DNA of 23,363 nt from a virus. Position numbers and translations under genes: made by a program. Under the pieces are notes generated by a model. That model was given only the letters and a program-made list of their open reading frames with translations. It did no database searches and had not been told where the DNA came from. Below are positions 1 to 23,363 of the stretch, piece after piece. The stretch is from the IMG/VR virus record IMGVR_UViG_3300029448_000460, positions 1 through 23,363 of that record; one strand, 5' to 3'. How positions within the stretch are numbered: the first letter of the stretch is position 1; each line of letters opens with the position of its first letter.

Positions 1-53
1 GATATGCTGAGAAGAAGATAATGAGAACAATAGAAGAAGGTGGAAAGGAATGA
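1..53 (+). CDS. C-terminal end of an upstream gene (partial)
   Basis: An open frame enters from the left edge and stops at TGA 51-53. It encodes about 16 residues (YAEKKIMRTIEEGGKE), charged and probably helical. The stop overlaps the next ATG (50-52) as ATGA, the coupling seen through the whole block, which supports a real gene end. Too little is visible to name it. Confidence 0.5.
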   Translation, partial: YAEKKIMRTIEEGGKE

Positions 54-406
54 TTACAGAAAGTACATGGAAGACATATTGTGGCATAGCAGATGCTCAT
101 GGTTTGGAGTCCTTTATGGAATGTGAAGGAGTGGGTTCTGCCCCTATGACTCTTACAATGAGAGCGAGTTTGAATAGACAGAGACATGCTATGGTGTATT
201 GGGTTGAACTGCCTGATGATAAAGCAGAGCAGATGAATGAGGCAATTAGACAGGCACAAGCAGATGGGGATTGGCATGAGCCTCTTCTTCTTCTGAAGAA
301 TCCTGATTTCGTAGAGCATGTATCTTTTGAAGATTCAATGAAGAACAGTTGGGGTATGATACCCAACGACAGACTAGACCCATATTGGGGCGGTGATGAT
401 GAATGA
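50..406 (+). CDS. hypothetical protein, 118 aa
   Basis: I do not recognise this family. The protein is acidic and soluble, with no membrane segment or cysteine pair. It is rich in Trp and Met and ends in an acidic, aromatic tail (DPYWGGDDE). The start follows GGTGGAAAGGA and overlaps the preceding stop. Its own stop overlaps the next gene's ATG at 403, so it is probably co-translated with it. It lies at the left of the replication block, but nothing in the sequence gives a function. Confidence 0.65.
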   Translation: MITESTWKTYCGIADAHGLESFMECEGVGSAPMTLTMRASLNRQRHAMVYWVELPDDKAEQMNEAIRQAQADGDWHEPLLLLKNPDFVEHVSFEDSMKNSWGMIPNDRLDPYWGGDDE

Positions 407-1149
407 AGTATTGGGCATTTGAAATGAAAGAAGGTAATGATAAACTAATTAGTTGCAATGACATAGAAAATGTATACTTGTTAGGACAACATCAACAGTA
501 TAATGCATCAACTGGTGAAATCATCGATACTATTTCTTCAATTAAGACGGAAGTTATTACTTCTACTAACCCTGAAAAAAATAAGAAACTCAAATCAAAG
601 AGAAGAAAGATAGAGAATAAAGTTCCAATTAGGCATGAGATAAGGTCAGGTGGAAAAACCACTATTGCCCACATTCCTGTTTCTGCTGAACAACGGTTTG
701 CTAACAAGAAGGCAAGAGAAACAGCAGAAGGAAAGATAGTCAAAGTAGCAGACAATGGTTTGTTAAATGATTTTCTTGTTGTGAGGCATGTTGATGGTTC
801 ACTTTTCTTATTGAGAGAGGAACACACGCACAACGAGTATTGGGGTAAGTGGAAAATGAAGGTTGACGAATGGATTCTTTGGAGTGATAACTATGCTCCT
901 AAAGGAAAGAAGGGAACACCACATGAACATCACCGTTCATCTTGCTGCTATGCAGCAAATAGAAGAAGGCTTGCAAATAAACCATATTGTTTAGATTGTA
1001 GAGATGACTCTAAAACACAAAGGACAAACAGAAGAATTAGTAACGGTGGGCCTGAAGCCAATCTGATATTTAACAAGGACGGAGAGTTAACAACACAGTG
1101 GACGGAAGCAAACTTAGACAGATTAAGAGAACAGGAGGATAACGAATGA
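403..1149 (+). CDS. hypothetical basic protein with Cys/His cluster, 248 aa
   Basis: Not recognised. The N-terminal ~60 residues are followed by a very basic stretch (around residues 60-75, KNKKLKSKRRK). A compact middle domain follows, then a Cys/His-rich segment around residues 175-205 (HEHHRSSCC, then CLDC about 15 residues on) that could bind zinc. The C-terminus is charged. Basic regions plus a possible zinc site suggest nucleic-acid binding, but this is inference. The ATG follows GGTG with a 7-nt spacer and overlaps the upstream stop. The downstream gene starts inside its stop (ATGA at 1146). Confidence 0.65.
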   Translation: MKYWAFEMKEGNDKLISCNDIENVYLLGQHQQYNASTGEIIDTISSIKTEVITSTNPEKNKKLKSKRRKIENKVPIRHEIRSGGKTTIAHIPVSAEQRFANKKARETAEGKIVKVADNGLLNDFLVVRHVDGSLFLLREEHTHNEYWGKWKMKVDEWILWSDNYAPKGKKGTPHEHHRSSCCYAANRRRLANKPYCLDCRDDSKTQRTNRRISNGGPEANLIFNKDGELTTQWTEANLDRLREQEDNE

Positions 1150-1376
1150 AAGAGAGATTTTACAAACTAGATACAGAATCAGGACAAACTACATTGAACA
1201 TGGCAGAGGTGTCTGCATATACTGTTCGGGTAGTGGAACAAGGGATGTTGAAAAAGAACACATTTACGGTTGAAGTACATCTGAAGAGTGGAACTATATT
1301 CACTACTCATATGTCTGAAGCACAACTAACTGTGTGGGAGGATGTATTCTTCCCTAAGTCGGTGGTGAAAGAATGA
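1146..1376 (+). CDS. hypothetical small protein, 76 aa
   Basis: A small, probably beta-rich protein (alternating polar/hydrophobic stretches such as TFTVEVHLKSGTIFTTHMS). It has no motif I can assign. The start has a strong GGAGG Shine-Dalgarno with exactly 7 nt between GAGG and ATG. It overlaps both neighbours by 4 nt, so it belongs to the coupled operon. Confidence 0.65.
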   Translation: MKERFYKLDTESGQTTLNMAEVSAYTVRVVEQGMLKKNTFTVEVHLKSGTIFTTHMSEAQLTVWEDVFFPKSVVKE

Positions 1377-1477
1377 GAAATGGTAAATTTAACAGACACG
1401 AAACAGCAGTAGAGAGAAAACTCGATAGAATAGTCGAGTTACTTGAGAAACAAAATAAGTTATTGGAGGAAGAGTAA
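1373..1477 (+). CDS. short coiled-coil-like peptide, 34 aa
   Basis: Encodes a 34-residue peptide, mostly one amphipathic, charged helix (VERKLDRIVELLEKQNKLLEEE) with leucines/isoleucines at heptad-like spacing, so it could form a short coiled coil. It overlaps the upstream stop (ATGA) and the downstream start (TAATG), which favours a real gene. A GGTGGTGAAAGA site precedes the ATG. Function unknown; it may be a partner of the adjacent double-PIP peptide. Confidence 0.5.
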   Translation: MRNGKFNRHETAVERKLDRIVELLEKQNKLLEEE

Positions 1478-1578
1478 TGAATAAAGAAAACAGCAGACAA
1501 ACAACATTGGATGAGTTTGGTTTTGTCTTGGAAACAAGACAGACCACTCTAGAAGAGTTCGGTTTTGAGTTTGATTGA
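1477..1578 (+). CDS. 33-aa microprotein made of two PCNA-binding (PIP-box-like) motifs
   Basis: The peptide is almost entirely a tandem repeat: RQTTLDEFGFVLE (residues 7-19) and RQTTLEEFGFEFD (21-33), period 14. Each contains Q-x-x-L-x-x-F, the core of the PIP box by which replication proteins dock on PCNA. Position 8 is Gly followed by Phe, whereas a canonical PIP box has an aromatic there. The ATG follows GGAGG with a 7-nt spacer and overlaps the preceding stop as TAATG. A PCNA-like clamp and a polymerase ending in a PIP box are encoded further right. It could bridge two clamp subunits or compete with other clamp clients, as the small TIP inhibitor does in Thermococcus; both are inferences. 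Confidence 0.7.
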   Translation: MNKENSRQTTLDEFGFVLETRQTTLEEFGFEFD

Positions 1579-1590
1579 TATGGAGCAACA

Positions 1591-1598
1591 TATTTATC
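1591..1598 (+). promoter_or_regulatory. TATA-box-like element for the lipoprotein gene
   Basis: TATTTATC is centred about 27 nt before the ATG at 1622, the distance expected for an archaeal TATA box driving a leaderless transcript. The lipoprotein start lacks the strong GAGG site of its neighbours. Position and base composition are the only evidence. Confidence 0.3.
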
Positions 1599-1621
1599 CT
1601 TCCTATCTCTGCGACAGGACG

Positions 1622-2101
1622 ATGAACATAACGACTAACCTCAACAAACTAGTAGCATTAATGATAGTAGCATCATTCTTAGCAGGATGTACAGATGCAT
1701 TACCTAGCCCACCTGAAGATGAATTTGAAGGTCAAGTGAGTAATGCTGAATGGCTGAATATGACAGGAGAGTTTACTCTTGTCATGGATAACAACAGCAA
1801 TGCGTCATTTGTACATGCTCCTACAATTTGGGTAGATGTCAATACTAGTTATGGAGCGATTGAATTACAATCATTCACATACAACATAACTCATCTATCT
1901 TTCGAGGTAGTGAATAACTCTGTTATATTCAGCAATTACAGTTGGGTAAACTGGCAAGGCTACTTGGTTCAGGAAGATAAGTATTGGTCAAGTGGTTTCG
2001 CTCCTGAGTTCGGTAATGCAACATTGCACTTTGCAGCGTTCCCATTCGATGTTACAGTTGAGTATGAACTGGTATACAGAGTATGGGATGGCAGACAATG
2101 A
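1622..2101 (+). CDS. secreted lipoprotein with many N-glycosylation sequons, 159 aa
   Basis: The N-terminus is a signal peptide of lipoprotein type: a short polar start with one Lys, a hydrophobic core (LVALMIVASF) and the lipobox LAGC, predicting lipid attachment at Cys23 and display outside the membrane. The mature part holds eight N-x-S/T sequons (NMT, NNS, NAS, NTS, NIT, NNS, NYS, NAT), unusually dense for ~135 residues. It is aromatic-rich and probably beta. The frame stays open upstream to an ATG at 1580 and a TTG at 1565, but ATG 1622 places the signal peptide correctly. It may alter the host surface, for example by blocking adsorption of other viruses (inference). The next gene overlaps its stop. 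Confidence 0.75.
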   Translation: MNITTNLNKLVALMIVASFLAGCTDALPSPPEDEFEGQVSNAEWLNMTGEFTLVMDNNSNASFVHAPTIWVDVNTSYGAIELQSFTYNITHLSFEVVNNSVIFSNYSWVNWQGYLVQEDKYWSSGFAPEFGNATLHFAAFPFDVTVEYELVYRVWDGRQ

Positions 2102-2496
2102 AGAAAGCAGTAACTGTACGCTTTCCTGCTCCACTACCTGCGGAGATAGAGTGTCCTATTTGTTTAGGTAACACGTGTGTAGTTTGTGAGATGTCAGGTA
2201 AAATAAAAGTCACAGTTGACGCTAAAGTACCTATTCAAAGACATTTGATTGTACAGTATATCGCTGAACACATGGATGAGGTTGCCAATGAACTATCACA
2301 AAAGTTTGGTCTTATACCTGATGTAGAGACTGAGGATATGTTTGAGGTTGAAGGTAGAACATATGAACTAGTAAAGATAAGTAGTCTTGGTGGTGTTGTA
2401 TGGGTAGCACACAGAATAGATGCACAGGAATCTCCACGATACTTTAAGTCGTGGAAGAACTTACAGCAGTTTAAGGGTGGTTGGCTTGAAGGATGA
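2098..2496 (+). CDS. zinc-ribbon-like hypothetical protein, 132 aa
   Basis: Near the N-terminus there is a Cys cluster, CPICLGNTCVVC (about residues 19-30), with two CxxC pairs that could bind one zinc. The rest is a mixed alpha/beta domain with no recognised motif. I chose ATG 2098, which overlaps the lipoprotein stop (ATGA), over the in-frame upstream ATG at 2083 that lies well inside that gene. The compact cluster resembles zinc knuckles in transcription- or RNA-binding proteins, but function is unknown. Confidence 0.65.
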   Translation: MKKAVTVRFPAPLPAEIECPICLGNTCVVCEMSGKIKVTVDAKVPIQRHLIVQYIAEHMDEVANELSQKFGLIPDVETEDMFEVEGRTYELVKISSLGGVVWVAHRIDAQESPRYFKSWKNLQQFKGGWLEG

Positions 2497-2503
2497 AAAA
2501 ATA

Positions 2504-2722
2504 ATGGTAAGAATACCAAGAAACGGAAATGAAGAACTAACAGTAAGAACAGGTAACTATTGGAATGTTGACATAGTTGACATTCGTTGGTATGCTAACG
2601 GAACACCAACAAAGAAAGGCGTTAGAATGAACATAGAAGAAATGAAAGATGTTGCAAAGGCATTGAACAAAATAATTGAGAGGAATAAAAATGAGTATGA
2701 TAAGATTGAGCAGGATGTGTGA
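2504..2722 (+). CDS. PC4/YdbC-like ssDNA-binding protein, 72 aa
   Basis: The sequence fits the PC4 (transcription coactivator p15) / bacterial YdbC fold: a beta-sheet (ELTVRTGNYWNVDIVDIRWY) followed by the typical turn GTPTKKGVRM and a C-terminal helix (IEEMKDVAKALNKII). The KKG motif before the helix is the family hallmark. These proteins bind ssDNA as dimers and act in transcription or replication. The family domain is about 60-70 residues, so this is a stand-alone domain. The frame is open upstream to 2420, but ATG 2504 fits the domain start and has GGATG nearby. The gene overlaps the ligase start, suggesting a replication or late-transcription role. Confidence 0.7.
   Translation: MVRIPRNGNEELTVRTGNYWNVDIVDIRWYANGTPTKKGVRMNIEEMKDVAKALNKIIERNKNEYDKIEQDV
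2680..2693 (+). promoter_or_regulatory. ribosome-binding/start motif GAGGAATAAAAATG (ligase copy)
   Basis: GAGG, a 7-nt spacer AATAAAA, then ATG (2691). The same 14-mer occurs before the PCNA and polymerase genes. It fixes the ligase start at 2691 rather than the upstream ATG at 2676. Confidence 0.7.
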
Positions 2723-4226
2723 ATCCTTAGAAGACAGAACACCATCAGAAAAACGACATAGAATATGTGCGACACTATCACATTTTAGTGATAGAAAGGC
2801 AGCGATTAAGATATTGTCACTTGACTATGAAAAGAACAACATAGGTGAGAAAAAGGCTATCAAGTGGTTGGCTAACATCTTTGGTGTATTTGAAGATGAG
2901 ATAGCAGATTCTGCTCATAGTTGGTTAGACTTGGGAGAAGGAATGAAAGAGTTCCTGAGTGCAAATAGACCTGATTCTAATTTTACACTGGCTGATTTCT
3001 TGAGATTGTTAGAACTAGACTGTTCTTCTATGTCAAATGATAGTTATCAAACAATTAGTGATTCAATAGGAAGAATGTCTGCATTAGAGGTTAAGTGGTT
3101 TATTCGTTATTGGTTGAGAACTCCAAGAAACGGCGTTAACAAAAGTACAGTCGAGAAGGCTATGGGAGACTATTACCAACGAGACATGAAGAAATACACA
3201 ATAAGTCACTCACTAACTAATCTTGTAGATTACCTAGAGAATGACCTAGAACCACCTGAACTGGTACATGGAAACTTTGTGAAGCCTATGCTTGCTAAGA
3301 AATACTTAGGCAAACTACCTGAGAGTTTCATAATGGATGTAAAGTATGATGGTAATAGATATCAAATACACGGTAAAGATGATGATGTAATTATTTTCAA
3401 TCGTAAGGGTAAGATTGTGACTGAGCAATATGCAGATATTGTATCAATAGTTAGTGAATGGGATGCTAATGACTTCATCTTGGATACTGAAATATATCCG
3501 ATAACAAGAGATGGTAGTCCTGCTGCTCATCAGGCACTTGCAACTAGAGTTCATTCAAAGGACAAGCAACAAGCGATATCACAATGTCCTGTTAAGTTAG
3601 TTGTGTTTGACTGTCTATTGTATCAGGGTCAGTCTATTCTCAGTGATACTTATGGTGATAGATTGGAATACCTAGAAACAATTGTTCCGTTGGAGTATGT
3701 AACTCAGACATTCAGACATGGTAATGTGGATGCCGCCTATAATGTAGCAATCAATGGTGGATTTGAAGGTGTGATGATTAAGGATTTGAATGCTCCTTAT
3801 CAGTCAAAGAGAACAGTATCCCTCTTAAAATATAAGCCACCAAGAGTAGAACTTGATGTTGTCATAACATCAGGAGAATATGGGAAAGGAAAGAGAGCAG
3901 GTCTGATAGGCACATATGGTGTTAGCGTTAGAGATGGTTCAGATTATGTGAACATTGGTAAGGTTGGTAGCGGTATATCAGAAGAAGAGATGTACTCATT
4001 GGATACTCAGTTGAAGAGAATAGTAGATTCATATGACAGTCTGAAATACACCTTTCACTTTCTGCCTAGAATAGTGCTTGAGGTTACGTGTGATTTAATA
4101 TCACAAAACCAAGATGGGACTTATGGAATGAGGTTTCCAAGAATACTCAGAATAAGAGATGACAAGTATCCTAGTGACTGCAATACTATTGAAGATGTGG
4201 CAGAGCAGTGTAGCAACATATATTGA
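2691..4226 (+). CDS. lig: ATP-dependent DNA ligase, 511 aa
   Basis: Seals nicks using ATP. The nucleotidyltransferase motifs are present in order: motif I KYDGNR with the adenylated lysine at about residue 218, motif III around LDTEIYP, motif IV FEGVMIKD, motif V LLKYKP, and OB-fold motif VI region near RFPRILRIRDDKYP. The ~200 residues before motif I match the helical DNA-binding domain of archaeal/eukaryotic ligase I; archaeal enzymes are usually 550-600 aa, so this is slightly compact. The start at 2691 has the GAGG-N7-ATG site and lies inside the PC4-like gene. No canonical PIP box is visible near the N-terminus, where archaeal ligases often carry one. It probably joins Okazaki fragments. 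Confidence 0.93.
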   Translation: MSMIRLSRMCESLEDRTPSEKRHRICATLSHFSDRKAAIKILSLDYEKNNIGEKKAIKWLANIFGVFEDEIADSAHSWLDLGEGMKEFLSANRPDSNFTLADFLRLLELDCSSMSNDSYQTISDSIGRMSALEVKWFIRYWLRTPRNGVNKSTVEKAMGDYYQRDMKKYTISHSLTNLVDYLENDLEPPELVHGNFVKPMLAKKYLGKLPESFIMDVKYDGNRYQIHGKDDDVIIFNRKGKIVTEQYADIVSIVSEWDANDFILDTEIYPITRDGSPAAHQALATRVHSKDKQQAISQCPVKLVVFDCLLYQGQSILSDTYGDRLEYLETIVPLEYVTQTFRHGNVDAAYNVAINGGFEGVMIKDLNAPYQSKRTVSLLKYKPPRVELDVVITSGEYGKGKRAGLIGTYGVSVRDGSDYVNIGKVGSGISEEEMYSLDTQLKRIVDSYDSLKYTFHFLPRIVLEVTCDLISQNQDGTYGMRFPRILRIRDDKYPSDCNTIEDVAEQCSNIY

Positions 4227-4244
4227 CTCCTATGATATCGGAGT
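4226..4244 (+). promoter_or_regulatory. small hairpin covering a Shine-Dalgarno site
   Basis: ACTCC (4226-4230) can pair with GGAGT (4240-4244), loop 9 nt. The right arm contains GGAG, the likely ribosome-binding site of the gene starting at 4248. The stem is only 5 bp, so its stability is doubtful. Confidence 0.25.
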
Positions 4245-4247
4245 AGC

Positions 4248-4643
4248 ATGTACAGTAGGGATGTGTTGAATGGTATCCTGATTTCAATAGGTAATCCTGA
4301 AGTCAACATTGTAAACAGCCCTAAGTCAAAATTAGGTTATAGAGTCAGGCTTAGAGTCTGTGTCAGAGGTAAAGATGTATTTCTTTGGGGGATAAATCGC
4401 TCGTTGTTGCAGTATGAGATTGAATCAAACTACAAAGCAGAAGAACACAGTGGGAGACCTAAGCCCATATTAGTGATTAGTGGATTGGATAATCTTACTA
4501 AACTTGTAGAAATGATGAATGATAAACTCATATCAAATAATGATTGGGAAACATTCAACACCTCTCTCAAGATGATAGTAGAGAAAGAACATCTGAAAGC
4601 CGAAGGACTTGAGAAGATACTCAAGATGAAGGGGCTTCTATGA
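4248..4643 (+). CDS. LAGLIDADG-like protein, catalytic motif degenerate, 131 aa
   Basis: The pattern fits a one-motif LAGLIDADG domain: N-terminal LNGILISIGN where LAGLIDADGS would be, strands with paired basic residues (GYRVRLRVCV), a central strand VISGLDNLTKLVEMM, and the family-like C-terminus KEHLKAEGLEKILKMKG. The acidic catalytic residue of the LAGLIDADG helix is missing, so it is probably not an active homing nuclease and may be a DNA-binding or structural derivative. It stands as its own gene between ligase and a zinc-ribbon gene, not inside an intein or intron. The start follows GGAG with a short spacer. Family assignment is by eye and moderate. Confidence 0.45.
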   Translation: MYSRDVLNGILISIGNPEVNIVNSPKSKLGYRVRLRVCVRGKDVFLWGINRSLLQYEIESNYKAEEHSGRPKPILVISGLDNLTKLVEMMNDKLISNNDWETFNTSLKMIVEKEHLKAEGLEKILKMKGLL

Positions 4644-4963
4644 TGTTATGTCCTAGATGTAATCTTAGGGAAACAGAGGCATCTCTGTGTTCTGTTTGTA
4701 TGCTGAAGATTCAGTTTCACAAACCGGAACAAGAGTGGGTAACAGATGACGAGATAATGAATCATCATGTTATGCAGAAAATAAAGCGAGGCTGCAACGA
4801 ATGTGGTAGCCACTCCTTTGCGTATGAAGCAGGAGTAAAAGAAGAAAACGAACTAAAGTGGTTTATCATTTTAGTTAATTGTGGGGCTTGTAACAAAGCC
4901 TACGAAGAAATAATGGAAGTGAGGGTGTTAAATGAGCCTATTAAATATGAAGAATCAGAATAG
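4640..4963 (+). CDS. two-zinc-ribbon hypothetical protein, 107 aa
   Basis: Two Cys pairs lie close together at the N-terminus (CPRC and CSVC, about residues 4-20), and two more in the middle (CNEC and CGAC, about residues 52-83). This suggests two zinc-binding units, possibly a rubredoxin-like knuckle followed by a ribbon. Such proteins often act in transcription or as adaptors, but nothing here fixes a role. It begins in the stop of the LAGLIDADG-like gene (ATGA) after AGGGG and overlaps the next start by 32 nt. A second ATG lies at 4643. Confidence 0.65.
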   Translation: MMLCPRCNLRETEASLCSVCMLKIQFHKPEQEWVTDDEIMNHHVMQKIKRGCNECGSHSFAYEAGVKEENELKWFIILVNCGACNKAYEEIMEVRVLNEPIKYEESE

Positions 4964-5783
4964 AACAATAATAATAGTTGGCAAAGACGGAACAGATAAA
5001 TTACAAAAAGCGATGAAACTCGTTTCTGATAATCCTATCGTTCAGTATGCGAATGAGTTTGACATTGAAGATAATTACAGCATACCAGCAGATGTTGGTA
5101 TTGTCATTAGAGAATGCAACTACAAGCCTAATGTTGAATTAATTAGGAGAACTATACTAGAGTATAGAGGTCAGGTAGTTCTTACATCAATCAATCAGAA
5201 AGATGTACCAAAGAAACTGTTTAACTTATGTAAGTTGAAGCGTGGTAAGAAACTTGAGATTGATGAGATAAAGGAACTAGCACCACGTTCAAATGACCCT
5301 CATAATTTCGATACAGATATATTCACATTGGTTGGGGACTATCTTAGAAACCCCAATCGAGATTTAATAATGAATAGTTTGAAGATTAGCAAACCATCAG
5401 ATACTCAATTCGTATCATGGTTAGCACCAAACATACATCCTAACAAACTGATGTTTGTGGATGCACAAGTAAAGAGAAGGTGGAACTCTGATTACTTTTA
5501 CGAAATGCTTGCATATTCTCATGACGGGAGAATGCAACGTAAGATGACTCCACCACAAAGAAAGACATATTCTATAATACCGAAAATTCTGAGGAAGTTA
5601 AAAATGCGACATTCTCAGGTTTATCTTTTCAAAGACTTATTGAAAAACCCTGATTTTAGGGACTATTGTAGAAAAACACTTTCTTCCTCTGAAACAAGAA
5701 CATTAGGACTTGGAGAAAAGAAGAGGAGGAAAAAGACAACACCAGTTGTCGCCACTGTTGGATTGTCAAGGTGGCTAAATTAA
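4932..5783 (+). CDS. degenerate RFC large-subunit-like clamp-loader protein, 283 aa
   Basis: Residues 13-30 (IIIVGKDGTDKLQKAMKL) sit where an AAA+ P-loop would be but lack the GKT signature. No Walker B DE is visible. Residues 82-113 (VVLTSINQKDVPKKLFNLC, then KLKRGKKLEI) resemble the sensor-1 strand and following segment of RFC-L. A helical collar-like region follows (SWLAPNIHPNKLMFVDAQ). The C-terminus is a basic linker (KKRRKK) and VGLSRWLN, which matches the polymerase-type PIP ending (VGLTSWLN in Pyrococcus) except that the leading Gln is Thr. The gene lies directly before the RFC small subunit. I infer a non-ATPase large subunit of the loader. GAGG-N7-ATG supports start 4932. Confidence 0.5.
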   Translation: MSLLNMKNQNRTIIIVGKDGTDKLQKAMKLVSDNPIVQYANEFDIEDNYSIPADVGIVIRECNYKPNVELIRRTILEYRGQVVLTSINQKDVPKKLFNLCKLKRGKKLEIDEIKELAPRSNDPHNFDTDIFTLVGDYLRNPNRDLIMNSLKISKPSDTQFVSWLAPNIHPNKLMFVDAQVKRRWNSDYFYEMLAYSHDGRMQRKMTPPQRKTYSIIPKILRKLKMRHSQVYLFKDLLKNPDFRDYCRKTLSSSETRTLGLGEKKRRKKTTPVVATVGLSRWLN

Positions 5784-5798
5784 AAATGAGGAATGAAA

Positions 5799-6710
5799 AT
5801 GTTATGGACAGAAAAATATAGACCAAAGAGAATTGCCGATGTTGTAGGACAATACAACTTCACGATAGACGCAGAGAGTTGGGTAGAGAAAGGCAATATG
5901 CCTAATCTTCTACTCTATGGAATAGCGGGAGTAGGAAAGACGGCGGCAGGAATAGCCGTTGCTAATGATATTCTAAAGGAAGATAAAGACAACAACTTCT
6001 TTGAGATTAATGCATCAGATGATAGAAGGTTAGAAACAGTCAGAAACCAAATCAAAGAGATTGCTTCTACCAAGAAGATTGGCGAAGCACCGTTCAAGAT
6101 TATCCTTCTTGATGAGATGGATGGTATGACAAAGGATGCACAGAATGCTCTCAAAAGAATTATGGAAAGGTATGCAGATAATTGTAGATTCATTATTACA
6201 TGTAATGAAAGACATAGGATAATACATCCTTTACAATCAAGGTGTGCTAACTATCGTTTTGATAGATTGAAGCCACAGACAATGCATCTTTTGTTGACGA
6301 AGATTTTAGAAAATGAGGAAATTACCCATGTTTCAAGTGACGAGTTGGAAACTTTCATAGACTCACTACATGGAGACATGAGAAGAGGGCTTACTGAACT
6401 TCAGGCTGCTATCTACGGTAAGTCCTCACTATTGAATCAGATTGACAAAAATCTTGAACCATATACTGAAATAATGCAAATGATTGATAATAATGAATAT
6501 GAAAATAGTTTAGGTAAGGTGCATGATTTGTTATATAACTCAGTAGATATGAATGCTATATGTGTTAATTTACACGATGTTGTAATTAAAACAGATATGC
6601 CAGCAGCCAAGAAGTTCAAAACGTTACGTGTTATCGGAGAGGCTGAGTGGAGAAGTAGTAATATGACTCCAAAGTTACTTGCTTCTTGGATGATAGGACA
6701 GTTGATGTGA
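5799..6710 (+). CDS. rfcS: replication factor C small subunit (clamp loader ATPase), 303 aa
   Basis: An AAA+ ATPase that opens and loads PCNA at primer ends. The N-terminus LWTEKYRPKRIADVVGQ is the RFC box I signature. Walker A GIAGVGKT lies at about residues 41-48, Walker B ILLDEMDGM at about 103-111, sensor 1 FIITCNE, and the SRC arginine-finger motif at about 147-149. The C-terminal collar follows. Length is close to the usual 315-330 aa. ATG 5799 is preferred over 5793 because it gives GAGG-N7-ATG. It lies 15 nt after the RFC-L-like gene and a small gene overlaps its stop, so the two loader proteins are probably expressed together. Confidence 0.95.
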   Translation: MLWTEKYRPKRIADVVGQYNFTIDAESWVEKGNMPNLLLYGIAGVGKTAAGIAVANDILKEDKDNNFFEINASDDRRLETVRNQIKEIASTKKIGEAPFKIILLDEMDGMTKDAQNALKRIMERYADNCRFIITCNERHRIIHPLQSRCANYRFDRLKPQTMHLLLTKILENEEITHVSSDELETFIDSLHGDMRRGLTELQAAIYGKSSLLNQIDKNLEPYTEIMQMIDNNEYENSLGKVHDLLYNSVDMNAICVNLHDVVIKTDMPAAKKFKTLRVIGEAEWRSSNMTPKLLASWMIGQLM

Positions 6711-6787
6711 TGGTTGAACTAATATTGGGGTTGATAGTTGTGAGACAGTTGATTAAATGGTTAGATTCCCCAAAAAGGAGATTTTAA
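6710..6787 (+). CDS. tiny single-pass membrane peptide, 25 aa (tentative)
   Basis: Begins at an ATG overlapping the RFC stop (TGATGG) and encodes about 25 residues: a hydrophobic stretch (LILGLIVV) followed by a basic tail (DSPKRRF). Only the overlap and the membrane-like composition support it. It may simply be a leader before the EF-hand gene. Confidence 0.3.
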   Translation: MVELILGLIVVRQLIKWLDSPKRRF

Positions 6788-6801
6788 AATGAGGTATAAA
6801 T

Positions 6802-7056
6802 ATGAAAATGGATTTGAACAAAGACGGTGTAGTAGATATTGAAGATGTTAAACATCTACTACTTCGGTATGAGATAATAGCGTTAGGCGGTGCATTGCTG
6901 ATTGTACTACCTATACTAAACACGCTAGGTTATATCAGCGTAGATTCCAATTTCTTTTGGATATTGTGTGGCGTAGTCATGCTGACAGAGGGATTAGTGG
7001 AAATAAGACACGAAAGAAAAAGAATGAAAACAAAGGAGGAAAATGAAAATGAATGA
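6802..7056 (+). CDS. EF-hand/dockerin-type calcium loop fused to two membrane segments, 84 aa
   Basis: Residues 4-15 (DLNKDGVVDIED) form a full EF-hand/dockerin-type loop: Asp4, Asn6, Asp8, Gly9, Asp12 and acidic Asp15 at the calcium positions. Two hydrophobic segments follow (about 25-46 and 51-67), then a charged tail (RHERKRMKTKEENENE). Two membrane spans and a charged tail in under 90 residues also fit a holin-like topology, but this is inference. GAGGTATAAATATG gives GAGG-N7-ATG for start 6802. The 3' end overlaps the start region of the OB/RPA-like gene. Confidence 0.6.
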   Translation: MKMDLNKDGVVDIEDVKHLLLRYEIIALGGALLIVLPILNTLGYISVDSNFFWILCGVVMLTEGLVEIRHERKRMKTKEENENE

Positions 7057-8272
7057 TGAAATAAAAAATGAAATTGAAAAAGCAGCAGAACTGCTAGGGA
7101 TGTCCCTAGACGATGCGATGGCGAAGTTTGAGGAGATATGCTCCAAGAACAACGTTGACGCAGCAACAGAGCCTTTACTGGCTCGTAGTCTTTGGCGACA
7201 GTTCTTTAGTAATTCTCGTAATGTAATGAAGAGACAACAGACGCAACCAACAAGTCAGCAATCTGACGGACTATACAAGAAAGCCTTCGGGTTCTTTGTA
7301 TCCCTAAATGATGCAATAGACATGTCTGCTCGCAGCCGTGAGAGACTAACTAATGAGTACATGAGAGACAGTGATATGACTTACTCTCTAGGAAGAGTTG
7401 CTATCTTTACAGAAGATGGTGACGGGTACGAAGCACGAATGATGCGTGATGGTGAAGAAATTGTGAAGACAATGAGTAAACTACCTGAGAACAATGTAGA
7501 AGTTGACAGTGGTAGATTCATTGTACCACTTGATTCAAGACAAGGCGATTGGAATAAGAACTACGGCAAGCCACAACCTGTATCTGAGTTTCAGAGAAAG
7601 GGTGTGTTCGTAGGTGAGGTAAACGGAAAAAGAGGTAAGTATTTCTTCTCATACAAGAAAGAACACAGCGTTAACTTCCAACCAAAGACCTTTGAGTTTA
7701 TCCACATGGATGTAATACCTAACTCTAACAGGGAAGACATGATTCATGGTGGAGCAAACACAACACTAGAGTCTCTAGTCTACAATGCTGATTTGGCTGA
7801 TGATATGAAGATAGATGTAACTAACATCGATATTTCTGATGCTGTCATGGAGTTCTGCCAAGGTAATTACAGCCCCTTGATTGCACTAGACAAGTACCAT
7901 CAGACTGCTAATAACAAAGCAAATTGGGATGATAAGTTCGTCTTTACGGATGGAACTGTCAACAGTATTAACGCAACCCCTACATCTAATGGTAACAGAA
8001 TAGTCAATCTTGATGACCTTAATACGGACTTCGACTTTGACAACGATGGATGGAGTGGAACTACATGTTGGATTCCTGAGAACATACCGATTAACTTCGG
8101 TATTGGTTCACAGGTTCTTGTGGTGGGTAGAACTTCACAAGGAACTGACCAAGAAGGAAACATCCGACCAGTAAGTATCAATGTTACAGGTCTACATATA
8201 ATCAACAGCAGAGGGGGAAGTGCTGAAGAAGTAGAGTTTGTAGATGAGTCAGAAGACTGGTTCTTTGAGTAG
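7049..8272 (+). CDS. probable OB-fold ssDNA-binding protein (RPA/SSB-like) with acidic aromatic tail, 407 aa
   Basis: The N-terminus is helical (NEIEKAAELLGMSLDDAMAKFEEI). A beta-rich core follows with OB-like strands: RVAIFTEDGDGYEARMM, GVFVGEVNGKRGKYFFSY, and near the end IGSQVLVVGRTSQGTD plus VSINVTGLHII. The C-terminus is acidic and aromatic (EEVEFVDESEDWFFE), as in SSBs such as T7 gp2.5 whose tail recruits partners. It sits in a run of replication genes just upstream of a Sak4-like annealing ATPase, a common pairing. Start 7049 is preferred over 7043 for spacing from GGAGG. Family-level identity is not certain; I see no zinc finger of the archaeal RPA kind. Confidence 0.5.
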   Translation: MNDEIKNEIEKAAELLGMSLDDAMAKFEEICSKNNVDAATEPLLARSLWRQFFSNSRNVMKRQQTQPTSQQSDGLYKKAFGFFVSLNDAIDMSARSRERLTNEYMRDSDMTYSLGRVAIFTEDGDGYEARMMRDGEEIVKTMSKLPENNVEVDSGRFIVPLDSRQGDWNKNYGKPQPVSEFQRKGVFVGEVNGKRGKYFFSYKKEHSVNFQPKTFEFIHMDVIPNSNREDMIHGGANTTLESLVYNADLADDMKIDVTNIDISDAVMEFCQGNYSPLIALDKYHQTANNKANWDDKFVFTDGTVNSINATPTSNGNRIVNLDDLNTDFDFDNDGWSGTTCWIPENIPINFGIGSQVLVVGRTSQGTDQEGNIRPVSINVTGLHIINSRGGSAEEVEFVDESEDWFFE

Positions 8273-8281
8273 GTGTTACTC

Positions 8282-8554
8282 ATGGAATACAGTTTACTTA
8301 CTGATTCCAACGGGGGTCTCGTTGTTCATGGGAGGAGTTTTGCTTTTCTCTTGGACAGCGTAGACTTCCTAACTTGGAAGTACAATCCCGATACGGGAGA
8401 CTATTGGACAAAGTTTCACTTTGTATCAAAGGATGTTAGACTAAAAGTATCTCTAGCAGAACTTAACGAACTACTAAACAAATGGAAGGGGATTACATTT
8501 AACCCTGATGAATATAAAAATGGTGATAGAAATGAGTTGGACAACAACAGATAA
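8282..8554 (+). CDS. hypothetical protein, 90 aa
   Basis: Unrecognised, probably beta-rich at the N-terminus (YSLLTDSNGGLVVHGRSFAF) with a C-terminal amphipathic helix (LAELNELLNKWKG). ATG 8282 has AGGTG upstream; an in-frame GTG at 8273 abuts the previous stop and is less likely. Its 3' end overlaps the Sak4-like gene by 23 nt. It sits between the presumed SSB and the recombinase and may assist them, with no direct evidence. Confidence 0.6.
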   Translation: MEYSLLTDSNGGLVVHGRSFAFLLDSVDFLTWKYNPDTGDYWTKFHFVSKDVRLKVSLAELNELLNKWKGITFNPDEYKNGDRNELDNNR

Positions 8555-9395
8555 AACAAAAGCAGTAACAACGAAAGAATCTGATATGGGGCAATATGCT
8601 CTCCGAAAGGAGGCTATGCTTCAACAGATTAAGGAGCGACAGGAGAACAACAAGTCGTACCTTTGTCTTGGTATTTGGGGTGAACCTAAATCAGCGAAGT
8701 CAGCAACCGCGTTGGATTTGCTAACTGAAGAAGACATAAAAAATGAGCAACACGTTCTAGTGTTTGATTTTGACAACAGAGCAATAGATGTCAAGCGTAA
8801 TCATTATGATAACATAGAGAACCTGATTGTCTACAATCCAATTGTAAGAAAGGATGGTAGTCTAGTTGACTTCGATGAAACGATGAACAACGCTAGAGCG
8901 TTCTATGAAATGGCAAAAGAGTATCTTGCAGAAGGTAAACTAAAAGCGGTCATCGTAGATGGAGCAGATAAACTCCTAACAGATGTTTGTGAAACCAAGA
9001 TGCGTGAGAAGCATGGCATGGATGCTGATACAGTTATCAAGCAACCGCCTTATGTTTGGGGAGATAGAAACACCCCTTACAAGAACTTCTTGCATAAGCA
9101 GATACTAGAGATGCCTTGTCATCGAATAGTGATTGCTCACTCTAAAGACAAGTATGCGGGTAATCCAAATCCCGTTGGTGTGGAGGCCAACTGGCATTCT
9201 ACAACAGAAGATATCTTCACTGCAACAGTAAAGATGTCAAGAGACATCAGGAAGAATGGTGCTACCTTTACCGCTATGGTTGAGGCAAGTGCTAGGAAGC
9301 CTGAGATGATTGGAAAGAGATTGAGAGTCTTGACTATCGAAGATGGAAAGATAGATTGGTCAGGTTTCCCTGAGATAAAGGCAGGGGAACTCTGA
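8532..9395 (+). CDS. Sak4-like RecA-fold ATPase (ssDNA annealing/recombination), 287 aa
   Basis: A RecA/RadA-core protein of the phage Sak4 kind. The P-loop at about residues 50-57 is GEPKSAKS, with Ala in place of the usual Gly before Lys-Ser. Walker B at about 140-146 is AVIVDGAD. The strand before it (HVLVFDFDNRAIDV) and the later RIVIAHSK also fit the fold. Sak4 proteins promote strand annealing with a partner SSB, matching the OB/RPA-like gene two genes upstream. In-frame ATGs at 8508 and 8520 lie further upstream; 8532 has GGTGATA with a sensible spacer. The Gly-to-Ala change may slow ATP turnover but also occurs in some P-loops. Confidence 0.7.
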   Translation: MSWTTTDKTKAVTTKESDMGQYALRKEAMLQQIKERQENNKSYLCLGIWGEPKSAKSATALDLLTEEDIKNEQHVLVFDFDNRAIDVKRNHYDNIENLIVYNPIVRKDGSLVDFDETMNNARAFYEMAKEYLAEGKLKAVIVDGADKLLTDVCETKMREKHGMDADTVIKQPPYVWGDRNTPYKNFLHKQILEMPCHRIVIAHSKDKYAGNPNPVGVEANWHSTTEDIFTATVKMSRDIRKNGATFTAMVEASARKPEMIGKRLRVLTIEDGKIDWSGFPEIKAGEL

Positions 9396-9410
9396 ACGTA
9401 ATGTAGATGT

Positions 9411-9435
9411 GGGTAGGGGGGAAACCCCCTATCCC
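9411..9435 (+). other. GNRA-capped GC hairpin between the Sak4-like and zinc-finger genes
   Basis: TAGGGGG (9414-9420) pairs with CCCCCTA (9425-9431) around the loop GAAA (9421-9424). The stem extends by GGG/CCC across one bulged T (9432). It lies in one of the few intergenic gaps of the rightward block. Only a short pyrimidine-rich stretch (TTCTGCTATTT) follows, so it is not a textbook terminator. It could be a processing or stability element separating the SSB/Sak4 genes from the PCNA/polymerase genes. Confidence 0.6.
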
Positions 9436-9475
9436 TTCTGCTATTTAGGAAGAATAAAAATGAGAGGATGCAAGC

Positions 9476-9958
9476 ATGAAGAAGATAGGGATTAATATTG
9501 CTAATACAACCCGTTCCTCTAGCATGAAAAGAAGCAAGAAGTTCAAATGGAATCAAGATACATTAGGGCATTTTGGTGAACGGGATTGTGTGTGGTGTGG
9601 GGAGATGTTTTCAAAACCCACTGCTGTCAGTAAAATCTGTTCGGATGAATGTAGGAAGTTGTATATGAGAGAGTATTACAGGGAAAGAGATGCAAGAAAC
9701 AAGAAGAACCCTGAGTGGGTAGCAAAGAGACGGAAACAGCACCGAGATAATTACCATAGAAAAATGACTAACCCTGAGTATGTTGAACGCATCAATAAAG
9801 AAGCAAGAGAGAAGTATGCGGCTGACCCTACTTACAAGCAGAAAAAAATAGAAAGTGTGAAGAAATCCTCATTAAAGCCTGAGAATGCAGAGAGGATAAA
9901 GAAATACCAAAAGGAATATAGAAAGAGGAATAAAAATGAGAATAGAAATAAACAATAA
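9476..9958 (+). CDS. basic zinc-finger protein, HNH-associated type, 160 aa
   Basis: A treble-clef-like Cys cluster (CVWC, then CSDEC about 20 residues on, roughly residues 38-63) is followed by a long, highly charged helical region with repeats of the form NPEYVxRxxKxxREKY. This combination is common at the N-terminus of phage HNH endonucleases, but no HNH catalytic core follows, so it is best seen as a DNA- or RNA-binding protein. ATG 9476 has AGAGGATG before it; a tiny 11-codon frame at 9460 overlaps the region. The 3' end overlaps PCNA by 23 nt, and the PCNA ribosome-binding motif lies inside this gene's last codons. Confidence 0.65.
   Translation: MKKIGINIANTTRSSSMKRSKKFKWNQDTLGHFGERDCVWCGEMFSKPTAVSKICSDECRKLYMREYYRERDARNKKNPEWVAKRRKQHRDNYHRKMTNPEYVERINKEAREKYAADPTYKQKKIESVKKSSLKPENAERIKKYQKEYRKRNKNENRNKQ
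9925..9938 (+). promoter_or_regulatory. ribosome-binding/start motif GAGGAATAAAAATG (PCNA copy)
   Basis: Identical to the copies before ligase and polymerase: GAGG, spacer AATAAAA, ATG at 9936. It lies within the coding end of the zinc-finger gene. Confidence 0.7.
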
Positions 9959-10703
9959 AACGCTAACAAACGCAATAGAAGATGTATGGATGAAAGGAAA
10001 GTATCACAATGGAGATTCAGCAAAGAACAGTCAATTAACAGGCTACGCTATGCTTGAACTAGTTGAGGACAATATATTGAATCTATACAACGCAGACAAT
10101 CAAACTATCTGTCGGGTATCTATTCCTGTAATAAGAAACATAGGAAGAGATGAACACAACATGATGGTTGTTGAGATAGATAAGATTCTAAAGTATCTAA
10201 AAACATTCACAAGCGATACTGTTAGGTTGGAAGTAGCAGACTATATTCTACTTCAATCAGAAGGTGGCGGTAAAAGAGCAAGCCTTCCTTTAGTTGTGAA
10301 TCATCCAAATGCAGCAATGATTGCTAGGATTCAAGGATTTACAATCACTCCTGAAAATCCTGTATTCAGTAGTGTTACCTTTGAGTCTGTTATTACAACA
10401 GGGTCAAACATCCTTACAGATGCAGTCAAGACTTGTGATGTAATCAACAATGCAAAGTATCTGTTTAATACAGATGGAGTAACATTACATATCTCTAGTA
10501 GAAAGACTGACATCGACATGGTAGATGTAGAAGTATCTACTCTAACGATTAATGGCGACCCATCAACCGTAGAAGTTACAGGCCAGTTCCACAAGTTCTT
10601 TCGTGGTAGTGTTCCTGTCACTATCTATTTGAAAGACGAATCTCCTGTCATTTGGGCAGGTGAAGATAGAATATTAATCAAAGCCCCATATATTACACGG
10701 TAA
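9936..10703 (+). CDS. pcn: PCNA-like DNA sliding clamp, 255 aa
   Basis: Length and two-domain pattern match archaeal PCNA (about 245-250 aa). The N-terminal half (residues 1-115) ends with an interdomain-connector-like stretch (PLVVNHPNAAM). The C-terminal half has strands such as VEVTGQFHKFF and ends IWAGEDRILIKAPYITR, where family members have a strand then YYLAPK/APYI-like ends. It is divergent, but the next gene is the polymerase and the RFC ATPase is nearby. It would ring DNA and hold polymerase and other PIP-box clients. The start is fixed by GAGG-N7-ATG. One gene implies a homotrimer. Confidence 0.85.
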   Translation: MRIEINNKTLTNAIEDVWMKGKYHNGDSAKNSQLTGYAMLELVEDNILNLYNADNQTICRVSIPVIRNIGRDEHNMMVVEIDKILKYLKTFTSDTVRLEVADYILLQSEGGGKRASLPLVVNHPNAAMIARIQGFTITPENPVFSSVTFESVITTGSNILTDAVKTCDVINNAKYLFNTDGVTLHISSRKTDIDMVDVEVSTLTINGDPSTVEVTGQFHKFFRGSVPVTIYLKDESPVIWAGEDRILIKAPYITR

Positions 10704-10717
10704 GAGGAATAAAAATG
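10704..10717 (+). promoter_or_regulatory. ribosome-binding/start motif GAGGAATAAAAATG (polymerase copy)
   Basis: Third exact copy of the 14-mer, with ATG at 10715. It follows the PCNA stop almost directly. Confidence 0.7.
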
Positions 10718-12394
10718 ATAATAGCAAATACAACAGAAGGAGTTCTTCTAAGATGGAGGGATGAAAACAACAAGCGTATGGAAAAATCTGTAACGTTCAG
10801 TGAGTTTTCTCCTTACTTCTTTGTTGCTCAATCTGATATTGTTAACCCTAGTGAAACCACTAGAATACCAGTATCAGAAGGCTACCGAGGTAGAGAAAGA
10901 TTCTTTGCCACACTCTCATATGAGACAGGAGATTGGGTAAATCTTCAGGGAGAAACATTGTTGAAAGTAACTTGGACTCCATACAAAACAGGTAAGTCTC
11001 TTGCTAGAAGTGTATCACATAAGATAAGAACATACTTTCATGATAGAGCAATAGTAACCTATGAAGCAGATGTTCAGCATCATTACAGATACGCTATCGA
11101 CCAATTAGATGTTATGCCCGAATACAATCTACGAAAGTGGTATTGGGATATGGAATGGATGCAAGGTGGAGAACATGATGGGGCAATAACCGCTATTGTT
11201 GTTTATGACAACTACGATGATGCTTACTATACTCTAACGTGGCAACCTGATTCTGAGGAATCAGAAAGAACCATACTTGAAAGATTCATTATGATGATTA
11301 CAGAGAAAGACCCCGATATGCTCATCTCTTGGTTTGGATGGAAGTTCGATGTACCGAAGTTAATTGAAAGGCTTCATGTAAATGGTATCAGTCCTAAACT
11401 TCTATCACCAGTACAAGAAGTCACAGGAGTAGAGTGGAACATTAAGGAACGAAGAATCATACTAAAGGAGAAACAAATCTCAAACTATTCACCTATCGCA
11501 CAACCAATCAAAGGTAGAATATGTGTTCCGCTTGACTTAGCATTTGAAAGACAGTGGAATGACGCACAAAGAGGAACACTACCTTCCTTATCTCTAGACT
11601 ATGTATCTGAGAGTGTATTAGGTGAAAAGAAGTTAGTAAGTGAAAAGTTTCCCGACAAGAATGAGTTCTTCAGAAGGGGATGGCAAGAAGACACTGAAAC
11701 ATATCTAGAGTATGCTGTTAAAGACGTTGAGTTAATCAAGAGGATAGACGATGAGAACTTCACCACTGAAGCGATACTCTCGTTACAACGTTTACTGATT
11801 GCTCCGTTTGATGCTTGCTTCTATGCTTCCAACATGGGTGGAATATACTTCATGAGAAACGCATCATGGAAAGCCCCTACGGGTAGAAAAGGAGACAGGG
11901 TAGAGTATGATGGGGCAATGGTCTATGACCCTCTCAGTGAGGCTACAAATGGTCTTCATTTGGGTGTTGCAGCATTTGACTTTGCTGGTCTATATCCATC
12001 TATGATGATAGCAAGAAACATATCTTGGGAAACGAAGTCAACAAGCACAACTGAGTTTGCTGTAAATCTGAAGACTCCTAAAGACTTCTCTGAAATCAAG
12101 GAACATGACATGAGATATTACAAGACTGACAATTTAGGATTGCTACCTAAAGCAGTCTTAGAACTAAAACAGTTGAGAAACGAATACAAACTAAAAATGA
12201 AAGAAAGTGAAAGTAAAAGTGAATATGTGAAATGGAACAACAACCAACTCGCAGTTAAGAGACTGATGGCATCCTTCTATGGTATCATTGCGTATCAGGG
12301 ATTCGGTTGGGCTGATGTTGACTTAGCAGCAAGCATAACTGCAAGTGCAAGGGAAGCCATTCGCATTGCAGCGTTCAAAGTGAGGGAATTATAA
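10715..12394 (+). CDS. polB-N: B-family DNA polymerase, N-terminal part (exonuclease, motifs A and B), 559 aa
   Basis: Carries the 3'-5' exonuclease motifs Exo I WDMEW (Asp145, Glu147), Exo II WFGWKFDVP (Asp212) and Exo III YAVKD (Tyr333, Asp337), so proofreading should be intact. Polymerase motif A is DFAGLYPSM (422-430). Motif B is KRLMASFYG (515-523), with Ala where Asn is usual. The chain then stops at Leu559, just before the strand carrying motif C. That strand starts a separate gene at 12704. The C-terminus (SAREAIRIAAFKVREL) aligns with the helix before motif C in intact enzymes, so little seems lost. The next gene overlaps its stop (TAATG). The two parts probably assemble. Confidence 0.95.
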   Translation: MIIANTTEGVLLRWRDENNKRMEKSVTFSEFSPYFFVAQSDIVNPSETTRIPVSEGYRGRERFFATLSYETGDWVNLQGETLLKVTWTPYKTGKSLARSVSHKIRTYFHDRAIVTYEADVQHHYRYAIDQLDVMPEYNLRKWYWDMEWMQGGEHDGAITAIVVYDNYDDAYYTLTWQPDSEESERTILERFIMMITEKDPDMLISWFGWKFDVPKLIERLHVNGISPKLLSPVQEVTGVEWNIKERRIILKEKQISNYSPIAQPIKGRICVPLDLAFERQWNDAQRGTLPSLSLDYVSESVLGEKKLVSEKFPDKNEFFRRGWQEDTETYLEYAVKDVELIKRIDDENFTTEAILSLQRLLIAPFDACFYASNMGGIYFMRNASWKAPTGRKGDRVEYDGAMVYDPLSEATNGLHLGVAAFDFAGLYPSMMIARNISWETKSTSTTEFAVNLKTPKDFSEIKEHDMRYYKTDNLGLLPKAVLELKQLRNEYKLKMKESESKSEYVKWNNNQLAVKRLMASFYGIIAYQGFGWADVDLAASITASAREAIRIAAFKVREL

Positions 12395-12594
12395 TGCCAA
12401 TTAAGAGTGCAACAATAGATTTAGCAAACGTGTCTGAAGAAGACACTAAATCTGAGACTGAACTTAGAAAACAAGCGTTCTCACAAATTCTAAAGGATGC
12501 TAGGTTAGTCGGTAAGGTTCTGAGTCGATTACTAATCGGATTTGTGTTTGTATATGGTTTGGTTTCGATATTACAGGATGTGAACCTAATATGA
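12394..12594 (+). CDS. small membrane protein inside the polymerase split, 66 aa
   Basis: A polar, charged N-terminal ~40 residues are followed by one hydrophobic span (LLIGFVFVYGLVSIL). Not recognised. It starts in the stop codon of polB-N with GAGG 8 nt upstream, and its stop overlaps the next start (ATGA). This makes it translationally coupled to the polymerase halves. It could anchor replication at the membrane or belong to a lysis/holin-type pair with the next gene; both are guesses. Confidence 0.6.
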   Translation: MPIKSATIDLANVSEEDTKSETELRKQAFSQILKDARLVGKVLSRLLIGFVFVYGLVSILQDVNLI

Positions 12595-12707
12595 ACTTAG
12601 AACAGTGGTCACAAGACCGATTTGCAACACTAGCACTACTCAGAACAGTGTTTGGGTTTGTAAAAGTCATTATTGCTGCTGTTATAGCAGTGGAGTTGTT
12701 AACATGA
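12591..12707 (+). CDS. second small membrane protein inside the polymerase split, 38 aa
   Basis: Encodes about 15 polar residues (MNLEQWSQDRFATLA) and then one hydrophobic helix (VFGFVKVIIAAVIAVELL). It overlaps the upstream stop by ATGA, and its own stop overlaps the polB-C start at 12704. The span shares a loose R-x-x-x-GFV pattern with the neighbouring 66-aa protein, which hints at duplication but is too short to prove it. Its Shine-Dalgarno is weak, so coupling is the likely mode of translation. Confidence 0.5.
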   Translation: MNLEQWSQDRFATLALLRTVFGFVKVIIAAVIAVELLT

Positions 12708-13639
12708 AGGTAGTTTACGGACATACAGATTCAATTTACGTTGATATCGAAGATAATAGCATAGAAACTGCTAAACAGACTCTGAAAATACTCAATGACC
12801 ATGTTAGAAAAGCATTTCCTAACGTTATGGGGCTAGAAGAACACCCTGTAACCCTAGAGTTTGAGAAATACTTCCGAACTTTAGGAGTTGGAGCGACAAA
12901 GAACAGAAATGCAGGTCTAATTACTTGGAAAGACGGTGATTTCCTCGATGAAGAGGAGTTTACGATGACTGGATTCACTGCTAAGAGAGTTTCATTGACA
13001 AAACTAGCGAAAGAAGTGCAACTTGCTGTTCTGAACATGTGGGTTGAGGGTAAGTCTGAGGAAGATTTAGTGTCTTATCTAAATGTGAAATATAACAATG
13101 TAATGAGAGGAAACATCCCTCTTACAGATGTTCTACAACGAAGCAGATACAGAGAAGAAAGATTCCAAGTTGTTTGTAAGACTTGTAGCCCAAAGGCTAG
13201 ATTTGACAAAGGGTGGAAGAACAAGTCAATCAGCGTTTTTGATTTAATGGCTCATGGTGGTTGTATTGATGACAATGGAAGAGTGATGGAACACAACAAT
13301 TTTGTAACTGTCGGTGGTAAGAGACCTACCTTTGGTTCAGGAGTTGAGGGAGTATTGTTCAGTCATTCACAAGGATACGAAAAGATAGAAGACACATATC
13401 TATACTTAAGAATTAAAGATTGTAGAGAAAACTACCTACATCCGTTGACTAGACAATTCACAACACCTAACTATGTTTCTCGTTTAACTGCTAGTGAGTT
13501 TGGGGATTTCACTCCTGATTGGGAACATTATGCTGAGTCAGTTGTAAAGAAGGCTGAACCTATATTCAGAGCAATGGGATGGAACATTCAACAGATTAGA
13601 AAAGATAGCCAACAGACATCATTGGAGGATTGGTTTTGA
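12704..13639 (+). CDS. polB-C: B-family DNA polymerase, C-terminal part (motif C, thumb, PIP box), 311 aa
   Basis: Starts directly on the motif C strand: VVYGHTDSIY, corresponding to YGDTDS with His for the first Asp and the second, catalytic Asp kept. KNRNAGL matches the KKRYAGL region of the palm/thumb. A CxxC pair (CKTC) and a later Cys lie in the thumb region, unusual for viral B polymerases. The C-terminus QQTSLEDWF is a PIP box (Q-x-x-L-x-x-W-F) for PCNA. With polB-N the total is 870 aa, normal for the family. The frame is open upstream to a GTG at 12605, but ATG 12704 follows GGAG by 8 nt and overlaps the preceding stop. Confidence 0.93.
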   Translation: MKVVYGHTDSIYVDIEDNSIETAKQTLKILNDHVRKAFPNVMGLEEHPVTLEFEKYFRTLGVGATKNRNAGLITWKDGDFLDEEEFTMTGFTAKRVSLTKLAKEVQLAVLNMWVEGKSEEDLVSYLNVKYNNVMRGNIPLTDVLQRSRYREERFQVVCKTCSPKARFDKGWKNKSISVFDLMAHGGCIDDNGRVMEHNNFVTVGGKRPTFGSGVEGVLFSHSQGYEKIEDTYLYLRIKDCRENYLHPLTRQFTTPNYVSRLTASEFGDFTPDWEHYAESVVKKAEPIFRAMGWNIQQIRKDSQQTSLEDWF

Positions 13640-14016
13640 GAAGTTTCTACAACAGTCTTTCTTGGACTAACAAAAAGAGAATAGACAAATGGAGTGAAAG
13701 AATACGCACTATCAAAGATTGGATAACTCCCAAAGCAAAGAAGATGGTATCCGAAGTGGAAATACCAAAGATAGAAATTCCTAAGATAGAGATGCCAAAA
13801 CTAAGAAAGGAAAAAGACGTAGAAGTAGTAACAGAAATATTTCCTGATGACCACACGTTCATCGGTTATAGAATAGAAAAACATTCTAAGGGTGATAAGA
13901 TTGTCATGATACAACAACCCCCACACCCAACAGAATGTACGTGCAAACAATGCATGAACAAATTAGGGGATGAAATTATGAATAGAAGAAAGGTGAAAAC
14001 AAATGAGACAGAGTAA
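13636..14016 (+). CDS. hypothetical protein with PKIE repeats and CxCxxC motif, TTG start, 126 aa
   Basis: The N-terminus is basic and Trp-rich. The middle has three short repeats (EIPKIEIPKIEMPK), then a charged stretch, and CTCKQC near residues 104-109 that might bind metal. Not recognised. The start is a TTG at 13636 that overlaps the polB-C stop; GGAGG lies exactly 7 nt from it, the rule followed by the ATG starts here, so TTG is preferred over the TTG at 13630. The next gene overlaps its 3' end by 14 nt. It may be a linker protein between polymerase and nuclease, but this is speculative. Confidence 0.6.
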   Translation: MRSFYNSLSWTNKKRIDKWSERIRTIKDWITPKAKKMVSEVEIPKIEIPKIEMPKLRKEKDVEVVTEIFPDDHTFIGYRIEKHSKGDKIVMIQQPPHPTECTCKQCMNKLGDEIMNRRKVKTNETE

Positions 14017-14884
14017 TACAAATGAATACACATACCAATGGCAACCTGAGAATTATGGTAAGGAAGGAGAACCCATACTGAAGATATCAAAATCTTCATT
14101 GGGTTCATTTCAATGGTGTCCTAAAAGATATGAGTTTCAATATAAGGAACGACTACCTATTGAACAAACAGAAGTTATGTTGAAAGGAAGTATTATTCAC
14201 AATTCTAGAGAAGCATTCTTCAATGCCTTTGATGTTAAAAAAGCAGAAGGGCTATCTCATTCTGAAGTAGTCAACTACTGTATGAGTCTGCATCCTATTG
14301 ATGATTACACAGAAATGTATGAAGCAATGTCTATCTTTGAAGCAAACCGATTCATGGAATCTGTTGCTGAAGGAACAACAAGTGAGTTCATTCCAGTAGT
14401 TAACGAAGTAATGTTAGACGCTAAGATTACAATAGGTAGGAATGAGAATCCTAAGTATGAATTATCAAGAGACTATACTGTTCACCTGCAAGGGATAATA
14501 GATAGGATGTTCAGAGAGGGAGATAGACACATTCCTATGGAATTGAAAACTGGTGGTTGGAAAGACTGGAAGAAGACTATGATGAGGAAGGAGATGGCTT
14601 TCTACAAGATATTGTTTGAGAACACACCTAATGCAGAGTTAGAAGAGATGGGTATAGACCCTAATGTTCCTATCTCTCATTGGGGTTGGTATTACCCTGC
14701 TGCTAACTACGTCTATGTAGAAGAGGCAAAGAAGAGTAGTATAACTGCTGTTAAGAAAGGAATAGCAGAGATGATTCATTCTTATGAAACTGGTATCTTC
14801 CCAACAAAGTATTTTGCAAAGACCTGTTCTAATTGTAGTTTCTTTGGCATCTGTGATGCTGCTAATACGGAGAGTTGGTTTTAA
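14003..14884 (+). CDS. Cas4/RecB-type PD-(D/E)XK nuclease with Fe-S cysteines, 293 aa
   Basis: The active-site residues fit the family: His66 (GSIIH), Asp167 (GIID), Glu180-x-Lys182 (PMELKTG) and Tyr201. The usual Gln four residues before that Tyr is Glu197. Four cysteines are placed as in Cas4/AddB iron-sulphur nucleases: Cys39 (FQWCPKRY) and Cys275, Cys278, Cys284 near the C-terminus. Such enzymes resect DNA ends. No CRISPR or cas1/cas2 is present, so a replication/recombination role with the Sak4-like ATPase is more likely than adaptation. It ends NTESWF. The start follows GGTG by 7 nt, in overlap with the previous gene. Confidence 0.88.
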   Translation: MRQSNTNEYTYQWQPENYGKEGEPILKISKSSLGSFQWCPKRYEFQYKERLPIEQTEVMLKGSIIHNSREAFFNAFDVKKAEGLSHSEVVNYCMSLHPIDDYTEMYEAMSIFEANRFMESVAEGTTSEFIPVVNEVMLDAKITIGRNENPKYELSRDYTVHLQGIIDRMFREGDRHIPMELKTGGWKDWKKTMMRKEMAFYKILFENTPNAELEEMGIDPNVPISHWGWYYPAANYVYVEEAKKSSITAVKKGIAEMIHSYETGIFPTKYFAKTCSNCSFFGICDAANTESWF

Positions 14885-14961
14885 TGAAAAGTACATGGAT
14901 AGTACGAATAATATATTTCATAGGTACAATATCTACTATGACTAAGAGGTGGAGAAAATGA
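14884..14961 (+). CDS. tiny membrane/basic peptide, 25 aa (tentative)
   Basis: Starts in the nuclease stop codon (TAATG) and encodes a hydrophobic helix (WIVRIIYFIGTI) with a basic end (MTKRWRK). Its stop overlaps the next ATG (ATGA). The coupling is the main evidence. It may only carry ribosomes to the next gene. Confidence 0.3.
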   Translation: MKSTWIVRIIYFIGTISTMTKRWRK

Positions 14962-15017
14962 AGTGGAAAGAATACTTTAGAAGAAAGAAAGAATATAGAG
15001 AGAGGAATAAAAAATGA
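14958..15017 (+). CDS. tiny basic peptide, 19 aa (tentative)
   Basis: Encodes MKWKEYFRRKKEYRERNKK, very basic, possibly nucleic-acid binding. It has GAGG 8 nt upstream and overlaps both neighbours by 4 nt. Its last codons also contain the GAGGAATAAAAAATG start site of the next gene, so its coding sequence may be a by-product of that site. Confidence 0.25.
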   Translation: MKWKEYFRRKKEYRERNKK

Positions 15018-15361
15018 AAATGAATAAAGATGAAGTGGTATATATGTTGGGTTATTTAACTCACAGCCAAATGATAGATGCAGTAAAAAATAAAAGTGTA
15101 AGTGCAAGTAGTATGATTGATATTTGTGAATATATGAACGAACACTATTGGGGTGGATATGAAGGTTGTATTAGGTATTGTAAGTTCTTTCAAGAAGATG
15201 AAGAGTTGGCAAAGATGTTTGAAGAATGGTTCATGACGAGTGACGGTCATTTACATGATGCTAATGGTGATGACACTTTTTACAATGGAGTAGCCGATGT
15301 TAAAGATTCAGAACAGAACTTTAGAAAAGAATACGAAAAAATGAAGGCGGTGTCAAAATGA
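15014..15361 (+). CDS. hypothetical acidic protein, 115 aa
   Basis: Unrecognised. Mainly helical, with a conserved-looking middle (YMNEHYWGGYEGCIRYCKFF) and an acidic region with Asp/Asn runs (HDANGDD) that is not a complete EF-hand loop. The start site is a near copy of the shared motif, GAGGAATAAAAAATG, with one extra A. The 3' end overlaps the next gene (ATGA). Its position between the Cas4-like nuclease and the primase suggests an accessory replication role. Confidence 0.65.
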   Translation: MKMNKDEVVYMLGYLTHSQMIDAVKNKSVSASSMIDICEYMNEHYWGGYEGCIRYCKFFQEDEELAKMFEEWFMTSDGHLHDANGDDTFYNGVADVKDSEQNFRKEYEKMKAVSK

Positions 15362-15732
15362 TAGATAAAATGGTAAAGGAAGAATTGAATCAAAAGGTGT
15401 GGTCTTTCACAGAGATAGCAAATGTGTCTGAGACTGTTGAAAACCTAGCAGAAGCGGTGTATGAGAAAATGCCTACAACTGATAAGTTGAAGATGGTTTG
15501 GGATACAGATGTATTCGCAGAAGAGAGAACACCGTTTGGTCAGATATACATGAACACAGTGATGTCAGAATTGAAAATAAGAATAGCAGAGATTGTGAGA
15601 GCAGAATTGCTTGAAGCAAAGGTCTCGTTTAAGGAGGTTAATAAAAATGAAAATGCCAAGAGAAGTGTGGGCAGGAAGTCATCTAAGAAACGCACCACAA
15701 ATGAAAAGAAGAGTAGTGAAGACGAAGAGTGA
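15358..15732 (+). CDS. hypothetical helical protein with lysine/serine-rich tail, 124 aa
   Basis: A helical body (residues 1-90) is followed by a disordered, highly charged tail (RSVGRKSSKKRTTNEKKSSEDEE). Not recognised. The last ~85 nt overlap the primase start, an unusually long overlap; the tail is therefore dual-coded with the primase N-terminus. It could be a primase partner. Confidence 0.6.
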   Translation: MIDKMVKEELNQKVWSFTEIANVSETVENLAEAVYEKMPTTDKLKMVWDTDVFAEERTPFGQIYMNTVMSELKIRIAEIVRAELLEAKVSFKEVNKNENAKRSVGRKSSKKRTTNEKKSSEDEE

Positions 15733-16657
15733 GTTTGTTAATTGGTTCAATTCCTTCAACGGGAAGATGAACTGTTACACGACAGTCTATGACTTTGAAC
15801 ACTTCAAGAATGAAGTAAAGATGGAAAACTCTGTGGTATTAGATAGAGCATTCTTAGATTTTGATGCTCATGATGAACCATTAGAAGATGCTTATCGTGA
15901 CCTTAAGAAAGTCGTATCTGACTTAGTTGCCGAAGACATCATCTTCAAAATGTATTTTAGTGGGAAGGGTTTCCATGTTTTTGTATATGGAGAACCCGTT
16001 GATGACATCCGATGCATTCAGCAGTATTATTCCAAAGTCAGTAATGGTGTGCCTACACTTGATAGAACGGGTATTCAAACTAATAGATTGAGAAGACTAC
16101 CAAACTCTATGAATCTAAGTAGTTCTGACGAGAATGGCAATCCTTACTTTTGTATTCCTCTACTTGTGAGTGACTTAGATGGTAGTCTAGATGTTATATT
16201 GGAGATGGCTAAGAAACCTAGAAAGATAGTATCGAACAACGGAACTAATCTAGTAGTATTTCCTGAGATGCAACCAATCGAGATGAGTGATATAGAGGTA
16301 GACATCCCAACACCTGTTGGTAAGATACCAATACTTCCCTGTATGCACAATGCAATTATGGTGGAGAATCCTAGTCATTATGCTAGGGTGTATCTTGTTC
16401 AGTGGTATAGGGATTTACTTAGCATGGGCAACAGGAATCCAACTCCTGAGCAGAACAAACAGATTACAACGAATATAATGAATGAACTAGAAACAATAGC
16501 ATCAAAAACCGACATATGGCTTGATTGGAATGCGCCTACTACTGAGAGGTATGTTAGGGGAATTGTTGACAAAGGCTACAACGCTCCAAGTTGTGGCAAT
16601 GTCCTAATTCCTCAAGGCTACTGTGTAGGAAAATGTTGGAGGTATCACGATGGATAA
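15647..16657 (+). CDS. archaeo-eukaryotic primase (AEP/PrimPol-type), 336 aa
   Basis: Synthesises primers. The AEP catalytic triad is visible: the metal-binding pair FLDFDAHDE (Asp71, Asp73), the nucleotide-binding SGKGFH (Ser105, His110), and the third acidic residue with its basic neighbours in LDRTGIQTNRLRRLP (Asp139). The C-terminal ~130 residues are a helical domain ending with SCGNVLIPQGYCVGKC, three cysteines that may bind zinc or, with another ligand, an Fe-S cluster as in PriL. One chain may therefore combine catalytic and PriL-like functions. ATG 15647 follows GGAGG, and an ATG two codons on is possible. ERCC4 and helicase genes follow with overlaps. Confidence 0.85.
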   Translation: MKMPREVWAGSHLRNAPQMKRRVVKTKSEFVNWFNSFNGKMNCYTTVYDFEHFKNEVKMENSVVLDRAFLDFDAHDEPLEDAYRDLKKVVSDLVAEDIIFKMYFSGKGFHVFVYGEPVDDIRCIQQYYSKVSNGVPTLDRTGIQTNRLRRLPNSMNLSSSDENGNPYFCIPLLVSDLDGSLDVILEMAKKPRKIVSNNGTNLVVFPEMQPIEMSDIEVDIPTPVGKIPILPCMHNAIMVENPSHYARVYLVQWYRDLLSMGNRNPTPEQNKQITTNIMNELETIASKTDIWLDWNAPTTERYVRGIVDKGYNAPSCGNVLIPQGYCVGKCWRYHDG

Positions 16658-17339
16658 ACTAAAGATTGACAGTAGAGAGGACTCTGAACTATCGGAGTTA
16701 GTAGAAACCTATTGTAAAGAGATGAGTATACCATACGAAAAGGAATGGTTGGATATTGGGGATTATACATTTGCTGATGTATGTTTTGAAGCAAAGTCAA
16801 CATTCGATTTCCTTTCATCTGTGATAAACAAAAGGCTTTGGAATCAATTAGATAACATGGATGCTAAGTTTGTCAATAACATTGTAATTGTGTATGGTAG
16901 TTTCAATGATGCGTTGGAGAACTATCTGCAATATGTGAATAACAAAGCAGGACAAGCAAGAATGTTAAGAAACAAGTTCGATGGAGCATTTGGTAAGATA
17001 ATACTTGACACAGATGCTAACATCATTTGGGTATCATCTGCTAGACAAGCAGCAAGATTGATTGCTGTTGTTTGTAAGATGCATCCAATAGACAGGGAGA
17101 TTCACACTCCAAGTATTATACGAAAAAGAATAGCAACAACTGATTTACGAATTGATGTGCTATGTACAGTAAAGGGCATTAGCCCAAAGAAAGCAAAACT
17201 CATGATAGAAAGGTTCGGCTCTATCATGGAGATTGGTGAAGCATCCATAGAAGAAATATGTGAACTGGATGGCTTCGGTAAAGTATTGGCTAAGAGGCTA
17301 ATAGATGTGCTGAACAAAGAAGATAAAATGGTGATATAA
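16650..17339 (+). CDS. ERCC4 (XPF/Mus81-type) structure-specific nuclease with helix-hairpin-helix, 229 aa
   Basis: ERCC4 nuclease core: DSRE at residues 7-10, GDYTF at 37-41, and FEAKS at 46-50, where the family has ERKS (Arg replaced by Ala, with Glu and Lys kept). A double helix-hairpin-helix domain follows (KGISPKKAKLMIERFG and LDGFGKVLAKRLIDVL, about 174-222). There is no helicase domain, so it resembles the nuclease-HhH half of archaeal XPF. It should cut 3' flaps, forks or branched intermediates. GGAGG-N7-ATG fixes the start. It probably resolves replication or recombination branches. No PIP box is seen at either end. Confidence 0.92.
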   Translation: MDKLKIDSREDSELSELVETYCKEMSIPYEKEWLDIGDYTFADVCFEAKSTFDFLSSVINKRLWNQLDNMDAKFVNNIVIVYGSFNDALENYLQYVNNKAGQARMLRNKFDGAFGKIILDTDANIIWVSSARQAARLIAVVCKMHPIDREIHTPSIIRKRIATTDLRIDVLCTVKGISPKKAKLMIERFGSIMEIGEASIEEICELDGFGKVLAKRLIDVLNKEDKMVI

Positions 17340-18803
17340 ATGAATGATAAATATGAATACGATGAAGATAGATTATACTACGAAGGATTAGGTGATGAGA
17401 ACGCACTGCCTGTTGAAAGAAAGAATAACTTACCAAAGGTAGTTGAAGAATATGTCAAGAGTGCAGCAGACATGTCAAAGTACAACGAGATACCAGCAGC
17501 GATTGGTTTCTTCGTTATCTTAGGACAGTTAGCAAAAGACATGGTTGTTATACCAAGCGGTACTAGGAGAGATGATACTAGAATACAGTTTATTTGGATG
17601 CAAACTTCAGGGACAGGTAAAACAGAATTGTACAACTTCTTTGGGCCAGTTGCTAAGGAATCTTTCAGAATGATAAATGCGAAACACGGAACTGAGTTCA
17701 GTGTGTTCTCAATCGATGACGCTACTGATGCAGCCTTGGTTGGTTCTAGCACGAAAGAACGAGTAGCAGTTGAGGATGAAGATGGAAACACTACTTGGGA
17801 AGAACAGATTGTCAAAATTGATGGTGGCCTAGAAGGAAGTGGTTTGATTGCATATGATGAGTTTGAATACTCAGGAGTTTTCAAGGTGTCTCAACACAAA
17901 GAGAATGTTATCATGTACTTGAATAAGTTAATGAATACTCTTTGGGGAGAGAACTGGATTATAGAAAAGAAACTAAAGGAAGGAGACATGATTGAGTGCA
18001 GAAGTCAAAGAAGTCTTTACTCAACAACATACATCCCAAAGACACTAACAAATGTAATTGCAGAAAAGGGAGTAATACAGAGAACCCTAATTTACATCAA
18101 TGAAGTTCCACAGGAAATACAGGATGAATTAAGAGAAATGATACTCGATGAAATAGGAACAATCAAACCAAAGAACGCTCCCATCCAACGATTCGCAAAC
18201 AACTATGTTATAATCTATGATGCATTGAAAGAACGTTTTGAAGATGCGGGTCGAGACCCACTACACACAATTAGATTTGGTAGGGGATTTACCGATGCTC
18301 TGAAGAATGAATCTAGAAAGATGAGAAACTATGTTGCTTCTAGCAGACCCGAAGTTTTCGACATTGCTGGTAACTTCATAACGAGGTTGAATCAGACGAT
18401 GACTAGGCTCGCAGTGTTATGTTGTATTGCCGAAGCACCTAACATTAAAGATAAGGAAAAAAGATTTATTGTAACTGAAAGGCATGTACGTCAAGCCTCT
18501 TCGCTCATTCGACAATGCTATAAATCGCTGGTCACGTGGCTTGATGTAGCCTTGAAGGTGAAGACTCATGCTTTGCATGAGAAAGTAAATGTTAATGCGT
18601 TTAAAATGGCATACAATAAGTTGTTAAGAGAAGATGATGAAGGTTGGGTAAATAAGGCACTACTGTTACAAAAAGTGAGGGAAGATACTAAAAAAGGTCA
18701 AGCAACCATTTACAGACAGTTTAAGGAAATTACAGATATGTTTGAGAATAAGAAAATAGGTATACGAGCATATGTGAAAATGAAAAATAAGGAGGAAAAA
18801 TAA
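17340..18803 (+). CDS. AAA+/DUF3987-like helicase candidate (replicative), 487 aa
   Basis: Walker A QTSGTGKT at residues 88-95 and Walker B LIAYDE at 169-174. The surrounding pattern (GLIAYDEFEYSGVF, then LNKLMNTLWGENWIIEKKLKEG and an Arg-containing VIQRTLIYIN) fits DUF3987-type primase-helicase ATPases and is also loosely MCM-like. The ~150-residue C-terminal part includes FIVTERHVRQASSLIRQ and a winged-helix-like end. It follows the primase and ERCC4 genes, where a replicative helicase would be expected, and no other helicase is seen here. The exact family is unsettled. The start follows GGTG by 6 nt and the next gene overlaps the stop. Confidence 0.7.
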   Translation: MNDKYEYDEDRLYYEGLGDENALPVERKNNLPKVVEEYVKSAADMSKYNEIPAAIGFFVILGQLAKDMVVIPSGTRRDDTRIQFIWMQTSGTGKTELYNFFGPVAKESFRMINAKHGTEFSVFSIDDATDAALVGSSTKERVAVEDEDGNTTWEEQIVKIDGGLEGSGLIAYDEFEYSGVFKVSQHKENVIMYLNKLMNTLWGENWIIEKKLKEGDMIECRSQRSLYSTTYIPKTLTNVIAEKGVIQRTLIYINEVPQEIQDELREMILDEIGTIKPKNAPIQRFANNYVIIYDALKERFEDAGRDPLHTIRFGRGFTDALKNESRKMRNYVASSRPEVFDIAGNFITRLNQTMTRLAVLCCIAEAPNIKDKEKRFIVTERHVRQASSLIRQCYKSLVTWLDVALKVKTHALHEKVNVNAFKMAYNKLLREDDEGWVNKALLLQKVREDTKKGQATIYRQFKEITDMFENKKIGIRAYVKMKNKEEK

Positions 18804-19054
18804 TGACAAAAAAAGATACATACGAACACCAGTTTTTGGTGTTTAACGTTAGTGATGGCCCGAAAGTGATAAATGAATCCCTGAATACATATGGGAAAGA
18901 TGGATGGTATCTATCAACGATGATAACCGTTGGTGGTGGAGAACATCTAGTAGCATGGATTGTGAAACCTAATTTGTTGGTTGCACCAAATCCAGCAGAA
19001 GCACAGGCGAAGAAACTAGCATCTCTTTGGACAGGGGACAGTGGTGACGAGTGA
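18803..19054 (+). CDS. DUF4177-like small protein, 83 aa
   Basis: The first ~55 residues follow the DUF4177 plan: YEHQFLVFNVSD, an LNTYGKDGWYLSTMI segment (the family's LNxxGxxGWEL signature), then GGGEHLVAWIVK. The remaining Ala/Pro-rich tail is probably flexible. The family has no established function. A strong GGAGG-N7-ATG start and 4-nt overlaps with both neighbours support the call. Confidence 0.75.
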   Translation: MTKKDTYEHQFLVFNVSDGPKVINESLNTYGKDGWYLSTMITVGGGEHLVAWIVKPNLLVAPNPAEAQAKKLASLWTGDSGDE

Positions 19055-19644
19055 ACGTTCTAGCCCTTGACATTGAAACCAAAAACTACTCACATGAAAT
19101 AGGTGGGTGGGGAAACACACATATGTTTCAAGTTTCTACTGTTTGCACATGGGATGGAAGTACAGGAACAGTCTATATCGATGAACCAATATCATCTATT
19201 AGAAAATCCAATGTTATAGTTAAACCTCTATCAGACTTAAAGTTTGATTTAGATAATCATCGACAGAACGATGGAATACTATTAGGACATAACATTGTTT
19301 CATTTGATTTAGCAGTTCTAAAAAACGCAATGGACATCTACTGCATTAAAGAATATCTAGATAAGAAAGCATATATCGATACCAGTAGAATACTAAACAA
19401 AGAGTATGGAGAAAGGTATAGTCTTTCTAATCTCGTTCACCATACATTGGGTTCAGAGAAACTAATGAATAGTGCTGATGCACCTTTAGTATGGAAGGCT
19501 GGCAGATACACTGAAGTAGCAGATTACTGTCTTAAGGATTGTGAACTTGTCTACGACTTGTGGGTATACGGCAAAGAGAATAATCTTGTAAAGGGATTCT
19601 CAATAGAACAAGAAGAAACAAAAGAATTGGAGGTGAAATGGTAA
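19051..19644 (+). CDS. DEDDy-type 3'-5' exonuclease, GTG start, 197 aa
   Basis: The three exonuclease motifs are present: Exo I LDIET (about residues 6-10), Exo II GHNIVSFDLAVL, and Exo III EVADYCLKDCEL with Tyr and Asp spaced YxxxD, which makes it DEDDy type. There is no polymerase domain. It resembles stand-alone exonucleases of the PolA/T7 type rather than the archaeal PolB exonuclease. Because the split polymerase has its own intact exonuclease, this is a second 3'-5' activity. GTG 19051 overlaps the previous stop (GTGA). The end overlaps the next gene. Confidence 0.9.
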   Translation: MNVLALDIETKNYSHEIGGWGNTHMFQVSTVCTWDGSTGTVYIDEPISSIRKSNVIVKPLSDLKFDLDNHRQNDGILLGHNIVSFDLAVLKNAMDIYCIKEYLDKKAYIDTSRILNKEYGERYSLSNLVHHTLGSEKLMNSADAPLVWKAGRYTEVADYCLKDCELVYDLWVYGKENNLVKGFSIEQEETKELEVKW

Positions 19645-19802
19645 TGAGTCCTTATGAATGGTTAGGATGGATTATTTTCATAGTCATCATTTCTCTATTA
19701 TTCTTCGCTGCGTTCGGTAACAGTAAATACACCGAATCTAACATCGAGGAATACATGGAGAACCTGATTGAAGATGAACGTGGTCGCAGTGGCACTCGCT
19801 AA
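19644..19802 (+). CDS. small single-pass membrane protein, 52 aa
   Basis: One strong hydrophobic span near the N-terminus (WIIFIVIISLLFFAAF), then an acidic tail (SNIEEYMENLIEDERGR). ATG 19644 overlaps the exonuclease stop (TAATG). An in-frame ATG at 19638 would add two residues and cannot be excluded. Function unknown; a candidate for a lysis or membrane-anchoring peptide. Confidence 0.55.
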   Translation: MSPYEWLGWIIFIVIISLLFFAAFGNSKYTESNIEEYMENLIEDERGRSGTR

Positions 19803-19926
19803 GTTTTGCCTTCGGTGTTCTAGGGAAACTATTCCTAGAAGAATAGAAGGTAAAGTAGTCGGTTCTTCTGAGACTTTGCACATTTGGCAGTGCAGAGAAT
19901 GTAAAGCATTGTGGTCTAGTAATTAA
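19774..19926 (+). CDS. small zinc-ribbon protein, 50 aa
   Basis: Two CxxC pairs, CLRC (about residues 12-15) and CREC (about 40-43), about 25 residues apart, form a minimal zinc ribbon with HIWQ before the second pair. Such ribbons are found in transcription factors (TFS/TFIIB type) but no further match is visible. The start overlaps the preceding gene by 29 nt; a GTG at 19780 is an alternative. It is the last gene of the long rightward block and is followed directly by a T-rich terminator. Confidence 0.6.
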   Translation: MNVVAVALAKFCLRCSRETIPRRIEGKVVGSSETLHIWQCRECKALWSSN

Positions 19927-19946
19927 TTTTACTAGGCCACTTTGCA

Positions 19947-19964
19947 TTTTTTTTGGCTTTTTTT
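19947..19964 (+). terminator. T-tract transcription terminator after the replication block
   Basis: Eight T (19947-19954), GGC, then seven T (19958-19964), directly after the zinc-ribbon stop. Archaeal RNA polymerases stop at such oligo-T tracts on the coding strand without a hairpin. It separates the long block from the next promoter. Confidence 0.65.
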
Positions 19965-19990
19965 CGGCAATTTTCAACCAACAGCAGTTC

Positions 19991-20007
19991 ACATTGAATC
20001 ACAATGT
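19991..20007 (+). promoter_or_regulatory. inverted repeat, possible operator
   Basis: ACATTG-AATCA-CAATGT is a perfect 6-bp dyad; with one mismatch the arms extend to TTCACATTG/CAATGTAAA. It abuts the TATA-like element at 20007-20014, so a bound repressor or activator could act on the promoter of the gene at 20038. Confidence 0.45.
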
Positions 20008-20014
20008 AAATTAA
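20007..20014 (+). promoter_or_regulatory. TATA-box-like element for a leaderless transcript
   Basis: TAAATTAA is centred about 27 nt before the ATG at 20038. That ATG has no Shine-Dalgarno site upstream, as expected for leaderless mRNA. It lies in the only large non-coding gap. Confidence 0.5.
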
Positions 20015-20020
20015 CTACTT

Positions 20021-20037
20021 AGTGTTAGAACTACACT
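20021..20037 (+). promoter_or_regulatory. second inverted repeat directly before the start codon
   Basis: AGTGT-TAGAACT-ACACT, a perfect 5-bp dyad that ends next to ATG 20038 and would overlap the predicted transcription start. It could be an operator half or a short hairpin. Confidence 0.35.
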
Positions 20038-20178
20038 ATGGTACTAGTAGATAGTCGAATTATAAGCGCAATAGTTGAAAAACCTCTAGAAATTAATGCA
20101 TTACCCTTTAGTATTGGGTTGTTGTTTCTTACTTTTGGATGTATAGGGTTATTAATATGGGTGAGTAAGAATGAGTAA
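20038..20178 (+). CDS. small membrane protein, 46 aa
   Basis: About 20 polar residues, then one hydrophobic span (FSIGLLFLTFGCIGLLIWV) and a short charged end (SKNE). Not recognised. It starts the second rightward operon with no ribosome-binding site, behind a TATA-like box and dyads. The next gene overlaps its 3' end. Confidence 0.5.
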   Translation: MVLVDSRIISAIVEKPLEINALPFSIGLLFLTFGCIGLLIWVSKNE

Positions 20179-20254
20179 ACACAGAAGTAAAACTGCAATG
20201 TTTATCCGATGTCTAACTGAGATGTTTGAATCGTGGGATGATACAGATGAATGA
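20171..20254 (+). CDS. tiny peptide, 27 aa (tentative)
   Basis: MSKHRSKTAMFIRCLTEMFESWDDTDE: basic start, acidic end. It overlaps the preceding gene by 8 nt and the next by 8 nt. Only the overlapping chain supports it. Confidence 0.3.
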   Translation: MSKHRSKTAMFIRCLTEMFESWDDTDE

Positions 20255-20324
20255 TGGTATTGAAGCACTCGAATTATCTAGGTTTTGGAATTGGGTTGCG
20301 AAGAAAATCGGAATGTTGATTTAA
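20247..20324 (+). CDS. tiny peptide, 25 aa (tentative)
   Basis: MNDGIEALELSRFWNWVAKK followed by five hydrophobic residues; it looks like an amphipathic helix. It overlaps the previous frame by 8 nt and ends 3 nt before the next ATG. Support is weak. Confidence 0.3.
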   Translation: MNDGIEALELSRFWNWVAKKIGMLI

Positions 20325-20327
20325 GCA

Positions 20328-20384
20328 ATGATTATTTGGGAACTGTGTTACGGTCTATTGTGTTGGGGCAGGTTTAGACCGTGA
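20328..20384 (+). CDS. tiny hydrophobic peptide, 18 aa (tentative)
   Basis: MIIWELCYGLLCWGRFRP, rich in Trp/Cys. It overlaps the GTG start of the next frame (GTGA). It may be a translation-coupling leader rather than a protein. Confidence 0.25.
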   Translation: MIIWELCYGLLCWGRFRP

Positions 20385-20488
20385 ATACAGAGTTCGACTT
20401 AGGTGTATGTTTTTCTTGTGAGTGGATTAGACCAATTGTATTTTCAAGACAAGGCTGTTTTTGTACTTATTGTGGGGCGTATATATGA
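20381..20488 (+). CDS. small zinc-ribbon-like peptide, GTG start, 35 aa
   Basis: CFSC and CFCTYC, about 15 residues apart, can supply four metal ligands in 35 residues. The start is a GTG overlapping the preceding stop, and the stop overlaps the ATG of the next gene (ATGA), which makes a real coupled gene plausible. Function unknown. Confidence 0.45.
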   Translation: MNTEFDLGVCFSCEWIRPIVFSRQGCFCTYCGAYI

Positions 20489-20763
20489 AGCAGTGGTTGA
20501 TTAGAAAGTTGATTGCATTCATGGGTAATGTGTATGTTTGGTTAGATAAGAAGTTAGTTCATCCTACTGGCCCTGTTCTCGGTTTGGAGATTGATGATGA
20601 CTTTGCTAAGATGAGTAGGTATGAGTTGTGTTGTCATATAGAGGATAAGTTTGGTTTGGAGAGAGATTCCTTTTGGACATTGGAATCAACTCAGAAGATT
20701 CGTTTCTGTTCGCAGACTGCTAGGAACATCCTGACACCTAAGAAGAAAGGAAGAAAGAAGTAA
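20485..20763 (+). CDS. hypothetical protein, 92 aa
   Basis: An amphipathic N-terminal helix (KQWLIRKLIAFMGNVYVWLDKK), a middle acidic segment, and a basic tail (LTPKKKGRKK). Not recognised. ATG 20485 overlaps the zinc-ribbon stop; the frame is open upstream to 20461 but that would run into the neighbour. The basic tail suggests nucleic-acid or membrane-surface binding (inference). Confidence 0.6.
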   Translation: MKQWLIRKLIAFMGNVYVWLDKKLVHPTGPVLGLEIDDDFAKMSRYELCCHIEDKFGLERDSFWTLESTQKIRFCSQTARNILTPKKKGRKK

Positions 20764-20867
20764 TGTTAGATGCAGAAGATTTTCTGTTCCTTGCTAGGTT
20801 GAGTTTCTATCTGACAGGAACTGCTTACTTTGCTTATCTTCTTATCAAGACCTTCGGTTTGATTTAG
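20763..20867 (+). CDS. small membrane peptide at the convergent end, 34 aa
   Basis: Encodes MLDAEDFLFLARLSFYLTGT followed by AYFAYLLIKTFGLI, with one likely membrane helix. It starts in the stop of the previous gene (TAATG) with AAGGA upstream. Its TAG stop (20865-20867) overlaps the TAA stop of the leftward gene. Confidence 0.45.
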   Translation: MLDAEDFLFLARLSFYLTGTAYFAYLLIKTFGLI

Positions 20868-21208
20868 TTTCCATTCAGTGTTCTACCCAACGGTGATTGT
20901 GGGTCTACGAACATTATACCTCTTGGATGATTCTGAAAGAAATCAGGTTGGTATGGTTGATGCCTAGAGTGTGAGTTAGGTGGTGTATCGCCGTATATCT
21001 GTTGTATTGCTTCAGGCCAATTAAGTAATGCCTGTCTGTAATCAGTTAACTCTTGCCTTTCGTCATCTGTTAATGAGTTCCAAAGCATAGGTTTAGTTTG
21101 ATAGTAGTCTACATAGGTCTCTAGCATCCAGTTTCTAGATGCTCTAACCTTTGCCATTGCCTCTTCCATGCTGATTGTTATTTCTTCTCCATGTTCTCCT
21201 ATTGCCAT
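20864..21208 (-). CDS. tail-assembly-chaperone-like protein, 114 aa
   Basis: The middle region carries the pattern of phage tail (fibre) assembly chaperones: RASRNWMLETYVDYY, then WNSLTDDERQELTDYRQALLNWPE, matching the R-N-x-L-L...W...YRQALRD-P plan of the family. The C-terminal ~35 residues are Pro/His-rich and probably disordered. The gene follows the tail fibre, the usual place for such chaperones. ATG (21208) follows GAGG by 8 nt; a GTG at 21217 overlaps that site and is less likely. Family assignment is by eye. Confidence 0.65.
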   Translation of the reverse strand: MAIGEHGEEITISMEEAMAKVRASRNWMLETYVDYYQTKPMLWNSLTDDERQELTDYRQALLNWPEAIQQIYGDTPPNSHSRHQPYQPDFFQNHPRGIMFVDPQSPLGRTLNGN

Positions 21209-21218
21209 TTCATTCACC

Positions 21219-23363
21219 TCATGCTACTGTAAAGTATGCCGTCATTCTTGCAGGGCCAACTTCTGTGTTGGTATATGCAGCCAGTCCAGTTGTTCTTAAG
21301 TTGAATGTATCTCCTGCTGAATATGACAATCCGTTTCCACTTAACGATGCAAATGATTTGACAAATGCATTTCCACCAGTTCCACTAGCATTGAATGACA
21401 TCGTGGTTGTAGTAGATGCAAGGTTTTTGAAAACTGTGAATGTCTGATTGGATGAGTTTGTCTCACTGCCTTGATTACCAAACGCTACATCTATTCTAGA
21501 CAGCGTACAGTCTACTGGTAAAGCAACACCAAAGTCTGTTCCTGATGAAGAGTTACTGGTGTTTCTTGCTCCATTACCGAAAGACATTTGGAAACCATTT
21601 GCTCCACCTACCGCAGCCGTATTAGCAATATGGGGGTCAGACTCTTCACCAACAATAACGAAGGTATTGGTATCTGAACCACCACCACTTACTGTTGTGA
21701 ACGATAACGACCCACTACCATTGGTAGTTAGAACCTGTCCATTACTACCATCAGTAAGTGGGAATGTGTATGTGTCGTTGAATCTAATCTTTCTATCAGG
21801 GCCGATTCTCAATGCTTCTACTGCATTCTCATGCCCTGCTGATTCTCCTGTTGCCAATACTATTCCTGACCCCGAAGCGTTAGTTGCTACTGAGTTAGCG
21901 ATAATTAACGTGTTATTGTCAGTTGAATCATTATGGAAGACATCGGATGAATGTCCAATAGATGAGTGAATTGTAGTACCATCTAACATGAAGTCTATGT
22001 ATGGTTGGTCTAACTCACCTGAGTTGTCTGAATCTGCTCTTAGTGATAATACTGCATCTCCTGCACCCCCACTTACTATCAGTGTGCTACCATCCCAAGT
22101 AAGATTTGATTCTGCATTCATGCCATCTGTGCCTGTTGCAGTTACGATTCTGTTGTTTGAGCCGTTGGTCATGAAGTCAGATACGTCTACCGAAATTGCA
22201 TTTGCTGCTACATCTATACCAGTTCCCGCACCGATGTTGAGTGTAGCAGAACCAGTAGTTGCTCCACCAGTCAGACCGTTACCCGCTACAACTGCGGTGA
22301 TATCACCACTACCACCACCCGCAGTTACAGCAACTCCTTGTATAGTAATGGCATTTGCTTCTAGTGTGCCTCTGAAATGTGCATCCTTGAACATTTTGTC
22401 AGAACTTCCCAAGTCTACATCATTGTTAGTTTCAGGTATTAATCCTCCATCAAACAAATTAATTTGTTGAGTACCGTCTATTGCAAATGTGATTTGGTTA
22501 TCTGTACCGAAATCAATTGAAGCACCATTAGAAGCATAACCTATCGCTAAACCTGTATTAAAGACAGAAGTAATGCCTGTTTGTGCAGCCGTTATTGCTA
22601 CGTCATTTGCATTAGCAGTTATGCCAGTACCACCAATAACATTGACTGTTACTGCTCCACTACTTCCCCCACCTGTTAATCCAGTACCAGCAGTGACTGC
22701 TGTTATGTCTCCCGCTACTCCCACAAGGTCGATTGTCCCATCAGCATCCTGATAGGTCGCAGTAATGTTAGTCTCAGTGTTACTAGAAAACATCGCACCT
22801 ACAATATCTTGTACTTGTTCAGTAGAGAGTTGTGTGTTTGTATTTGTATCTGTTGAGGATATTGTTACAGCACCGCCACTTTCTGTTATAGTTACATTAG
22901 AACCCGCAGTAAAAGCAAGGTGCTCCAATGCGCCAAGCGTATTACCACCTGCTGTAACAGTCCTAAATGTATTATCATTTGCAGTCATGTCATCAACAAC
23001 AAGGTCAATTGTACCATCACCATCTTGATAAGTAGCAGCAATTCTTGTTTCGGTGTTGCTACTAAACATAGCACCTACTATATCTTGAACTTGCTCTGTT
23101 GATAATTGTGTATTTGTGTTAGTGGTGAAGGTTAGACTACCCTGCATATAATCTTGAAGAACAGACACATCCATCCTCTTCAGACTTCCAGCATCACTCA
23201 AAACTAATTCATCAGTTGCTGCTAGACCACTTGTTAGAGCAGTAGCACCCGTTATGTCAGAGACTGAGAAATTCATATCGTCAACAACGAAATCCATGTT
23301 GTTGTTTGTATCATCATAAGTAACCGCAATCCTAGTCTTAGTTCCACCAGTTGCTACTAATGG
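21219..23363 (-). CDS. tail fibre protein, repetitive, 5' end beyond the right edge (partial)
   Basis: At least 714 residues are visible; the frame stays open across the right edge, so the Met at 23297 is internal. The chain is low in Cys and rich in Gly, Thr, Asn, Ser and Asp, with repeated beta-type units: TNTQLSTEQVQDIVGAMFSS (two copies) and AGTGLTGG/GTGI units (two copies), typical of marine phage fibres. A final ~115-residue beta domain (from about FVIVGEESDPHIAN) may be the receptor-binding tip, ending TAYFTVA. The chaperone-like gene follows 10 nt later. It is the only clearly structural gene here and fixes leftward late transcription. Confidence 0.88.
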   Translation of the reverse strand, partial: PLVATGGTKTRIAVTYDDTNNNMDFVVDDMNFSVSDITGATALTSGLAATDELVLSDAGSLKRMDVSVLQDYMQGSLTFTTNTNTQLSTEQVQDIVGAMFSSNTETRIAATYQDGDGTIDLVVDDMTANDNTFRTVTAGGNTLGALEHLAFTAGSNVTITESGGAVTISSTDTNTNTQLSTEQVQDIVGAMFSSNTETNITATYQDADGTIDLVGVAGDITAVTAGTGLTGGGSSGAVTVNVIGGTGITANANDVAITAAQTGITSVFNTGLAIGYASNGASIDFGTDNQITFAIDGTQQINLFDGGLIPETNNDVDLGSSDKMFKDAHFRGTLEANAITIQGVAVTAGGGSGDITAVVAGNGLTGGATTGSATLNIGAGTGIDVAANAISVDVSDFMTNGSNNRIVTATGTDGMNAESNLTWDGSTLIVSGGAGDAVLSLRADSDNSGELDQPYIDFMLDGTTIHSSIGHSSDVFHNDSTDNNTLIIANSVATNASGSGIVLATGESAGHENAVEALRIGPDRKIRFNDTYTFPLTDGSNGQVLTTNGSGSLSFTTVSGGGSDTNTFVIVGEESDPHIANTAAVGGANGFQMSFGNGARNTSNSSSGTDFGVALPVDCTLSRIDVAFGNQGSETNSSNQTFTVFKNLASTTTTMSFNASGTGGNAFVKSFASLSGNGLSYSAGDTFNLRTTGLAAYTNTEVGPARMTAYFTVA
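22185..22304 (-). repeat. tail-fibre repeat unit B (copy 2)
   Basis: Encodes DITAVVAGNGLTGGATTGSA and on to AANAISVD. The alignment with copy 1 is clear in the GLTGG and GTGI cores. Confidence 0.7.
22590..22709 (-). repeat. tail-fibre repeat unit B (copy 1)
   Basis: Encodes DITAVTAGTGLTGGGSSGAV and on to NANDVAIT. The unit recurs at 22185-22304 in diverged form. Confidence 0.7.
22722..22847 (-). repeat. tail-fibre repeat unit A (copy 2)
   Basis: Second copy, 276 nt (92 codons) downstream in the gene. Differences from copy 1 are Arg/Asn, Ala/Thr and Gly/Ala. A third, more diverged partial copy (TKTRIAVTYDDTNNNMDFV) lies at 23283-23342 near the edge. Confidence 0.85.
22998..23123 (-). repeat. 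tail-fibre repeat unit A (copy 1)
   Basis: Encodes a 42-residue unit (TNTNTQLSTEQVQDIVGAMF and on to DGTIDLV). It matches the copy at 22722-22847 at 39 of 42 residues, while the DNA differs at many third positions. Confidence 0.85.

Follow-up and report, generated by a model that had tools for sequence, protein, structure and literature searches.

What might a 33-residue gene product that consists of little more than two PIP-box-like motifs do in a virus that appears to carry its own sliding clamp? PIP-boxes are normally the tails of enzymes. The gene lies in a 23.4-kb virus fragment, the whole of which (23,363 nucleotides) is referred to here as the window; the gene itself is called micro-PIP. 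Its immediate surroundings are as follows.

1373-1477, plus strand: upstream ORF of 34 amino acids (RHExAVERKLDxI...), an equivalent of which also lies upstream in the tandem-clade relatives
1465-1469, plus strand: Shine-Dalgarno-like GGAGG, 7 nt before the micro-PIP ATG at 1477
1477-1578, plus strand: micro-PIP ORF, 33 amino acids with two PIP-like motifs
1495-1524, plus strand: motif copy 1, RQTTLDEFGF
1537-1566, plus strand: motif copy 2, RQTTLEEFGF

Translation of the micro-PIP ORF gives MNKENSRQTTLDEFGFVLETRQTTLEEFGFEFD, followed by a stop codon. The sequence-only reading had described a Q-x-x-L-x-x-F motif doubled with a period of 14 residues and a GGAGG-N7-ATG start coupled to the preceding gene, and both descriptions hold: the glutamines are residues 8 and 22, and the stop codon of the 34-residue ORF overlaps the micro-PIP start codon (TAATG). 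The peptide is acidic. Six of the first ten codons differ between the two motif copies, five of them silently and one as a D/E exchange, which excludes a recent slip duplication. The 33-residue product has no domain match, and phmmer returned no match to it in the PDB. Matches to Q..[LIMV]..[FYW] are few in the other genes of the window (one inside the ligase, one in a 160-residue ORF at 9476, and one in the PolB tail, QQTSLEDWF), the last of these being the sole terminal one.

Relatives of the virus were first gathered by homology of the clamp alone, without use of the motif. Whether the short frame is kept in related genomes had been named beforehand as one test that could refute the proposal, and it was passed: micro-PIP is present at the same site in 12 of 12 clamp-chosen relatives whose contigs reach far enough upstream, with clamp identity down to 57%. 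The site is occupied by a tandem form in L004, L010, L012, L014, L015, L016 and L018, and by a single-motif form in L009, L019, L027, L029 and L030. The clamp of L009 is 79% identical to that of the window, and its micropeptide is MRIKLTINNSRQTTLEEYGFIFN; that of L019 is MNIENSRQTTLVEFGLIFN, a peptide found unchanged in L020 and L021. Within the syntenic tandem set the pN/pS over the 22 motif codons is 0.16, as compared with 0.19 for the clamp gene and 0.23 for the upstream small ORF, all of these being pairwise counts on small sets.

A degenerate DNA pattern for RQTxLxEFGF was used to search IMG/VR for the wider family. It matched 61 loci, approximately 57 of them short peptides with the motif, many of which are near copies, so that the counts are not independent. 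A slightly stricter pattern gave one match in 257 Gb of bacterial and archaeal genomes, an unrelated one on a Maricaulis contig, and tblastn of the micropeptide against a phage collection found nothing. Relaxing the pattern led to 109 matching stretches and to further peptide classes; L034, L043, L071, L088, L189, L195, L212 and L228 were set aside as unrelated, and L230 is a doubtful member. The resulting family comprises peptides of about 19-85 residues with one or two motifs and no catalytic domain, and an SD-like sequence precedes the ATG in many of the classes. A length of just 33 codons might in itself suggest a chance or relic ORF. This explanation is refuted by conservation and has a negligible probability, given the synteny, the pN/pS ratio, the SD sites and the number of relatives. 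As judged from sequence, the best explanation of ORF 1477-1578 is that it belongs to a virus-specific family of stand-alone PIP-box micropeptides.

The scan pattern itself fixes residues, which partly explains why R, Q, T, L, E, F and G do not vary among the scanned peptides. No such selection by the scan applies to the partner copies within tandem ORFs, which keep Q1, L/I4, E/D6 and F/Y7, while positions 2, 3, 5, 8 and 9 drift (e.g., RQRTLEEFGF, KQKTLKDYGL, GQTKLTDFYEL, GQTKLTDYFDL, NQTRLTDFDKQ, RQAKITEFVE, RQTVITEFVE and RQMTLIEFGL). Since the list of partner copies was drawn with the expression Q..[LIMV]..[FYW], anchors 1, 4 and 7 owe something to selection here too; the acidic residue at position 6 does not, and it is present in 17 of the 17 copies listed. 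One partner copy outside this expression, QTKLDEHGI of L206, has His at position 7.

Both window copies possess the PIP-box anchors, namely Q1, a hydrophobic residue at position 4 and an aromatic at position 7. In place of the second aromatic at position 8 both have Gly, a departure from the canonical motif that had been pointed out at the outset; the Gly is itself conserved. The second aromatic is also absent from some accepted PIPs, such as that of Archaeoglobus fulgidus RNase H (PMC3504372), and the partner copies of L045 and L048 read FY and YF at positions 7-8. The L045 copy, QTKLTDFY, is nearly identical to QTSMTDFY of p21, the PIP sequence of which is RQTSMTDFYHSKRRL (PMC6881253). We read the motif as a PIP-box because the residues that stay fixed while others drift are the PIP anchors, and on this comparison of sequences the original description of the motifs as PIP-box-like appears sound.

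Two further features lie directly downstream of the gene.

1585-1603, plus strand: conserved DNA element GCAACATATTTATCCTTCC, directly behind the micro-PIP stop codon
1622-2101, plus strand: downstream lipoprotein (lipobox LAGC), which other viruses carry as a fusion with the motif

The DNA element is unique in the window and nearly identical in the tandem-clade relatives L004, L010, L012, L014, L015, L016 and L018; it may serve the lipoprotein gene as a promoter. Several viruses have the motif joined in frame with the signal peptide of the adjacent lipoprotein, as in MNEENSRQTTLKEFGLVFLVAVMLSGCAG (loci L187, L188, L190-L192, L196, L197, L206, L208-L211, L218 and L223-L226), an arrangement that puts the PIP to the cytosolic side of the signal peptide. 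These fusions, the frequent position of the gene in front of a lipoprotein gene and the PDB search without a match would all suit a peptide that is no PIP at all but a short linear motif directed at some other host protein, or a piece of the signal or leader of a lipoprotein. We regard this as improbable. The fixed residues are exactly the PIP anchors, and many other micropeptide classes have no lipoprotein within 420 bp, the gene lying there behind PolB or between the primase and the ERCC4 nuclease. The motif is therefore more than a leader for the lipoprotein gene, and a pure leader is rejected. That the micro-PIP gene is real, conserved, virus-specific and probably clamp-binding is, as a joint claim drawn from the sequence comparisons, one that we consider likely.

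The question of which clamp such a peptide would bind involves two other gene products of the window.

9936-10703, plus strand: viral sliding clamp with PCNA fold, either a candidate target or the clamp that the virus keeps for itself
12605-13639, plus strand: C-terminal part of PolB, ending in the viral client PIP QQTSLEDWF

Pfam PCNA models, including PCNA_C, detected neither the window clamp nor the viral clamps related to it. The AlphaFold2 model of the window clamp, based on an alignment of 29 viral relatives, has a pLDDT of 93 and a pTM of 0.90, and Foldseek matches it to archaeal PCNA with a probability of 1.0 and TM scores of 0.72-0.78. The predicted two-domain PCNA clamp fold thus bears out the suggestion that the virus encodes its own PCNA. 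The 29 clamps share twelve invariant columns, including A250 and P251 near the C-terminus, which we take to be the same Ala-Pro as in the PIP pocket of PCNA. In human PCNA, residues 251-253 contribute to this pocket (PMC6881253).

The replication genes of the window further include an ATP-dependent ligase, an RFC small subunit, an ERCC4/HhH nuclease, a PD-(D/E)XK nuclease and a PolB split into two ORFs. PolB-NTD/CTD, PCNA, RFC-S and ligase are part of the ICTV genome description of the Aoguangviridae (Magrovirales), viruses of marine Poseidoniales (PMC10768690), and the window, by gene content alone, has the Magrovirales feature set of PolB split N/C, PCNA, RFC small subunit and ligase in one replication cluster. 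Small ORFs lie between the N- and C-terminal parts of PolB (window 12394-12707); the split matches PolB-NTD/CTD of the Aoguangviridae.

A viral-clamp profile built for the searches found a relative in 32 of 49 records and subsequently in others; the records still without one are mostly fragments. Three large records that at first seemed to lack a clamp (118, 75 and 56 kb) each have a candidate immediately before PolB. These candidates are mutually homologous; one has a weak profile match (3.8e-07), and the assignment of the other two rests on their similarity to it and on gene order. A second, very divergent clade of clamp candidates is represented by L142:2814-3569(+), L138:10381-11043(-) and L231:1047-1883(-), in which the C-terminus is IDQ in place of APY and the gene lies directly upstream of a PolB with a PIP-less tail.

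In 42 of the 42 records in which both genes were located, micro-PIP and the viral clamp share a strand and are separated by 2.5-10.4 kb. About six offsets occur: micro-PIP precedes the clamp by 8.1-8.5, 2.5-2.9, 7.5-7.7 or 9.3-10.4 kb, or follows it by 5.7-6.3 kb or, next to PolB, by 2.8-3.2 kb. The gene changes position yet stays within the replication module. The tails of the viral clamp clients differ from the micropeptides. In the wider clade of the window the C-terminus of PolB is nearly always QxxL[ED][ED]W[FW] (G038 has NLEEWF, without Q) and that of the homologues of the window protein 4932-5783 is QxGLDNWM or similar, whereas the micropeptides of the same genomes have F/Y at position 7 and mostly Gly at position 8 (FGF-type). 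The clamps of G004, G010 and G033 are so divergent that the viral-clamp profile nearly or wholly misses them; they end in IDQ rather than APY, and the PolB tails of this group (KSYFEEEIK, PKGYW and KAYGWW) are all without a PIP. The micropeptide in these genomes remains RQTTL[DE]EFGF, with its gene behind the PIP-less PolB.

One way of reading this arrangement is that the micropeptide binds the virus's own clamp, the target assumed in the sequence-only reading, and regulates it, as a weak competitor that would tune the exchange of PolB, loader and nuclease, or by holding unloaded clamps inactive until they are needed. It would account for the shared module in all 42 records, the PCNA fold with its invariant Ala-Pro where the PIP pocket of PCNA lies, the acidic L[ED][ED] common to the PolB tail and the position after PolB in three records. 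We nevertheless find it unlikely, though less so than the lipoprotein explanation above. The motif is nearly unchanged while the viral clamps drop to about 27-31% identity and beyond, it occurs with clamps that have no C-terminal Ala-Pro and with polymerases that have no PIP tail, and the viral clients have W at position 7 as opposed to F/Y in the micropeptides.

From the gene, its conservation, its PIP core, the clamp fold and the co-occurrence, all taken from sequence, we infer that the micropeptide engages a PCNA clamp at its PIP pocket, that it would occlude this pocket and keep other clients off, and that the clamp so blocked is more likely that of the archaeal host than that of the virus. 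Host replication and repair would lose their clamp, and the virus would replicate with its own divergent clamp and the W-type tail of its polymerase. A virus that supplies its own clamp is free to block that of its host, and according to the ICTV description aoguangvirids need little or nothing of the host replication factors (PMC10768690). A host target is favoured because the peptide stays constant while the viral clamps diverge, where a peptide tuned to the viral clamp would be expected to drift along with it, and because the client tails are W-type and the micropeptides FGF-type in the same genomes. Given binding, we would put the host clamp slightly ahead as the target, and the complete proposal of a stand-alone PIP decoy lodged in clamp pockets, those of the host more probably than those of the virus, stands in our judgement at about even chances on the sequence evidence. 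Three observations weigh against it. The acidic residues at positions 5-6 are common to the viral PolB tails and could mean a shared clamp; the location behind a PIP-less PolB in G004, G033 and G010 could suggest a part of the replisome; and the lipoprotein-signal fusions are unexplained by a decoy.

The doubling of the motif is far from random. Of 24 peptide classes, 8 contain a second core, whereas 20,000 shuffling trials averaged 0.16 and never exceeded 3. A clamp tree from which the three divergent clamps were omitted requires three changes of the tandem state, at least two of which well-supported branches force, and duplication thus recurred or was lost more than once. The spacing from Q to Q is 13-15 residues in the tandem variants listed, with the exception of 19 in L037 and 10 in L229. 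We estimate that a motif bound as a 3-10 turn, plus 7-8 extended residues, would reach about 40 Å at most. The distance between adjacent PIP pockets on the PCNA ring we put at 50 Å or more, and for this reason the earlier suggestion that the peptide ties neighbouring clamp subunits together is doubtful; as the main role it is rejected, the spacing being too short by this estimate and many relatives having a single copy. The tandem frequency and the changes of state on the clamp tree might also point to a viral replisome adaptor or tether, with the second motif on another clamp subunit (neighbour bridging included), another ring or the polymerase. The single copy in many relatives, including L009 with its closely related clamp, the short spacing and the lack of any other conserved segment that could hold a partner speak against such a tether, and make it a rather remote prospect. 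Under the decoy proposal the tandem copies would raise avidity or link two rings, and probably would not span adjacent subunits; rebinding at one pocket or linking of two rings is more plausible than bridging of neighbours.

Several known systems offer partial parallels. TIP, the Thermococcales inhibitor of PCNA, is a small archaeal protein that blocks the PCNA-PolB and PCNA-Fen1 interactions and for which a putative N-terminal PIP has been proposed (PMC4929162). It is, however, a cellular protein confined to the Thermococcales, with about 64 residues and a PH-like C-terminal domain, whereas the micropeptides are viral, mostly the motif alone and often doubled; the window product, at 33 residues and with no domain match, falls outside the TIP family. 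We know of no sequence relation between the micropeptides and Gp168 of phage Twort. Gp168 is likewise a small virus-made protein aimed at a host sliding clamp (PMC11139829), but sits in the DNA channel of the bacterial beta-clamp and not in the peptide pocket. The C-terminal PIP of p21 (CDKN1A) competes with PCNA clients, and its RQTSMTDFY resembles RQTTLEEFG and QTKLTDFY (PMC6881253); p21 is larger and eukaryotic and has basic flanks that give high affinity, in contrast to the acidic window peptide. SIRV2 Gp1 is an archaeal virus protein reported to contact host PCNA (PMC5537682), hypothesised to serve viral genome replication via the host clamp, whereas the window virus has its own. Spd1 of S. 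pombe contains a degenerate PIP-degron, IQGSLMDVGM, also with Gly at position 8 (PMC6881253), but lacks the aromatic at position 7 and belongs to a eukaryotic degradation pathway.

In the open-licence PMC literature searched, no description of such peptides was found. A viral family made up of little but a PIP motif would rank with the smallest known ligands dedicated to a clamp and be a source of natural peptides that bind archaeal clamps; it would also give a concrete host-takeover hypothesis for an abundant group of uncultured marine archaeal viruses. In its general form, which we advance tentatively and at somewhat less than even chances, this is that marine archaeal viruses with their own replisome encode PIP micropeptides, some of about 20 residues, which would shut the host clamp at its peptide pocket as a counterpart of p21 and TIP, and of which bivalent forms evolved repeatedly.

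Two minor observations concern other PIP-like sequences. The micropeptides of L045, L048 and L084 begin with a segment that contains cysteine, after which come two PIP-like motifs; in L045 the second of these is the copy close to the p21 PIP-box. In the window, the protein encoded at 4932-5783 ends in VATVGLSRWLN and may be part of the clamp loader or another clamp client; its homologues in L033, L065, L044, L069 and L081 have QxGLDNWM or similar PIP-like tails.
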